DNA from: Litoribacter populi
GTDB lineage: Bacteria > Bacteroidota > Bacteroidia > Cytophagales > Cyclobacteriaceae
Direction of reading: 5' to 3'
Length of the DNA stretch: 64,000 nt
Assembly (NCBI RefSeq): GCF_007483685.1
Contig: NZ_VMKN01000002.1
Span: 273,452 to 337,451, forward strand
Shown here one piece after another: positions 1 through 64,000 of the stretch (the stretch's first letter is position 1; every line of letters begins with the position of its first letter). The translations under genes were made by a program, and so were the position numbers. The notes under the pieces are model-generated. The model saw only the letters and a list, made by a program, of their open reading frames with translations, made no database searches and was not told the DNA's origin.

Positions 1-145
1 ATTTCCCGCATCCGGACTTGCCCATCACCGAAACGAACTCTCCCTTTTTAACATCCAGACAAACTTCCTTCAGCACCTGGGTTTTCTCAGGACTAAAGAA
101 ATACTTACTTACATTTTGGGTTCTTAGAACACTGCTTCTCTGCAT
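1..145 (-). CDS. ABC transporter ATP-binding protein (partial, MacB/LolD type)
   Basis: Only the first 48 codons lie in the window; the gene continues beyond position 1. The translation has the usual N-terminal beta strands of an ABC ATPase and a Walker A motif, GKSGCGK, at residues 42-48. It starts 8 bases after the stop of the FtsX/MacB-type permease and follows an HlyD-type adaptor gene in the same direction. The three therefore form a tripartite exporter operon in which this subunit would power the permease from the cytoplasm. Because the signature motif, Walker B and D-loop are outside the window, the subfamily rests on gene context. The substrate is unknown. Confidence 0.85.
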   Translation of the reverse strand, partial: MQRSSVLRTQNVSKYFFSPEKTQVLKEVCLDVKKGEFVSVMGKSGCGK

Positions 146-153
146 AATCGTAA

Positions 154-1407
154 TTATTTCCCCCGGATAATGTCCACTGGGTCTATTTTGCTGGCCTTTC
201 GCGCAGGAAAATACCCGGCGAAATAGGTTGTCACCACACTAAATACTCCTGCTATCATATAATATCTAGGATTGAAATCTACCGGAAACGTCTTGATGGT
301 GGGCAAGGCTTCTGTTTCGAAAGGAATCCTCTCTATTCCCAAACCGGCCATGTAACCTAAAATCAACCCCAATGCGCCGCCAACAACTCCAATAGTGAGC
401 GCAATCATAATAAAAATCATATTGACATCTCTCCCTGAAAATCCAATTGCCTTCAAAATGGCAATAGTGTCCATTTTCTCATAGATCATCATGTTGAGAA
501 TATTGTAGATGCCAAAACCGGAGACTACCAGCAGCGTAATCCCTACAGCATAACTAATCATTGACCTTACCTGGGTGCCGGTTTCAAACTGTGCATTCAC
601 GGTCTGGATGTCATCTGCATCTACCTGATAGATCTGTGAGAGTTCCTTGGCCATTTCTGGTGCAAGATTAAGATCATGGAGCTTGACCTGTATGTCAGTC
701 ACATAAGATGAGGGTTCTCCCAACATTTTCTGAACCGTGTTTATTGAAGCATAACTCTGGACATTATCCACATCGCCAAGGCCAGATTGAAAATACCCTA
801 CTACCTTCAGCTGCATCCGGTTACCTTGCGCGGTGGTCACCTGGATCAGGTCGCCGATTTCGGCAAGCATCCTATCGGCAGCGCCTTTTCCCAGAATCAC
901 ACTATTCAGTGTATTGTTGAGGTCTTGGACATTGCCTGTGGTAATATAATCCTCAAAGGCAAATAGATCCGCCTCCTTTTCCACATTGACACCGTTGATT
1001 ACCCCGGTGATATCGATGGTACCTACATTGTAAAATACCTGAGTGGTAATTTTAGGAGCCACACCTAAAACGCGCTGGTCATTCTCCAAACTTTCCATGA
1101 TAGGACCGCTGTTGTGGATATCTAGTCTGGAGGCACTGGGCTTGATAGAGCGAATCACATGATGAGATTCTTTGTCATAAAGCTGAATGGGTTGCTCTGG
1201 ATTGGGCTTAACTTCATTGTAAAAACGAATGTGTGGTGTCCTGTTAAGTATAAGTCCGTCCAACATGGAGTTGAGGCCATTCATAAAGCCAAGCAGCGCC
1301 ACAAACATGGTGATACTGAAAACTACCCCTACCCCAGCAATGACTGTTTGCTTGCCTCGGGCCACCATAAGAGCCCAAGCGATTTCGGTTATCAAACCCC
1401 ACATCAT
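154..1407 (-). CDS. ABC transporter permease, FtsX/MacB family
   Basis: A 417-residue inner-membrane protein with the MacB layout: one N-terminal transmembrane helix (about 22-42), a periplasmic domain of about 240 residues (MacB_PCD type), then three helices near 284-309, 330-358 and 382-399. It ends with PARKASKIDPVDIIRG, the typical C-terminal signature of FtsX-like permeases. Its start overlaps the stop of the upstream adaptor gene as ATGA (1404-1407), and the ATPase gene follows 8 bases after its stop, so the three are translationally coupled. The family couples ATP hydrolysis in the cytoplasm to export of lipoproteins, peptides or drugs through mechanical movement of the periplasmic domain. 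The substrate cannot be read from the sequence. Confidence 0.92.
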   Translation of the reverse strand: MMWGLITEIAWALMVARGKQTVIAGVGVVFSITMFVALLGFMNGLNSMLDGLILNRTPHIRFYNEVKPNPEQPIQLYDKESHHVIRSIKPSASRLDIHNSGPIMESLENDQRVLGVAPKITTQVFYNVGTIDITGVINGVNVEKEADLFAFEDYITTGNVQDLNNTLNSVILGKGAADRMLAEIGDLIQVTTAQGNRMQLKVVGYFQSGLGDVDNVQSYASINTVQKMLGEPSSYVTDIQVKLHDLNLAPEMAKELSQIYQVDADDIQTVNAQFETGTQVRSMISYAVGITLLVVSGFGIYNILNMMIYEKMDTIAILKAIGFSGRDVNMIFIMIALTIGVVGGALGLILGYMAGLGIERIPFETEALPTIKTFPVDFNPRYYMIAGVFSVVTTYFAGYFPARKASKIDPVDIIRGK

Positions 1408-2492
1408 GGTCTTCTGATGAGTTTGGTACCCTCATCCACCCCGTTGAGCAGTTCCACCTTTTGAAAATCCCTGATTCCCATCTCTACCTCCAAAGTGTCT
1501 TTGTCCTCCGTTACCACAAACATTTCCTGGTAGATATAATTACGAGGCACCAACAAGGTTTCCTTGTTCTCCCTGATCAAAATATTTGCTTCTAAGGTAA
1601 GGAAAGGAAAAAGCTGGTCGGGAGCTACGGTAAACTTGGCTTCCACAGTAAAGCTTTTACTCGCCTGGTTAAGTATAGGGTTGATTTTGGTTATTATAGC
1701 CTCAAAACTTTGCCCCCTATAGCTATCCATGCTCACAAAGACTTTTTGACCTGGCTTCACTTTGACAATATCATACTCATCTACTTGGAGCTCTAGAAAA
1801 TACGCTCCGGCTTGACCCAATACCGCCAAGGGCGTCTGTGGAGAAACCAGCTCGCCTTTTTCCATCAAAACAGAAAACACCACCCCATCCAATCGGGAGG
1901 TCACCAAAAAGTCATCTTCCAAAGCCCTGCTGATCTTCAAGTTTTGATAGGCCTGTCTGTCCTGGAAATCTATTTCCCTTTTTAGCTCTTCATACCTGAT
2001 CTTACTGGATTGATATTGAGTCATGGAATTCCTGTAGTTGAGCTCCCTCCTCTCCATTTCCGTTTCTGTGCCTACCCCTTGATTTTTGAGTCTTTTTTGC
2101 CTTTCCAGCATGAGAGAGTCATTCTCTAATTGGCTTTTTGCCAATTCTACGGCAATCTCCAAATCCCTCAACCGGCTTTGGTTGGCCTGTTGGTCCGCAA
2201 AGGCTCGGGCCAGTTCTGCACTTTCTCGATTGAGTTTTCCGGACTCGTTGTAAATAGAAATAATCGGATCGCCCTTTTTGACCGTGTCTCCTTCTTGAGC
2301 ATATACCTCATCTACCAAGCCGGAAACTGATGCATAGGCTTGGTATTGTCCCTGGCTCTTGACGATCCCGGAAGCATATACGGATTCGGAGATGTTTCCC
2401 CGTTGTACGGTCGTGGTCTCATAATTTTCCCCGCAGGAAAAAACCAACAACAAACTGCAACCCAGCAAAAAGTATTTTCCAGTTGAATCCAT
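1404..2492 (-). CDS. Efflux periplasmic adaptor subunit (HlyD/RND-MFP type lipoprotein)
   Basis: I take the start at 2492, giving 362 residues. This makes the N-terminus a lipoprotein signal (KYFLLGCSLLLVFSC, Cys20); an in-frame extension to 2540 would bury that signal. The chain then shows a biotinyl-lipoyl-like half (VYASGIVKSQGQ), a long coiled-coil hairpin around residues 85-180 rich in Lys, Glu and Arg, the second lipoyl half (RLDGVVFSVLMEKGELV) and a beta-barrel domain. This is the membrane fusion protein architecture that bridges a MacB-like permease to an outer-membrane channel. No TolC-type gene is in the window. The stop overlaps the permease start by 4 bases. Confidence 0.9.
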   Translation of the reverse strand: MDSTGKYFLLGCSLLLVFSCGENYETTTVQRGNISESVYASGIVKSQGQYQAYASVSGLVDEVYAQEGDTVKKGDPIISIYNESGKLNRESAELARAFADQQANQSRLRDLEIAVELAKSQLENDSLMLERQKRLKNQGVGTETEMERRELNYRNSMTQYQSSKIRYEELKREIDFQDRQAYQNLKISRALEDDFLVTSRLDGVVFSVLMEKGELVSPQTPLAVLGQAGAYFLELQVDEYDIVKVKPGQKVFVSMDSYRGQSFEAIITKINPILNQASKSFTVEAKFTVAPDQLFPFLTLEANILIRENKETLLVPRNYIYQEMFVVTEDKDTLEVEMGIRDFQKVELLNGVDEGTKLIRRP

Positions 2493-2570
2493 GACCGAAT
2501 AGTTGTAGCTACTTTTAAAGATAAGTAAAAGTAAGCACATGCCGAACCTTAAAAAATGACCTGTATCATA

Positions 2571-2595
2571 AAAAAAGCTCCACGAAGGGAGCTTT
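2571..2595 (-). terminator. Rho-independent terminator of the DEAD-box helicase gene
   Basis: A perfect 8-bp stem (2574-2581 with 2588-2595) and a 6-base loop lie just after the helicase stop. Read on the minus strand the stem runs into six U. It separates the helicase from the exporter operon. Confidence 0.85.
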
Positions 2596-2601
2596 CTATT
2601 T

Positions 2602-3969
2602 TTAGGATCGTTTTTTATTCTTACCCTGAGTTTTCATCTGGTTTCGGTTTCTCTTGGCTTTCTGCCTTTGATGTTTCCGAGGATCAGCAGCCGGTTTTTC
2701 CTGGTAGCTGGATTTGGGCTTTGCTTTTTTCTCATGGAATGCACCCAGATAATCTGGATCGTTTCTTTTCTTTTGGTTGTCAATCTCACGGGCATAGGCC
2801 TGTTTCTCAGCAAATGGCGTATCTGGAATCTTCACCTCATCGGGGATGTGACTTTCAGGCACAGTCATCCGGATGATTTCCTCAATCTTTTCGAAATGGA
2901 GTTCCTCTACCGGATTGATAAAAGTAATGGCCTTGCCCTCCTGCTCGGCTCTCCCCGTACGGCCGATTCTATGAACATAATCTTCATAGATCAAAGGCAC
3001 ATCAAAATTGATCACGTGGCTGACCATAGAAATATCCAATCCTCTCGAAGCCACATCTGTAGCTACCAGAATCCGGACATCACCACCCTTAAACTGCTCC
3101 ATGGAGTTGATTCGGGTGTTTTGCCCCTTATTGGCATGAATCACCCTAACCTCTCCCAGTTTTTTTCTCACTATATAATTGAATACCTCTTCGGCATTTT
3201 TTCTTGATTTGGTGAAAATCATGGCTCTTTTCACTTCCTCTCCCTGAAGAAGATGTTCCAAAAGATTGATTTTCGCCTTGATGTTAGGCACTAGGTATTT
3301 GACCTGCTCGATGGTCTCAGCAGTGGTAGCCTGGAGAGCTACTTCTACCCTTTCGGGGAATTCCAGAAACTCTTGGCTTATGATTTCAACTTTATCTGCA
3401 AAGGTTGCCGAAAACAACAGGTTTTGTCTTTTCACTGGGATGATTTCCAAAATGGAACGGATCTGGCGCATAAAACCCATATCCATCATCTTGTCGGCCT
3501 CATCCATAACCATGGTTTTGATTTCCTTTACAAAAATCTCCCCTCGGCTATAAAGATCCATAAACCTACCCGGTGTAGATACAATCACATCCACCCCTTG
3601 TTGAACTTTCTCGATTTGAGTTTTTGGCCCGATGCCGCCATAAAGACACACATATCTCAAATCTGTATATTTCCCAAACTGGAGGATGGCTTCTTCAATC
3701 TGCATCACCAACTCTCTGGTTGGAGCCAAAATAAGTGCACGGGGATGCATTCCTTGGGCATATTTGATCTTCATCAGGATCGGAAGCACATAGGCGGCGG
3801 TTTTCCCCGTTCCGGTTTGCGCAATCCCCAAAACATCATGTCCGGCAAGTGCCAATGGAATGGCCTTAGCCTGTATAGGTGTCGGTTTTTCAAAACCTGC
3901 CTCCCGAACAGCTTCCAAAAGCTGCTTATTTAATTTAAATTCTTCAAAACTTACGGGGCTGTCCGACAT
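2602..3969 (-). CDS. DEAD/DEAH-box ATP-dependent RNA helicase
   Basis: A superfamily 2 RNA helicase of 455 residues. The start at 3969 (MSDSPVSFEEF) is chosen because the Q-motif region (PTPIQAKAIP) follows at the normal distance; an in-frame extension to 4173 would run across the divergent dihydroorotase gene. Motifs in order: AQTGTGKT (50-57, motif I), PTRELVMQ (Ia), VMDEADKMMD (II), LFSATF (III), VATDVASRGLDIS (V) and HRIGRTGRAEQ (VI). The C-terminal tail is rich in Lys, Arg and Gln, as in RhlE-type helicases that remodel ribosomal RNA or mRNA. It is transcribed away from the dihydroorotase gene across a 70-base shared upstream region and ends at its own terminator. Confidence 0.93.
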   Translation of the reverse strand: MSDSPVSFEEFKLNKQLLEAVREAGFEKPTPIQAKAIPLALAGHDVLGIAQTGTGKTAAYVLPILMKIKYAQGMHPRALILAPTRELVMQIEEAILQFGKYTDLRYVCLYGGIGPKTQIEKVQQGVDVIVSTPGRFMDLYSRGEIFVKEIKTMVMDEADKMMDMGFMRQIRSILEIIPVKRQNLLFSATFADKVEIISQEFLEFPERVEVALQATTAETIEQVKYLVPNIKAKINLLEHLLQGEEVKRAMIFTKSRKNAEEVFNYIVRKKLGEVRVIHANKGQNTRINSMEQFKGGDVRILVATDVASRGLDISMVSHVINFDVPLIYEDYVHRIGRTGRAEQEGKAITFINPVEELHFEKIEEIIRMTVPESHIPDEVKIPDTPFAEKQAYAREIDNQKKRNDPDYLGAFHEKKAKPKSSYQEKPAADPRKHQRQKAKRNRNQMKTQGKNKKRS

Positions 3970-4039
3970 GTTTACTATTTTTAAGGATACAATTTTAGAA
4001 ATATTAAAAGCAGAAAATCCATAAGTAAGTTCAAAACCT

Positions 4040-5380
4040 ATGAAAAGCATCTTAATAACAAATGCAAATATAGTAAATGAAGGACAGATATCCCGAGGAG
4101 ACGTGTTGGTAAGGGACGGACTCATCTTTGTGGCCGGGGGCGACCTCAGTGGACACGAGGCTGACATCCGCATCGATGCGAAGGGAAAATACCTGCTCCC
4201 AGGAATAATTGACGATCAGGTTCACTTCAGGGAACCGGGGCTTACACACAAAGCAGACATCAAAACCGAAAGCCGGGCCGCAGTGGCCGGGGGCATCACT
4301 TCCTACATGGAAATGCCCAACACAGTACCCCAATCTACCACAATCGAACTGCTGGAAGAAAAATATAAGATAGCTTCTGATACTTCCCTAGCTAACTATT
4401 CATTTTATCTTGGCGCCACCAATGACAATTTGGAGGAACTCCTAAAAGTAGACCCTCAAAACGTCTGCGGCATTAAAGTTTTCCAAGGCTCCTCCACAGG
4501 TAATATGCTGGTAGATAATCTGGAAACTCTGGAAAAAATATTTGAGAAAAGCCCCATCCTCATCGCCACTCACAGCGAAAATGATGATATGATCAAGGCT
4601 AATTTTGAGAAATATCAGCAAGAATTTGGGGAGGACATCCCCATTAAATACCATCCATTGATCCGCTCAGCAGAAGCCTGCTATGATGCTTCAAAAAAAG
4701 TAGTGGACTTGGCTAGAAAGCACGGGACAAAGTTACACATCCTTCATATCAGTACCGCGAAGGAAGTCAGTCTTTTTGATAACAACATTCCTTTGGAAGA
4801 GAAAAGAATCACTGCCGAAGCCTGCGTGCATCATTTGTGGTTTTCTGATGCAGACTATGATGAAAAAGGCACTTTTATCAAATGGAATCCTGCTGTAAAA
4901 ACCGCAGCTGACAGAGATGAAATCTTAAGAGGTGTGTTAGACAACCGCATCGATGTGATTGCGACTGACCATGCACCGCATACCAAGGAGGAAAAAAACA
5001 ATAAATATGCCCAGGCACCTTCTGGAGGACCATTGGTTCAACACTGCCTTGTCGCCATGTTAGAGATGTACCACCAGAAAAAAATCAGCCTGGAGACAAT
5101 CGTGCAGAAGATGTGTCACCATCCGGCCATTCTCTTCGAAGTCGAGAAAAGAGGATATATCCGCCCAAGTTTCCATGCCGATTTGGTATTAGTGGACCTG
5201 GACAATCCGTGGAAGGTGACATCTGAGAATGTGCTTTCCAAGTGCGGCTGGTCTCCTTTTGAGGGGCAGACATTTAAGTCAAGAGTGACCCACACGATCG
5301 TTTCCGGGCATTTGGCGTACGAAAATGGCGTGTTCCATGAGGACAAGATGGGCGAAAGATTAAAATTTTCCAGAAAATAA
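4040..5380 (+). CDS. pyrC: Dihydroorotase (class I)
   Basis: A 446-residue amidohydrolase that interconverts N-carbamoyl-aspartate and dihydroorotate in pyrimidine synthesis. The family signatures are clear: FREPG at 63-67, the possible carboxylated Lys146 (GIKVFQGSSTG), His178 (ATHSEN), His236 (LHILHIS) and Asp310 (VIATDHAPHTK). The first zinc ligand of the usual HxH pair is replaced: the sequence reads DDQVHF, so Gln60 stands where His is expected and only His62 remains. The ATG sits in the context ACCTATG without a Shine-Dalgarno sequence, as at several other genes here. CarB of the same pathway is also in the window but not adjacent. Confidence 0.92.
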   Translation: MKSILITNANIVNEGQISRGDVLVRDGLIFVAGGDLSGHEADIRIDAKGKYLLPGIIDDQVHFREPGLTHKADIKTESRAAVAGGITSYMEMPNTVPQSTTIELLEEKYKIASDTSLANYSFYLGATNDNLEELLKVDPQNVCGIKVFQGSSTGNMLVDNLETLEKIFEKSPILIATHSENDDMIKANFEKYQQEFGEDIPIKYHPLIRSAEACYDASKKVVDLARKHGTKLHILHISTAKEVSLFDNNIPLEEKRITAEACVHHLWFSDADYDEKGTFIKWNPAVKTAADRDEILRGVLDNRIDVIATDHAPHTKEEKNNKYAQAPSGGPLVQHCLVAMLEMYHQKKISLETIVQKMCHHPAILFEVEKRGYIRPSFHADLVLVDLDNPWKVTSENVLSKCGWSPFEGQTFKSRVTHTIVSGHLAYENGVFHEDKMGERLKFSRK

Positions 5381-5391
5381 TTCCTAGACTA

Positions 5392-5422
5392 TTGCGTCGA
5401 ATAGACCAAAATACTACCTTTG
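5392..5422 (+). promoter_or_regulatory. Candidate Bacteroidota promoter of tRNA-His
   Basis: TTG at 5392-5394 and TACCTTTG at 5415-5422 are separated by 20 bases. This matches the -33/-7 pattern known for the Bacteroidota primary sigma factor. The tRNA starts about 40 bases downstream. Confidence 0.7.
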
Positions 5423-5462
5423 CAATCCATTCAGGAAACAGATTCTGAAAAAGATATTAAAC

Positions 5463-5537
5463 GGTGGTTGTAGCTCAGCTGGTTAGAGCGCTGGTTTGTG
5501 GATCCAGAGGTCGCCGGTTCGAACCCGGTCTTCCACC
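5463..5537 (+). tRNA. tRNA-His (anticodon GTG)
   Basis: A cloverleaf with anticodon GTG in the loop TTGTGGA, D-stem GAGC paired with GCTC, and T-loop TTCGAAC. An extra 5' G (5463) faces C73 (5537), the identity element of tRNA-His. The CCA end is not fully encoded. The acceptor stem as I fold it has two adjacent U-U mismatches (pairs 5-68 and 6-67), and the anticodon stem has one at 31-39, which is unusual but does not change the call. Confidence 0.93.
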
Positions 5538-5539
5538 CA

Positions 5540-5573
5540 AACCCCTTGATTTATCAAGGGGTTTTCTTTTTTC
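5540..5573 (+). terminator. Rho-independent terminator after tRNA-His
   Basis: A 10-bp perfect stem (5540-5549 with 5554-5563), a TTTA loop and a T-rich tail directly follow the tRNA. Confidence 0.92.
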
Positions 5574-5731
5574 AAGCCAATGGCTAGTTTTATTGGCATT
5601 TTAATTGTTCTTGGTGACTTAAATTAAAAAGATAATAGGCAATGTTTACATTATTTAAATCTTCGCCCTTAATCCCAAAGGTTAAACCAGTGGATTTGCG
5701 TTTTATTAGTTTATATCTAAACAAGTTTGAT

Positions 5732-5820
5732 GAATCCCTCCGCAATTGGGAGGAGCTACAAAAAGACTCAACTTCAGCAGTTCGATAACAACAAGACCAT
5801 CTTCGGATGGTCTTTTTTTT
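5732..5820 (+). ncRNA. Candidate small RNA with its own terminator
   Basis: Between the tRNA-His terminator and the debranching enzyme gene lies about 330 bases without a convincing protein gene. It contains a short hairpin (CCTCC pairing with GGAGG near 5736-5754), then a very strong terminator: a 9-bp stem at 5793-5801/5806-5814 with a TTCG tetraloop and a tail of eight T. A terminator that belongs to no upstream protein gene implies an independent transcript. The frame at 5727-5924 runs straight through the terminator and has no recognisable protein features, so I do not call it a gene. No known RNA family is recognised. Confidence 0.4.
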
Positions 5821-5904
5821 GTCCTTTTGTTTTTCTTTCCCTCACAAAAAGGTATTTTTATAGTTGTACAAATAATTGTACTAACTGCATCAAACCACTA
5901 ACCT

Positions 5905-7821
5905 ATGAGCTGCATACACTTTGATAAGACTCAACTTATCAATTTAAATTATTCTTTAGAAAAAGAAATTATTCGGGCCAACAAATCCGGTTGCTACACC
6001 AACTCCACTATAACCGGCTGCAACACAAGAAAGTATCATGGACTATTGGTAGCCCCACAACCCCAAATTGATTCACAGCACCATGTTATGCTCTCCAATG
6101 TGCACGAAACGGTAGTCCAACACGGTGCAAGTTTTAACCTTGGAATTGCCAAATACCCAGGCACCTATTCTCCTCGCGGACATAAGTATCTGGAAGATTT
6201 CGATACCGAACCCATCCCCAAACTCACTTATCGAGTAGGTGGAGTAGTCTTGCAGAAGGAAATTATTTTGGATTCCAACCGAGACAGGGTGATGATCCGA
6301 TATACTTTATTGGAAGCTCATAGCCCTACCAAACTTCGGTTACAACCATTTCTGGCCTTTCGCGGTCACCATAGCCTTTCAAAAGCGAACACCTACGTCA
6401 ACAAGAAGTACAAAAAAGTAGACCAAGGGCTAATGTTTAGGCTATACGAGGCCTATGACCCACTTTACCTGCAACTTTCGAAGAAAGGTGAATTTGTCCC
6501 CGCACCGGACTGGTATTACGATATAGAGTATATCCGTGAAAGGGAAAGAGGATATGATTATCATGAGGACTTATACGTACCGGGATATTTTGAGGTGGAA
6601 ATCACCAAAGATGAGCCGATAATCTTTTCAGCAGGACTTCAAGAGGCAAAAGCGGCCACCAGAAAACAGTCCTTTGAAAAAGAGGTGGCCAGAAGGTTCC
6701 CAAGAAACAACTTCGCCAATTGCCTTAAAAACTCTGCCGGACAATTTGTCGCCAAAAGAGACGGAAAAACCCACGTTATTGCTGGATTCCCCTGGTTTGG
6801 CTGGTGGGGAAGAGATACCTTTATAGCTGCCCCAGGATTAACACTTACTTTGGGGCAAAAGGACACTTTCCTTGAAATCATGGAAACCATGACCCGTGAT
6901 ATGAAAGGTCCACTTTTCCCCAACGTCGGGAGTGGAGTTAATACCAACATGAACTCCCTTGACGCTCCAATGTGGTATTTCTGGGCATTGCAGCAATATG
7001 TGATTTTTACAGAGGACGAAGCCACCATCAAAGACAAGCATCTCAAGTACATGAAGCAGATCATTGATGGCTTTATAGCAGGAACGGATTTCAACATACG
7101 AGTGCAGGAAAACGGTCTTCTCTACGGAGGTGAGGAAGGAAAGGCACTGACTTGGATGGATGCAGTAACCGATGATGGTCCGGTAACTCCAAGAATCGGC
7201 TGCCCTGTGGAGATCAACGCCCTATGGTACAATGCGCTCTGCTTTTATTATTCTCTTTCAGGAGATGAAAATATCAATGAACTGGCACAAAAAGTCAGGA
7301 ATTCATTTGAGGAAAACTTTTGGGATGACCGAAAAGGCTATTTGGCCGATGTGGTAAACAATGGTGAAAAAGATTGGTCGATCAGGCCAAATATGATTTT
7401 CGCCACCTCCCTTCCTTTTAGACCCTTATCTGACTTTCAAAACGATTCGATTCTGGAAACAGCTAGGGCTAAGCTCCTTACCACACGGGGATTGAGGACT
7501 CTTTCGCCTGACGATCCGCGATATAAAGGTTACTATCAGGGGAACCAATATGAGCGGGACAACGCTTATCATCAAGGGACGGTATGGCCTTGGTTGTTAG
7601 GTCATTTTATGGAAGGTTACCTGCGTATCCATGGTGATAAAGGTAAAATACTGATCGAGAAAACCATAACGGCATTTGACGATGTCATGACCCAATATGG
7701 TGTGGGCACCGTAGCGGAAATTTATGACGGGGATCCGCCTCATCGTCCTAAAGGAGCCATTTCCCAAGCCTGGAGTGTGGGAGAAATGCTTAGGATGATG
7801 CATTTAGTCAATAAACTTTAA
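5905..7821 (+). CDS. Glycogen debranching enzyme (amylo-alpha-1,6-glucosidase family, GH133 type)
   Basis: A 638-residue cytoplasmic enzyme of the archaeal/bacterial glycogen-debranching type. The N-terminal domain begins with CNTRKYHGLLVA, typical of GDE_N; the C-terminal (alpha/alpha)6-barrel carries FPWFGWWGRDTF (about 295-306), PRIGCPVEINALWYNAL and GTVWPWLLGHF. The expected reaction is hydrolysis of alpha-1,6 branch points of glycogen-like glucans. It is the first of three co-directional genes with a glycosyltransferase and a GH57 amylase, an arrangement I recall as conserved in Bacteroidota. No promoter box was found with confidence; the start has the ACCTATG context. Confidence 0.9.
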   Translation: MSCIHFDKTQLINLNYSLEKEIIRANKSGCYTNSTITGCNTRKYHGLLVAPQPQIDSQHHVMLSNVHETVVQHGASFNLGIAKYPGTYSPRGHKYLEDFDTEPIPKLTYRVGGVVLQKEIILDSNRDRVMIRYTLLEAHSPTKLRLQPFLAFRGHHSLSKANTYVNKKYKKVDQGLMFRLYEAYDPLYLQLSKKGEFVPAPDWYYDIEYIRERERGYDYHEDLYVPGYFEVEITKDEPIIFSAGLQEAKAATRKQSFEKEVARRFPRNNFANCLKNSAGQFVAKRDGKTHVIAGFPWFGWWGRDTFIAAPGLTLTLGQKDTFLEIMETMTRDMKGPLFPNVGSGVNTNMNSLDAPMWYFWALQQYVIFTEDEATIKDKHLKYMKQIIDGFIAGTDFNIRVQENGLLYGGEEGKALTWMDAVTDDGPVTPRIGCPVEINALWYNALCFYYSLSGDENINELAQKVRNSFEENFWDDRKGYLADVVNNGEKDWSIRPNMIFATSLPFRPLSDFQNDSILETARAKLLTTRGLRTLSPDDPRYKGYYQGNQYERDNAYHQGTVWPWLLGHFMEGYLRIHGDKGKILIEKTITAFDDVMTQYGVGTVAEIYDGDPPHRPKGAISQAWSVGEMLRMMHLVNKL

Positions 7822-7883
7822 TTTTTTTTGGATGCCCCCTGTCACCCTCAGGGTCATTCATTGAGCCACTTAACCCGAAACAC

Positions 7884-9164
7884 ATGAAAGTATTAATGTT
7901 TGGTTGGGAATTTCCGCCTCATATTTCCGGAGGACTCGGTACCGCATGTTACGGCCTGGTCAAAGGGATGATGCAAAATAACCAAGAGATTATCTTTGTT
8001 GTCCCCAAACTGTGGGGGGATGAGGATCCAGTCGCCGATTTTGTCAATGCCAGTAATATAGAAATTGATTACCGGGAAAGACGATTTCAGGAAGTCTGGA
8101 AAAACCTCACCTATTTGGAGGTCAGCTCATTTCTTGTCCCCTACCTCGGCCCGGAGGAGTTTAGTAAGTTTACCGACTATAGCGAACATGACAAGTTTGA
8201 TGTAGAGGACAGTGTTTTTGCCCAAAAGTATACCTTCAGCGGGAAATATGGAAAGGACCTCTTGATGGAAGTATCCCGGTATGCACTAGTAGCTGCTCAG
8301 ATTGCCAAAAACAAGGAACATGACATAATTCACGCCCATGATTGGTTGGCCTTCCCAGCAGGGATTGCTGCCAAGCAAATCAGTGGGAAACCTATGATTG
8401 CCCATGTCCATGCTACCGAGTTTGATCGCTCTGGCGAGCATGTCAACCAGCAAGTTTACGATATAGAAAAGGCCGGAATGGAAGCCGCCGATCGTATTTT
8501 GGCGGTGAGCCAACTGACAAAAAACACCATTGTCAACCGGTACGGGATTTCTCCTGACAAAATAACAGTGATCCATAATGCCGTGATGGATACGAGCATA
8601 ATCCAGCACAATGCGGTGAAAAGGGTCCCGGAAAAAATCGTAACCTTTTTGGGAAGGGTTACCTTCCAAAAAGGCCCAGAGTACTTTATCGAGGCGGCCA
8701 ACAAGGTCATCAAGCGGGACCCGAATGTGAGATTTGTAATGGCAGGATCCGGAGACCTTCTCCATCGGATGATCTCTAGGGTAGCCGAATTGAGAATCAG
8801 CACTAAATTCCATTTTACGGGGTTCTTAAAGGGTGCCGATGTTGACGAGATGTTTGCTATCAGTGATGTGTATGTGATGCCATCGATTTCTGAACCTTTC
8901 GGTATCTCGCCTCTCGAGGCGGTCAGGCACAATACACCGGTGATAATCTCCAAACAATCGGGAGTGGCAGAGGTATTACACAATGCAATTAAAGTGGATT
9001 TCTGGGACATTGATTCCATGGCTGATTCCATTTTTGCACTGCTACACTATGAGGGTATTTCCAGAATGTTTAAGGAGCTGGGAAGCCAAGAACTTAAGAA
9101 ATTAAAATGGGAGCATGTGGCCAAAAAAGTCATAGACACCTATAAAACCACTATAAACCAATAA
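7884..9164 (+). CDS. Glycosyltransferase, GT4/GT5-like (probable glycogen/glucan synthase)
   Basis: A 426-residue GT-B fold enzyme. The N-terminus MKVLMFGWEFPPHISGGLG is the acceptor-side loop typical of glycogen-synthase-like enzymes. The C-terminal half has FLGRVTFQKGPEYFIEA and the donor-binding motif SEPFGISPLEAV near residues 334-345, with the conserved Glu-(x7)-Glu spacing. In the cluster with a debranching enzyme and a GH57 amylase it is expected to transfer glucose from a nucleotide sugar to a growing alpha-glucan. Donor and product are inferred from context. It starts 62 bases after the debranching gene and ends three bases before the amylase gene. Confidence 0.85.
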   Translation: MKVLMFGWEFPPHISGGLGTACYGLVKGMMQNNQEIIFVVPKLWGDEDPVADFVNASNIEIDYRERRFQEVWKNLTYLEVSSFLVPYLGPEEFSKFTDYSEHDKFDVEDSVFAQKYTFSGKYGKDLLMEVSRYALVAAQIAKNKEHDIIHAHDWLAFPAGIAAKQISGKPMIAHVHATEFDRSGEHVNQQVYDIEKAGMEAADRILAVSQLTKNTIVNRYGISPDKITVIHNAVMDTSIIQHNAVKRVPEKIVTFLGRVTFQKGPEYFIEAANKVIKRDPNVRFVMAGSGDLLHRMISRVAELRISTKFHFTGFLKGADVDEMFAISDVYVMPSISEPFGISPLEAVRHNTPVIISKQSGVAEVLHNAIKVDFWDIDSMADSIFALLHYEGISRMFKELGSQELKKLKWEHVAKKVIDTYKTTINQ

Positions 9165-9167
9165 CCT

Positions 9168-10373
9168 ATGAGAACCATTTGTTTTTATTTTCAAGTACAC
9201 CAACCCTACCGACTCAAGCCTTACAGATTTTTCGATATCGGCGAGGACCATGATTATTACGATTCTTTTGGAAACAAAAATATAATGAGGAAGGTGGCTG
9301 AAAAATGCTATCTCCCGATGAATGCCTTGCTTTTGGAGCTAATCGAGCAGCACCAAGGCAAATTCAAGGTCTGCTTTTCTATATCAGGTACTGCCTTGGA
9401 TCAATTTGAACAATATGCCCCTGACGTGTTGGAAAGCTTCCAAAAGCTAGTCAAAACAGGTCATGTGGAGTTGCTTAACGAAACCTACACCCATGCTCTC
9501 TGTGCTCTGAAAAGCAAAGAGGAGTTTCATGACATGGTCAAGAAACACCAAAAAAGAATTAAGGAGCTCTTTGACGGTTACACCCCAACGGTATTCAGAA
9601 ATACGGAATTGATCTATTCCGACACTATAGGAGAAATGGTGGCCGAACTTGGATACAAAGCCATACTTACTGAAGGAGCCAAGCATATTTTGGGCTGGAA
9701 AAGTCCAAACTTTGTCTACGTGAACGCTATCGAGCCAAAGCTTAAGGTTCTATTAAAAAACTTCCGATTAAGTGATGATATTGCCTTCAGGTTTTCGGAA
9801 AGAGGCTGGCCGGACTGGCCGCTTACCACGGAAAAATTTGTGGGTTGGATAAACCAGTTACCCGAAGAAGAGGAGGTTATCAACCTATTTATGGATTATG
9901 AAACCTTTGGAGAGCACCAGTGGGCAGAAAGCGGGATATTCGACTTTATGAGACATTTGCCAGAGGCGGTGATGAAATATTCAAATTATACCTTTTCAAC
10001 GCCATCTGAGGTAGTGGAAAACATTCCTCCGGTAGGGAAAATTCATGTTTCCACACCAATCTCCTGGGCCGATGAAGAGCGGGATCTTACCGCTTGGTTA
10101 GGCAATGACTTGCAAGATGAGGCTTTTGACAGGCTTTATGAATTGGAAGAATTGGTAAAAGCCTCGGATGACCCAGACATACAGCGTGACTGGAAATACC
10201 TACAGACCAGTGACCATTTCTATTATATGTGTACCAAGTTCTTCGCTGATGGAGACATCCACACCTATTTCAGCCCTTATGAAAATCCTTACGAGGCATT
10301 TATCAATTACATGAATGTCTTGAGTGATTTTATGTTGAGGTTGAAAAAGGTGAAAGTGGAAAACAAATTATAA
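9168..10373 (+). CDS. Glycoside hydrolase family 57 (alpha-amylase/glucan-processing enzyme)
   Basis: A 401-residue protein with the GH57 N-terminal motif FYFQVHQPYRL, in which His11 is conserved. The catalytic nucleophile should be Glu147 in VFRNTEL, and the acid/base Asp243 in LFMDYETFGEHQW. There is no signal peptide, so it acts in the cytoplasm on alpha-glucan, consistent with the debranching and synthase genes upstream. At 401 residues it is close to the compact GH57 amylases of Bacteroidota and shorter than the branching enzymes. It could be an alpha-amylase or a 4-alpha-glucanotransferase. The cluster ends at a terminator. Confidence 0.9.
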   Translation: MRTICFYFQVHQPYRLKPYRFFDIGEDHDYYDSFGNKNIMRKVAEKCYLPMNALLLELIEQHQGKFKVCFSISGTALDQFEQYAPDVLESFQKLVKTGHVELLNETYTHALCALKSKEEFHDMVKKHQKRIKELFDGYTPTVFRNTELIYSDTIGEMVAELGYKAILTEGAKHILGWKSPNFVYVNAIEPKLKVLLKNFRLSDDIAFRFSERGWPDWPLTTEKFVGWINQLPEEEEVINLFMDYETFGEHQWAESGIFDFMRHLPEAVMKYSNYTFSTPSEVVENIPPVGKIHVSTPISWADEERDLTAWLGNDLQDEAFDRLYELEELVKASDDPDIQRDWKYLQTSDHFYYMCTKFFADGDIHTYFSPYENPYEAFINYMNVLSDFMLRLKKVKVENKL

Positions 10374-10394
10374 TATTCTTAAGCTACCTATTGC

Positions 10395-10429
10395 AATCAC
10401 CTTTGGAAAATCCGAAGGTGATTTTTTTT
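10395..10429 (+). terminator. Terminator of the glycogen cluster
   Basis: A 12-bp stem (10395-10406 with 10412-10423, containing one U-G pair) with a 5-base loop and a run of eight T. Confidence 0.92.
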
Positions 10430-10634
10430 GACCTACCCCAACCAGCTGATAAAATGCCTGTTACAAACGGGAAAAACCGCTAAAATAAAAAAATCGCCTA
10501 TTACAAGTACTTTTTAACCAATTGCAGGAATAAGAAAATTTTTATTGACCCTATATAAATATAATAATCTATTATTTAATTATATTTAGTATAGAGTACC
10601 ACTATTTATTCCATATTCAAACACTTATACTAAC

Positions 10635-13601
10635 ATGAGAGAACTCTACAAACTATTCTCCGTCGTGTTTTTCCTTGTTTTGACTTCAGGGGGAGCAATG
10701 GCGCAGTACGTCGTCACCGGATCGGTGGTAGATGAAAGGTCGGGAGAACCGCTTATCGGGGCCAATATCCTGATAAGGAACACTACCCAAGGAACGGTTA
10801 CCGATATTGATGGTAACTTTAATTTAAATGTCCCCACAAATGAAGAAGCCAACTTGGCCATTTCTTCATTGGGGTATTTAAGTCAAAATTTTACAGTGAG
10901 TCCGACAAACAACACATTGAATGTCCGGCTGCGTGAGGATGCTACCAATTTGGAAGAGGTGGTAATTACTGGCTTGGCATCCAATGTCAAACGTTCAAAT
11001 CTGGCAAATGCGGTAAGTTCTGTATCCGCTAGAGAGCTTACCGGCACTACCACCATTCAGACTACTGATGGAGCCTTGTATGGCAAAGTAGCGGGTGCGA
11101 CGATCCGTTCGAATGGCGGTGCCCCTGGAGGAGGGATGTCGATCCAATTGAGAGGTATATCTTCACTAAGTGGGGCCTCCCAACCCTTGATCATAGTGGA
11201 CGGAGTGTATATCAACAACTCCTTCCAAAGAACAGGTAGGGCCACAGTTTCGGGTGCCGGTGCTTCCAACCAGGATGATGGTGCAAACAGATTGGCTGAT
11301 CTTAATCCAAATGATATAGAATCAATAGAGGTGTTGAAAGGACCTTCTGCGGCGGCTATATACGGTACTCGGGCCAATGCAGGGGTAATCATTATTACGA
11401 CCAAAAGGGGAGCAGAAGGTCGGACAAAAGTATCCTTTTCACAAGATGTAGGTTTTGCCCAACCATTGAGATTATTGGGCGTAGACGATTGGAGCGAAGA
11501 AAAAATCAATTTCTTCTTTCCTGAAGCCCGGCGGCCTATCGAACTTGAAAGATTTAATCAGGGGACTAGAATTGATTACGAGGATTACTTCTACAATAAC
11601 ACGGCTCTATTGACCAATACACGATTGAACGTGAGCGGGGGAACTGATAAAACAAAGTTTTTCATTTCAGGAAATATCACCAACGAGGATGGCACAGTAA
11701 GGAATACAGGCTTTGAGCGGTATTCCATCAGAGCAAACATTGACCATAAAATAACCAATTCAATCAAGTTAGGTGTGTCATCAAACTACATTAAGTCCAA
11801 TACTGATAGGGGGTTTACGGGCAACCAAAACAACTCAGGAGCCTCTATTGGGTATAGCATCGCCTATGTACCCAATTACTTTGATTTAAGGCCTGATGCC
11901 ACCGGGAACTACCCTGTGAACCCGTACTTCTCAGAGAATCCGGTTGCAGTGACTGACAATGCGATCAACAACTCGGATGTCAACCGATTTATCCAGGCTT
12001 TTACATTAGATGTGGATTTATTCAAAACCAACAACAGCTTCCTCAAAGCTACTATAGGAGGTGGGGTTGATTTCCTACAAAACACCACACTAGTTTATTT
12101 ACCAGAATTTCTACAGTTTCAAAGAGGCCAAGCCAACCCAGGCGATGCACTTTGGGGCAAGCAAGAAAGTTTGAACACTAATTTTCAGGCAGCATTAGTT
12201 TATAACTGGAACTTGGGTCGGGTAAACATGAACTCTCAAGTAGGTTTGGTAAGGTTGGATTTTAAAGACGATGCCTTATTTAATAGAGGACGGGGGCTAG
12301 CTCCAGGCCAGACCAATCTTCAACAAGCCTCTGTGCAGGAAATCAACCAGCAGTTTTTCAGCGAAGTACAGGAAGCAGGCATTTTCTTACAACAGGAAGC
12401 AAACTTTGACGATAAAATAATCGGTACAGTGGGTGTGAGATGGGACAAATCGACTCTAAACGGCGATCCAAATCTATTCTATGCTTTCCCTAGAGCCTCT
12501 TTAGCAGTAAATCTGGCCAATTTTGACTTTTGGAACCCGACTGTGGTATCCCAGTTAAAACCGAGAATTGCTTATGGTGAGACAGCCGGTCCGGTGGCAT
12601 TTGGAAGCACCTTCACACCCCTTCAGGGTGCAAACATCGGGGGTCTGTTAGGGTCAGTGGTATCAACCCAGATCGGGAACCGTCAAATCCGTCCAGAAAC
12701 TGCTCAGGAATTGGAGTTTGGTATAGATGCCAATTTCTTCAACAACCGTATTGGTTTGGAGGCCACCTATTATGTCAAAAACACCCAAAACAATATCCAA
12801 AACCTAAACCTTGCTCCTTCTACTGGGGTAACAATCACTCCTAGCAACGAGGCTGAGCTTCAAAATAAGGGTATAGAGTTGGCCTTGTTTGGTACTGTGG
12901 TGGACAAAGCGAACTTCCGATGGTTTTCCAGAGTACTTTACTGGCAAAACAGGGTAAACCTTACTAGGCTAGGAATTCCAACATATACGGCCGGAGCCTT
13001 TGGTAGTGCCTTGGGCACATTCCTTTATGCGGAAGGATACGCTCCTACCACCATTGTGGGCACTCCAGCTGACCCAAGCATCCCAGGTGGTTTTACAGTT
13101 TGGGGCAATGCCCAGCCTGACTTCAACATGTCTTTTTACAACTCCTTTAACATTGCCAGAAACTTTGAGCTTTCATTTCTGATCGACTGGAGACAGGGTG
13201 GGGACAACATCAACCTTACCTCCTTTCTGACAGATGGGGGAGGAACAACCCGCGGATGGTTTAACGATGACACAGGAGATGGAATTCCTAACGGACGACA
13301 ACGACCACCAGCTCCGTATAATAATGCCGGAAGATGGGTTCAGGATGCTTCATTCGTCAAGGTTAGAGAGGTAGGTTTATTCTATACCATTCCAAGAGCT
13401 ACGGTCACTCAGGCCTTTGGAGGAGCGATTGAAAACATCAGGGTAGGTACCTCTGCAAACAACCTGTTTCTTTTCACAAAGTATGAGGGTTACGACCCCG
13501 AAACATCCACCTTTGGAGCACAGGCTGTTGCTAATAACGTAGACATTGCCCCATACCCAACGCCAAGAAGGATATTCTTCCATTTGACAGTTGATTTTTA
13601 A
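10635..13601 (+). CDS. SusC/RagA-type TonB-dependent outer-membrane transporter
   Basis: A 988-residue outer-membrane receptor. A signal peptide ends at GGAMAQ, followed by a carboxypeptidase-regulatory-like domain (VTGSVVDERSGEPLIGANI, VTDIDGNFNL), the TonB-box region (LEEVVITGLAS), the plug (about 115-250, with GGMSIQLRGISSL and the SusC signature IESIEVLKGPSAAAIYGTRAN) and a C-terminal beta-barrel ending in aromatic Phe (HLTVDF). It imports a nutrient, usually an oligosaccharide or peptide, with the SusD-like lipoprotein encoded 18 bases downstream as the lid. No hydrolase or regulator is attached, so the substrate is open; glucan is only suggested by the upstream neighbours. The AT-rich 205 bases upstream hold no clear -7 box. 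Confidence 0.95.
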   Translation: MRELYKLFSVVFFLVLTSGGAMAQYVVTGSVVDERSGEPLIGANILIRNTTQGTVTDIDGNFNLNVPTNEEANLAISSLGYLSQNFTVSPTNNTLNVRLREDATNLEEVVITGLASNVKRSNLANAVSSVSARELTGTTTIQTTDGALYGKVAGATIRSNGGAPGGGMSIQLRGISSLSGASQPLIIVDGVYINNSFQRTGRATVSGAGASNQDDGANRLADLNPNDIESIEVLKGPSAAAIYGTRANAGVIIITTKRGAEGRTKVSFSQDVGFAQPLRLLGVDDWSEEKINFFFPEARRPIELERFNQGTRIDYEDYFYNNTALLTNTRLNVSGGTDKTKFFISGNITNEDGTVRNTGFERYSIRANIDHKITNSIKLGVSSNYIKSNTDRGFTGNQNNSGASIGYSIAYVPNYFDLRPDATGNYPVNPYFSENPVAVTDNAINNSDVNRFIQAFTLDVDLFKTNNSFLKATIGGGVDFLQNTTLVYLPEFLQFQRGQANPGDALWGKQESLNTNFQAALVYNWNLGRVNMNSQVGLVRLDFKDDALFNRGRGLAPGQTNLQQASVQEINQQFFSEVQEAGIFLQQEANFDDKIIGTVGVRWDKSTLNGDPNLFYAFPRASLAVNLANFDFWNPTVVSQLKPRIAYGETAGPVAFGSTFTPLQGANIGGLLGSVVSTQIGNRQIRPETAQELEFGIDANFFNNRIGLEATYYVKNTQNNIQNLNLAPSTGVTITPSNEAELQNKGIELALFGTVVDKANFRWFSRVLYWQNRVNLTRLGIPTYTAGAFGSALGTFLYAEGYAPTTIVGTPADPSIPGGFTVWGNAQPDFNMSFYNSFNIARNFELSFLIDWRQGGDNINLTSFLTDGGGTTRGWFNDDTGDGIPNGRQRPPAPYNNAGRWVQDASFVKVREVGLFYTIPRATVTQAFGGAIENIRVGTSANNLFLFTKYEGYDPETSTFGAQAVANNVDIAPYPTPRRIFFHLTVDF

Positions 13602-13619
13602 ACCCCTAAGAAGAAACAA

Positions 13620-14996
13620 ATGAAAAATATAAATAAAATTCTCGGGGCAATGGCCATGTCAGCTTTGATGCTGGGCTGTAACCCCTTACAGCTTGACACT
13701 ATTGATGACCCTAACAACCCTTCAATAGAAAGCGTGTCTTCCAATGCTTCAAGGGAACAAATCCAGTTTTTATTGACCGGATTGGAATTCAGACATAGAG
13801 GATATGTGACCAATGTATCTCAGGCTTGGAATACTTTTGGCCGAGAAGTGTGGTATTTAAATGCTTCTGACCCAAGGTTTCAAACTGACTGGCTAGGCCA
13901 GGCAGGTAGAATCCCGGACCGGTCCTATTTTGGGTTTGGAAACACAGGAGGTGGATCCTGGGCTGCACCTTATCAGGCAGTTAACCAAGCTAATGTGCTT
14001 GTGACTGCAGCTGGAAATACCAATACCCTTTCTCCAGAAGAAACCAGTGCTGTATCAGGTTTTGCTTTGATGATCCAAGCCTACCAGTTTATGATACCAG
14101 CCAATTTCGTTTATGATAACGGTATTCGTATAGACGTCACTGACCCCTTGAATCCGGGCCCATTTGTAGGATATGATGCAGCCATGGATCATGTGGCTGG
14201 ACTGCTTGAACAAGCCGATGCAAGCTTTGCCACGGCTGGAGCTGGAGAGTTTCCATTTACACTTACAAGCGGGTTTTCTGGATTCACCTCCGTTCCAGCA
14301 TTACGTCAAGTAAACCAAGCAATTTTGGCAAGAGCAAATGCTTATAGAAACAACTGGCAAGGCGTACTAACAGCTTTGGAAGGTTCATTCATGAATTTGG
14401 GTGGTAACCTGCAAGCGGGTCCTGCACACCCATTCACAGGCCCACCGGATGCGTTCAACCCATTGTATTATGTTCCTGATGCAGCGGTAAACACCATTAT
14501 TGTTGTCCATCCATCAGTCCTGGCTGATGCTACTCCAGGAGATCTAAGGGTGGCAAGCAAATTCTTCGAAAGAGAGGTGCCGGTAACTATCACTACCGAT
14601 GCCACACCACTCGTGGGCACACATCAGGATGCCAGATGGCCTACCAATACGGCCCCAATTCCTTTTATCAGAAACGAAGAATTAATTCTCTTGAAAGCTG
14701 AAGCCCATGCAAACTTGAATCAATCCGAATTAGCGGTGGAGGCAATCAACATTATTAGAAATGCTGCGGGAATAGGGGCTTATGGAGGTGCCACAGACCA
14801 AGCTGCTCTAATAGATGAGATCCTATATCAGCGGAGATATTCCCTTTGGGCAGAACCTTGGGGGCACAGATGGATCGATGCGAGAAGATATGATCGTCTT
14901 GATGATATCTCAACCGATTTTGATCAGGGAACGGTCTTCAGGCAGTTCCCTCATCCTCAAGCTGAACTCAACTGGGATCAATACGCAGGTGGATAA
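13620..14996 (+). CDS. SusD/RagB-like outer-membrane lipoprotein
   Basis: A 458-residue surface lipoprotein with a signal ending at SALMLGC (lipobox Cys19). The helical TPR-like body has typical SusD elements: QVNQANVLV early, RQVNQAILARANAYRNNW in the middle, and the C-terminal signature NEELILLKAEAHANLNQ followed by IDEILYQRRYSLWAEPWGHRWIDARRYDRL split across the last 60 residues. It binds substrate at the cell surface as partner of the adjacent SusC. It is 458 residues long, at the short end for the family, and ends at a terminator, so the operon is just the susC/susD pair. Confidence 0.94.
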   Translation: MKNINKILGAMAMSALMLGCNPLQLDTIDDPNNPSIESVSSNASREQIQFLLTGLEFRHRGYVTNVSQAWNTFGREVWYLNASDPRFQTDWLGQAGRIPDRSYFGFGNTGGGSWAAPYQAVNQANVLVTAAGNTNTLSPEETSAVSGFALMIQAYQFMIPANFVYDNGIRIDVTDPLNPGPFVGYDAAMDHVAGLLEQADASFATAGAGEFPFTLTSGFSGFTSVPALRQVNQAILARANAYRNNWQGVLTALEGSFMNLGGNLQAGPAHPFTGPPDAFNPLYYVPDAAVNTIIVVHPSVLADATPGDLRVASKFFEREVPVTITTDATPLVGTHQDARWPTNTAPIPFIRNEELILLKAEAHANLNQSELAVEAINIIRNAAGIGAYGGATDQAALIDEILYQRRYSLWAEPWGHRWIDARRYDRLDDISTDFDQGTVFRQFPHPQAELNWDQYAGG

Positions 14997-15014
14997 GAAA
15001 AATTGTAAAGCAGA

Positions 15015-15044
15015 AAAGGGATTGAGAAATCAGTCCCTTTTTTT
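15015..15044 (+). terminator. Terminator of the SusC/SusD operon
   Basis: An 11-bp stem (15015-15025 with 15030-15040, one U-G pair), a GAAA tetraloop and a run of T. Confidence 0.92.
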
Positions 15045-15096
15045 ATATTTAATGATGTAAGTATTATTCACCAGTTTTTCAAAACCACTTTTGATC

Positions 15097-15600
15097 ATGA
15101 ACAGATTTTACCTAATAGCCTTAATTCTAATTGCTCTAGTAACCCTTCCCTCCTGTCAACAAACCACAGACTACCAAGACGATAAGAAAATCAAGCGTTT
15201 TGACCGGCCTGAAGCTAGTATTCTTAAGGGAGTCTATGTGCCTGAAGGGGCAGAATATTTTCACACATCAGGGCTTGTGGCTCCGGTGAAGGATGAGAAT
15301 GCGGAGCCTGGCACTTATCAGCGCTATGGCGACACCAGGGAGCAGAGCCTTGGTATTCTCAATAGGATAAAGGAGACTTTGGAAGAAGGTGGCTTTGTGA
15401 TGGAGGACGTAATTTTTCTGCGAGTTTACTTAGCTCCAGACAAGGATGGAAATGTGGACTGGAACGCTTGGTTCAACGCCTATGGGGAATTCTTCAACAA
15501 TGATGAAAACCCGAACAAAGTGGCCCGATCAACTATTGCAGTACATTCCCTCGCCAATCCTGATCTACTCATCGAAATCGAAGCAGTTGCGGCAAAGTAA
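15097..15600 (+). CDS. RidA/YjgF-family protein with lipoprotein signal
   Basis: A 167-residue protein from the ATG at 15097; a TTG two codons upstream is in frame but not needed. The N-terminus is a lipoprotein signal (LIALILIALVTLPSC, Cys22). The mature part is a RidA fold: YVPEGAEYFHTSGLVAP, EQSLGILNRIKETLEEGGFVMEDVI and the C-terminal ARSTIAVHSLANPDLLIEIEA split into shorter blocks here. RidA proteins normally deaminate reactive enamine/imine intermediates in the cytoplasm; the conserved Arg of that site may correspond to the Arg of VARSTI. A periplasmic or outer-membrane location is unusual and suggests another small-molecule substrate. It sits alone between the SusD terminator and convergent clpB. 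Confidence 0.82.
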   Translation: MNRFYLIALILIALVTLPSCQQTTDYQDDKKIKRFDRPEASILKGVYVPEGAEYFHTSGLVAPVKDENAEPGTYQRYGDTREQSLGILNRIKETLEEGGFVMEDVIFLRVYLAPDKDGNVDWNAWFNAYGEFFNNDENPNKVARSTIAVHSLANPDLLIEIEAVAAK

Positions 15601-15637
15601 AAGGGTCACAGAATTTCTTGCCAATATGCATTTAAAC

Positions 15638-15674
15638 AAAAAAAGCCTTCCCGAACATCATTCGAGAAAGCTTT
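15638..15674 (-). terminator. Terminator of clpB
   Basis: A 14-bp stem (15642-15655 with 15661-15674) around a CATCA loop. The two non-Watson-Crick positions are G-U pairs only when read on the minus strand, and the U tract also lies on that strand. It follows the heptamer array in the clpB 3' untranslated region. Confidence 0.8.
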
Positions 15675-15677
15675 CTT

Positions 15678-15730
15678 CATCCATCATCCGACATCGGTCA
15701 TCCGTCATCGGTCATCCGACATCCGTCATC
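15678..15730 (-). repeat. Heptamer tandem array, GRTGWCS family (clpB 3' UTR)
   Basis: About seven consecutive 7-bp units of the type CATCCGA/CATCGGT (GGATG-type on the clpB sense strand). The array lies between the clpB stop codon and its terminator. Related arrays occur at 31352-31410, 38888-38926 and 39789-39852. Confidence 0.85.
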
Positions 15731-15739
15731 AATTCATTC

Positions 15740-18355
15740 TCACTCCACATTCACACTCTCCACATTCTTAAAATAAACCTGTCTATCAGCATCCAGGTCT
15801 ACCAAGACGGCAGAATCGTTTTTAATATATCCCGACAATATCTGCTTGGAAAGTTCATTAAGCACAAGCCTCTGCATGGTTCTTTTCAGAGGTCGGGCAC
15901 CAAACTGGGGATCAAAGCCCACCTCTCCAAGGTAATCCAACACCTCTTTGGTGGCATCAATTTCAATATTAGCCTCTCCAAGACGCTGCTGTATCTCTTT
16001 CCACTGGATGTCGACAATCTTGCGGATGATGCTTTTGTCCAAAGGCTCAAACATGATTGTCTCATCGATCCGGTTCAGAAACTCAGGCCTTACTGATTTT
16101 TTCAATAATTCATACACCTCCTGTTTTGTGGTTTCCATCACCTCCTCCTTGTTCCATTCATCCAGAGTGGCAAACCTCTCCTGGATGAGATGAGAACCAA
16201 TGTTGGTAGTCATGATCACAATGGTGTTTTTGAAATTGGCAACACGGCCTTTATTGTCGGTCAACCTACCGTCATCCAAAACTTGCAAGAGAATATTGAA
16301 CACATCCGGGTGGGCTTTTTCAATTTCGTCAAGCAAAACCACAGAATACGGTTTTCTTCTCACTGCTTCAGTTAGCTGACCACCTTCATCATACCCCACG
16401 TAGCCTGGAGGTGCTCCCACAAGCCTACTTACTGCATGACGCTCCTGATATTCGGACATATCGATTCTCACCATAGCGTTGTCATCGTTGAACAAATACT
16501 CGGCAAGCGCTTTAGCAAGCTCAGTTTTACCCACCCCAGTGGTTCCCAAGAATATGAAGGAGCCGATTGGGCGCTTGGGATCCTGCAGGCCGGCGCGGCT
16601 TCTTCTTACTGCATCCGATAGAGCACCTATGGCTTCTCTTTGCCCGGCTACTCGCTTACCTAACTCGTCTTCCAAGTGAAGTAGCTTTTCCCGTTCACTT
16701 TGGATCATTTTGGAAAGTGGGATGCCAGTCCATTTGGAAACCACTGCCGCAATATCCTCTCCATCCACTTCTTCTTTCAATAATGCGGAACCCTGCTGCA
16801 TTTCTGTTAATTGCTTTTGAAAACTCTCAAGCTTTTGCTCAGACTCGCCAATTTTTCCATATCGAATTTCAGCAACCTTACCAAAATCCCCAGCCCTTTC
16901 AGCTTGCTCGGCCTCCAGCTTAAGTTTGTCAATGTTTTCCTTTTCTCTTCTGATGCCAAGAATTACCGCTTTCTCACTTTCCCACTTCGCTTTTACATCT
17001 TGACGCTTTTCGGAAAGCTCGGCAATCTCTTTGCTCAGCACGGCTTCTTTGTCTTTATCCTTTTCCCTTCTAATGGCCTCCCTTTCGATCTCCAACTGCA
17101 TGATCCTACGGTTGAGCTCATCCAGTTCCTGAGGAAGGGAGTCTATCTCCATTCGGAGCTTGGCCGCAGCTTCATCCATCAAGTCAATGGCTTTATCAGG
17201 GAGGAATCTATCAGAAATGTATCGCTGCGAAAGTTCCACTGCGGAAATAACAGCATCATCTTTTATCCTCACACCGTGGTGCAACTCATATTTATCTTTA
17301 ATCCCTCTAAGGATTGAAATGGCATCAGCGGCATCAGGTTCATCCACAATTACAGCCTGAAACCTTCTTTCTAGAGCTTTGTCTTTTTCTATATACTTCT
17401 GGTATTCCTTTAGAGTAGTTGCTCCGATGGCATGAAGCTCACCCCTTGCCAAGGCAGGTTTCAAGAGGTTGGCGGCATCCATCGCCCCTTCTCCACCTCC
17501 ACCGGCACCGATCAAAGTATGAATTTCATCAATGAATAGAATAATCTCTCCATCTGAATCAGTCACTTCCTTGATTACGGCTTTCAGTCTTTCTTCAAAC
17601 TCACCCTTATATTTGGCACCAGCCACCAAAAGTCCCATATCCAAAGAAATGATGGTTTTTGATTTCAGGTTTTCGGGCACATCACCGCTGACGATACGTT
17701 GGGCTAGCCCCTCTACAATGGCGGTCTTTCCCACTCCTGGCTCACCTAAGAGGATGGGGTTATTTTTGGTCCTTCTGGCCAAAATCTGCAAAACCCTCCT
17801 GATCTCTTCATCTCTTCCGATCACAGGGTCGATCTTGCCTTTCTTGGCCATTTCATTCAGGTTTTTAGAATACCGCTCCAAAGACCTGTATTTGGATTCT
17901 GCATTTTGATCTGTCACTTTATTTCCTTGTCTAAGTTCTTTGATAGCGTTGATCAGGGTCTTTTCAGCCACTCCCTGATCTTTCAAAAGCTGGGCAGTTT
18001 TGTCCGAGCCGGCTAAAATCCCCAAGATCAGATGCTCAATAGCCACAAACTCATCCCCAAAGGTTCTGAGGTAATCCTTGGCTTTAGTCATCACTTGGTT
18101 TGAGGCATTGGACAAATAAGGCTGCTGGCCCGAAACCTTCGGAAAGGACTGTACTAATCCATCCAATTTGGTGGTTAGCATGCTTTTATTGACCCCCAAC
18201 TTCTTAAAAATAAAGTCAGTCACATTCTCATCCTCTGCCAAAATACCCTTCAGAAGATGGGCTGGCTCAATGGCCTGCTGCTGCTCGACCATAGCCAATT
18301 CGGCTGCCTTCTGCACAGCTTCCTGGGATTTGATGGTAAATTGTTTAAAGTCCAT
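15740..18355 (-). CDS. clpB: ATP-dependent disaggregase ClpB
   Basis: An 871-residue Hsp100 chaperone of normal length. The N-terminal Clp_N repeat domain covers about 1-150. The first AAA+ module has Walker A GEPGVGKTA near residue 205. The long coiled-coil M-domain (about 405-530, rich in Glu, Lys and Arg) separates ClpB from ClpA and ClpC. The second AAA+ module has GTTGVGKTELAKALA near residue 610 and the C-terminal D2-small domain. There is no ClpP-binding loop evident. With DnaK it resolves stress-induced aggregates in the cytoplasm. It is monocistronic and its 3' UTR carries the heptamer array and a terminator. I did not find a convincing promoter box in the 150 bases upstream. Confidence 0.97.
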   Translation of the reverse strand: MDFKQFTIKSQEAVQKAAELAMVEQQQAIEPAHLLKGILAEDENVTDFIFKKLGVNKSMLTTKLDGLVQSFPKVSGQQPYLSNASNQVMTKAKDYLRTFGDEFVAIEHLILGILAGSDKTAQLLKDQGVAEKTLINAIKELRQGNKVTDQNAESKYRSLERYSKNLNEMAKKGKIDPVIGRDEEIRRVLQILARRTKNNPILLGEPGVGKTAIVEGLAQRIVSGDVPENLKSKTIISLDMGLLVAGAKYKGEFEERLKAVIKEVTDSDGEIILFIDEIHTLIGAGGGGEGAMDAANLLKPALARGELHAIGATTLKEYQKYIEKDKALERRFQAVIVDEPDAADAISILRGIKDKYELHHGVRIKDDAVISAVELSQRYISDRFLPDKAIDLMDEAAAKLRMEIDSLPQELDELNRRIMQLEIEREAIRREKDKDKEAVLSKEIAELSEKRQDVKAKWESEKAVILGIRREKENIDKLKLEAEQAERAGDFGKVAEIRYGKIGESEQKLESFQKQLTEMQQGSALLKEEVDGEDIAAVVSKWTGIPLSKMIQSEREKLLHLEDELGKRVAGQREAIGALSDAVRRSRAGLQDPKRPIGSFIFLGTTGVGKTELAKALAEYLFNDDNAMVRIDMSEYQERHAVSRLVGAPPGYVGYDEGGQLTEAVRRKPYSVVLLDEIEKAHPDVFNILLQVLDDGRLTDNKGRVANFKNTIVIMTTNIGSHLIQERFATLDEWNKEEVMETTKQEVYELLKKSVRPEFLNRIDETIMFEPLDKSIIRKIVDIQWKEIQQRLGEANIEIDATKEVLDYLGEVGFDPQFGARPLKRTMQRLVLNELSKQILSGYIKNDSAVLVDLDADRQVYFKNVESVNVE

Positions 18356-18505
18356 TTTATAGTGGTTTAAGTATTGTCTAATTGCAAACTATAAAATCCT
18401 CATCAAAACCTTAACCAATTGAAAAAACAGGGAAATAGCGGAAATAATGTCCGAAAATAATTAGAAAACGAGATAAAAAAAGACGTTTTGGCAGTTAATT
18501 TATAC

Positions 18506-19132
18506 TTAATGAGTAAAATGGTTGAGATGATTGATTAGCTTTTGAACATCTTTTCGGATCAGGTCTGGCCTTAAGGAATTGTCCCACTTATGTTCGGCCC
18601 TAACCTGGTAGACAGGCAAAGTATCAGAAATATCAACCTGATATAATGAATATTGGATATCGACCATATGCCTTGATTCAGCGGGGGTGTGAAGCGAAAC
18701 AAAGCTTCTATCCACATCCTGCCCGGCCGCACTTAAAGCTGAAAGCTTGTTGGTCCGGGCTTTTTTCCTGTTCAGGATTTCCACTTGCAGGAGATATACG
18801 ATTCCGAGTTCGGAGTACAATCTATCTACATTTCTTTGGATGGAAAAATCACGGATACCTGCTGAAAGCAACTCAACCTCCAATTCATCGCTGGAAAAAA
18901 CATCTATAAATCCATTGCTGCGCAGTTGCCTGAGCACGGTGGAAGAGAAAAGTTCATGCTCCTTATAGGGAAGTCCATCTAGTCCATTGACGAGCACTAC
19001 CTGACTGATATCCAAAGGGGTGGCCATGCTAATAACTTCCATACGCTGGACCTGATAGATCCCCGACCTGCAGGAAAATAGACAAAACACCAGTGCTAAA
19101 GGTGTAATAATTCTTAAACTGCCTTTCCCCAT
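18506..19132 (-). CDS. Hypothetical lipoprotein
   Basis: A 208-residue protein with a lipoprotein signal (TPLALVFCLFSC, Cys21). The mature part begins with a polar stretch and shows alternating hydrophobic residues and an ELGIVYLLQVEIL segment, as in small alpha/beta periplasmic domains that resemble the N-terminal part of TolB or CsgG-like lipoproteins. I do not recognise the family. It is co-directional with the App1-like phosphatase gene 30 bases upstream, so the two probably share a transcript. Confidence 0.75.
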   Translation of the reverse strand: MGKGSLRIITPLALVFCLFSCRSGIYQVQRMEVISMATPLDISQVVLVNGLDGLPYKEHELFSSTVLRQLRSNGFIDVFSSDELEVELLSAGIRDFSIQRNVDRLYSELGIVYLLQVEILNRKKARTNKLSALSAAGQDVDRSFVSLHTPAESRHMVDIQYSLYQVDISDTLPVYQVRAEHKWDNSLRPDLIRKDVQKLINHLNHFTH

Positions 19133-19162
19133 CGGTTAATTGATTATTGGACTAATAAACTA

Positions 19163-20278
19163 TTAATATAGCACTTTTTCTTTGATATCGCCAATGTTTT
19201 CTTTCACAATTAATCTTTCACTTAAAGCATCCTGGGCAGCCGCGAAAGTGTCCTTAACTAAAACCTGCCCCACTCCCAACTTTTTAAGTTCCCTGCCTAT
19301 CTCTTTCACTTTTTCTTCACGCCTATCACTGCTCACGTTTCTGATATATATCCTTTTTACCCTTCCGGGAAAATCGCGTACCGCCTGCAGATAGATCTCC
19401 GGGTCCTTTTGTCCACTGTCGCCGATGAGGATAAACTGCATGTCAGGATAAACTTCGAAAATATGCTCAATCTGCGTCAACTTGTGTAATTCATGGCTAC
19501 CAGCTATAAACTGTTCCCTAGTCAGCCCTATGTCCCGAAGCATGAGCGGTCCCTTTGGAATTTGGTGAATTTCCAGAAACTCAGCCAAAAAATCATACAG
19601 GTTCCATGGGCTACTGGAAACATAGAAAATGGGATTATCAGGTTTATTATCCTGTCCATTAACCAATGCTTTGTAAAACTCCCCTACCCCGGCAAATGGC
19701 AGCCTTGTAAGTGCATTATTGAAAAAGGTCGCCTGAAACATCGCATACCATCGTGTAGCTCCTGTAGGAACTATGGTGTCATCAATATCAGATATTATCC
19801 CAAACTCTGCGGAAGCAAGTGGAATAAAAACCTTCCCCTTGGCTGTCACCTTGCCTTGACTTGTCACCACCTTATTCAGGAGCTCCAATTCTACGGTTTG
19901 GACGTTTCCTATTTCTTCAATAGACTCTTTAGGCTGAAGTTTGAATTCAAAATAGCCTTCTTCATCGGTAACAACGGTTTGCACATCCCCTGCAAAGGAA
20001 GCTTTGACGCGCACATTGGGAATTTTCCAGCTCATAAACCTTTTGTACATGGCCTTAAAATTACTCCATCGCCCCTGTCCCTCTTCTGCTGGTTTGATAC
20101 TACGGTCCTTTATCACCCTTCCGATTAGAAAAACCTCATGCTTGGAGCCCAATCCTTTAAAGGGTAAAACCATTACTTTTCGTACAATACCCGTTTTCTT
20201 GCCCACCCATAGCTTGCCTAAGGCGAAGTTTCTTTTAATAAAATACGCACTCCTCAGAAGGTTACTTTTGTTGACCAT
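19163..20278 (-). CDS. App1-family phosphatase (DUF2183, putative phosphatidate phosphatase)
   Basis: A 371-residue protein with a HAD-like catalytic motif DIDDT (near 163-167, in FGIISDIDDTIVPTG), the second HAD-like block FYVSSSPWNLYDFLAEFL and the acidic block FILIGDSGQKDPEIY. These three define the App1 catalytic domain, known from the yeast phosphatidate phosphatase App1. The first 150 residues contain a beta-rich region, VRVKASFAGDVQTVVTDEEG, that looks like a carboxypeptidase-regulatory-like fold. There is no signal peptide. Substrate in bacteria is not established; phosphatidate or another phosphomonoester is inference. It is divergent from rlmN. Confidence 0.85.
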   Translation of the reverse strand: MVNKSNLLRSAYFIKRNFALGKLWVGKKTGIVRKVMVLPFKGLGSKHEVFLIGRVIKDRSIKPAEEGQGRWSNFKAMYKRFMSWKIPNVRVKASFAGDVQTVVTDEEGYFEFKLQPKESIEEIGNVQTVELELLNKVVTSQGKVTAKGKVFIPLASAEFGIISDIDDTIVPTGATRWYAMFQATFFNNALTRLPFAGVGEFYKALVNGQDNKPDNPIFYVSSSPWNLYDFLAEFLEIHQIPKGPLMLRDIGLTREQFIAGSHELHKLTQIEHIFEVYPDMQFILIGDSGQKDPEIYLQAVRDFPGRVKRIYIRNVSSDRREEKVKEIGRELKKLGVGQVLVKDTFAAAQDALSERLIVKENIGDIKEKVLY

Positions 20279-20379
20279 GATGTGAAATTAAGGTTTGGTT
20301 TCAGAAACCAAACTTTATTCCTCTGATGAATGTTTGCCTAGGCACAATTGACCAAGCTGCGCTTATCGCAGAGAATGCT

Positions 20380-20387
20380 TAACTTTG
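20380..20387 (+). promoter_or_regulatory. Candidate -7 box very close to the rlmN start
   Basis: TAACTTTG fits the Bacteroidota -7 consensus, but the rlmN ATG begins only 5 bases after it, which would give a leaderless mRNA. No TTG stands at the usual distance upstream; the nearest, 20348-20350, is 29 bases away. It may be chance. Confidence 0.35.
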
Positions 20388-20391
20388 CAAA

Positions 20392-21459
20392 ATGAATACA
20401 CCTGAAAAAAGAGATATACGTAAATTCAATCTGGAGCAACTCGAAGAGTTTTTTGTATCCCAAGGGGACAAAAAATTCCGTGCCAAGCAGGTTTACGACT
20501 GGTTGTGGAACAAATCGCTGAAAAATTTCGATGACATGACCAATATTTCCAAGGACACCAGGGAGATGCTGAAGGAAAACTTCCTCATCAACCATGTCAA
20601 GGTGGATCTTATGCAGCACAGCAACGACGGCACCATCAAGAATGCGGTCAAACTTTTCGACAGTAAGATTGTAGAATCAGTCCTTATTCCCACCTCCAAG
20701 CGAATCACAGCCTGCGTCTCCTCTCAGGTAGGATGTAGTCTGGATTGTAACTTTTGCGCTACGGCCAGACTAAAGAGGATGAGAAACCTGAATCCGGATG
20801 AAATCTATGATCAGGTGGTGGCTATTAAAGAAGAAGCAGAAACTTATTTCCAGCGACCACTAACCAATATTGTGTTTATGGGTATGGGAGAGCCGCTGTT
20901 GAATTACAACAACGTCATATCAGCCATAGACAAGATCACCTCTCCGGAAGGCCTGGGTATGGCACCAAGAAGGATCACGCTTTCCACAGTCGGCATCCCA
21001 AAGATGATCAAGAAAATGGCGGACGATGAGGTGAAGTTCAACCTTGCCATCTCCCTCCACTCCGCGATCAATGAGACCAGAAGCCGCCTCATGCCTATTA
21101 ATGATGTCAACCCAATTGAGGATCTTGCGGATTCTTTGAAATACTGGTATTATAAAACCAAACGCAAAGTGACTTATGAATACGTAATCTGGGACGGCAT
21201 CAACGATGATAAGGAGCATGCACAGGCTTTGGCGAAGTTTTGCAAAATAATTCCAAGTAAAGTCAACATCATTCAGTACAACCCTATTGACGAAGGGGAA
21301 TTCCGTCAGGCCTCCCAAGAGGCAGTGGAAATGTATATCAGGGTTCTGGAAAGCCATAACATTATCGCAAAAGTAAGAAAATCGAGAGGTCAAGATATTG
21401 ATGCCGCCTGTGGTCAATTAGCCAATAAGAATGAGGTAGAGACGATTTTGAAGGACTGA
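20392..21459 (+). CDS. rlmN: 23S rRNA (adenine-2503-C2)-methyltransferase RlmN
   Basis: A 355-residue radical SAM enzyme. It has the CxxxCxxC cluster motif CSLDCNFC (Cys115, 119, 122), the RlmN-specific segment GMGEPLLNYNNV, and a conserved C-terminal Cys in DIDAACGQL (near residue 341) that forms the covalent intermediate. It methylates A2503 of 23S rRNA and A37 of some tRNAs in the cytoplasm. The length is normal. It is transcribed alone; a divergent phosphatase gene lies upstream and a small beta-barrel gene follows after 49 bases. Confidence 0.97.
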   Translation: MNTPEKRDIRKFNLEQLEEFFVSQGDKKFRAKQVYDWLWNKSLKNFDDMTNISKDTREMLKENFLINHVKVDLMQHSNDGTIKNAVKLFDSKIVESVLIPTSKRITACVSSQVGCSLDCNFCATARLKRMRNLNPDEIYDQVVAIKEEAETYFQRPLTNIVFMGMGEPLLNYNNVISAIDKITSPEGLGMAPRRITLSTVGIPKMIKKMADDEVKFNLAISLHSAINETRSRLMPINDVNPIEDLADSLKYWYYKTKRKVTYEYVIWDGINDDKEHAQALAKFCKIIPSKVNIIQYNPIDEGEFRQASQEAVEMYIRVLESHNIIAKVRKSRGQDIDAACGQLANKNEVETILKD

Positions 21460-21508
21460 CATTTAGGGATGGTTTAATTTTTGTGCAGCGTAGGAAAACT
21501 ATTTAACT

Positions 21509-21979
21509 ATGAAAAAGCTATTGTTTATTTTCACTTTTGTGATGACCGTAGGACTGGCTGAGGCCCAACAACGCGGAGAGGCCAGAGTTCAGTTTGGCGG
21601 CGACTTCGGTTTTACCACCGAACTCTTCGGACTTAATTTTGGAGCGGAGTATTTTCTTGTTGACAGGATCTCACTAGCCCCTAATCACACTATTTACTTC
21701 TGGGAAAACGGGAGGGCCAGCAACCTTAATATCGATGCCAGGTATTATTTCACGGAAGGAATTCTCCAATGGTATGGAATGGCAGGCTTCACCAATAATT
21801 GGGAAAACCCTGATTTGATAGGAGGTGATTTCAGAACAAGCCGCGCAGGGGCCAACCTTGGAGTGGGAGGCGTCCTGAAATTTGCCGATCGCCTAGCCTT
21901 CAATCCAGAATTCAAATACCAACTTCAGAACAATGGCCAGGCTATATTCAGGTTAGGGCTGGTTTACTTGATAAATTAA
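21509..21979 (+). CDS. Small outer-membrane beta-barrel protein
   Basis: A 156-residue protein with a signal peptide cleaved after AEAQ. The mature chain is a series of amphipathic strands rich in Gly, Phe, Tyr and Asn (VQFGGDFGF, LNIDARYYF, WYGMAGFTNNW, RLGLVYLIN), as in eight-stranded outer-membrane barrels. No enzyme motif is visible and the family is not recognised. It has an upstream TTAATTTTTG that resembles the -7 box with one extra base. It converges on the rhomboid operon and shares a bidirectional terminator. Confidence 0.75.
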   Translation: MKKLLFIFTFVMTVGLAEAQQRGEARVQFGGDFGFTTELFGLNFGAEYFLVDRISLAPNHTIYFWENGRASNLNIDARYYFTEGILQWYGMAGFTNNWENPDLIGGDFRTSRAGANLGVGGVLKFADRLAFNPEFKYQLQNNGQAIFRLGLVYLIN

Positions 21980-22111
21980 TGTGGAAAGACCGGAGACTGA
22001 AAACCGATGACAGGATCAGCGGCCAATTTAGATACTGACCAAGATATTGCAGGTGTTCGTCGTTTACTGGTATGATTTCGAATTCACATACAAAGTTATT
22101 TTCAAACACAT

Positions 22112-22147
22112 AAAAAAAGCCCGAGGTTGATTCCCCGGGCCTTTTTT
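22112..22147. terminator. Bidirectional terminator between the beta-barrel gene and the rhomboid operon
   Basis: An 8-bp stem (22119-22126 with 22133-22140, one non-canonical pair that becomes G-U on the minus strand) flanked by A7 on the left and a run of T on the right. It serves both converging genes. Confidence 0.85.
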
Positions 22148-23054
22148 ATGCTTTATTGCTAAATTCAAAAAGCTTTCTTTTTTCTTCTTTGGAAAGGCTA
22201 TCGTAACCCTTATCGGCAATCTTATCCAATATTCTATCAATTTCCTCTTGGGAGGTCAATTCTCCTCTGCTTTTGGATAAGGGCTCTGATTTATACTCGT
22301 AGCTTTTTTTTCTGTAAGTAACCTTTACTTTTGATTTCTTGCTGAACAGCTTTTCAAAGAATTGTCCTACTACTTGTACAGGAACCCCCAAGTCACGCCC
22401 ATTGCGGAGTTGAACCACATAGAAGTAACCTAGTGCTGCCCCACCTAGGTGAGCAAGTTCACCCCCTGCATTGCTTCCTGCAGAGTTGGCAAAAGCCACC
22501 AAGACATAGAAAATAGCGATGTATTTGATTTTGACATTGCCTAACAGAAGAAGTCTAAATGATGTATTTGGCGATAAAGTGGCCGCTGCCACTACGATTG
22601 CATACACCCCAGCACTAGCTCCCAACATAAGAGAACGGTGCACCACGTCGCTGAAAAGCGGTGCAATGTTGTAAATCAGCATATAAAACAAGCCACCTGC
22701 TAGACCACCTAGGATGTAAAGGTTGGCAAACTTGCGGCTGCCCAGGTATTCCATCACCAAAAGCCCAAACCAATAAAGGAAGAGCATATTAAACAGGATA
22801 TGAAAAAACCTGTCGTGGGTAAACATATAAGTGAAAATAGTCCAGGGCTGGGTAATGAAATATTCTGGTGCGGCAGGCATCATCAGATAGGACCTCATAG
22901 CATTGTAGACGGACTCCAAGCCGGCCAAGCTCATAAACACCCAAGCTACCAAGAGCACAAAATACACCAAAAGGTTAATGGCCAATATTTTATAAAGGCT
23001 ATTCCCATTTTGATTAAATGCATTTTTAATCTGATCCCAAAATCCTGCGTACAT
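22146..23054 (-). CDS. Rhomboid intramembrane serine protease (distal copy)
   Basis: A 302-residue membrane protein with about six helices and the rhomboid dyad: Ser147 in LGASAGVYA and His202 in LAHLGGAALG. His85 and Asn89 in HILFNMLF match the oxyanion positions. A soluble C-terminal tail of about 80 residues ends in a helical segment (SQEEIDRILDKIADKGYDSL), as in Bacteroidota rhomboids with a DUF6576-like tail. It cleaves transmembrane segments of unknown clients. It starts 5 bases after the stop of a second rhomboid gene and ends at the bidirectional terminator, the last gene of a four-gene operon with mutL. Confidence 0.92.
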   Translation of the reverse strand: MYAGFWDQIKNAFNQNGNSLYKILAINLLVYFVLLVAWVFMSLAGLESVYNAMRSYLMMPAAPEYFITQPWTIFTYMFTHDRFFHILFNMLFLYWFGLLVMEYLGSRKFANLYILGGLAGGLFYMLIYNIAPLFSDVVHRSLMLGASAGVYAIVVAAATLSPNTSFRLLLLGNVKIKYIAIFYVLVAFANSAGSNAGGELAHLGGAALGYFYVVQLRNGRDLGVPVQVVGQFFEKLFSKKSKVKVTYRKKSYEYKSEPLSKSRGELTSQEEIDRILDKIADKGYDSLSKEEKRKLFEFSNKA

Positions 23055-23059
23055 ATTTG

Positions 23060-23851
23060 TTAATAGAAACTATCTCTACTTTTTTTCCAATAGGTAATCA
23101 ATATAAACCCGATCACTAAGCCACTGAGGTGGGCAAAGTGGGCCACGTTGTCTGTAGGGCGGCTAATGATAATGTTGTAAACGGTATAAAGTCCATAAAA
23201 GAGTACCAGATATTTCGCCTTTACCGGCATAGGTGGAAACAACAGAAATAACTGGGTATTTGGAAATAGCATACCAAATGCAATCAGTACCCCAAATAAT
23301 GCGCCAGAGGCTCCCACCATCGGGATATTTGCCACATTATTTCGGATTTTTATCATATAGTTCTTCGCAATGCCCTCATAGCGGTCATCCTCGGGATTAC
23401 GATCATAATCATCTATGAAATCGTATATCTCCGACCTGAAGTGATGTCGGTTATTAGACACAAACCGATTGAATTCTTCTGGGCTAGGGTCATTGTAAAA
23501 TCGCTCCACCTGCGTATCAAACTGATTCATCCTATAGAACGTATAGCCAGAATATAAGATTCCTGAGCCCACTCCACAAATCATCCAAAGGATTACCACT
23601 TTCTTACCACCCAAAAACTGCTCAAGCATAGGTCCAAATATGAACAGTCCAAGCATGTTGCTGAACAGATGCCAAAAATCGGCATGCATAAACATATAGG
23701 TCAAAAACTGAAAGGGCTCAAACCTATCGCTATTGATATAATAAAGAGCAAACCAGCCTTTCAGCTGGGGCAATAAATATGAGGTAATTACAAAAACACC
23801 TATGGTAATGATCAGTAGGTTTTTGACTACTGGTGTTAAGGATCTGAACAT
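23060..23851 (-). CDS. Rhomboid intramembrane serine protease (proximal copy)
   Basis: A 263-residue membrane protein with Ser182 in GASGALFG and His241 in AHLSGLVIG. HADFWHLFSNMLGLF gives the conserved His/Asn oxyanion residues. Between helices 3 and 4 it has an extra hydrophilic insertion of about 65 residues (roughly 110-175, rich in Asp, Arg and Asn), absent from the neighbouring copy, which would face the periplasm or cytoplasm. The two rhomboids are clearly different sequences rather than a recent duplication. The gene starts 3 bases after the mutL stop, so it is part of the mutL operon. Confidence 0.92.
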   Translation of the reverse strand: MFRSLTPVVKNLLIITIGVFVITSYLLPQLKGWFALYYINSDRFEPFQFLTYMFMHADFWHLFSNMLGLFIFGPMLEQFLGGKKVVILWMICGVGSGILYSGYTFYRMNQFDTQVERFYNDPSPEEFNRFVSNNRHHFRSEIYDFIDDYDRNPEDDRYEGIAKNYMIKIRNNVANIPMVGASGALFGVLIAFGMLFPNTQLFLLFPPMPVKAKYLVLFYGLYTVYNIIISRPTDNVAHFAHLSGLVIGFILITYWKKSRDSFY

Positions 23852-23854
23852 GTG

Positions 23855-25735
23855 TTAACGCTGAAAAAAGCTGTGTAATTTATTTAAATCTAATTTGATG
23901 AAGGTTTTGTTTCCCGAAACGCCATAATTGGGATTTTGGCAGGCAAATAACTGGCCCACCAGTGTTTCCATTTCTTGTGCCTTAAGCACTTTTCCCTTTT
24001 TGATGGAGGATCTTTTAGCCAGGGATCTTGCTAGGTTCTCCTTATTGTCTATAGAAAGCTCCGATTTAAAATACTTAAATTGTTCTAAAAGCCCTTCAAA
24101 GAGATCCTTTTCATTGTTGATATAAATATCGGCTGGCACCCCGTTGATCACTACAGTGTGCTGGCCAAATTCTTCCACAAGAAACCCGAGACTGTTGAGC
24201 TCTTCATGAAGATCCATAACCAATGAAAAGTCTGCAGGACTCAGTCTAAGACTTTGCGGAAATAGACATTGCTGCGAAGCCCCTTGCGTATTTCTTAGCT
24301 GCTTGATGTATCGTTCATACAATATACGCTCATGAGTGGCCTGTTGATCTAAGATAAGCAATCCTGTTGACATCTGAGCTACAATGTATGTTTGCTCCAC
24401 CTGAAAGGTGGCCCCAGTGGCCGCAATCGGCGCAGGTGTTACTGACTCTTCGTCCCTTGCTTGTACCGGCTCCTCAGAATTCACCTTGCTGGAAAAGGTC
24501 ATCATTTCGGAACTGTCAGTTTCCTCCTTTTTCCATTGCGCCCTTTCGGAGGAGGCATCCTCTCTATTACTCAAGGCATCCTGCTCAAAGAGTTTTTCCC
24601 AACCGGTGGCATCCTGTTTTTTAAAGGATGGCACGGAATGAGTCTTATAACTATTTTCCTGCTTAACCTCTTGTTTCTGACCCTCATCCCGCTTGAAAGT
24701 CTCGGTGAAATTGACATCCATGCTAAAATCAAGGGTAGGCACCACGTTGTGAGCCCCTAGAGCCTGCTTAACAGCAGACCTGACCACGGCATATATGGTC
24801 CGCTCATCGTCAAATTTGATTTCGGTTTTGGTTGGATGCACGTTGATATCAATGTGCGTAGGATCCAAATCCAGAAACAGGCAATAAAAAGGATGGCTCT
24901 CACCTGGCATCAGCCCTTCAAAGGCATTGGTGACGGCGTGATGCAGGTAGTTGCTTTTTATGAACCTGTTGTTGACAAAGAAGTACTGCTCCCCTCTGGA
25001 CTTTTTAGCATTTTCAGGTTTGCCCACATAGCCATGGATATTTAGATGAGGCGTTTCCTCCTGGCATGGCACAAGCTGCCCCTGATAATTTTTTCCAAAT
25101 ACGCCAACAATCCTTTGACTGAGTTTGCCAGGACTTAACTTGAAAAGCTCCATGTCGTTTTGCATAAGTGAAAATCCAATTTCAGGATAAGCCAAGGCAA
25201 CCCTTTGGAACTCCTCCACGATGTGCCGCATCTCTATGGGATTGGACTTGAGAAAGTTTCTTCTTGCTGGCACGTTAAAAAACAGGTTTTTGATGGCAAT
25301 GGAGGTTCCAGTAGAACAAACCACTGGTTCCTGTTTTTTTACTTCCGAGCCTTCAATACAGATCAAGGTTCCCAACTCCTCATCGGCGGTGCGGGTTTTC
25401 ATTTCCACTTGGGCCACAGCTGCAATGGAAGCCATCGCCTCTCCTCTGAAGCCAAATGTTTTGATAGCAAAAAGATCCTCTGATTGGCGGATCTTGGAAG
25501 TAGCATGTCGTTCAAAGCTCATACGGGCATCGGTCGGGGACATTCCTCGACCATTGTCGATCACCTGAATGAGCGCCTTGCCAGACTCTTTGACGAATAC
25601 CTGTATATTGTCGGCCCCTGCATCCACTGCATTCTCCATCATTTCCTTCAGGGCAGACGCAGGCCTTTGAACCACCTCACCGGCTGCTATCTGGTTGGCG
25701 ATAGCATCGGGAAGCAGTTGTATAATATCACTCAT
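23855..25735 (-). CDS. mutL: DNA mismatch repair protein MutL
   Basis: A 626-residue protein. The N-terminal GHKL ATPase is intact: ENAVDAGA, DNGRGMS, FGFRGEAMASIA and the ATP lid. The linker (about 340-440) is rich in Glu, Ser and Lys. The C-terminal dimerisation domain has DQQATHERILYE near residue 460 where endonuclease-type MutL has DQHA(x2)E(x4)E, and CQNPNYG near residue 600 where CPHGRP is usual. MutL couples MutS mismatch recognition to strand incision. Whether this protein incises DNA itself is doubtful from these substitutions. Its start overlaps the upstream membrane-protein gene by 8 bases. Confidence 0.95.
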   Translation of the reverse strand: MSDIIQLLPDAIANQIAAGEVVQRPASALKEMMENAVDAGADNIQVFVKESGKALIQVIDNGRGMSPTDARMSFERHATSKIRQSEDLFAIKTFGFRGEAMASIAAVAQVEMKTRTADEELGTLICIEGSEVKKQEPVVCSTGTSIAIKNLFFNVPARRNFLKSNPIEMRHIVEEFQRVALAYPEIGFSLMQNDMELFKLSPGKLSQRIVGVFGKNYQGQLVPCQEETPHLNIHGYVGKPENAKKSRGEQYFFVNNRFIKSNYLHHAVTNAFEGLMPGESHPFYCLFLDLDPTHIDINVHPTKTEIKFDDERTIYAVVRSAVKQALGAHNVVPTLDFSMDVNFTETFKRDEGQKQEVKQENSYKTHSVPSFKKQDATGWEKLFEQDALSNREDASSERAQWKKEETDSSEMMTFSSKVNSEEPVQARDEESVTPAPIAATGATFQVEQTYIVAQMSTGLLILDQQATHERILYERYIKQLRNTQGASQQCLFPQSLRLSPADFSLVMDLHEELNSLGFLVEEFGQHTVVINGVPADIYINNEKDLFEGLLEQFKYFKSELSIDNKENLARSLAKRSSIKKGKVLKAQEMETLVGQLFACQNPNYGVSGNKTFIKLDLNKLHSFFQR

Positions 25736-26138
25736 GTTTCTTTTTTCCTTTTAACCTGAAAAAGACAAGCACCAAAGCTCCTGTAGCAATTAATACAAGG
25801 AGCGCATAGAGAGCGGCATTTCCATAGTAAATATACCCAAAAACACCCACCATCAGAATTACAAAAATAAACATCCGTAATAGGCCCGCACTGGACAAAC
25901 CTGAAGAGCTACTTTTCCGTAAACTAGCTTGGGTAAATGCTCCTCTTAATGAGGAAGAACGACTTTTTCCAAAACTTTCTTCCCCATACTCATCCGGATG
26001 CAAAACACCCTTTGACTCCAATTCTTTTTGGATTCTCGAAGTCCGCTGCTCGATTTCTTCTTTTACCGGATCGTAAAATCTGGGCTTGATAGCAAATCGT
26101 TGATGAGAGGTGGATGTAAATAATGATGGGAGTTTCAT
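25728..26138 (-). CDS. Hypothetical two-helix membrane protein upstream of mutL
   Basis: A 136-residue protein. The first 85 residues are hydrophilic and basic/Ser-rich (FYDPVKEEIEQRTSRIQKEL, then a Ser-Arg-Lys stretch). Two transmembrane helices follow (about 88-105 and 107-126), then a GKKKHE tail. Small proteins of this kind occur next to mutL in other Bacteroidota and have been mislabelled as riboflavin synthase subunits, as I recall; nothing here supports that. It overlaps mutL by 8 bases and leads the operon. Function unknown. Confidence 0.8.
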   Translation of the reverse strand: MKLPSLFTSTSHQRFAIKPRFYDPVKEEIEQRTSRIQKELESKGVLHPDEYGEESFGKSRSSSLRGAFTQASLRKSSSSGLSSAGLLRMFIFVILMVGVFGYIYYGNAALYALLVLIATGALVLVFFRLKGKKKHE

Positions 26139-26231
26139 GAGTCAAAATTTTCGGTTGTCACTTGAATACGTTACTTAAATAAACTTATTCCACTTTATCA
26201 CAATACAATAGGCCTGGGACAAGTTATTGTG

Positions 26232-26239
26232 TAAGTTTG
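26232..26239 (+). promoter_or_regulatory. Candidate -7 box of the GH3/serine hydrolase gene
   Basis: TAAGTTTG fits the TAnnTTTG consensus; no TTG stands at the ideal distance upstream. The expected transcript would have a leader of about 65 bases carrying the palindrome GTTGTACAAC at 26258-26267. Confidence 0.45.
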
Positions 26240-26309
26240 ACGTTGCAGTACAGACAAGTTGTACAACAAAGTTATTTTAAATTTTAAGCAATAAAAATTA
26301 AACATTTAC

Positions 26310-29306
26310 ATGCAAAGAAAAGTTTGGCAGGCCCTGATGACAGTGATGTTAACTACCTCATGTCTGTTGGCCGGCGGGAAAGGCCCTAATGACCGCGATC
26401 CTTTGGCAACAAAGGACAGTCATAGACAGGACCAGTGGGTTGACAGTGTTTTTCATTCGATGACCTTTGAAGAAAGGCTGGGCCAGCTGTTTATGGTGGC
26501 AGCCTATTCCAACAAAGATGAAAAGCACAAGCAGGAGATTGCCAAACTCATCCAGGAGGAACACCTGGGCGGACTTATATTTTTCCAAGGCGGCCCGGTC
26601 AGGCAGGCCCGCCTGACTAATTATTACCAATCCATTTCCAAAACCCCACTATATCTTGCCATGGATGCCGAATGGGGCATCAGCATGAGACTGGATTCCA
26701 TGATGCAGTACCCAAAGCAGATGACTTTGGGAGCCATTCAGGATGACAGGTTGGTTTACAACATGGGAAAAGAAATTGCCCGCCAGTTTAAGGAACTGGG
26801 TATGCATATCAATTTTGCCCCGGTGGTGGATGTGAATTCCAATCCTCAAAACCCGGTGATTGGCTATCGTGCCTTCGGCGAGCAAAAAGAATTAGTGACC
26901 CAAAAATCACTTGCCTATATGAAGGGCATGCAGGATCATGGTATCATGGCCAACGCCAAACATTTCCCAGGTCATGGCGATACAGAATCTGACAGCCATT
27001 ATACCCTTCCGGTAATCAAGCATAGCGAGGAAAGGATCCGTGACATTGACCTTTACCCCTATCAGGCCCTGATCGATCAGGATTTGATGAGTGTAATGGT
27101 GGCCCACTTACATGTACCAAGCTTGGACAGCGAGCCAAACCGAGCCACTACCCTTTCCAAAAAGGTGGTTACGGATATTTTAAAGGACGAGATGAACTTC
27201 AACGGTCTGATATTCACAGATGCACTCAACATGAAAGGGGTAAGCTCATTTCATAAACCTGGAGAAGTTGATCTTTTGGCTTTGTTGGCAGGAAATGACA
27301 TATTGCTTTATTCTCAGGATGTAGCGAAGGCAAAACAGCTGATCTTGGAAGCAGTGAAGGATGGAAAAATCACCCAGGAAGACATTGACGGACGTATCAA
27401 GAAAGTATTGCGGGCCAAATATTGGAGTGGCCTGCATCAGCAAAAGCCGATCGACACCCACAGACTGGTGGAAAGAATTAACACCAACCATACCAAAGGG
27501 GTGATTGAGGAATTGTATGCATCTTCAATCAGTGTAATTGCAAATCAGAACAATTTCCTTCCTCTGAAAAACATCGACATGCTTAATATGGCATCGATCA
27601 CAATCGGTGGAGGGCAAGGAAAAGATTTCAAAAAGCAGCTTTCCAAATATGGTAAGTTTTCCCATTTCGATCTTCCCAAAAACCCATCCTCATTGGATTA
27701 CAGAAACCTTGAAGCCAGTCTGCAGGGTAGCAACACCATTGTGGTGGGCTTTACCGGAATGACCAACAATCCGAAGCGAAATTTCGGATTGAACGAAAGC
27801 GATATTTTCTTTATTAAAAAATTAAGTGAAAAATTCAATGTCATCACTGTGATGTTTGGCAACAGCTACGGTGCCAAACAATTAGACGGCCTGCCTCATG
27901 TGGTGATGGCTTATGAAGAAAATGAATTTACGGAGAAATTAGTACCTCAGGTGATATTTGGAGCCAGAGCTGCAGAAGGTAGACTTCCGGTGACGGTCAG
28001 CAAAAAGTACCCTTTTGGATCAGGTGTGGATACTAAAAAACTATCCCGACTGGCTTATAGCACCCCAGAAACACAAGGTGTGGACAGCAGATCTTTGCTT
28101 GAAATTGACCGGAAGATGAATGAGGCTATCCAAAAGAAAGCCACCCCAGGAGGTGTGGTATTGGTAGCTAAGAACGGCCATGTCATTTTCGAAAAAGCTT
28201 ATGGTCACTTGGATTACCAGAAAAGCCGGCCGGTAACTACTGAAACGGTTTATGACCTAGCCTCCATTACCAAGGTGATGTCCACCACTTCAGCTGTCAT
28301 GTTTTTGCAAAGCCAGCAATTGCTTGACATGGAGGCTCCTATTTCTCAATACCTGCCTGACCTGAAAGACACTAACAAGGGTAAGATCAAAATTAAAGAT
28401 CTAATGACACATGAGGCCGGGCTGAAACCTTATATTCCTTTCCACTCCAAAACTCTGGAAGGAGGAAAATGGAAAAATGAATTCTACAGTGCTCACGAAA
28501 TGGACGGGTACAATGTTCAACTTGGCACCAATATGTTCGCCATCAACACCCTAAGAGACAGCCTTTGGCAATGGTCTTTGGATGCCGACATGAAAGTCCT
28601 CCCAAAAGGCCAAACCAAATACGATTATACCTATTCCGACGTCGGTATGTACATTATGCAGAGAGTGACGGAAAGGTTACTTAATCAACCCTTGAACGAC
28701 TTCATGGAGCACAATTTCTATGAGCCACTCGGACTATACACCTTAACCTATCTACCGCACCGTAAACTTGATTTAGATCTGATTGCCCCTACCGAGGAGG
28801 ATAAGTTTTTCAGGAAGCACCTTGTCAGAGGATTTGTTCACGATCAAGGAGCTGCAATGTATGGCGGTGTTGCAGGACATGCTGGACTCTTTGGTACAGC
28901 TAATGACTTGGCCGTGATGATGCAGATGCTATTGCAAGGTGGGAAATATGGAGATGTTCATTTGCTAGATGAGAAAACCGTTCATGAATTTACTAAAAGG
29001 CAGTCTGCCCAAAGCCGACGGGGCTGGGGATGGGACAAACCTGAAGTGGAAAAAGGCAAAAATGGATCTACAGGTAAGCTGGCTCCCAAAAGCACTTTTG
29101 GACATACCGGGTTTACAGGCACAGCTGTGTGGGCAGACCCTGACAACCAGCTCATTTACGTCTTCCTTTCCAACCGGGTTTATCCAGATGCTAGTAATAA
29201 TACCCTGTTGAAAGAAGGATACAGGACTGAAATACATGATATCATATACAAATCACTTCGATACGAATCATTAAATAATTACGCCCAGGTGAACAAAATT
29301 GATTAA
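26310..29306 (+). CDS. GH3 beta-N-acetylhexosaminidase fused to a class C beta-lactamase-like serine hydrolase
   Basis: A 998-residue fusion with an N-terminal signal peptide or lipoprotein signal (TVMLTTSCLLAGG). Residues about 40-400 are a GH3 NagZ-type barrel with KHFPGHGDTESDSHYTLP (about 217-234), whose His-Asp pair is the characteristic acid/base of NagZ-like enzymes. Residues about 405-590 form the GH3 C-terminal domain. Residues about 600-980 are a beta-lactamase/penicillin-binding-protein fold with SITK (SxxK, about 652-655), YSDVG (YxN-like) and FGHTGFTG (HTG). Such fusions are known in Bacteroidota and are thought to act on peptidoglycan fragments in the periplasm. bshA follows after a hairpin. 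Confidence 0.92.
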   Translation: MQRKVWQALMTVMLTTSCLLAGGKGPNDRDPLATKDSHRQDQWVDSVFHSMTFEERLGQLFMVAAYSNKDEKHKQEIAKLIQEEHLGGLIFFQGGPVRQARLTNYYQSISKTPLYLAMDAEWGISMRLDSMMQYPKQMTLGAIQDDRLVYNMGKEIARQFKELGMHINFAPVVDVNSNPQNPVIGYRAFGEQKELVTQKSLAYMKGMQDHGIMANAKHFPGHGDTESDSHYTLPVIKHSEERIRDIDLYPYQALIDQDLMSVMVAHLHVPSLDSEPNRATTLSKKVVTDILKDEMNFNGLIFTDALNMKGVSSFHKPGEVDLLALLAGNDILLYSQDVAKAKQLILEAVKDGKITQEDIDGRIKKVLRAKYWSGLHQQKPIDTHRLVERINTNHTKGVIEELYASSISVIANQNNFLPLKNIDMLNMASITIGGGQGKDFKKQLSKYGKFSHFDLPKNPSSLDYRNLEASLQGSNTIVVGFTGMTNNPKRNFGLNESDIFFIKKLSEKFNVITVMFGNSYGAKQLDGLPHVVMAYEENEFTEKLVPQVIFGARAAEGRLPVTVSKKYPFGSGVDTKKLSRLAYSTPETQGVDSRSLLEIDRKMNEAIQKKATPGGVVLVAKNGHVIFEKAYGHLDYQKSRPVTTETVYDLASITKVMSTTSAVMFLQSQQLLDMEAPISQYLPDLKDTNKGKIKIKDLMTHEAGLKPYIPFHSKTLEGGKWKNEFYSAHEMDGYNVQLGTNMFAINTLRDSLWQWSLDADMKVLPKGQTKYDYTYSDVGMYIMQRVTERLLNQPLNDFMEHNFYEPLGLYTLTYLPHRKLDLDLIAPTEEDKFFRKHLVRGFVHDQGAAMYGGVAGHAGLFGTANDLAVMMQMLLQGGKYGDVHLLDEKTVHEFTKRQSAQSRRGWGWDKPEVEKGKNGSTGKLAPKSTFGHTGFTGTAVWADPDNQLIYVFLSNRVYPDASNNTLLKEGYRTEIHDIIYKSLRYESLNNYAQVNKID

Positions 29307-29356
29307 GATTCGTGTTAAAGGAGTATTGAATAAAAGCTTTACAAAATTTGGAATAG

Positions 29357-29382
29357 GGCGTCCCTATATTTTTTGGGACGCC
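29357..29382 (+). terminator. Strong hairpin between the GH3 fusion gene and bshA
   Basis: A perfect GC-rich 8-bp stem (29357-29364 with 29375-29382) encloses a T-rich 10-base loop. The downstream tail is not T-rich, so it may act as a processing or stability hairpin rather than a classic terminator. Confidence 0.5.
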
Positions 29383-29404
29383 ACTTTCTACTAACTCCTT
29401 ACAT

Positions 29405-30544
29405 ATGAGAATCGGAATTGTCTGTTACCCAACTTTTGGCGGTAGTGGAGTAGTGGCCACAGAGCTTGGCAAGGCACTTGCAAAAGAAGGTCATGAAATC
29501 CATTTCATCACCTACAGACAGCCCTCCAGGTTGGATTTTTTCAGTGCCAACCTTTTCTACCATGAGGTAGACATCAAAAGTTACCCTCTCTTTGAGCATG
29601 CACCTTATGAACTAGCCTTGGCCAGTAAGATGGTCAATGTGGTGAGGTATGAGAAACTTGATCTTCTGCACGTGCATTATGCCATTCCGCATGCTTCAGC
29701 TGCCTATATGGCTAAACAGATCCTAAAAACAAAAGGCATACATATACCGGTAGTCACCACCCTTCACGGTACCGACATTACCTTGGTGGGCAAAGATCCC
29801 TCTTATGAGCCTGTGGTTACATTCAGCATCAACCAATCAGACGGTGTGACTGCGGTATCTGAAGATCTCAAAAAAGCCACTTTTGATCATTTTGAAATCC
29901 AGAAAGAAATTGAAGTCATTCCTAACTTCATTGATTTGGAAAGATTCAAACGGCAGAAAAAAGAACATTTCAAAAAAGCTATTTGTCCGAATGATGAAAA
30001 GCTGATCGTACATACTTCCAATTTTCGAAAGGTGAAAAGAGTAGAGGATGTAATCTATGTTTTTGACAAATTGCGAAAGGTCATTCCCGTTAAGCTTCTA
30101 TTGGTTGGTGATGGCCCCGAAAGGGACAAAATGGAACGCCTCTGTAGGGAACTTGGCACCTGCGAAGATGTGAGGTTTTTGGGTAAACTGGATGCCGTAG
30201 AGGAAGTGCTCTCGGTGGCAGACCTCTTCGTTATGCCATCTGAAAAGGAAAGCTTTGGTTTGGCCGCTTTGGAAGCCATGGCCTGCGAAGTTCCGATTTT
30301 GTCATCGAATGCAGGAGGAATCCCCGAACTAAACATAGACGGAGTGACCGGGTTCAATTGTAATGTCGGTGATGTAGACACGATGACAGATCGTGCTTTG
30401 GAAATTCTTTCCTCAAAAAATCTACCTGGCTTTAAAGCAAGAGCTTTGGCCAGAGCCAAAGAATTTGATGTTTCAAATATTTTACCCCTCTATGAGTCTT
30501 TTTATAAGAAGACTATCGAAAACTCTCTGGAAACAGCAAAATAA
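29405..30544 (+). CDS. bshA: N-acetyl-alpha-D-glucosaminyl L-malate synthase BshA
   Basis: A 379-residue GT4 glycosyltransferase that joins GlcNAc from UDP-GlcNAc to L-malate, the first step of bacillithiol synthesis. The N-terminus MRIGIVCYPTFGGSGVVATE is diagnostic of BshA. Other blocks are HVHYAIPHASAAY, TLHGTDITLVG, SNFRKVKRVEDV and the donor motif PSEKESFGLAALEAMA (about residues 279-294). Normal length, cytoplasmic. Its position after a GH3/serine hydrolase gene is a pairing I recall from related genomes. No other bacillithiol gene lies in this window. Confidence 0.95.
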   Translation: MRIGIVCYPTFGGSGVVATELGKALAKEGHEIHFITYRQPSRLDFFSANLFYHEVDIKSYPLFEHAPYELALASKMVNVVRYEKLDLLHVHYAIPHASAAYMAKQILKTKGIHIPVVTTLHGTDITLVGKDPSYEPVVTFSINQSDGVTAVSEDLKKATFDHFEIQKEIEVIPNFIDLERFKRQKKEHFKKAICPNDEKLIVHTSNFRKVKRVEDVIYVFDKLRKVIPVKLLLVGDGPERDKMERLCRELGTCEDVRFLGKLDAVEEVLSVADLFVMPSEKESFGLAALEAMACEVPILSSNAGGIPELNIDGVTGFNCNVGDVDTMTDRALEILSSKNLPGFKARALARAKEFDVSNILPLYESFYKKTIENSLETAK

Positions 30545-30683
30545 AAACCTGATTTTCACCACATAAATAAATTAAACAAAATAAGATTCCTTTTTACATA
30601 CTTCTAAAGTAGCTTTACCTCAAATTTCACCATTGTTTGGCATAATATTATCTGTAGATATAGTATAATTAATACTGTTTTTT

Positions 30684-31313
30684 ATGAGAAAGATTGGAAG
30701 ACTGGACAGACCGGACAACAGCGGATCGGCTAAGATGTTTGATAATCCGGTTTTGGAAAAAATGTCCAGAACGCACATAAGTATCCCGATCGCCATGTTT
30801 TTAGGTATTGGTACGCTCTCACTATATTTTGCGATCACCATTACCGAGATACCCTATAGTGTAGGTTTAGGTGTCAGCTTGATAGGATTGCTGGCATTCA
30901 CCCTAGTGGAATATGTTATGCATAGGTACTTTTTTCACATGGAACCGGATAGCAAATTGAAAGACAAACTTCAATATTCTGTACATGGCGTACACCATGA
31001 CTATCCTAAGGATAAGGACAGATTGGCCATGCCGCCATTTATCAGTGCTTTTTATGCCTTTGTTTTCTATGTGGTGTTCACCCTTTTGATGAACGACTAT
31101 GCGTTGTACTTTCTTCCCGGATTTTTGGTAGGCTATTCCCTCTATCTGGGAGTTCACTATACAGTACATGCTTACCAGCCACCCAAAAACTTCCTGAAGA
31201 TTCTGTGGGTAAACCATGCTATCCACCATTACAAAGATCCGGATGTGGCATTTGGGGTATCTTCACCCCTTTGGGATTATATATTGGGCACTATGCCGAA
31301 AAGAGACAAGTGA
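30684..31313 (+). CDS. Fatty acid hydroxylase/sterol desaturase family membrane enzyme
   Basis: A 209-residue protein with four hydrophobic segments and the di-iron histidine boxes HRYFFH, HGVHHDYPKDKDR, HYTVHAY and HAIHHYKDP. This is the pattern of the fatty acid 2-hydroxylase/sterol desaturase superfamily. In sphingolipid- or sulfonolipid-making Bacteroidota such enzymes hydroxylate the acyl chain of membrane lipids; that substrate is inference. The gene stands alone after bshA with 139 AT-rich bases upstream, and ends at a terminator directly followed by a heptamer array. Confidence 0.88.
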   Translation: MRKIGRLDRPDNSGSAKMFDNPVLEKMSRTHISIPIAMFLGIGTLSLYFAITITEIPYSVGLGVSLIGLLAFTLVEYVMHRYFFHMEPDSKLKDKLQYSVHGVHHDYPKDKDRLAMPPFISAFYAFVFYVVFTLLMNDYALYFLPGFLVGYSLYLGVHYTVHAYQPPKNFLKILWVNHAIHHYKDPDVAFGVSSPLWDYILGTMPKRDK

Positions 31314-31322
31314 AAACTTATG

Positions 31323-31348
31323 GCCTTCCTTATGGGGAGGCTTTTTTT
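31323..31348 (+). terminator. Terminator of the fatty acid hydroxylase gene
   Basis: A 7-bp stem (31323-31329 with 31335-31341, one U-G pair), a 5-base loop and seven T. Confidence 0.88.
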
Positions 31349-31351
31349 GTT

Positions 31352-31410
31352 GGGTGACGGGTGACGGATGTCGGATGTTGGATGACAGGTGACGGGTGAC
31401 GGATGTGATG
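31352..31410 (+). repeat. Heptamer tandem array, GRTGWCS family
   Basis: About eight 7-bp units such as GGGTGAC, GGATGTC and GGATGAC, starting three bases after the T tract of the preceding terminator and ending 34 bases before the next gene. Confidence 0.88.
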
Positions 31411-31444
31411 TATTAACTTCATTGCGCATTTAAAAAAATAAAGA

Positions 31445-32254
31445 ATGGTGATATCTATTATTGGACTGGGCTGGTTAGGGTTACCGCTAGCTAAACAGCT
31501 AAAACGTAAAGGGCATCAGGTGAAAGGAAGCACCACAACAACTGACAAACTACCTTTGCTTGAGAAGGAAAATATACCCCCCTATCTACTAAACCTAGTC
31601 CCCCACCCCACTGGTCAACAATTCGGAAACCTTTTCCAGACTGATATTTTAATTATTAACATCCCACCAGGTTTAAGAAGCAATCCGGAAACTTATCATC
31701 CTGAACAGGTCAAGTACTTGAAAGCCCTAGCCGAGCAACATGGGGTAAAAAAGATTATATACATCAGCTCCACTTCCATCTATCCCTCTCAAGAAGGCAC
31801 CTTTGATGAAAAGTTTCCCCTTTCGGAAACCAACACCGGAAACCGTGCACTTTGGAAGGCTGAGAATCTCCTCAACAGGGATTCAAGTTTTGATCTGACT
31901 ATCTTGCGTTGCGGGGGACTGATGGGGGAAAAGCGGATACCTGGAAGATACTTCTCTGGAAAAGATGGTGTAGAAGGCAATGTACCTGTTAATTACATTC
32001 ACCAGCATGATGTTATAGGCATAATTGAATGGGTAATTAATAACGACAAATGGAATGAAACCTTCAATGCGGTCAGCCCAAACCACCCACTTCGAAAAGA
32101 AATATACCTTAACAATTCTGAAAAACTAGGCTTTCCTCCACCAGCTTCCTTTTCACCAAATGAACAAAACAGAATCATTTCTTCTGAGAAACTCCTGCAG
32201 AAGGGATATTTGTTTCTCTTTCCCCAACCTTTGGAATACAGGTATTCAACATAA
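31445..32254 (+). CDS. NAD(P)-binding protein, SDR/epimerase-like (YeeZ type)
   Basis: A 269-residue Rossmann-fold protein. The N-terminal dinucleotide-binding loop is IIGLGWLGLPLA (residues 5-16), a GxGxxG variant. Mid-protein YISSTSIYPSQEGTFDE resembles the Ser-Tyr region of extended short-chain dehydrogenases, and FNAVSPNHPLRKEIY near the C-terminus is typical of YeeZ-like proteins. The catalytic Lys of the YxxxK motif is not obvious. The substrate is unknown. It lies between a heptamer array and the sucA upstream region. Confidence 0.75.
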   Translation: MVISIIGLGWLGLPLAKQLKRKGHQVKGSTTTTDKLPLLEKENIPPYLLNLVPHPTGQQFGNLFQTDILIINIPPGLRSNPETYHPEQVKYLKALAEQHGVKKIIYISSTSIYPSQEGTFDEKFPLSETNTGNRALWKAENLLNRDSSFDLTILRCGGLMGEKRIPGRYFSGKDGVEGNVPVNYIHQHDVIGIIEWVINNDKWNETFNAVSPNHPLRKEIYLNNSEKLGFPPPASFSPNEQNRIISSEKLLQKGYLFLFPQPLEYRYST

Positions 32255-32443
32255 TGATTTTCAAAGCTATTGGATGAAAAAATGGAGTTTATAAATATTT
32301 TCACCCTTTTAAAACTAAACAAAACGCCCCTCACCAAAAGTCCTGTCTTAATATTAGCATAACACGTCCAAAAATCCGGAAAGAAACCATAAAACAGAAT
32401 ATATTTCGGCAGGATAAAAATAACAGTACTGAAAATCAGCCTA

Positions 32444-32459
32444 ATTCGTGTACACGAAT
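32444..32459. promoter_or_regulatory. 16-bp perfect palindrome upstream of sucA (candidate operator)
   Basis: ATTCGTGTACACGAAT is fully self-complementary and lies 30 bases upstream of the sucA -7 box. Its size and position suit binding of a dimeric regulator at or near the -33 region. No regulator gene is adjacent. Confidence 0.5.
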
Positions 32460-32489
32460 ATACAATTTTTAAAACAATACATAACTGAC

Positions 32490-32497
32490 TATATTTG
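32490..32497 (+). promoter_or_regulatory. Candidate -7 box of sucA
   Basis: TATATTTG matches TAnnTTTG and lies 22 bases upstream of the sucA ATG at 32520. The -33 region is T-rich but has no TTG. Confidence 0.6.
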
Positions 32498-32519
32498 TCC
32501 TATAAGAAAATACCTTACC

Positions 32520-35312
32520 ATGGACAAATTCTCATATATTGCAAACGCGCATGTAGCTTACATCGATGAGTTATATGACGAATACAAGAAAGATCCTGAA
32601 TCCATTGATCCAAGCTGGAAAACCTTCTTTGACGGCTTCGACTTTGCCATCACCAAATACGGTGAGGACGAGGACGGTGGAGCCCAGACTCAAGCAGCCT
32701 CCCCAAAAGCTGAAAACGGCAGTCTGGCAACCCGCGGCACCATCATGGACATGGAGCAACTTCCCAAAGAAATCAAAGTAAGGGCACTTATCCACGCCCA
32801 TCGCTCCAGAGCCCACCTACGCTCCAAAACCAACCCTGTTAGGGAAAGAGTGGACCGGAAGGCCCTCATCGACATCGAAGACCTTGGATTGAGCCAGGCA
32901 GATCTCAATACTGAATTTCAGGCCGGCGAAGAAATCGGAATTGGCAAAGCCAAACTAAGCGATATCCTAGCTGCCCTCAAAAAAATATACGAAGGCTCTA
33001 TGGGTTTCGAGTACCTTTATATCCGGGACCCGGAGATGCTCGACTGGCTCAAGACCAAAATTGAAAAAGAAGCCTTAGCCTTCAACCCTCCTGCTGAAGA
33101 CAAGAAAAGAATCCTTTCCAAATTGAACGAAGCGGTAGTTTTCGAGAACTTCCTTCATACCAAATATCTTGGACAAAAAAGATTTTCGCTTGAAGGTGGT
33201 GAAAGCACCATCCCATTCTTAGACGCAGTCATCAATAAAGGTGCAAACCTTGGAGTGAAAGAAGTGATGATTGGCATGGCCCACCGTGGCCGTCTTAACG
33301 TTTTGGCCAACATCATGGGCAAAACCTACGAGCAGATCTTCTCTGAATTTGAAGGTACAGCAAAGCCTGACCTAACTATGGGCGATGGAGATGTGAAATA
33401 CCACATGGGCTACTCCAGTGACATCCATACACCGGAAAACAATAAGGTAAATCTTAAGCTGGCTCCCAACCCTTCCCACCTGGAAGCAGTGAACCCCGTA
33501 GTAGAAGGCTTCTTGAGAGCAAAAATTGACTCCGAGCACCAGCATGATTCCAAAAAGGCATTACCTATCCTTATTCATGGGGATGCGGCAGTTGCAGGGC
33601 AAGGCATCGTGTATGAGGTGACCCAAATGGCCGGATTAAAAGGCTACAACACCGGAGGTACCATACATTTTGTAATCAACAACCAGGTAGGCTTTACTAC
33701 TGACTTTGACGACGCACGTTCTTCCATCTATTGTACTGACGTTGCTAAAATTATAGATGCTCCAGTAATCCACGTGAATGGTGATGATGCCGAAGCTGTA
33801 GTATTCGCGGCAAACCTTGCGGCTGAATTTAGACAGAAATTCAACAAAGACATCTTTATTGACATGGTCTGCTATAGAAGGCATGGCCATAATGAGTCTG
33901 ACGAACCTAAGTTCACCCAGCCTTCACTATATAATGTAATCTCCAAGCACCCTAACCCAAGAGAAATCTATAATAAGAGATTGCTTGAAAGAGGTGACGT
34001 AGATGCTAAGCTGGCCAAGCAGATGGACAAAGAATTCCGTCAATTGCTACAGGACAGGCTCAACATGGTAAAAGAACAACCGCTTCCGTATAAGTTCACC
34101 CAATTTGAGCAGGAGTGGCAGTCTTTGAGAAGGTCAAAACCAGAGGACTTTGAGCAATCCCCTGAGACCTATATTTCCCAGGAAGCTATAGATAAAGTAG
34201 CAGAGGCACTTACCTCACTACCTAAAGGGTTCAAGCCGATCAAGCAGATCGAAGCGCAGATGAAACAGCGAAAGGAAATGTTCTTCCACTCCAAGTCCCT
34301 CAACTGGGCTGGAGCAGAGCTTTTGGCTTATGGATCCCTACTTTTAGAAGGTAAAACCGTAAGGTTGACTGGTCAGGATGTGCAAAGAGGAACCTTCTCC
34401 CACAGACATGCGGTGCTTCATGATGCAAACACCAACAAGCCTTTCAACTCCCTTAAGGAAATGAAGGACAGTAAGGGTCAGTTCCACATTTACAACTCCC
34501 TGCTTTCAGAATATGCCGTTCTTGGTTTTGAATATGGCTATGCCATGGCAAATCCTAACGCATTGGCTATATGGGAAGCACAATTTGGTGATTTCGCCAA
34601 CGGAGCCCAGACCATGATTGACCAGTTTATTTCCTCCGGGGAATCCAAATGGCAAAAAATGAACGGTTTGGTTATGCTTCTCCCTCACGGCTATGAAGGC
34701 CAGGGACCTGAGCACTCCAATGCCAGACCGGAGCGATTCTTGCAGCTTTCCGCCGAATACAACATGTTGGTCTGCAACATCACCGAGCCTTCCAATTTCT
34801 TCCACATGCTGAGAAGACAACTAGCTTGGGAATTCAGAAAGCCATGTATCGTCATGTCTCCAAAGTCACTTCTTAGGCATCCGAAAGTAGTCTCTCCTAT
34901 AGAGGAATTCACTCAGGGAAGATTCAGGGAAGTAATCCAAGACTCTGGTGTAAAAGCTAAAGATGTAAAAAGGGTTGTACTTTGTTCAGGCAAAATCTAT
35001 TATGATCTTGCTGAGCAGAGAGAGAAAGAAAAAGTGAAAGATGTAGCTATCGTAAGGGTAGAGCAGCTTCACCCACTTCCTAAAACCCAAATTCTAGAAG
35101 CTGTCAAGCAATACAAAGACGCTGAAGTGGTATGGGTACAGGAAGAGCCTGAAAACATGGGTTACTGGACTTACATGATGCGTGCCCTTTACAGGGACTT
35201 CCCGATGGAGGTGATCTCCAGAAAAGCAAGTGCCTCTCCTGCTACTGGTTACAATAAAGTACACCACCAGGAGCAAGAATCTATTTTGAACAAAGCTTTA
35301 AAACTACAATAA
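32520..35312 (+). CDS. sucA: 2-oxoglutarate dehydrogenase E1 component
   Basis: A 930-residue thiamine-diphosphate enzyme that decarboxylates 2-oxoglutarate and passes the succinyl group to E2. The ATG at 32520 ([22 protein letters not shown]) is preferred because it gives the conserved E1o N-terminus and follows the -7 box; an in-frame GTG at 32448 would start inside the palindrome. Family blocks include [20 protein letters not shown]-like [39 protein letters not shown] and [20 protein letters not shown]. Normal length. sucB follows 98 bases downstream and the genes are very likely co-transcribed. Confidence 0.97.
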
Positions 35313-35410
35313 ACACCTCCAATCCCGCTTTGGTGGGACAAGGGGTTAATTTACAATTTAACCAATGTAAAATTAACCTTAGGCTTTGGCCTGGGGGTAA
35401 AAAGAAAATT

Positions 35411-36961
35411 ATGAGCTTAGAAATTAAAGTCCCTGCCGTAGGGGAATCTATCAGCGAAGTGACCATTGGACAATGGTTTAAAAATGACGGCGACTACGTC
35501 GAGATGGACGAAGTAATCTGTGAACTTGAATCAGACAAAGCTACTTTTGAATTAACAGCTGAAGCTGCAGGAGTATTAAAAACAAGTGCTAAAGAAGGTG
35601 ACACCCTTGAAATCGGGGACGTGATCTGCACCATCGACACCAACTCAACAGGGGATTCTGCTTCAGCCGAAAAAGCAAGCAAGAGCTCTAAAGAGGAAAG
35701 TTCTTCTTCAAACACTGGAGGAGTAACCGGAGAAGTGAAGGAAATGGTAGTCCCTACCGTAGGTGAGTCCATCACCGAGGTGACATTGGCCACTTGGCTG
35801 AAAAACGATGGTGATTATGTAGAATTAGACGAAATCATCGCTGAGGTGGATTCTGATAAGGCCACTTTTGAACTTCCTGCTGAGGCAAACGGTATCCTTC
35901 GCCATGTGGCACAGGAAGGCGACACCTTGGAAATCGGCGGATTGATCTGCAAGATCGAAGTGACCGAAGGTGGTGCCCCTCAGGGTGAACCAGCACCGGC
36001 TGCCAAGGAAAGCGCTTCAGCAAGTGCATCCGCTTCTGCAAACGAAACATATGCAACCGGGCACGCCTCTCCTGCTGCAGCCAAGATTTTGGCTGAAAAA
36101 GGAATCGACCCAAAAGAGGTAAACGGAACCGGTAAAGATGGCCGTGTAACCAAAGAAGACGCTGAAAAAGCGCAGAAGACTGCCAAACCTGCAGCAGCTA
36201 AGCAAGAAAGCAAGCCGGCTTCCAAAGCCACAGAAGCAGAAGCACCAAAAACCAGCGGAGAGAGAAACAGCCGTCGTGAAAAGATGACTTCCCTGAGAAG
36301 AACAATCGCCAGAAGACTTGTTTCCGTGAAAAATGAGACGGCCATGTTGACCACTTTCAACGAGGTGAACATGAAGCCTATCATGGATATTCGTAAGCAG
36401 TACAAAGATAAATTCAAGGAGAAGCATGGCGTAAACCTAGGTTTCATGTCCTTCTTCACCAAAGCTGTCTGCGTAGCCCTTCAGGAATGGCCTGCAGTGA
36501 ACGCGCAGATTGACGGAAACGAGATTGTTTACAATGATTTCTGTGACATTTCTATTGCGGTTTCCGCCCCAAAAGGGTTGGTGGTTCCGGTGATCAGAAA
36601 TGCTGAGAAACTTTCATTTGACGAAGTGGAGAAAGAAGTTGTAAGACTTGCCACCAAAGCAAGAGATAACAAATTGTCCATCGAAGAGATGACAGGTGGC
36701 ACATTCACTTTGACCAATGGAGGTATATTTGGTTCCATGATGTCCACCCCAATCATCAACGCCCCTCAATCGGCAATCCTAGGCATGCACAACATCGTTG
36801 AAAGACCGATGGCTGTCAACGGTGAGGTCAAAATCCTCCCAATGATGTACCTAGCCCTCTCCTACGACCACCGAATCATCGACGGACGCGAGTCCGTAAG
36901 CTTCTTGGTGAGAGTAAAGGAACTACTCGAGGATCCGACGAGGCTTCTGTTTGGGGTATAA
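35411..36961 (+). CDS. sucB: 2-oxoglutarate dehydrogenase E2 (dihydrolipoyllysine succinyltransferase)
   Basis: A 516-residue protein from the ATG at 35411, where the first lipoyl domain begins ([14 protein letters not shown]). There are two lipoyl domains, with lipoylated Lys43 (ESDKATFEL) and Lys150 (DSDKATFEL), joined by Ser/Lys/Glu-rich and Ala-rich linkers. A peripheral subunit-binding domain follows ([28 protein letters not shown]) and then the acyltransferase core with the catalytic [10 protein letters not shown] near the C-terminus. E. coli SucB has a single lipoyl domain, so the doubling is notable. The next complex gene, lpdA, is displaced by the four-helix-bundle insert. Confidence 0.96.
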
Positions 36962-36976
36962 ATCATTTGACTTACT

Positions 36977-37009
36977 AGGTACAAAGTACCAAGTACCAGG
37001 TACCAAGTA
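36977..37009 (+). repeat. Left arm of GTACNAA heptamer array
   Basis: Four and a half 7-bp units (GTACAAA, GTACCAA, GTACCAG, GTACCAA, GTA) begin 16 bases after the sucB stop. The arm is the inverse of the array at 37448-37479; the two can pair over about 31 bases with four mismatches. Confidence 0.88.
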
Positions 37010-37082
37010 AATAACCGTGTATCTTGAAATTAGCGGGGAATTAAGTATTTTAACACTTTACTTTTTTCCCCATCTTTTTCAT

Positions 37083-37433
37083 ATGCACAGATATCAAGAA
37101 TTAAAAGTATGGCATAAGGCCATCAACCTTGCTGTTGAAGTGTACAGCTTGACTGAAAATCTTCCTAAAAGAGAGCAATATGGATTAATTAGCCAAATTA
37201 ACCGCGCCGCCATATCTATACCTTCCAATATTGCTGAAGGTGCTGGGAGAAATTCGAATAAAGATTTCAACCATTTTTTGGGTATAGCGCTGGGGTCAGC
37301 CTTTGAATTAAATACTCAATTACTGATTTCCAACAAGCTCAACTACCTAACAATTGATAAATTTGAGGATTTATCAGTGAAATTGGTGGAGATCCAGAAT
37401 ATGCTTGTCAAATTAAAGCAAAGTTTAAAATAA
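37083..37433 (+). CDS. Four-helix bundle protein (23S rRNA intervening-sequence protein family)
   Basis: A 116-residue protein from the ATG at 37083. It has the S23/IVP family hallmarks: RYQELKVWHKAINLAVEVY at the start, LPKREQYGLISQINRAA, the signature SIPSNIAEGAGRNSNKDF (about 54-71) and LGSAFELNTQLLI. The fold is a four-helix bundle that forms pentamers in related proteins such as the Avd protein of diversity-generating retroelements. Classical members are encoded inside intervening sequences of 23S rRNA genes; their role is not settled. Here the gene sits between sucB and lpdA and is bracketed by inverted GTACNAA arrays, so the whole unit (about 36977-37479) looks inserted into the operon. 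Confidence 0.93.
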   Translation: MHRYQELKVWHKAINLAVEVYSLTENLPKREQYGLISQINRAAISIPSNIAEGAGRNSNKDFNHFLGIALGSAFELNTQLLISNKLNYLTIDKFEDLSVKLVEIQNMLVKLKQSLK

Positions 37434-37447
37434 AAATAAACGACCCT

Positions 37448-37479
37448 GTACTTGGTACTTTGTACTTTGTACTTGGTAC
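37448..37479 (-). repeat. Right arm of GTACNAA heptamer array
   Basis: Four and a half units in the opposite orientation to the left arm (TTGGTAC, TTTGTAC, TTTGTAC, TTGGTAC). It starts 14 bases after the bundle gene stop and ends 12 bases before the lpdA ATG. Confidence 0.88.
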
Positions 37480-37491
37480 AAACAAAAAAAT

Positions 37492-38889
37492 ATGTACGAC
37501 GTAATCGTTATCGGCTCAGGACCAGGCGGGTATGTGGCAGCCATTAGGGCGGCGCAGCTTGGGATGAAGACGGCCATCGTAGAAAAATATTCCACACTTG
37601 GAGGTACCTGCCTAAATGTAGGTTGTATCCCTTCCAAGGCTTTACTGGATTCCTCAGAGCATTATCATAATGCTGCCCACACCTTCGAAACTCACGGCAT
37701 CGACCTGAAAGATCTTCAGGTTAATTTCGGTCAGATGATCGGCCGAAAAAATGAAGTGGTGAAGCAAAACGTAGACGGCATCCAGTATTTGATGAAGAAG
37801 AACAAAATCGATGTTCATCATGGATTGGGTTCTTTTGTGGACAAAAACACTGTCAAGGTGACCAAAGAAGATGGAAAAGCCGAAGAAATCCAAGGCAAAA
37901 ACATCATCATTGCCACGGGTTCTAAGCCTTCTTCTCTTCCTTTCATTAACATTGACAAGAAGAGAATCATCACCTCCACGGAGGCGCTTACACTTAAGGA
38001 AATACCTAAAAATCTGATCGTGATCGGCGGTGGGGTTATAGGTTTGGAACTTGGTTCGGTGTATGCCAGAATAGGTTCCAAAGTTTCCGTGGTGGAGTAT
38101 ATGGATTCTTTGATTCCTACCATGGACAAAACTATGGGCAAGGAACTTCAGAAGTCCCTCAAAAAACTTGGTTTCGATTTCTTCCTGAAGCACAAAGTCA
38201 CTTCTGTTGAAAATACAGGAAATGAAGTTGTAGTCAAAGCTGAGAACAGCAAAGGCGAAATCGTAGAATTGAAAGGCGACTATGTCTTGGTTTCAATCGG
38301 AAGAAGACCTTACACTGACGGTCTCAATGCTGAGGCTGCTGGCGTAAAACTTAACGACAGAGGTCAGATAGAAGTAGACGAGCACCTAAAGACCACTGCC
38401 GACAACATTTACGCTATCGGTGATGTAATCAAAGGCGCCATGCTGGCTCACAAAGCGGAGGAAGAAGGCGTGTTGGTAGCCGAGCAATTGGCAGGTCAGA
38501 AGCCGCACATCAACTATAATCTGATTCCAGGAGTAGTTTACACTTGGCCAGAAGTAGCTGCTGTAGGTTTTACCGAGGAGCAGTTGAAGGAAAAAGGCAT
38601 CAAGTATAAAACCGGGAAGTTCCCATTTATGGCTTCCGGTAGAGCGAGAGCTTCCATGGACACGGACGGATTGGTGAAAGTTTTGGCTGACGCTGAAACT
38701 GATGAGATCTTGGGTGTTCACATGATCGGACCGAGAACAGCGGATATGATCGCTGAAGCAGTAGTAGCTATGGAGTACAGGGCTTCAGCGGAGGATATCG
38801 CTAGAATGTCACATGCTCACCCAACTTACACTGAGGCTTTCAAGGAAGCTTGTCTGGCAGCCACTGGTAATAGGGCGTTGCATATTTGA
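37492..38889 (+). CDS. lpdA: Dihydrolipoyl dehydrogenase (E3)
   Basis: A 465-residue flavoprotein that reoxidises dihydrolipoamide with NAD+. FAD loop GSGPGGYVAA (8-17), redox-active disulfide GGTCLNVGCIPSK (Cys40, Cys45), NAD loop IGGGVIGLELGSV, the second FAD motif IYAIGDVIKGAMLAHKA and the C-terminal active-site HAHPTYTEAF are all present. Normal length. It completes the 2-oxoglutarate dehydrogenase set with sucA and sucB but lies 530 bases beyond the sucB stop because of the four-helix-bundle unit. Its stop codon overlaps the first unit of a heptamer array, followed by a terminator. Confidence 0.97.
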   Translation: MYDVIVIGSGPGGYVAAIRAAQLGMKTAIVEKYSTLGGTCLNVGCIPSKALLDSSEHYHNAAHTFETHGIDLKDLQVNFGQMIGRKNEVVKQNVDGIQYLMKKNKIDVHHGLGSFVDKNTVKVTKEDGKAEEIQGKNIIIATGSKPSSLPFINIDKKRIITSTEALTLKEIPKNLIVIGGGVIGLELGSVYARIGSKVSVVEYMDSLIPTMDKTMGKELQKSLKKLGFDFFLKHKVTSVENTGNEVVVKAENSKGEIVELKGDYVLVSIGRRPYTDGLNAEAAGVKLNDRGQIEVDEHLKTTADNIYAIGDVIKGAMLAHKAEEEGVLVAEQLAGQKPHINYNLIPGVVYTWPEVAAVGFTEEQLKEKGIKYKTGKFPFMASGRARASMDTDGLVKVLADAETDEILGVHMIGPRTADMIAEAVVAMEYRASAEDIARMSHAHPTYTEAFKEACLAATGNRALHI

Positions 38890-38926
38890 TGTCGGATGTT
38901 TGAAGACCGATGTCCGATGAGGATGA
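38888..38926 (+). repeat. Heptamer tandem array, GRTGWCS family (lpdA 3' end)
   Basis: About five degenerate 7-bp units (GATGTCG, GATGTTT, GACCGATG-like) beginning inside the lpdA stop codon and lying upstream of its terminator, so it is transcribed in the lpdA 3' UTR. Confidence 0.75.
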
Positions 38927-38960
38927 CTTGTATTTATTAGCAAGAAAATATTAAAGAAAG

Positions 38961-38994
38961 AAAAGCAGCACACCAGGCGCTGCTTTTCTTTTTT
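38961..38994 (+). terminator. Terminator of lpdA
   Basis: A 9-bp stem (38961-38969 with 38979-38987) followed by a T-rich tail. It lies against the stop of the converging beta-barrel gene. Confidence 0.88.
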
Positions 38995-38995
38995 A

Positions 38996-39661
38996 CTAAA
39001 AATGATAGGCTATGCTGATGTTTCGGATAGGTAAAAACCTAAGTTGCATCCCAGACTGGGTGGACTCCCTCTCCCTCATATCAAAGTTTCTATATGTGGA
39101 ATTGGCTACTGTATTGTTTTCTAAGACCAGTCCCATTTCGGCAAAAACAGAAAGTCTCGGTAAAATATGGTATTTGGCGCCCCAGAAATAAGTCCCTCCA
39201 ATTGAAAAATTGCTTTGCTGAAAATGTTGTAACTGGCCGGGAACTACATTCTGATCAAATCGATTAATGGTTTCTCCAAGAACAAAGTCTAAACCTTGAT
39301 AACCAATAAATTTAGGACTGATGGATTTCTGCATTTCAAGCCCTATAAGCATTTGGTAATTGAAAACACGCTGGCGTTCAAAAGTGGCTGATTCATAAGC
39401 AAAATCTGCCGGCGCAGAGGTTAAAGAACCGCCTAATCCTAGTCGGAAGCCCATCATTTTACCCTTAGGTGTCGTATAATTTTTACGATAGAAAAATCGG
39501 GCCGGGAGGTCACCGTTTATAACAGGAATGAGATCAACTGAAAATTCATGTTTAAACTTACCATAATCAAAGCCTCGGTCTTCTTGCTCGTCAGTTTGTG
39601 CATATGCCCCAAAAGTGAAAGTAAAACATGTCAACAGTAGAATAGCATAAATTATCTTCAT
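38996..39661 (-). CDS. Secreted/outer-membrane beta-barrel-like protein
   Basis: A 221-residue protein with a signal peptide cleaved after GAYAQ. The mature chain has alternating hydrophobic strands (FSVDLIPVI, MGFRLGLGGSL, FNYQMLIGLEM, FSIGGTYFWGAKY, LSVFAEMGLVLE) and ends in an aromatic strand (ISIAYHF), typical of outer-membrane barrels. No specific family is recognised. The upstream interval shared with the next gene holds a heptamer array. Confidence 0.75.
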   Translation of the reverse strand: MKIIYAILLLTCFTFTFGAYAQTDEQEDRGFDYGKFKHEFSVDLIPVINGDLPARFFYRKNYTTPKGKMMGFRLGLGGSLTSAPADFAYESATFERQRVFNYQMLIGLEMQKSISPKFIGYQGLDFVLGETINRFDQNVVPGQLQHFQQSNFSIGGTYFWGAKYHILPRLSVFAEMGLVLENNTVANSTYRNFDMRERESTQSGMQLRFLPIRNISIAYHF

Positions 39662-39788
39662 AATTACTTGATTTTGTTACTCTTCACCTAACGCACACTA
39701 AATTTAAAGGTTGAGGAATTTTGATTTCCCTATTCAAATCTTTTTTTAATAAGCTGATAATTAAAAGTTTAATCAAGGGGATTTTTTT

Positions 39789-39852
39789 GGGAAGATGTGG
39801 GAAGACGGGTGACCGATGACCGATGACCGATGTGGGATGTCGGGTGAGGGGG
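39789..39852 (+). repeat. Heptamer tandem array, GRTGWCS family (between divergent genes)
   Basis: Units include GGGTGAC, CGATGAC (twice), CGATGTG and GGATGTC. Unlike the other three arrays of this family it lies upstream of genes on both sides. Confidence 0.85.
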
Positions 39853-39914
39853 ATATAGTTTTCAATGCTTGAATTTTAGGAACTTATTTTTTATTATGTA
39901 TAAAATTTTTAGAT

Positions 39915-40274
39915 ATGAACGCAAAAAGGCAGCCCCTTACTCTTATAGCATTCTTAATATTTGCGATGTCTTCATGGGCACAAACCGCAAAACCCATTGA
40001 TCCTTTAAAATTCCTCACCAATTTTGAAGCTGTACCCACAGAAGACGGCGAGGCTACAACCTTTTCTCAGGATTTGCCTCCATGTTTAGTTTACCGGATC
40101 AAACACCTTGGATTCAACGAAGTCCTGCTGTATAATGAAGCACTACTATATCAAGGTGAGCCACAGAACTTACAATATTTTATGGGCAAGCTGAAAATAC
40201 AGGGCCCAACCCTAATCTTTCAAACAAAAACTAACTCAAGTTTTTTAAAAGAGTCGGCTACCTGTTTAGCATAA
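39915..40274 (+). CDS. Hypothetical small secreted protein
   Basis: A 119-residue protein with a signal peptide cleaved near MSSWAQ. The mature part of about 95 residues has two Cys (in LPPCLVY and SATCLA) that could form a disulfide. The family is not recognised. A perfect GAAGAAG/CTTCTTC hairpin without a T tract follows at 40308-40324. The next gene starts 118 bases downstream. Confidence 0.6.
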   Translation: MNAKRQPLTLIAFLIFAMSSWAQTAKPIDPLKFLTNFEAVPTEDGEATTFSQDLPPCLVYRIKHLGFNEVLLYNEALLYQGEPQNLQYFMGKLKIQGPTLIFQTKTNSSFLKESATCLA

Positions 40275-40392
40275 TTTTTGGTCAAATCCTTAAGACTAGG
40301 GTAAATTGAAGAAGCGCCTTCTTCTGATTCTGCCTGCAATCCCCTATCTTTAATAAATCAATTTTTAACCTAATATTGAATCCTATTATTTT

Positions 40393-41892
40393 ATGGACCA
40401 CACACTTCATCAGCAAATTCTTTCCCAGGGAATGTCCCCTGAAAAAGTCCAAGAACAGATTGACAATTTTAAATCAGGTTTCCCTTTTCTGCCGATAGTC
40501 GAAGCGGCAAAAGTGGGCAACGGCATCCAGAAATTCAGTGAAGCAGAAATTGAGAGGTTTGGAAAGGAGTTTGACAACATGGTCCAGAGCAAGGACATTC
40601 TGAAATTTGTACCCGCCTCCGGAGCTGCATCCCGAATGTTTAAAGACTTGTTTGCTTTTCTTGACGGGGATGGGAACCTCGAAAACCATGCTTTTGCCAA
40701 GAAATTTATTGACAACATAGAAAAATTTGCTTTTTATCACGACCTCAACAAAATCTTGGAAAGAGACGGTAGCTCCATCAAAAAAGCGCTGGAAGACAAA
40801 GATTATGCCTTGATCATCAGCTATCTGCTAGAAGACAAAGGCCTCGGATATGGAAGTTTGCCCAAAGGCTTACTCAAATTCCACCACTATAGTGAGCAGG
40901 ACAGGACTCCGACCTACGAGCACTTTATCGAAGGGGTAATGTACGCCAAGGGTAAAGGAGACAGGGTGAAATTACACTTTACCGTCAGCCCAGAGCATGA
41001 GGAGAAATTCAAGGAGGAGATAGCTCAGATACAGCCCAAATTGGAAAAAGAGCATGGTGTCACCTTCGAAGTCAGCTTTTCACACCAAAAGCAATCCACG
41101 GATACCATTGCCGTAAATCCTGATAACACTCCTTTCCAAGAAGATGACGGCAGTATACTTTTCAGACCAGCGGGGCATGGAGCCCTCTTGGAAAACTTGG
41201 ATGAGATAGACGCCGATTTGATATTTATCAAAAATGTGGACAATGTGGTTCCTGACAGATTGAAGGACACTACACAGAAGTATAAGAAAGCACTGGGGGC
41301 ATTGCTACTGAACCTTCAGGAAAAGGTTTTCCAGGCTTTACAAACCATAGACAAGGACACCTTAGTAGCTGAGGAGGTATTTGACAAGGACCTTTCAGGT
41401 CGATTCCCTGAGGAGTACAAAGAATGGTCTCAAGACCAAAAAAGAGACTTTTTGAAAAGCAAACTCAATCGTCCAATCAGGGTGTGCGGGATGGTTAGGA
41501 ATGTAGGGGAACCTGGGGGCGGACCTTTCTGGGTGAAGGAGGAGGATGGATCCCTATCCCTACAGATTGCCGAAAATGCCCAAATCGACCTGCAGGACTC
41601 CGATAAGAAAGAAATATACAATTCTGCCACACACTTCAACCCAGTGGATGTGGTCTGCGGCACAAAAGATTATAAAGGCAATAAGTTTGACCTTTTGAAG
41701 CATAGGGACATGAAAACAGGTTTTATCACTTCCAAATCCAAAAATGGTAAGGAGCTGAAAGCCCTTGAACTCCCAGGCCTCTGGAACGGATCCATGGCCG
41801 ATTGGACCACTGTTTTTGTTGAGGTCCCCATCATCACGTTCAATCCTGTCAAAACAGTCAATGATCTTTTGCGAGATGAACACCAAAACTAG
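40393..41892 (+). CDS. DUF4301-like protein with a nucleotidyltransferase-like motif
   Basis: A 499-residue cytoplasmic protein. FVPASGAASRMFKDL near residues 73-87 resembles the N-terminal nucleotide-binding loop of sugar nucleotidyltransferases. Later blocks are FRPAGHGALLENLDEIDADLIFI split at about residue 260-282, RVCGMVRNVGEPGGGPFWV and FNPVDVVCGTKDYKG. I recognise this as the Bacteroidota DUF4301 type; the reaction is not known to me. A role in sugar-nucleotide metabolism is inference from the motif only. It ends 9 bases before a hairpin that precedes the deformylase gene. Confidence 0.75.
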   Translation: MDHTLHQQILSQGMSPEKVQEQIDNFKSGFPFLPIVEAAKVGNGIQKFSEAEIERFGKEFDNMVQSKDILKFVPASGAASRMFKDLFAFLDGDGNLENHAFAKKFIDNIEKFAFYHDLNKILERDGSSIKKALEDKDYALIISYLLEDKGLGYGSLPKGLLKFHHYSEQDRTPTYEHFIEGVMYAKGKGDRVKLHFTVSPEHEEKFKEEIAQIQPKLEKEHGVTFEVSFSHQKQSTDTIAVNPDNTPFQEDDGSILFRPAGHGALLENLDEIDADLIFIKNVDNVVPDRLKDTTQKYKKALGALLLNLQEKVFQALQTIDKDTLVAEEVFDKDLSGRFPEEYKEWSQDQKRDFLKSKLNRPIRVCGMVRNVGEPGGGPFWVKEEDGSLSLQIAENAQIDLQDSDKKEIYNSATHFNPVDVVCGTKDYKGNKFDLLKHRDMKTGFITSKSKNGKELKALELPGLWNGSMADWTTVFVEVPIITFNPVKTVNDLLRDEHQN

Positions 41893-41900
41893 ACGATACC

Positions 41901-41935
41901 ACACCGCTGGGACAAAACCGGCGGTGTTTTGATTT
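41901..41935 (+). terminator. Terminator-like hairpin immediately upstream of the deformylase start
   Basis: A 10-bp stem (41901-41910 with 41918-41927, one U-G pair) with a 7-base loop and a T-rich tail that ends 4 bases before the next ATG. It can terminate the preceding gene and may also limit entry into the deformylase gene. Confidence 0.75.
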
Positions 41936-41938
41936 TAT

Positions 41939-42421
41939 ATGAAAACCACTGACGATATTTTAAAACTTGGAGACCCCAGGCTTTATGAAACGTGTGAACC
42001 AGTCGATGAATCGGAGCTACCCTTGGTCGCTGCCTGGGTCCAAGACCTCCATGAGGCCATGGAAGATATCCGCCGGAAATATGGTTTTGGGCGAGGAATA
42101 GCCGCCCCTCAACTGGGCATCATGAAAAGACTATTTTACCTCAATTTGGACAAACCCTATGTCATCATCAACCCCGAACTCAAAAACTTGAACGAAGACA
42201 CTTTTGAAATGTGGGATGATTGCATGAGTTTTCCAAACCTGCTGGTAAAAGTCGACAGACACCGTTCTATGACTTTGCAATATTTCGATGAAAATTGGAA
42301 AAAGAAGACTTGGGAGGTTCGTGATGACATTTCTGAGCTTATCCAACATGAGTATGACCATTTGGACGGAATTTTGTGTACCATGAGGGCCAAAGACGCC
42401 AAGTCCTTTAAATACCGGTAA
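41939..42421 (+). CDS. Peptide deformylase-like protein
   Basis: A 160-residue protein with the three deformylase motifs in order: GRGIAAPQLG (51-60), a Cys-containing block WDDCMSFP where EGCLS is usual (metal ligand Cys95), and QHEYDHLDGI (HExxDH, His137 and His141). The Glu-Gly before the metal Cys is replaced by Asp-Asp, a divergence seen in non-canonical members. Deformylases remove the N-formyl group from nascent proteins; this copy could instead act on another formyl substrate. The ATG follows the hairpin at 41901-41935 without any ribosome-binding sequence. Confidence 0.85.
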   Translation: MKTTDDILKLGDPRLYETCEPVDESELPLVAAWVQDLHEAMEDIRRKYGFGRGIAAPQLGIMKRLFYLNLDKPYVIINPELKNLNEDTFEMWDDCMSFPNLLVKVDRHRSMTLQYFDENWKKKTWEVRDDISELIQHEYDHLDGILCTMRAKDAKSFKYR

Positions 42422-42500
42422 GTCAGCGTTAAAATTGTTTAATTCAAACAGGCAATATGCCAATTATCAAGCACAACCGTGAATCTCTCGATTATTTGTT

Positions 42501-42508
42501 TAATTTTG
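42501..42508 (+). promoter_or_regulatory. Candidate -7 box of carB
   Basis: TAATTTTG fits TAnnTTTG and lies 48 bases upstream of the carB ATG. No TTG stands at the usual distance upstream. Confidence 0.5.
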
Positions 42509-42556
42509 CACCAATTTAGCCAAAAGTTCTCAACAGACTAAAAACCTCTCAACAGC

Positions 42557-45376
42557 ATGCCAAAAGATAGTAGCATCAAACACGTCCTCATTATCGGTTC
42601 AGGTCCCATCGTTATCGGCCAAGCTTGTGAATTCGACTATGCCGGTTCCCAAGCCGCAAGGTCTTTGAGGGAGGAGGGTATCAAAGTTACCCTTATCAAC
42701 TCAAATCCGGCCACGATCATGACTGACCCAGTGACGGCGGACCACATTTACCTTTTGCCTTTGGAGAAAAAGTCCATCGTAAAAATCCTTACTGAACATC
42801 CAGATATCGACTGCGTACTCCCAACCATGGGTGGGCAGACGGCCCTTAATCTAGCCATCGACTGTCACAATGCTGGAATCTGGGACAGGTTCAAGACCAA
42901 GATGATCGGTGTAGACATTGATGCCATAGATACTGCTGAAAACAGGGAAAAATTCAAAGCTCTTTTGGAGAAACTTGGAGTGGGTGTTTGCCTAGGTAGA
43001 ACTGCCACTTCCTACCTCCAAGGACATGAAATTGCTCAAGAAATCGGCTTCCCACTGGTCATCAGACCATCCTACACCCTTGGGGGTTCTGGTGGGGGTT
43101 TTGTAGAAAAAGCCGAAGACTTTGAAAAAGCATTGGCAGCAGGCCTTACCGCCTCTCCTACCCACGAAGTGCTTATCGAGCAAAGCATCTTGGGTTGGAA
43201 GGAATACGAACTTGAGGTCTTGCGTGACAATATCGGCAACATGGTGGTGATCTGTTCTATCGAGAACTTTGACCCAATGGGTGTGCATACCGGTGACTCC
43301 ATCACGGTGGCTCCGGCCATGACCTTGCCGGATACCACTTATCAAGAATTGAGAAACCATGCCATCCGCATGATGAATGGTATCGGGAATTTTGCCGGAG
43401 GCTGTAACGTACAGTTCTCGGTAAGCCCAGACAATAAGCAAATCATCGGAATTGAAATCAACCCAAGGGTTTCACGTTCCTCTGCCTTAGCTTCCAAAGC
43501 TACCGGTTACCCAATTGCGAAAGTTGCCGCTAAGCTGGCCATCGGATACAATTTGGATGAAATACAAAACTCCATCACAGGCACTACGTCAGCGTTTTTT
43601 GAACCTGCAATTGACTATGTGATCGTGAAGATCCCAAGATGGAATTTTGACAAGTTCAAAGGCTCTGACAGGAAACTTGGATTGTCGATGAAATCTGTAG
43701 GTGAAGTGATGGGAATCGGAAGAAACTTCCAGGAAGCTCTTCAAAAAGCCTGTCAGTCTCTAGAGATAAAAAGAAACGGCCTTGGTGCCGACGGCAAGGA
43801 ACTCAGGAACCAAGATGCACTTTTACACAGCTTGGCCAACCCTAGCTGGGACAGGCTTTTCCACGTGTATGATGCCTTTAAGCTTGGGGTTTCCTTCAAA
43901 ACCATACATGACCTTACCAAAATAGACAAATGGTTCCTCAAGCAGATTGAGGAATTGATCCATGTGGAGGCGGAGATATCCAAATTCAAATTGGACACCA
44001 TACCAAAAGAACTGATGCTTTTGGCTAAGAAAAAAGGGTATGCGGACAGACAGCTTGCTCACTTGATGGGCTGTCTTGAAAGCGAGGTCTTTGACAAAAG
44101 ATACAAAGAAATGGGCATCATGAGGGACTACAAGTTGGTAGACACCTGTGCTGCAGAATTTGAGGCCCAAACGCCTTATTACTATTCTTCCTTTGGGGAG
44201 GAAAACGAAAGTATTTCTTCAGACAAGAAAAAAGTTGTTGTCCTAGGTTCGGGACCAAACAGGGTCGGTCAAGGGATTGAGTTTGACTACAGCTGTGTGC
44301 ATGGGGTACTTGCTGCGAAAGAATGTGGCTACGAGACTATTATGATCAACTGTAACCCCGAAACGGTTTCCACGGATTTTGACATCTCCGACAAGCTTTA
44401 CTTTGAGCCTGTATTCTGGGAACATATCTACGAGATCATTCTACACGAAAAACCTGAGGGTGTAATCGTACAGCTCGGCGGACAGACAGCCTTGAAAATT
44501 GCAGAAAAACTGGACAAGTATGGCATCAAGATCATCGGCACTAGCTTCGAGGCCTTGGATTTAGCTGAGGACAGAGGCCATTTCTCTACTTTGCTGAAAG
44601 AAAACGATGTACCTTATCCAGAGTTTGGCACCATCCATAATACAGATGAGGCCCTTGAGCTTTGCAAAACCATCGGATTCCCCCTACTGGTAAGACCATC
44701 CTACGTATTGGGTGGACAAGGGATGAAGATTGTAATCAACGAGAAAGAACTGGAAGAGCATGTGGTTAACGTACTTCGTGACATTCCTAATAATGAAATT
44801 CTCTTGGATCACTTCCTTGAAGGAGCAATAGAAGCCGAAGCAGATGCTATTTGTGACGGAGAAAATGTTTACATCATCGGAATCATGCAGCATATCGAGC
44901 CAGCCGGAATTCACTCCGGAGACTCTTACGCGGTATTACCTCCATTCAACCTTGGGGATTTGGTAATCAGGCAAATTGAGAACCACACGGAAAAAATCGC
45001 CCTTGCCCTCAAGACCAAGGGATTGATCAACATTCAGTTTGCCATCAAAAACGATAAGGTATATGTGATAGAAGCCAATCCGAGGGCATCCAGAACGGTT
45101 CCATTCATTTGTAAGGCATATAGAGAACCTTACGTCAACTATGCCGTAAAGGTAATGTTAGGAGAGAAAAAGGTTACCGATTTTGATTTCAAGCCCTACA
45201 AAAACGGCTACGCGATCAAGGAGCCAGTATTCTCCTTCCACAAGTTCCCTAATGTCAACAAGGAACTTGGGCCAGAGATGAAGTCCACTGGAGAGGCCAT
45301 TTACTTCATAGACGATCTTCTGGATGATTATTTCCTAAAGATTTACGCCGAGAGGAACTTGTACTTAAGTAGATAA
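42557..45376 (+). CDS. carB: Carbamoyl-phosphate synthase large subunit without the allosteric domain
   Basis: A 939-residue enzyme with two homologous ATP-grasp halves. The first starts with LIIGSGPIVIGQACEFDYAG, the second with VLGSGPNRVGQGIEFDY near residue 562; each has its ATP-binding block (RPSYTLGGSGGG, RPSYVLGGQGMK). It uses ammonia from the CarA glutaminase, bicarbonate and ATP to make carbamoyl phosphate for pyrimidines and arginine. E. coli CarB has 1073 residues; this chain stops right after GPEMKSTGEAIYFIDDLL, so the C-terminal MGS-like domain that binds UMP and ornithine is absent. The end is a true stop followed by a terminator, so it is not a frameshift. carA is not in the window. 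Confidence 0.95.
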   Translation: MPKDSSIKHVLIIGSGPIVIGQACEFDYAGSQAARSLREEGIKVTLINSNPATIMTDPVTADHIYLLPLEKKSIVKILTEHPDIDCVLPTMGGQTALNLAIDCHNAGIWDRFKTKMIGVDIDAIDTAENREKFKALLEKLGVGVCLGRTATSYLQGHEIAQEIGFPLVIRPSYTLGGSGGGFVEKAEDFEKALAAGLTASPTHEVLIEQSILGWKEYELEVLRDNIGNMVVICSIENFDPMGVHTGDSITVAPAMTLPDTTYQELRNHAIRMMNGIGNFAGGCNVQFSVSPDNKQIIGIEINPRVSRSSALASKATGYPIAKVAAKLAIGYNLDEIQNSITGTTSAFFEPAIDYVIVKIPRWNFDKFKGSDRKLGLSMKSVGEVMGIGRNFQEALQKACQSLEIKRNGLGADGKELRNQDALLHSLANPSWDRLFHVYDAFKLGVSFKTIHDLTKIDKWFLKQIEELIHVEAEISKFKLDTIPKELMLLAKKKGYADRQLAHLMGCLESEVFDKRYKEMGIMRDYKLVDTCAAEFEAQTPYYYSSFGEENESISSDKKKVVVLGSGPNRVGQGIEFDYSCVHGVLAAKECGYETIMINCNPETVSTDFDISDKLYFEPVFWEHIYEIILHEKPEGVIVQLGGQTALKIAEKLDKYGIKIIGTSFEALDLAEDRGHFSTLLKENDVPYPEFGTIHNTDEALELCKTIGFPLLVRPSYVLGGQGMKIVINEKELEEHVVNVLRDIPNNEILLDHFLEGAIEAEADAICDGENVYIIGIMQHIEPAGIHSGDSYAVLPPFNLGDLVIRQIENHTEKIALALKTKGLINIQFAIKNDKVYVIEANPRASRTVPFICKAYREPYVNYAVKVMLGEKKVTDFDFKPYKNGYAIKEPVFSFHKFPNVNKELGPEMKSTGEAIYFIDDLLDDYFLKIYAERNLYLSR

Positions 45377-45385
45377 GGTTAATAG

Positions 45386-45416
45386 TGGGAGCGGTTTTTA
45401 CTGCTCCCATGTTTTT
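45386..45416 (+). terminator. Terminator of carB
   Basis: A GC-rich 7-bp stem (45386-45392 with 45403-45409, extended by inner pairs) and a T tract. Confidence 0.88.
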
Positions 45417-45441
45417 GATCAAAATACCAAATAGTTAATAA

Positions 45442-45702
45442 ATGGGATTTATCTTAAAATTCATCATCATCACCTTCGCATTGTCATGGGTATTCACCAA
45501 CCTGCTTCGCTTTTTCCTAAAAAGTAAGCTAAAGCGGTTTTTTGACCAGATGCAAGATGTGCAGCGCCATGAACAGCCAAGAAGCCGCCCTGCAGATGGC
45601 AATGTAAATGTAGATTTCATCCCCAAATCAGAAAAAAAGAAACAGCCCCAACGCCGCGAAATAGATGGCGAATATGTGGACTATATTGAGGTGAAGGATT
45701 AA
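45442..45702 (+). CDS. DUF4834-like small membrane protein
   Basis: An 86-residue protein with one N-terminal helix (FILKFIIITFALSWVFTNLL) and a charged cytoplasmic tail ending EIDGEYVDYIEVKD. The tail resembles the Bacteroidota DUF4834 family. Function unknown. Its stop codon lies in the loop of its own terminator. Confidence 0.8.
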   Translation: MGFILKFIIITFALSWVFTNLLRFFLKSKLKRFFDQMQDVQRHEQPRSRPADGNVNVDFIPKSEKKKQPQRREIDGEYVDYIEVKD

Positions 45703-45719
45703 TTTCCTTCACCTTTTTT
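45690..45719 (+). terminator. Terminator overlapping the end of the DUF4834-like gene
   Basis: A perfect 9-bp stem (45690-45698 with 45705-45713) and six T. The TAA stop of the gene (45700-45702) is in the 6-base loop. Confidence 0.9.
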
Positions 45720-45732
45720 ATTTTATTATTAT

Positions 45733-45893
45733 CGTACTTCGTACTTGCTTTTGGGTACAAAGTACTAGGTACCAATATCAAGTATTTTTATGAGGACAAC
45801 CGCTTAGCTTTAGTTTCTTCCTCTTTTTCAGGACACTATTTAAACGTGCTCCTCCTTCGCACCTTGAACTTCTTATTTCGTACTTGAGGTACC
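45733..45893. repeat. Gene-less GTACNAA arrays and inverted repeat (intergenic)
   Basis: The 321-base interval 45703-46023 has no protein gene. It holds short GTACNAA-type arrays in alternating orientation: TTCGTAC-type units at 45734-45747, GTACAAA/GTACTAG/GTACCAA units at 45755-45775 and TTCGTAC/GAGGTAC at 45877-45892. The first two can fold into a hairpin. A second feature, the inverted repeat CGCTTAGCT (45801-45809) and AGCTAAGCG (45903-45911), flanks the last array. It looks like the bundle-gene element of the sucB-lpdA gap with the gene missing. Confidence 0.65.
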
Positions 45894-46023
45894 CTTCCGA
45901 ACAGCTAAGCGTTGATAGGAAAATCCCCCCCTAAGCCTCCCCGAAGGCCTCTTAAAATATTTCTCAGTTCCTTAAGAAAATCCCATAAAATTTTATTAAA
46001 TTCACTCCATAGAGGTTTTTAAT

Positions 46024-46560
46024 ATGAGAAAATTTGCTTCCATAGCACTTTTATTGTTTTTCTCCTTTTACCAATTTGGGTATTACTACTTTTATTTATC
46101 CTTAACCCATACCATTGAGGAGCAATGGAGTCAATTGGTCTACAGCGAGGATTTTGCTCCGTCGGCCTTGTTGATGGAAGTGCCTATCTCTATTCCTTAC
46201 ATGACCAACCAGGAGGAATTTTCTGAAACTAACCTTACTTTTAGCAAGGATGGGAAACGGTTTAGGGCTATCAAACAACGCTACGCCAATGATACCCTTC
46301 AGCTTATCTATACCCCAGACACCGCGCAAAACATGCTGGACACGGTGGTGAAGAACTGGGTAAGCAGCATTTCCGGCGAGCAACTTCCAAACAGCCCCTT
46401 AAAAAATTTCGCCTATACCTTTCACAAAGATTTCACTTTCCCTGTTCTTCAGGGCTTACAGTTTATTTTGTTTCACTCAAAAACCGGTTACCCCCACGAG
46501 GCTGTGAACATGCTAATTCTACATGCTTCCTCGGTACCTTCACCGCCTCCAGAAGCTTGA
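46024..46560 (+). CDS. Hypothetical protein with an N-terminal membrane anchor
   Basis: A 178-residue protein. An N-terminal hydrophobic helix (SIALLLFFSFYQFGYYYFYL) acts as an uncleaved anchor or signal; the rest is a soluble domain, with Pro-rich C-terminus SVPSPPPEA. The family is not recognised. The next gene, an outer-membrane protein, starts 55 bases downstream in the same direction, suggesting a two-gene unit of the envelope. Confidence 0.65.
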   Translation: MRKFASIALLLFFSFYQFGYYYFYLSLTHTIEEQWSQLVYSEDFAPSALLMEVPISIPYMTNQEEFSETNLTFSKDGKRFRAIKQRYANDTLQLIYTPDTAQNMLDTVVKNWVSSISGEQLPNSPLKNFAYTFHKDFTFPVLQGLQFILFHSKTGYPHEAVNMLILHASSVPSPPPEA

Positions 46561-46615
46561 TACATTTTTGTCTTTCAAAATTCAAAGTATCTCAAGCTAA
46601 CTTTAACCAAAAACA

Positions 46616-47719
46616 ATGAAACTAAAATTTTTATTAATCATACCTGCCCTTATGTGGAGCGGGCTGGAATCCTATGGTCAGGGTTGTGTGGCAATACGAC
46701 AGTTTTCCGGAGTGGGAAACGCAATCGGCCAGGGCAATCTCCTCGAAAAAGGGGAATGGAATTTTAACACGAATTACCGATATTTCAAATCGTTCAGACA
46801 CTTCAGAGGCACCCACCAGGAAAGGGAACGAGTAGCCAACAATACAGAAGTAATCAACTGGTCCCATGCAATTGATTTCAACATCAGTTATGCTTTTTCG
46901 CAAAGAGTATACGGCGTAGTTACCATCCCTATTGCTTATAATGAGAGAAGCAGCCTCTATGAACATGGTCGAACAGAGCGACACATGACCTATAGTGGTG
47001 GCCTAGCCGATATGAGAATAGGCGCTGGATACTGGCTTCTTGGTGAAGAAAAATCAAAATCGGGCAATGTAGCAGTTGGAGCTGGAATAAAATTACCTAC
47101 CGGCGATTATAATGCCTTGGGGACCTTCTACAATGTTGGACCAAACGGCAGCCGAGAGACAAGACCCGTGGATCAATCCATCCAACTGGGTGATGGTGGT
47201 GTGGGGTTGATTCTGGATTCGCAAGGGTATAGATTTCTTCAGGGAAACTTTATCTGGTATTACGATGGCTTTTACATGCTCAATCCCAGAAACACAAATG
47301 GAACGCAGACTTTCCGGTCAAGACAAAGTGAGGCTATTATGAGTGTACCCGACCAATACGCCTTTCGCACAGGGTTTTTGAAAACTATTCCCAAAATCCA
47401 CGGATTAGGTTTCTCCCTAGGAGGAAGAATTGAAGGCATTCCTGTACGGGATTTAATTGGCGGAAGTGATGGTTTTAGGCGCCCCGGCTATATTCTTTCC
47501 GTGGAGCCAGGAGCAAGTTATATGCGCGGCAACTTCACCACTACGCTCAATATGCCTATAGCAATTTTGAGAAACCGGACCCGAAGCCTCACCGACATAG
47601 CGGACTCCACACCGGACAACCCACGCCATGGTGATGCTGCATTTGCCGATTACCTGGTAAATGTTGGTCTGGCATACCGGCTGACGAAAAAACAGCCAAC
47701 ACCTTTCAACATCAATTAA
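46616..47719 (+). CDS. Putative outer-membrane channel/transporter-like protein (MetA-pathway-like barrel)
   Basis: A 367-residue protein with a signal peptide cleaved after GLESYGQG. The mature chain is made of alternating amphipathic strands, with FNISYAFSQRVYGVVTIPIAYNERSS-type blocks (shortened here: RVYGVVTIPIAYNERS), VAVGAGIKLPTGDYN and a last strand VNVGLAYRL. The 'KLPTGDYN' motif is frequent in the phenol-degradation MetA-like outer-membrane family. The substrate is unknown. It converges on a metalloprotease gene through a shared hairpin. Confidence 0.75.
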   Translation: MKLKFLLIIPALMWSGLESYGQGCVAIRQFSGVGNAIGQGNLLEKGEWNFNTNYRYFKSFRHFRGTHQERERVANNTEVINWSHAIDFNISYAFSQRVYGVVTIPIAYNERSSLYEHGRTERHMTYSGGLADMRIGAGYWLLGEEKSKSGNVAVGAGIKLPTGDYNALGTFYNVGPNGSRETRPVDQSIQLGDGGVGLILDSQGYRFLQGNFIWYYDGFYMLNPRNTNGTQTFRSRQSEAIMSVPDQYAFRTGFLKTIPKIHGLGFSLGGRIEGIPVRDLIGGSDGFRRPGYILSVEPGASYMRGNFTTTLNMPIAILRNRTRSLTDIADSTPDNPRHGDAAFADYLVNVGLAYRLTKKQPTPFNIN

Positions 47720-47746
47720 AAAAAAACGGAGGTTATCGGCCTCCGT
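47719..47746. terminator. Hairpin terminator between converging genes
   Basis: A perfect 7-bp stem (47726-47732 with 47740-47746) with a 7-base loop. On the minus strand it runs into nine U, so it works mainly for the metalloprotease gene, whose TAA stop (47733-47735) lies in the loop. Confidence 0.85.
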
Positions 47747-48515
47747 TTGCTCTTATATCATTCCTGCAATTGTCATCCAAAGGCGGAATAAATCCTCCGT
47801 CAATGACATTCAAAAGTCCAGCTGTTTCCACTGCCCAATACATCAGACAGCTTGAATTGTCGCAATGACCTCCATGGTTGGGGTCTTCGTGCGGTTCGAC
47901 CATATCAGAGCCAACATTTACCAGCCCCATCAAATGGCCAATTTCGTGTCTAGTAACTGTGTTTTCCAAAAGGGAACGGGTCGGCCTTCCAGGTATATCT
48001 GAATTTTCACGCATCCTTCTACCAAACAAAGCTATGGAGTTGCTTCTATGAACCAGTCCAAAGGTGAAACTGCTACCCGTATCCTCAGCGGAATAACCGT
48101 CCAAGATCAACAAATACAACCCTACTCTTCTACCTTGATTGTAAGCGCTTCGATTGGCATCTTCTATTCTTCTAATATCAGCAATGGAATAACTTTCCTG
48201 CCTTTCCGGTGCTATAGCTGTAAGATAAATATCTATTCCCCCCGGTTTGTCAGTCAATTCCTCCAAAAACTGCTTAATGTTGTCCACCATACCAGGGGTG
48301 GGTTCAAACCCCACCATGTATTGGATTTCCATTTGTATGGAGTGAAAATGTTGGCCTGCAAGAATTTCCCTTGCCGCAGCCCCTATGGGCCTACGGGCCG
48401 ACCTTAGATCCCGAACAGCATTGTCATCTAAATCTTCTGGAGACACGTTGTCGCATCCCACCTGAAAAAAGGCAATGAATAGAAGAAAAAAAATGTAAAA
48501 TGGCGTTTTTCTCAT
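47733..48515 (-). CDS. Lipoprotein zinc metalloprotease, metzincin-like
   Basis: A 260-residue protein with a lipoprotein signal (FFQVGC, Cys21). It carries RHEIGHLMG (His190, Glu191, His194, Gly197), a Gly-His-rich block HGGHC (214-218) that can supply the third zinc ligand, and a Met-turn-like CLMYW (Met225). This order fits metzincin-type proteases, although the spacing between the zinc helix and the third His is longer than in the textbook HExxHxxGxxH. It would act in the periplasm or at the surface. Its start overlaps the cstA stop as ATGA (48512-48515), so the two are translationally coupled. Confidence 0.82.
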   Translation of the reverse strand: MRKTPFYIFFLLFIAFFQVGCDNVSPEDLDDNAVRDLRSARRPIGAAAREILAGQHFHSIQMEIQYMVGFEPTPGMVDNIKQFLEELTDKPGGIDIYLTAIAPERQESYSIADIRRIEDANRSAYNQGRRVGLYLLILDGYSAEDTGSSFTFGLVHRSNSIALFGRRMRENSDIPGRPTRSLLENTVTRHEIGHLMGLVNVGSDMVEPHEDPNHGGHCDNSSCLMYWAVETAGLLNVIDGGFIPPLDDNCRNDIRANGGR

Positions 48516-50140
48516 GTTTTAATTTTAGTCGGGACTTTCGACGCTAAGTTTTTTCTGGCCAAGGCCATTAGTACTAGAGATAATACACATAAGCTAACTG
48601 CAATGATGGCCAGCACATAAGAGCCTGATTGATAATTTTGCCAAGCAAACAAAATTAGCGAGCTAATAGTTACAGCAAACATGAAAAACATGGGGATCAA
48701 CACAAAATTCGGGTTGATCTGCTGTCTAATCAGCCATACACCTATGGTCAGCAATGCTAATGCGGCCAACAATTGATTTGCAGAGCCAAAAATCGGCCAA
48801 AGATTCGCAAAGCCACCTGATAAGAGAAGTAAGGCACTCAACACTACCACCACGAAGGTGGATGCATATCGGTTTTCGGAAAAGAAACGACCGGACCGGC
48901 TTTCAGATTGTTCAAAATACTCCTGAAAGGTAAAGCGGGCAAGTCTGGTGCAAGTGTCCAAAGTGGTCAGCGCAAAAGCTGAAACCGTCAAAGCTACAAA
49001 GCCTACCGCAAAAGATGGCGACAGACCTAGGGTAGTAACCATCCCTCCCAGCCCGTCGGCAAAAAGACTTACGGGTCCCTCATCGGCAAGTCTCAAATTA
49101 TATTCCTGCCTGCTGATCACGATTACAGCCCCTATGGAAATTATCGCTAAAAACGATTCTATCAACATTCCGCCAAAACCGATCAGCTTCACATCCTTTT
49201 CCTGGTCAATCTGCTTGGAAGTAGTTCCGGAAGCCACAAGAGAATGAAATCCACTTATAGCCCCACAGGCCATGGTCACAAACAAAACCGGGAATAGATA
49301 ACCCAGATTGTCGGCCTTAAACTGTACCTGAGTATCCATTTCAATAGATGGGTTGGCGACGACCACCCCTACTATAGCAGCCAGCATCAGTCCATAAAGT
49401 AGAAAACTGTTCAAATAATCCCTTGGCTGCAAAAGTATGGAGACAGGCGCCACTGATGCCACAAACCCATAAGCCAACAATATCCAGATCCAAAGTTTAT
49501 AGGAAAGCAAAAATGGGTGTTGCATCCCCAAATACACAAAGTAATACATCAACACCACCCCAATCACCGTAGCAACCACAAACTGCCCTCTCGACCTCAA
49601 CTGCTTGCTTATCCAACCAAAGATCACTGCCAGCCCTATGAACAATATGGAAGCCGTGGCCACTCCTGGATTAGCTACAAAAGTTTTGGCAATAATATCT
49701 GCAAATACTCCAATGATCAATATGAGGGTAGAAAAACTGAACACCACAAAAAGCTGTTTTCCCTTTTCTCCAATATTGTTCTGAATTATCACCCCTATGG
49801 ACTTGCCTTCATTTCTCAGAGAGGCCACCATACTGCCCAGGTCATGCACAGCTCCAAAGAAAATACCTCCTACCAAAATCCAGATCACGGCGGGAATCCA
49901 GCCAAAGGCTACTGCAATGATAGGCCCGACTATAGGCCCTGCTCCCGCTATAGAGGCAAAGTGATGACCCAACACCACCACAGGCTTGCTTGGGATATAA
50001 TCCACCCCATCCCGGTGTCTATGAGAAGGAGTGATGTTAGCGTTGTTTATTCTGAACTTGCGAAATACATACTTGCCATATAGAAAATAAGCCCCTACCA
50101 AGACCACTGCGGCAATTATGTATAGAATTATTAAAGGCAT
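48512..50140 (-). CDS. cstA: CstA-family carbon starvation transporter
   Basis: A 542-residue inner-membrane protein with about 16 helices. GHHFASIAGAGPIVGPIIAVA split as GHHFASIAGAGP (near 58-69) and the GAVHDLGSMVASLRNEG block are diagnostic of CstA. Family members transport peptides or pyruvate during carbon limitation. It is shorter than E. coli CstA (701 residues), as in the compact CstA group. The metalloprotease gene overlaps its stop codon by 4 bases; a shared function in peptide use (protease plus uptake) is inference. Confidence 0.92.
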   Translation of the reverse strand: MPLIILYIIAAVVLVGAYFLYGKYVFRKFRINNANITPSHRHRDGVDYIPSKPVVVLGHHFASIAGAGPIVGPIIAVAFGWIPAVIWILVGGIFFGAVHDLGSMVASLRNEGKSIGVIIQNNIGEKGKQLFVVFSFSTLILIIGVFADIIAKTFVANPGVATASILFIGLAVIFGWISKQLRSRGQFVVATVIGVVLMYYFVYLGMQHPFLLSYKLWIWILLAYGFVASVAPVSILLQPRDYLNSFLLYGLMLAAIVGVVVANPSIEMDTQVQFKADNLGYLFPVLFVTMACGAISGFHSLVASGTTSKQIDQEKDVKLIGFGGMLIESFLAIISIGAVIVISRQEYNLRLADEGPVSLFADGLGGMVTTLGLSPSFAVGFVALTVSAFALTTLDTCTRLARFTFQEYFEQSESRSGRFFSENRYASTFVVVVLSALLLLSGGFANLWPIFGSANQLLAALALLTIGVWLIRQQINPNFVLIPMFFMFAVTISSLILFAWQNYQSGSYVLAIIAVSLCVLSLVLMALARKNLASKVPTKIKT

Positions 50141-50258
50141 AAATTATCGGATGTTTGATGGGGAAGCCCCTAAGCAAACCTTAATTTACCACATATTATA
50201 TTTTTTGTACATTTATTGAAGTAATTTTTAACCAACCTATTACAGAACCTATTTACCT

Positions 50259-51314
50259 ATGCAGGACAAACTGATCTTCTTTTCAGCCTTAATCCTAACT
50301 TTGCTTTTAAGCCATCTTATAATCTACCTGTTGTTTCCACAGTTGTCCAAGGTTTTCTTCAAACCAAAGATGGCAAAGGCACAAAGGTCGATGGTGCGTT
50401 TTTCCCATTCCTTGAAGTTTGGGCTATTCTTCATTCTGTGGCCGATCACTGAACCCTATGTATCTCCAGAGACTATGGCATATATCAGAGGTCATGTGTT
50501 CTTCCAGATTTTTTGGATCATCAACCTCGCCTGGATTCTTATCGAGCTTACCAATGTACTCAGGTATTATTTCATTGAGCATTACAATTTTGAGAAAGAT
50601 GATAACTTAAGGGAAAGGCGGATTTTCACCCAGCTGGATTTTATCCGGAAGATAATTGTATTGATCATTGTAATTGTGGCCCTGGCATTTGTGCTTATGA
50701 GTATCGAGACGGCTAGGAAGATCGGGGCAGGCCTGTTGACTTCAGCGGGTATAGCGGGTTTGATTATAGGTTTTGCCGCCCAAAAATCAATTGCCAACCT
50801 CTTGGCCGGGTTTCAGATTGCCTTTACCCAACCCATCAGAATTGATGACGTAGTAGTGGTAGAAGGAGAGTGGGGGAAGATTGAAGAAATCAACCTGACT
50901 TATGTGGTGGTCCGCATCTGGGATCAAAGGCGACTAATTTTGCCCATCAACTATTTCATCGAGAAGCCTTTTCAAAACTGGACACGCACCACAGCCAATA
51001 TTTGGGGAACAGTATTCCTCTACGTGGACCATACCGTTCCTATCAAAATAATGAAGGCGAAACTCAAGGAACTTCTGGACTCTACACCTCTGTGGGACGG
51101 CAAGGTCCAGGTGCTACAGGTAACGGATGTTCGGGAAAGAGTTGTGGAACTACGCTGTCTGATGAGCGCCAGGGACAGTCCCTCAGCGTTTGACCTACGC
51201 TGCTTCATACGTGAAGAAATGATCATTTTCCTACAGGAAAACTACCCCGAAACATTGCCCAAGACTAGGGTGTTAATGGAGCAGGACAAGGCTGCCAAAA
51301 ACCCTGATCTCTAG
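50259..51314 (+). CDS. Mechanosensitive ion channel, MscS family
   Basis: A 351-residue membrane protein with four N-terminal helices. The pore helix region has AGLLTSAGIAGLIIGFAAQKSIANLLAG (shortened here to GIAGLIIGFAAQKSIANL), and the beta domain has QPIRIDDVVVVEGEWGKIEEI, both MscS signatures. It opens on membrane tension to release solutes. Start in the context ACCTATG. Confidence 0.93.
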   Translation: MQDKLIFFSALILTLLLSHLIIYLLFPQLSKVFFKPKMAKAQRSMVRFSHSLKFGLFFILWPITEPYVSPETMAYIRGHVFFQIFWIINLAWILIELTNVLRYYFIEHYNFEKDDNLRERRIFTQLDFIRKIIVLIIVIVALAFVLMSIETARKIGAGLLTSAGIAGLIIGFAAQKSIANLLAGFQIAFTQPIRIDDVVVVEGEWGKIEEINLTYVVVRIWDQRRLILPINYFIEKPFQNWTRTTANIWGTVFLYVDHTVPIKIMKAKLKELLDSTPLWDGKVQVLQVTDVRERVVELRCLMSARDSPSAFDLRCFIREEMIIFLQENYPETLPKTRVLMEQDKAAKNPDL

Positions 51315-51366
51315 CAAATAAATGTAGGGTATTAGAGATAAGGTTTTATTTAATGGATATTACCTA

Positions 51367-51374
51367 TAAATTTG
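51367..51374 (+). promoter_or_regulatory. Candidate -7 box of accD
   Basis: TAAATTTG matches TAnnTTTG and lies 40 bases upstream of the accD ATG. The -33 region is T-rich without TTG. Confidence 0.55.
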
Positions 51375-51414
51375 TACTCTCTGAAAAGACATTTTCAGCC
51401 TTAAACAGAATAAT

Positions 51415-52257
51415 ATGGCTTGGTTTAAAAGAACAGATAAAGGAATTAAAACCTCTACCGAGGAGAAAAAAGACGCCCCTGACGGACTTTGGTTCAAAAC
51501 CCCTCAAGGAAACATCATTCACACCCGCGAGCTGAAAAACAACTCATACGTTTGTCCTGATGATGATTATCATGTCAAAATCGGCTCTAAGGAATATTTC
51601 GAAATATTGTTTGACAAAAACCAGTTCAAAGAACTGAATGCCGACATGACAAGCGGTGACCCGTTGAATTTCGTGGACAGCAAACCGTATCCTGCAAGGA
51701 TAGAGGCTACCATCAAAAAAACGGACCTTAAAGACGCGGTGAGATCGGCAGTTGGCAAAATCGACGGCCAGGACATCGTGATCGCCTGTATGGATTTCAA
51801 CTTCATCGGCGGATCCATGGGTTCAGTAGTGGGTGAAAAGATCGCCAGAGCAATCGACCATTCCCTCAAAAACAAGATCCCATTCTTGATGATTTCCAAA
51901 TCAGGTGGCGCTAGAATGATGGAAGCCGGCTTCAGCTTGATGCAGATGGCCAAGACTTCCGCCAAACTTGCCCAGTTGGATGATGCCAAAATCCCCTACA
52001 TTTCCCTATTGACCGACCCTACTACCGGAGGGGTAACCGCTTCTTATGCTATGCTTGGTGATTTCAATATTGCCGAACCAGGTGCTTTGATCGGGTTTGC
52101 AGGTCCAAGAGTAATCCGCGAAACCATAGGCAAGGACTTGCCCAAGGGTTTCCAAAGTTCAGAATTCGTGTTGGAACACGGCTTTCTAGACTTTATCATT
52201 GACAGGAGACAGCTTAAATCTAGGCTATCCACCCTACTAAGGCTATTAAAGAAGTAA
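51415..52257 (+). CDS. accD: Acetyl-CoA carboxylase carboxyltransferase subunit beta
   Basis: A 280-residue protein that with AccA transfers carboxyl from biotin to acetyl-CoA. The crotonase-like core has [39 protein letters not shown] and [12 protein letters not shown]. The N-terminal zinc ribbon is degenerate: canonical KCPxC and VCPxC are here KTPQG (28-32) and VCPDD (46-50), so only Cys47 of four remains. The subunit is otherwise complete. The ATG at 51415 lies 40 bases after a -7 box. Confidence 0.95.
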
Positions 52258-52324
52258 TCCGGGCACCCCAGATGTTTTAGGGGAAAAAAGGGGCTTTAAA
52301 TGGCCGTTTTTACCGAATTATAAA

Positions 52325-52332
52325 TATATTTG
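52325..52332 (+). promoter_or_regulatory. Candidate -7 box of nqrF
   Basis: TATATTTG matches TAnnTTTG, 56 bases upstream of the nqrF ATG. Confidence 0.55.
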
Positions 52333-52388
52333 TACTCCCTTATCCTAGGGTGTATTATACTGAAAAACAAAAAGAAAAAAGTCGTTAA

Positions 52389-53693
<1,305 letters not shown>

Positions 53694-53706
53694 TCCGACA
53701 ACATAT

Positions 53707-53738
53707 AAAGCCCCGCGAGACACGTGGGGCTTTTTTTT
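53707..53738 (+). terminator. Terminator of nqrF
   Basis: A GC-rich 8-bp stem (53707-53714 with 53726-53733), extended by inner C-G pairs, with eight T. Confidence 0.93.
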
Positions 53739-53886
53739 GGAAGAATTGAAAGGATCACAATCTCGCACAAAGTTCAAAAAACAAAAGTCGCACAAAGTCC
53801 TCACGAAACTCTCCACCCCTTTTTCTGCTAGATGCTAAAAAAACCATGGAATTTCATTAATTTTAGCTTCTATCAATTATTCACCT

Positions 53887-55038
53887 ATGGATTTAGAGTT
53901 TTATTTTGATCCGATAGCCGAGTCCATTACCGAGACCGATTATCCCCTAAATTCCTTTTTCAGCCATATCCACCATTATGGTGAAACCTTTCCCGATCTT
54001 GAAGGCATTCAGATTGCCATCATCGGACTTACCGACGGAAGGGGCATTAAGGACAACCGGTCTATCGAAAATGCGGCAACCGAAATCAGGTTGAAATTAT
54101 ACGATCTCAAAAGAGGATTGGGACACTACAAGGTAGCCGATCTCGGTAATCTGAGAAACGGGGTGGACCTTAAAGAAACCTACCTCCGAATCCAAACAGT
54201 AGGCGAGCATTTGATGAAAATGCAGATCTTACCCATCTACATAGGCGGTACCCATGATTTGGATTTTGGCCAGTACCTTTCCTATGAGGGGATGAAAAAA
54301 CTGGTGAGCATGCTCACCGTGGATGCCAAGATAGACATGGAAGATGAAGGATTGCCCAACGAAATCCACTCCCAAGACATTATACTGCACCAACCCAATT
54401 TCCTTTTCAACTACACCCAACTTGCCTATCAAAGCTTCCTGACCGACCGCGACTTGGTCAATGTGATGGAAAAACTCTATTTTGACCATGTCAGGTTGGG
54501 ACAGTTAAGAGAGAATTTCAAGGAAATCGAACCTTTGATCCGCAATGCAGACCTGCTTAGTTTTGACATTTCATCCATACAGTCAGCAGATGCCCCCGGA
54601 GCAGCAGATGCACAACCCTTTGGCCTTACCGCTGAAGAAGCTTGCCAGGTTTGCTGGTTTGCTGGCATGAATGAAAAGTTGAGTTCCATCGGTATTTATG
54701 GTTATCAGCCCTATTACGACGATACCCGCTACAAGACTGCCGCAGTAATCGCCACCATGATTTGGTATTTCATTGAGGGTTTCTATCACCGTAAGGACAG
54801 CCTTTCCTTCCAAAGCAACGATTACACCAAGTACACGGTATCCCTGGATGCCAAGCCTTCTACTTTTATTTTCTACAAAAGTAATATAAGTGGAAAATGG
54901 TGGATGGAAGTCCCCCATACCGGTAACCAAAAGTATGACAGGGAAACCATTATCCCCTGCAGTTACCAGGATTATCAGATTGCCCAAAGTGGGGAAATCC
55001 CGGAGCGCTGGATCAATGCCCAGCTCAAAATGTATTAA
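53887..55038 (+). CDS. Arginase/formimidoylglutamase-fold protein with a degenerate metal site
   Basis: A 383-residue protein that can be aligned with the ureohydrolase fold by three blocks: GGTHD (120-124), TVDAKID (144-150) and SFDISSIQSADAPG (225-238). In active arginases these read GGDHS, DAHxD and SxDxDxxDPxxxPG. Here the second His is Lys148 and the second Asp of the last motif is Ser229, so four of the six manganese ligands are kept. Hydrolase activity is therefore doubtful. It is often annotated as formimidoylglutamase in Bacteroidota. It leads a tight cluster with a cytochrome b5-like protein, a GlcNAc kinase-like protein and MurQ. Confidence 0.8.
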   Translation: MDLEFYFDPIAESITETDYPLNSFFSHIHHYGETFPDLEGIQIAIIGLTDGRGIKDNRSIENAATEIRLKLYDLKRGLGHYKVADLGNLRNGVDLKETYLRIQTVGEHLMKMQILPIYIGGTHDLDFGQYLSYEGMKKLVSMLTVDAKIDMEDEGLPNEIHSQDIILHQPNFLFNYTQLAYQSFLTDRDLVNVMEKLYFDHVRLGQLRENFKEIEPLIRNADLLSFDISSIQSADAPGAADAQPFGLTAEEACQVCWFAGMNEKLSSIGIYGYQPYYDDTRYKTAAVIATMIWYFIEGFYHRKDSLSFQSNDYTKYTVSLDAKPSTFIFYKSNISGKWWMEVPHTGNQKYDRETIIPCSYQDYQIAQSGEIPERWINAQLKMY

Positions 55039-55042
55039 TTGA

Positions 55043-55270
55043 ATGAAAGATATTACCAGGCAACAGCTTGCCCTTCGCAATGGGCAGGACAAACCTGAAA
55101 TTTGGATAGCCTACGAGGGGAAAGTGTACGATGTGAGCAGTTCCCGACTTTGGAAAAACGGCAAACATTATGAGCACTGGGCTGGTCAGGATCTGACCGA
55201 TGAGCTGAAAGATGCCCCCCACACCCAAAATGTATTTGATAAATTTGAGCCCATCGGGCATTTAATATAA
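55043..55270 (+). CDS. Cytochrome b5-like heme/steroid-binding domain protein
   Basis: A single-domain protein of 75 residues. WIAYEGKVYDVSSSRLWKNGKHYEHWAGQD and LKDAPHTQNVFDKFEPIG carry the b5-like fold markers, given here in two parts: VYDVSSS, and GKHYEHWAGQDLT with APH. The two His that could bind heme are in KHYEHW and APH. It has no signal peptide. It starts 4 bases after the arginase-fold gene and ends 2 bases before the kinase gene, so it is clearly in the operon; the partner is unknown. Confidence 0.82.
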   Translation: MKDITRQQLALRNGQDKPEIWIAYEGKVYDVSSSRLWKNGKHYEHWAGQDLTDELKDAPHTQNVFDKFEPIGHLI

Positions 55271-55272
55271 AA

Positions 55273-56115
55273 ATGATTTTAATAGCGGATAGCGGTTCCA
55301 GCAAGACCGACTGGAGAACAATAGGACACGAAGGACAGATCAACCAATTTAGGACAGTGGGTTTCAACCCCTATTACCAAAGCCTGGAAGAAATGGTAGC
55401 GGGGCTCAAGCAGCCCTCATTACTGAACATCCAGGATGAGGTTTCCCAGATCTATTATTATGGAGCGGGATGTTCCAGCGTGAAAAACAACAAAATAGTA
55501 GAGCATGCACTGAAGCAGGTTTTCCATAAGGCTAAGATCGAGGTTCATCATGACCTCCTTGCTGCAGCACGTGCCACATGCGGAAGCGAACCTGGTATAG
55601 CCTGCATTTTGGGCACAGGGTCCAACAGTTGCGATTATGACGGTAGCGACATTGTCGAAACCCGTCCAGCCCCCGGATACATCTTGGGTGACGAAGGAGG
55701 TGGATCCTATATAGGAAGACAGTTCCTTCATGATTTCATCTATGAGGAAATGCCGGAAAATATCCGCGACCTCGCTATTCAGGAATACCAATTCTCCAGC
55801 CAGGACATTCAGGAAAACGTCTATCAGAAGCCCTTTCCAGGCAGGTATATGGCCAGCTTCTGCCGTTTTATAACCCAACACAAAAACGACCCCTATTGCT
55901 ATAAACTATATCAGAAAGCCTTCAATGACTTTTTCCAGATACATGTCATGAAATACGACAACTATCAGGAAAAGCCTGTAAACTTCGTGGGTTCCATTGC
56001 CTATTACAACAGCGATATCCTACGATCAGTGGCTTTTGATTTGAATATATCTGTAAATATCATCCTGGAAACACCCATCGCAGGATTGACCCTATTTCAT
56101 AAAGAGAAAATATGA
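55273..56115 (+). CDS. N-acetylglucosamine kinase-like protein (BadF/BcrA ATPase family)
   Basis: A 280-residue ASKHA-fold kinase. The phosphate-1 loop is ILIADSGSSKTDW; the adenosine region has GEPGYILGDEGGGSYIG-like APGYILGDEGGGSYIG (about 133-148) and CILGTGSNSC (phosphate-2). Family members phosphorylate GlcNAc or glucosamine. Its 3' end overlaps murQ as ATGA (56112-56115), so phosphorylation of recycled amino sugars from cell-wall turnover is the likely role; GlcNAc versus anhydro-MurNAc cannot be separated by sequence here. Confidence 0.88.
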   Translation: MILIADSGSSKTDWRTIGHEGQINQFRTVGFNPYYQSLEEMVAGLKQPSLLNIQDEVSQIYYYGAGCSSVKNNKIVEHALKQVFHKAKIEVHHDLLAAARATCGSEPGIACILGTGSNSCDYDGSDIVETRPAPGYILGDEGGGSYIGRQFLHDFIYEEMPENIRDLAIQEYQFSSQDIQENVYQKPFPGRYMASFCRFITQHKNDPYCYKLYQKAFNDFFQIHVMKYDNYQEKPVNFVGSIAYYNSDILRSVAFDLNISVNIILETPIAGLTLFHKEKI

Positions 56116-56942
56116 GTACTACCGAAAGCAATTCCTTTTACGATAATCTTGAAAACATGAGTGTGGCCGAATTGCTCGGCAACATGAACAAAGAGGATAA
56201 AACTGTTCCATTGGCTGTAGAAAAGGCTTTGCCGCAAATAAAGGCATTGGTGGAGCAGATTGTACCAAGAATGCAGGCTGGTGGCCGTCTTTTTTATATC
56301 GGAGCGGGCACGAGCGGCCGGTTGGGCATACTGGATGCCAGTGAGTGTCCTCCTACCTACGGTGTACCCTTTGACATGGTCATAGGTATCATTGCCGGCG
56401 GAGATTATGCAATCAGAAAGGCCGTCGAAAATGCAGAAGATGATGCAAACCAAGCCTGGCCTGACATTCAGGAGTTTGGTTTTAACAAGAATGACACAGT
56501 AATTGGCATTGCGGCCTCAGGCACCACACCCTATGTAATAGGAGGACTGGACAAAGCCAGGCAAGAAGGCCTACTCACCGGCTGCATTACCTGCAACTCC
56601 GGCACCCCAGTGGCCAAAGCCGCCGAATACCCAGTAGAAGCCGTAGTAGGCCCCGAGTTTGTCACAGGCAGCACACGAATGAAATCCGGCACCGCCCAAA
56701 AACTCGTCCTCAACATGATTTCCACCAGCGTGATGATCAAGCTTGGCAAGGTCAAAGGCAACAAAATGGTGGACATGCAGCTTTCGAATGAGAAATTGGT
56801 CAAAAGAGGAACCAGGATGATAATGGAGGCCGCAGGAGTGGAAGCAAACCTAGCACATGAGCTGCTAATGACGCATGGATCGGTAAGGGCAGCGGTGGAG
56901 TTTTACAAAACAACCAAGGATAACCGAAAAAAGCGCCTATAA
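56112..56942 (+). CDS. murQ: N-acetylmuramic acid 6-phosphate etherase
   Basis: A 276-residue SIS-fold enzyme that cleaves the lactyl ether of MurNAc-6-P to give GlcNAc-6-P and lactate. Signatures: FYIGAGTSGRLGILDASECP, GIAASGTTPYVIGGL and TGSTRMKSGTAQKLVLNMIS. Slightly short (E. coli MurQ has 298), mainly at the N-terminus and C-terminus. Together with the kinase-like gene and the periplasmic GH3 fusion elsewhere in the window it supports peptidoglycan recycling. The 295 bases after it have no gene; a weak GGATAA/TTATCC hairpin is the only feature I see. Confidence 0.96.
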   Translation: MSTTESNSFYDNLENMSVAELLGNMNKEDKTVPLAVEKALPQIKALVEQIVPRMQAGGRLFYIGAGTSGRLGILDASECPPTYGVPFDMVIGIIAGGDYAIRKAVENAEDDANQAWPDIQEFGFNKNDTVIGIAASGTTPYVIGGLDKARQEGLLTGCITCNSGTPVAKAAEYPVEAVVGPEFVTGSTRMKSGTAQKLVLNMISTSVMIKLGKVKGNKMVDMQLSNEKLVKRGTRMIMEAAGVEANLAHELLMTHGSVRAAVEFYKTTKDNRKKRL

Positions 56943-57237
56943 TGAAACGCTTTAGAGGTTACGGTGATAATTTATTTGGATCTGCTAAAAGCTCCTCCTT
57001 TAAAGATGGTGCAGCCTTTGTCCATTGTGGAGTTTTTTGAGTGACAGGCCATGGTGACCTTACTTGGAAAGCCAGTGAGCTCAATTAAATTAAGAAAACC
57101 AATGTTTTTTTACCTTCGATGACTTTGCGAACAAGAAAAAGGAAGGAGGATAAAGATCGCATTAAAGCAATCCTTATCCTTCAATTTTATAAATCAACAA
57201 TATCTCAAAACGGGAATCCGAGATTCGAGGAACTTAT

Positions 57238-58365
57238 TTAATCATTTACATTTTTTTTCTGTATCGCCACCTTGTAATAGGCTAATTCATCCTCTTTTGG
57301 CTGATTTTTGGAAAATATAAAAAGCTCATTTTCCAATACCAACCATCTAGTACCCAACTGAGGCTGTAGGTTAGTCAGGTTCACCTCATCTACCTTGCGG
57401 AAGGTTATATCAAATAACTCTAAAAAAAGATTTACCCCTTCATTATGTTTCCTCCCCTTAACAACCCTAAAAAAATACCTTTCCCCTAACTGGCCAAAAG
57501 AACCATAAGAAACATCATCTTGCCAATCTTTCAGAATTGCCATACCTTGATGATTGGAGTAACTTGGGAGTATCTCTTGAGGCAAATTCTTTGCTAAAGG
57601 ATATTGTTCAGCATAATGATCATAATTTCTCCACGAATTATACTTTCTGTTATATACATGAAAATTTCCTTTAAAAGCATAAGAAACAACAAGATTATCT
57701 CTGGAAAGAAAAACATCAGGGAAATTGATAACACCTAACCCCATTGGCAGTGAGACTGTATTCTTTTTTATTTCCTCATTATCCAATTGAAACTCCATTA
57801 ATCGAAAATCATTGGACCTGAAATTAAATTGAAGAATACCAGACAACCCTGAATGGACATTTTTGGCTGCCAGAAAAATGTTTCCCGAATCACAATCAAA
57901 CGAAGGATAATTAAAATTAAACCCATCGCCACGAGAAACAGCAACTATCCCTGATTTACCAAAAAAATCCAGTTCAGAAAAATAGAGCACTTTATTTTCA
58001 TCTTCATACTTATTAAAAATGGTTATAGACTTATTATCCAAAAAATATAAAGTCGAACCACAAGCCCAAAAATTAATAAAATTCGGAACTCCTAAAGGCC
58101 CTTCCAACGGCAATTGATTTCCGGGTAATAAAGTAAAAGAGCCATTATAATAAAGCAACGTATCTACTGATCTGTGAAATGAATCGAAGATCAATACCCT
58201 ATTATCAGTCAAATAAGAATATTTAAAGGGAACCCCAGAGGAAACCCCTGAGGTCTTGAGTTTAATCTTCTCTTCCCTTCCAATAATTACTTCCCAATTT
58301 TCTACTGTTCTATTTTCTACTGAACATGAAATCAGAATTATTAGAAAAAGAAAATAAATTTTCAT
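57238..58365 (-). CDS. DUF4221-like lipoprotein (beta-propeller-type)
   Basis: A 375-residue protein from the ATG at 58365, which gives a lipoprotein signal (IYFLFLIILISC, Cys14); an upstream frame extension would cover the preceding small gene. The mature chain is rich in beta strands with repeated aromatic/Asp-Asn turns, such as LTDNRVLIFDSF, LYFLDNKSITIFNKY and LVLENELFIFSKNQP. It fits the DUF4221/six-bladed propeller lipoproteins of Bacteroidota. The function is unknown. It starts 10 bases after the stop of a Cys-rich secreted peptide gene, forming a two-gene unit. Confidence 0.72.
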   Translation of the reverse strand: MKIYFLFLIILISCSVENRTVENWEVIIGREEKIKLKTSGVSSGVPFKYSYLTDNRVLIFDSFHRSVDTLLYYNGSFTLLPGNQLPLEGPLGVPNFINFWACGSTLYFLDNKSITIFNKYEDENKVLYFSELDFFGKSGIVAVSRGDGFNFNYPSFDCDSGNIFLAAKNVHSGLSGILQFNFRSNDFRLMEFQLDNEEIKKNTVSLPMGLGVINFPDVFLSRDNLVVSYAFKGNFHVYNRKYNSWRNYDHYAEQYPLAKNLPQEILPSYSNHQGMAILKDWQDDVSYGSFGQLGERYFFRVVKGRKHNEGVNLFLELFDITFRKVDEVNLTNLQPQLGTRWLVLENELFIFSKNQPKEDELAYYKVAIQKKNVND

Positions 58366-58375
58366 AACATTCGAA

Positions 58376-58627
58376 TTATGGAGCACAACTAGAATTTTCT
58401 CCATCTTCGGGGACCACCAGCAAATATGCTTGCTCGCTACAAACATCATAAAAGGACATGGTAGAACCTTCACAACAATTTAATAGAGCATCCATTCCCA
58501 TATCAAGTACATCATCTTCTCCGCAGGCATAATACGTACCTCCACAAGGAAACGCTGTTGAAGAAACCATGAACAACCCAAAAGCCATAATTAAAAACCG
58601 AAACTTGTTCTTTTTTGTGTAACGCAT
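58376..58627 (-). CDS. Small Cys-rich secreted peptide
   Basis: An 83-residue precursor. Residues 1-27 are a signal peptide with a basic start (RYTKKNKFRF) and hydrophobic core, cleaved near STAFP. The mature peptide of about 56 residues has six Cys (in PCGGTYYACGED, LLNCCEG, YDVCSEQ and SSCAP) and is acidic, consistent with up to three disulfides. Small secreted peptides preceding propeller-like lipoproteins are a recurring Bacteroidota arrangement (the NVEALA type); this one lacks the NVEALA motif. The downstream lipoprotein gene begins 10 bases after its stop. Confidence 0.7.
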   Translation of the reverse strand: MRYTKKNKFRFLIMAFGLFMVSSTAFPCGGTYYACGEDDVLDMGMDALLNCCEGSTMSFYDVCSEQAYLLVVPEDGENSSCAP

Positions 58628-58853
58628 TTTTTTTAAATTTTAAAGTTGAATAAAAATTTGATTATCAGGCTAAAAAGTGGCCACTAAAAAACCCGTTTAA
58701 AAAAAACAAAAAAGAAGTAAAAAAGCAAATATTTCTAAAAAAATTTTACAGACTTTAATTAGACCTCTCCAACATCCTTTTCACCACCTAATCCTATTCA
58801 ATATTTGACTGTAGGGAAACTAAAAAAACTTGGTTTTAATTGGCAAAATTTCA

Positions 58854-59483
58854 TCATTTTAACCTTACCACCTCTGCATGACTTGAAATTAAATACCTTC
58901 GGCCTGAGGAGACCTCCAAACACAATACTCTGGTCCTTCTGACTTCCTCTTTGGTAAACACCCTCCCCCTCAGGGAAAATGAATCCCCTACCTTGATATC
59001 CGTAAGGAAAAGGGGGCGGCATCCATCCTCTTGGTACTTTAAATCGTACTTTTTAAGCTCTTTGGAAAGAAAAATATCGGCCCCGCTACTGGCTTTGGGA
59101 TTTAGCATATGTCTCTTTAAAGGAATCAATACATCCTTGGGAAAAACCAAATCTGAAAACATCGGAGCAAGCAGCTTTTGGAATACCTTCTTCCATTCCG
59201 ACCCATGGGGCTTTACGCCAAGATCAAAATCCTTATACACACGGTGATGGGCAACCTCATGTATATACGTGATGAGAAACTGGTAAGGGTTTAAATCATA
59301 ATTAATGGTGATGGTCTGGATCTCCCGGTCCCTCCTAAATCTAAAATCACCTAGTTTGGAACTTCTGCTGCGCGAAATGACAAAACGAAACGGATCTTCA
59401 GCCCACAAATCATAGCAATACGCCGCCGCATTCTCCGGCACATGGTCCACAAAAGCCTGATAAATCTTTTTCTCCATTTCCAT
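58854..59483 (-). CDS. SprT-like zinc metallopeptidase domain protein
   Basis: A 209-residue protein with HEVAHH (His75, Glu76, His79) and the third ligand in KPHGSEWKKVF (His93), the SprT pattern. The C-terminal part has a KVGDSFSLRGRVFTKEEVRR stretch like a small beta domain. Bacterial SprT-like proteins are poorly studied; the eukaryotic Spartan family cleaves DNA-protein crosslinks. Its upstream 110 bases contain a GTACGAA heptamer array and the terminator of the next gene. The 226 bases downstream to the peptide gene are AT-rich without a feature. Confidence 0.88.
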   Translation of the reverse strand: MEMEKKIYQAFVDHVPENAAAYCYDLWAEDPFRFVISRSRSSKLGDFRFRRDREIQTITINYDLNPYQFLITYIHEVAHHRVYKDFDLGVKPHGSEWKKVFQKLLAPMFSDLVFPKDVLIPLKRHMLNPKASSGADIFLSKELKKYDLKYQEDGCRPLFLTDIKVGDSFSLRGRVFTKEEVRRTRVLCLEVSSGRRYLISSHAEVVRLK

Positions 59484-59510
59484 TCCTGAGCAAATATAGA
59501 AAAAGTACGA

Positions 59511-59551
59511 AGTACGAAAAGACGAAGTACGAAGAAGTAAACAAAAAAAAG
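59511..59551 (+). repeat. GTACGAA heptamer array without a gene
   Basis: Units of GTACGAA and variants repeat about four to five times between the SprT-like gene start and the terminator of the Glu-rich lipoprotein. This is a solo array of the same family as the arms in the sucB-lpdA gap. Confidence 0.8.
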
Positions 59552-59570
59552 CCCCAGTCTCCCGGGGCTC
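59543..59570 (-). terminator. Terminator of the Glu-rich lipoprotein gene
   Basis: A GC-rich 6-bp stem (59550-59555 with 59564-59569) with U8 on the minus strand. Confidence 0.9.
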
Positions 59571-59593
59571 ATGATTCTTAAGTGAACTGCTAA

Positions 59594-59785
59594 TTAAGCA
59601 GCAGTTTCTTCAGTTTCCTCTTCTTCAACTTCAACTTCCACCTCTTCAGCCTCAACTTCAGCAGCTTCAACTTCAGTAGTCTCGTCGATGATCTCAACGT
59701 TCTCTTCAGTTTCAGTTTCTTGAGTTCCACAAGCTGAGGTAAAAATCATACCTGCTACAGCTAATAATGCGAATAATTTTTTCAT
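59594..59785 (-). CDS. Small Glu-rich lipoprotein
   Basis: A 63-residue protein: lipoprotein signal (LLAVAGMIFTSAC, Cys19), then about 44 residues that are roughly half Glu with Val and Thr (NVEIIDETTEVEAAEVEAEE and similar). The low-complexity acidic tail has no recognised domain. It has its own strong promoter (TTG, 19 bases, TAACTTTG) and terminator, so it is a complete monocistronic unit that is probably well expressed. Possible roles are a surface-charge or binding lipoprotein; this is not established. Confidence 0.82.
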   Translation of the reverse strand: MKKLFALLAVAGMIFTSACGTQETETEENVEIIDETTEVEAAEVEAEEVEVEVEEEETEETAA

Positions 59786-59813
59786 GGTGTTGCTTACTTT
59801 TAAAATTAAGAAT

Positions 59814-59843
59814 CAAAGTTACATACACTTTGCAATTTGTCAA
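59814..59843 (-). promoter_or_regulatory. Promoter of the Glu-rich lipoprotein gene
   Basis: On the minus strand TTG (59843-59841), a 19-base gap and TAACTTTG (59821-59814) match the Bacteroidota consensus closely. The ATG follows 28 bases downstream. Confidence 0.75.
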
Positions 59844-59864
59844 GCTTTCACCAAAAATAATTTA

Positions 59865-61178
59865 TTATTTCTTCTTATACGTAATCTTTATAGGAACTCC
59901 TTTGAAATCAAAATGCTCTCTTATTCTGTTTTCCAAGTATCTAGTATATGGCGATTTGATGTATTGAGGCAGGTTGCAGAAGAAGGCAAACACCGGATTT
60001 CGGGTCGGCAACTGGGTGATATACTTGATCTTGATATATTTTCCTTTGTATGCCGGCGGCGGATATCTCTCAATTTCTCCCAACATCTTGTCATTCAATT
60101 TGGAGGTAGGCACCTTGCTGGTCTTGTTGTCATATACTTCCACGGCAAGCTCAATAGCCTGGAAAATCCGCTGCTTGGACAACACCGATGTAAAGATGAT
60201 CGGAATCCACTTGTTCTCACCAAGCTTTTCCAACATATCCTCCTTGAATTTCTCCATGGTTTTATGATCCTTTTCGATCAGATCCCATTTGTTGACCATG
60301 ATCATGATGCCCTTACCGTTTTTGATGGCAAGCGAAATAAGGTTGACATCCTGAGCCTCTAGGCCTCTAGTGGCATCTACCATAATGATCACCACGTCGG
60401 ACTCCTCAAGAGTTCTCAGGGAACGCATCACTGAATAAAACTCGATATCTTCCTTAACCTTGGCCTTTTTACGGATTCCAGCTGTATCGGTAATGATAAA
60501 ATCCTTCCCGTATAATTTATATCTGGTATGGATGGCATCTCTGGTAGTTCCGGCCTCATCGGTTACGATTGACCGCTCCTTACCCAAAAGGGCATTAAGG
60601 AATGAAGATTTTCCTACATTTGGTCTACCTAAGATGGAAATCTTCGGAATGCCAAAATCGGGATCCTCTAGCCCATCTTCAGAAAGATGCTTGATCACTT
60701 CGTCCAAAAGGTCACCTGTACCCGCACCACTAACCGCTGCGATAGGGAACACTTCATTCTCCCCAAGTCCTAGGGAATAAAATTCATTGGCCATCAAAAG
60801 GCGCTCCTGATTGTCAGCCTTGTTGGCCACAATGAAGATCGGCTTTTTGGATGACCTAAGTTCATTGGCAAATTCCTTATCCAAGCCTGTAAGCCCATCA
60901 AAACAATCCACTACAAACAAAATCACAGAAGCTTCCTCAACGGCAAGCTTTACCTGCTTTCTGATTTCTGCTTCATACACATCATCTGAGCCGGTCACAT
61001 ACCCACCCGTGTCAATCACGGAGAAGAATTTGCCGCCCCACTGGGCATGGCCATAGTGACGGTCACGCGTCACTCCACTCATGTTATCCTCGATGGCCTT
61101 TCTTTCCTCTACCAACCTATTAAAAAACGTGGATTTCCCCACGTTTGGCCTTCCTACTATTGCTACTATATTCGACAT
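59865..61178 (-). CDS. der: Ribosome-associated GTPase Der (EngA)
   Basis: A 437-residue protein with two GTPase domains in tandem (GRPNVGKSTFF at residues 8-18 and GRPNVGKSSFL near residue 184), each with NKAD/NKWD and DTGGYV/DTAGIR motifs, plus a C-terminal KH-like domain. It is needed for 50S subunit assembly. It starts 15 bases after era, so the two GTPases are co-transcribed. Confidence 0.97.
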   Translation of the reverse strand: MSNIVAIVGRPNVGKSTFFNRLVEERKAIEDNMSGVTRDRHYGHAQWGGKFFSVIDTGGYVTGSDDVYEAEIRKQVKLAVEEASVILFVVDCFDGLTGLDKEFANELRSSKKPIFIVANKADNQERLLMANEFYSLGLGENEVFPIAAVSGAGTGDLLDEVIKHLSEDGLEDPDFGIPKISILGRPNVGKSSFLNALLGKERSIVTDEAGTTRDAIHTRYKLYGKDFIITDTAGIRKKAKVKEDIEFYSVMRSLRTLEESDVVIIMVDATRGLEAQDVNLISLAIKNGKGIMIMVNKWDLIEKDHKTMEKFKEDMLEKLGENKWIPIIFTSVLSKQRIFQAIELAVEVYDNKTSKVPTSKLNDKMLGEIERYPPPAYKGKYIKIKYITQLPTRNPVFAFFCNLPQYIKSPYTRYLENRIREHFDFKGVPIKITYKKK

Positions 61179-61193
61179 TGCTATTCTCGTCTC

Positions 61194-62084
61194 TTATTGG
61201 TCGTAACCAAATCTTCTTAATTTGTTTTTATTTTTCCTCCAGTTCTCCTCCACTTTCACGTGGGTTTCCAGGAAAACTTTCTTGCCGAAGAACTTTTCGA
61301 GTTCCTCCCTTGCCTGTATGCCGACACGTTTTAGAGCGCTGCCTTTGTCACCGATGATGATGCCTTTCTGGCTGTTTCTTTCCACGTAGATTTCGGCACG
61401 TATGCGGATGATTTTATCTTCTTCGAAGAAATCCGCTATTGACACTTCCGTGCTGTAAGGGATTTCCTTTTTGTAGTTGGTAAAAATCTTCTCCCGGATA
61501 ATCTCAGAAGCGAAGAAACGTTCCGGACGGTCGGTAAGTTCCTCTTTATCATAGAAGGGTGCATGCTCGGGCAACCTGACTAGGATTTCATCAAGCACCT
61601 TTTGGATGTTGAAGTTTTCTGTCGCCGAGATTGGTATGACAAGTTCATGCTTGACCTTTTCGGTCCAGTAAGCGGTCACCGTATCCAGTTGCTCTTCTTT
61701 GTTGAGGTCGATCTTGTTGATCACCAACAGCACCGGCACGCCAGAATTGTTGATTTTCTCTATAATCTCCTCTATTTCCTCCTCATTCTCATAAAGATCG
61801 GTCACAAACACAATCACATCGGCATCCTCCAGCGACATGTTGACGAAGCTCATCATACTTTTGTGCAACTCGTACTTGGGCTTCAACATGCCTGGGGTGT
61901 CGGAAAACACGATCTGGTAATTGTCATCGTTCATGATACCCAGGATGCGATGGCGGGTAGTCTGCGCCTTGGAGGAAATAATGGAGAGCCTCTCCCCCAC
62001 CAGGGCATTCATGAGCGTGGATTTCCCCACATTGGGTTTCCCTACGATGTTTACAAATCCGGCTTTATGAGAAATTTCGGTCAT
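61194..62084 (-). CDS. era: Ribosome assembly GTPase Era
   Basis: A protein of 296 residues from the ATG at 62084 (MTEISHKAG); an alternative ATG lies six codons upstream. G1 GKPNVGKST, G3 DTPGML, G4 NKID, followed by the KH domain with VERNSQKGIIIGDKGSALKRVG, split here as RNSQKGIIIGDKGSALKR. It binds the 3' end of 16S rRNA for 30S maturation. der follows 15 bases downstream. Confidence 0.96.
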   Translation of the reverse strand: MTEISHKAGFVNIVGKPNVGKSTLMNALVGERLSIISSKAQTTRHRILGIMNDDNYQIVFSDTPGMLKPKYELHKSMMSFVNMSLEDADVIVFVTDLYENEEEIEEIIEKINNSGVPVLLVINKIDLNKEEQLDTVTAYWTEKVKHELVIPISATENFNIQKVLDEILVRLPEHAPFYDKEELTDRPERFFASEIIREKIFTNYKKEIPYSTEVSIADFFEEDKIIRIRAEIYVERNSQKGIIIGDKGSALKRVGIQAREELEKFFGKKVFLETHVKVEENWRKNKNKLRRFGYDQ

Positions 62085-62206
62085 TACGGCAATTTTTTCC
62101 ACAAAGATACTCTAAAATTCTCAATCTTTGGAATTTAATACCGTTTCCCTCAATGCCCGATTGCGAAATCAGAAGAAAAATAAGGTGGGGAGAGAAAGGA
62201 AATAGG

Positions 62207-62884
62207 TCACAAAGAAAAAAAGGGACACAGAGTTTCGCGGAGTTCAAAAAAAAGAGGATACACACTATCTGACACATCGTACATTTGGCTACGAGGGTTT
62301 TTGTAGGTGAAAAACGTGTAAACATGCAGGTTGCCCCTATGCCGGTCAGGCCGATCTACTGTTAATTCCACTTGTCCTTTTACCCTTGACTTACTTTCAA
62401 GCACAAAAAAAGCCGCTTGATTAGCCACATCATAAAGAAGCACTGATACCTTATCCCTTCTTTTGGCAAAGCCCATTCCAGAGTTGTCCTCCCACTCAAC
62501 CAGAACAGTGTCATCATTTTTCCAACTTGCTTGTCCCGTGTCCATTCCTGCGAGGCTTCCCGTACTGATTTTAAGCAAAGCTGGGTCGGGAGACCTTTGT
62601 CCATCCCTAAAACCACCTTTTAGAACCTTGCCTAAAGCAATTTTCATAGGAGTCTGCATACCATCTTTGAAATTGACGTACCCAAGCTGCAATACTTTTT
62701 TAATTGGCTTAATAAAATGCTGGGCATTTCTAAACCTTCCCCAAACCTCGAGCTGAAGGCTGCTTGGTTTGGAGTGATCCGGAATAAAATGAGCCCTTAC
62801 AAAGGTTTTATTGCCCACCGTATAATACACGTCATTGCCTTTTTTCCCTCTAAGGCCTTGATTAAATATAGAAGCTCTAGCCAT
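62207..62884 (-). CDS. DUF6266-like hypothetical protein
   Basis: A 225-residue protein from the ATG at 62884 (MARASIFNQGLRGKKGNDVYY), a start typical of Bacteroidota proteins of the DUF6266 type. Two beta-rich halves follow, with SRVKGQVELTVDRPDR near residue 172. The last 20 residues (SDSVYPLFFELRETLCPFFS) look unlike the rest and are encoded by a dispersed intergenic repeat with GTTTCGCGGAGTTC, so the original C-terminus may have been overwritten or the reading frame has run on. No function known. Confidence 0.68.
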   Translation of the reverse strand: MARASIFNQGLRGKKGNDVYYTVGNKTFVRAHFIPDHSKPSSLQLEVWGRFRNAQHFIKPIKKVLQLGYVNFKDGMQTPMKIALGKVLKGGFRDGQRSPDPALLKISTGSLAGMDTGQASWKNDDTVLVEWEDNSGMGFAKRRDKVSVLLYDVANQAAFFVLESKSRVKGQVELTVDRPDRHRGNLHVYTFFTYKNPRSQMYDVSDSVYPLFFELRETLCPFFSL

Positions 62885-63345
62885 TTTTTTAAATAGTTTA
62901 AGATAAAACATACACCCACTATTTCCACCGGCGGGGCTTTACCAGACAAACCTCATCAATTGATAGCCAGTTGGGTACTGCTTAACTAACCTCCCCAATC
63001 AAATTGCCCTAAGGTTAATACAAAAAATACATCCCTACAAACGAACACGTATATATGAGCACTTTTTGCACATTTTGACCCTTTATGCGCTCTGGATTTC
63101 ACAGGTCTCTATCAAGTGTGTATCAGGAGAGGCTCTGGTAAGCATCTGGTTTCCGAGGAACTCTGTGGGTTCTTTATGATAGGAGAAAAAGGAAGCTCTA
63201 TGGTAATTTAGTAAATAGGGTGCATAAGGAAATTAAAATTACGAGGGCGAAAAACTCCAAAAAAGTATGTGGGGTTAAGGAACTGACAGTCAATTTCAAG
63301 GCCCAATAAAGGTATTCTGTTCCATATTTTTTTATTGCCCATCTA

Positions 63346-63375
63346 TTGACTTCTCAAAAAATCCCCTTACATTTG
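63346..63375 (+). promoter_or_regulatory. Promoter upstream of initiator tRNA
   Basis: TTG at 63346-63348, a 19-base gap and TACATTTG at 63368-63375. The tRNA starts about 90 bases downstream, which leaves a long leader. The 555 bases between the DUF6266-like gene and this tRNA hold no other gene I can support. Confidence 0.7.
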
Positions 63376-63466
63376 TATCACATTAAAGCAAAGGGGAAAC
63401 GCAAAAGGCAAAAAAACTCCAGTTTTAATGAACCAAAACAGCGACAAATTAATTGTTAAGATATAT

Positions 63467-63539
<73 letters not shown>

Positions 63540-63542
63540 CTC

Positions 63543-63570
63543 AGCCAAGCAGAAATGCTTGGCTTTTTTT
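63543..63570 (+). terminator. Terminator of initiator tRNA
   Basis: A perfect 9-bp stem (63543-63551 with 63556-63564) with GAAA loop and a run of T. The remaining bases 63571-64000 show no gene; a fragment identical to the anticodon arm (TCGGGCTCATA) recurs at 63586-63596. Confidence 0.93.
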
Positions 63571-64000
63571 ATGCTCTTTCAGTTCATCGGGCTCATATCC
63601 CTACCTACCGTAGGAAGGCGCCGCGGCGGACACTGATCTTAAACGAAGTAGCACTTATCCCGTGTTTATCCCGTGTTCAACGCGTCATCAACCCGCAATC
63701 CAGCTCCATTAAATCTGTATCGCACTCCTCGATTTCCCTGGGTTGCAAGGAATGCTTTTCTACATCCTAAAGTTTAATCCATAGAGATTTCTGACAACCT
63801 CCAACCCGAAGGATACCCTGTTTCCGTTGATAATCCCGCACCAGCCCAAAGCACCAATTTGCCTCGCATAGCTAATTATAGTATTTTTTCAAAAAAAGTG
63901 TTTCTTGATCTTCCGTATATCATTAATTACACTTCAATTTATTAGATTTTTGGAATAAAAAGCATTACTCCTCCTATTCGGACTCATTGATCTGGTCAAT

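Follow-up and report, generated by a model that had tools for sequence, protein, structure and literature searches.

What is a gene of the IVP/S23 family, known from intervening sequences (IVSs) of 23S rRNA, doing between two genes of metabolism, and why is it framed by heptamer arrays in opposite orientation? The question is raised by the window analysed here, a 64,000-nucleotide stretch of the Litoribacter populi genome in which such a gene separates two others that, judging from their sequences, we take to be sucB and lpdA. The original prediction held that the arrays could pair as arms of a stem, that the layout was that of an rRNA IVS set in a metabolic mRNA, and that the insert might be mobile, be excised, or divide the sucAB and lpdA transcripts.

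The unit between sucB and lpdA

The sucB-lpdA gap is 530 nt long and the unit spans 36973-37479 of the window (Table 1, in which the sucB start is the ATG within the listed open reading frame 35330-36961). Its ORF is intact and read in the operon direction. The arms match essentially as forecast (27 of 31 positions): over 31 nt, segment 36973-37003 has 87% complementarity to segment 37448-37478, and in the predicted RNA of the unit 30.5 pairs are expected between them. The IVS-like layout in a metabolic mRNA is supported. The hairpin of the leader has a mean z of -2.9 over nine sucB-lpdA orthologues, four of them below -4; as a general feature of such units it was rejected, mean z being 0.2 over 18 other loci.

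Table 1. Features of the unit and its host genes, in window coordinates.
Feature	Position	Strand	Remark
sucB (2-oxoglutarate dehydrogenase E2)	35411..36961	+	upstream host gene
left (5') arm, GTACNNN heptamer array	36973..37009	+	starts ~12 nt 3' of sucB stop
leader hairpin	37035..37071	+	directly 5' of IVP start; leader z -4.9
IVP / S23-family four-helix-bundle gene, 116 aa	37083..37433	+	
right (3') arm, inverted GTACNNN array	37448..37479	+	stops ~12 nt 5' of lpdA start
lpdA (E3, dihydrolipoyl dehydrogenase)	37492..38889	+	downstream host gene; conserved

Assignment of the gene to the IVP/S23 family was upheld, its product matching both PF05635 (23S_rRNA_IVP; E 1.5e-41, 141.3 bits against a cut-off of 33.8) and TIGR02436 (E 2.7e-39, 133.8 bits, cut-off 24); the source genome has only six PF05635 matches. 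The AlphaFold model of the protein (mean pLDDT 92.6) is a four-helix bundle whose four long helices are preceded by a short one, and it superposes on the solved family members 2gsc (TM 0.97) and 2rld (TM 0.85), each of which has five chains per entry. It also aligns with Avd (4dwl) and with a DGR ribonucleoprotein (8ub7), at TM ~0.8 and Foldseek E ~0.1; the corresponding Avd sequence profiles match weakly, below their cut-offs (PF22296, 24.4 bits of 40; DivGenRetAVD, 26.5 bits of 80), and one Avd family was matched in PHROGs. Pfam recognised only IVP and bAvd-like families in this protein, with no transposase and no nuclease, and PADLOC returned no match.

Arms at other IVP loci

In the source genome GTAC arrays occur as a dispersed family whose members mostly lack an IVP gene: the pattern GTACN3GTACN3GTAC matches 124 times genome-wide (overlapping matches counted singly) and its reversed control not at all. 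In 424 kb of this genome, made up of the window and 18 evenly spaced 20-kb stretches, there are 18 arrays of period 7, nine of period 14 and five of period 21, with 0-3 for each other period between 4 and 20; a Markov control gave no period-7 array. The period-7 arrays fall into several heptamer families. Within the window, arrays of GATG/CATC and GTACNNN types lie without an adjoining IVP gene at 15685-15731, 31348-31385, 39800-39843, 45734-45780 and 59505-59530. The array at 15685 has a terminator-like hairpin on its 5' side and no counterpart at the same place in G001, a genome of the same genus whose LpdA is 97% identical to that of the source. Elsewhere in the source genome, an IVP gene is flanked on either side by copies of an ATTCATC heptamer array spaced ~206 bp apart (L037, 2195-3983).

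Such abundance of GTAC and other heptamer arrays could mean that an ordinary operon gene happens to stand beside dispersed repeats, its arms being chance neighbours. Surveys of other IVP loci make this scarcely credible. A profile scan of genome contigs gave 578 relatives, the best 80 of which form our first sample of named loci; because only the best 80 of 578 were taken, it is biased toward relatives of the query. In these 80, the 350 nt on either side of the gene hold period-7 arrays upstream at 20 loci and downstream at 27; arrays of other periods occur at 0-5 of the 80, except for period 14 (23 upstream, 20 downstream). Arms were scored by comparing the 200 nt 5' of the gene with the reverse-complemented 200 nt on its 3' side, at a threshold of at least 13, three of the 80 loci being dropped for short flanks. 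The threshold was reached in inverted orientation by 49 of the 77 scored loci from this best 80, with a mean of 3.7 for permuted pairings; 12 of the 77 reached it in direct orientation. Among 85 control ORFs from these loci, ten also scored 13 or more; the IVP scan covered nine of the ten, and seven turned out to be IVP genes, rediscovered through their arms.

A search of 61 genomes of the phylum found an IVP match in 45. The second sample consisted of 40 loci picked at even intervals from the higher-ranking listed matches, with two of the picks moved by one row; 28 of the 40 reached 13, with 1.3 for permuted pairings. It may overlap the first sample and, judging from neighbours, at least five pairs among the 40 represent the same gap in related genomes. 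IVP genes elsewhere thus do carry arms, and the locus-specific inverted pairing in both samples, together with the permutation tests, argues against chance neighbours, as does the presence of arms at IVP genes even in genomes with few or no solo arrays. About one third of IVP loci are below the threshold (28 of 77 from the best 80 of 578, 12 of 40 in the second sample). Two in the source genome, L023 and L024, are without arms, L024 being a short ORF; a third source-genome locus, L003, was judged by eye only. Since Rfam gave no match for any of 20 named IVP loci scanned, these are not rRNA inserts.

The notion that solo arrays are a simple by-product of IVP number was rejected, for array density does not follow IVP count. 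At a strict threshold, and with IVP arms included, array density is 42 per Mb in the source genome (G000) and 150 per Mb in G001, the latter figure coming from only 40 kb around its IVP unit; in four sampled IVP-bearing genomes belonging to the genus of G048 it is 0-17 per Mb, despite 4-9 IVP matches in each; and G063, which is free of IVP genes, has none in 240 kb.

GTACNAA, the motif named in the original prediction, did not survive the survey as the one that defines the unit. Arms vary between units: other armed IVP genes of the source genome use other repeats, and GATGTCG, AGATTTG, AGTATTA and AAGAGCC are among the heptamers carried by other units. Over the 77 armed loci of both samples (49 and 28) the matched arm has a median length of 28 nt and mostly consists of 7-nt repeats, with a few, such as L100 and L149, in 8- or 9-nt steps. 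What the arms do share is polarity: in the 5' arm AG exceeds CT at 69 of these 77 loci, falls below it at one and ties at seven (69 of 70 informative), and distances from AG to AG peak at 7, 14 and 21 in the armed loci of both samples. Oriented NAG repeats stepped at 7 nt in units whose protein has five-chain relatives suggest ring-type recognition by IVP. Arm likeness is also correlated with IVP relatedness (Mantel r 0.21, p 0.0005, over 943 pairs of 49 loci with flank-homologous pairs removed); L094 and L113, with 70% identity but unlike arms, are among the clear exceptions. In one orthologous gap next to an ABC-transporter gene, G000 and G001 have IVPs of 63% identity with arms of different heptamer families on both sides.

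Arm polarity alone would also fit a DNA-binding protein that reads terminal inverted repeats. The arms could be such repeats, recognised in DNA; the unit would then be moved or protected by IVP, or by a host enzyme acting together with IVP, and the pairing in RNA would be incidental. The inward-read arms, of the same type at both ends, are what such an element would have, and some arrays do come and go between sister species: of those beside terminator-like hairpins, one is present in the source and missing from G001, and another shows the reverse. We return to this explanation below, with the orientation of the units and the nature of their exchange.

The pairing itself persists in longer context. 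Prediction on the full-length RNA of the 49 armed named loci gave a median paired fraction of 0.83, 42 of the 49 being at 0.5 or more, and two of the controls with swapped right arms reached 0.5; as these loci had been chosen by their arms, the result shows only that pairing survives in the full-length RNA. Five of the 49 arm pairs (L100, L117, L148, L092, L153) remain below 0.3 and fold with other parts of the full-length RNA. For ten of the 17 units scored at sucB-lpdA, pairing of an arm with its own partner gives 17.0 and with the partner from another species 14.8 (p 0.009), a margin too slight to show strict compensatory change between the arms.

Occupation, decay and exchange of operon gaps

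The named units recur in operon gaps. Among the best 80 of 578 loci, 26 are in fadB-fadA, 12 in fadA-fadE and one (L095) at sucB-lpdA, and the fad gaps are occupied in several orders of the phylum. NCBIfam matches identify further gaps as carA-carB, purC-purF, sdhA-sdhB, rpoB-rpoC and nrdB-nrdA, and in G001 fcl-gmd, those to nrdB, fadB and fcl being below the curated cut-offs; they also place mutA at L087 and mutB at L100, to which L143 and L160 were joined through blast clustering, and pyrB upstream of the unit in L123. The second sample adds, as apparent gaps read from the first protein residues only, groES-groEL, nuoC-nuoD, gnd-zwf and argJ-argB. Units thus split genes of one complex or pathway, among them mutA-mutB, carA-carB, sdhA-sdhB, rpoB-rpoC, nrdB-nrdA, fadB-fadA-fadE and apparently groES-groEL, which invites the view that they are spacers useful to the host: regulatory modules that set the relative output or assembly of the flanking subunits and are kept by host selection. 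The use of the fad gaps across several orders speaks for this. Operon neighbours are usually functionally linked anyway, so that the complex-subunit pattern may be partly a reflection of this.

Orientation is strongly biased. Of the 74 named loci concerned, all from the best 80 of 578, 70 have the IVP gene co-directional with both neighbours, as do 29 of the 33 outside the fad/suc group; in the second sample 29 of 37 units are co-directional with both, and another 5 of the 37 run antisense to the two neighbours. Pairs of adjacent ORFs in the source genome give a null of 0.36. A DNA element would not require such strong co-directionality with transcription. At L297 and L316 the IVP gene is antisense to an ABC-transporter operon, apparently in the gap where the source-genome unit L021 lies in sense.

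The sucB-lpdA gap allows the history of one seat to be followed. Relatives do include empty and damaged sites: of 31 family loci examined, 30 have sucB in place, and their gaps hold eight open IVP genes, four damaged ones (L056, L060, L061, L070) and, in 18, nothing that matches the IVP profile. Across 11 species of the genus of G048 the count is five open, two damaged (L186, L192) and four without match; three of these four, inspected by eye, retain a short arm-end hairpin and one does not. In the gene-less remnants L184, L185 and L187 the arm-end hairpin is followed by a T run, again as seen by eye, like an intrinsic terminator. A chimeric unit, one of the five open ones, is found in L188 (G064), whose left arm and first part of IVP are unlike those of its sisters while the rest is nearly identical to L189. 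G063 is the sole case among the 11 species with no IVP match; each of the other ten has 4-9.

Of the 12 sucB-lpdA proteins in the IVP tree, nine form one clade (98/85) and L071, L075 and L077 fall outside it; four changes are counted in all, two of them forced by the starred branches, the placement of L077 not being settled and L075 and L071 being long branches. L095, unlabelled in the tree test, groups with another IVP (97/82). The placement of these four implies repeated filling of the gap: two occasions are the minimum, and there may have been four or five.

IVP itself is under purifying selection where dS can be estimated: dN/dS is 0.03-0.19 in the 12 of 15 compared pairs that allow it (dS by NG86, values above 1 being rough). 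Such selection is what a spacer kept by the host would show. Against the spacer stand the frequent damage and loss among relatives, the lack of any IVP match in G063 when ten sister species have them, and the filling of the same gap by different IVPs; on balance we think the host-useful spacer unlikely.

Units have also been exchanged between species. In the pair L189-L190, dS is 0.12 in IVP versus 1.69 in the neighbouring lpdA, and the tract of high identity takes in the unit with ~50 bp of sucB and ~35 bp of lpdA; the pattern resembles an exchange of alleles through recombination around the unit. In both fad gaps the units of several species pairs are more alike than their flanks, some within wider tracts, and those of other pairs are not. 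Nucleotide constraint could account for part of the higher identity of units, a view countered by the G000 and G001 units at sucB-lpdA, whose IVPs have saturated dS and 66% identity, versus 97% in LpdA. As far as sequences reveal it, the exchange pattern is not one of clean transposition, nor does it demonstrate homing by a dedicated enzyme. The suspicion of mobility holds for repeated occupation of the gap and horizontal exchange; in the best-dated pair, L189-L190, transfer looks like allelic recombination with short flanks and not like clean transposition. These facts divide in the same way over the element recognised in DNA: occupation of one gap more than once would suit it, and a tract that takes in the edges of the two host genes, in the manner of homologous exchange, goes against it, as do the co-directionality and the lack of any transposase or nuclease among the Pfam matches of IVP. 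We consider it quite improbable.

A probable intervening sequence of mRNA and its known counterparts

The reading that we prefer, and hold to be probable with real room for doubt, is that the unit is a self-contained mobile intervening-sequence element of polycistronic mRNA. Its core is an IVP gene in a loop closed by inverted arrays able to form a stem of ~30 bp; comparison of loci adds recurrent units, decay, loss, repeated occupation and interspecies exchange. In the mechanism we propose, the stem would be cut in the mRNA, RNase III being the obvious candidate by analogy with 23S IVSs. The cut would free the IVP segment and leave the sucAB and lpdA messages translatable, and intercistronic gaps would serve as seats since cutting at such places causes little damage. 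The IVP protein would recognise the 7-nt-spaced NAG repeats of the arms and so may aid persistence or spread of the unit. A fuller version, in which IVPs are rings that read NAG triplets stepped at 7 nt in the 5' arm of the mRNA that encodes them, and the units are phylum-wide mRNA intervening sequences between cistrons of complexes, parasites that spread across species while switching the cutting of operon messages, is possible but doubtful.

If the units are indeed mRNA inserts, IVSs would cease to be an oddity of rRNA and would count among the widespread parasites or regulators of bacterial operons, with seats that include rpoB-rpoC, sdhA-sdhB and fadB-fadA, and the repeated, oriented arms would offer a concrete candidate ligand for the IVP protein. 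The protein family and the idea of the IVS are already known; for units seated in mRNA, with oriented heptamer arms and a recurrent choice of operon gaps, we met no earlier description in open-access listings, whose top search results contained no link of IVP genes to heptamer arms or to fad/suc gaps. PMC5524665 lists, under phage elements of two strains, a four helix bundle gene between those for guanylate kinase and nicotinate-nucleotide adenylyltransferase; the main text of PMC9723704 does not contain 'four helix', 'S23' or 'intervening'.

Heptamer repeats of another kind have been described. TAACTGA repeats occur in Beggiatoaceae, Cyanobacteria and five Bacteroidetes, in intergenic sets that in one genome lie mostly just 5' of start codons, and a post-transcriptional role was proposed for them (PMC4679880). 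They are likewise intergenic 7-nt sets, but of one fixed heptamer in direct orientation, and the main text of that paper mentions no IVP gene and has no occurrence of S23, intervening or four helix.

The closest counterpart is the 23S IVS of Coxiella burnetii, described as an S23p/IVP ORF within a stem of terminal inverted repeats of 28 bp, cut by RNase III in vitro and termed a selfish element; the same source gives IVP/S23 proteins no known function (PMC4990558). Both systems have an IVP-family ORF in a stem of complementary ends. They differ in that the window unit occupies a gap of a polycistronic mRNA, outside the 23S rRNA gene, and has arms that belong to a class made mostly of 7-nt repeat arrays; and the Coxiella ORF is described as being in reductive evolution (PMC4990558), whereas IVP here is under purifying selection. 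Avd (bAvd) of diversity-generating retroelements has a similar fold, with the weak, sub-threshold sequence match noted above, and the immediate neighbours here are sucB and lpdA. For recognition of the arms, a parallel is offered by TRAP, the trp RNA-binding attenuation protein, a ring of 11 subunits that reads evenly spaced NAG triplets at ~5-nt spacing. The recognition proposed for IVP would follow the same idea with an unrelated fold, in a protein whose relatives have five chains and on repeats spaced at 7 nt.
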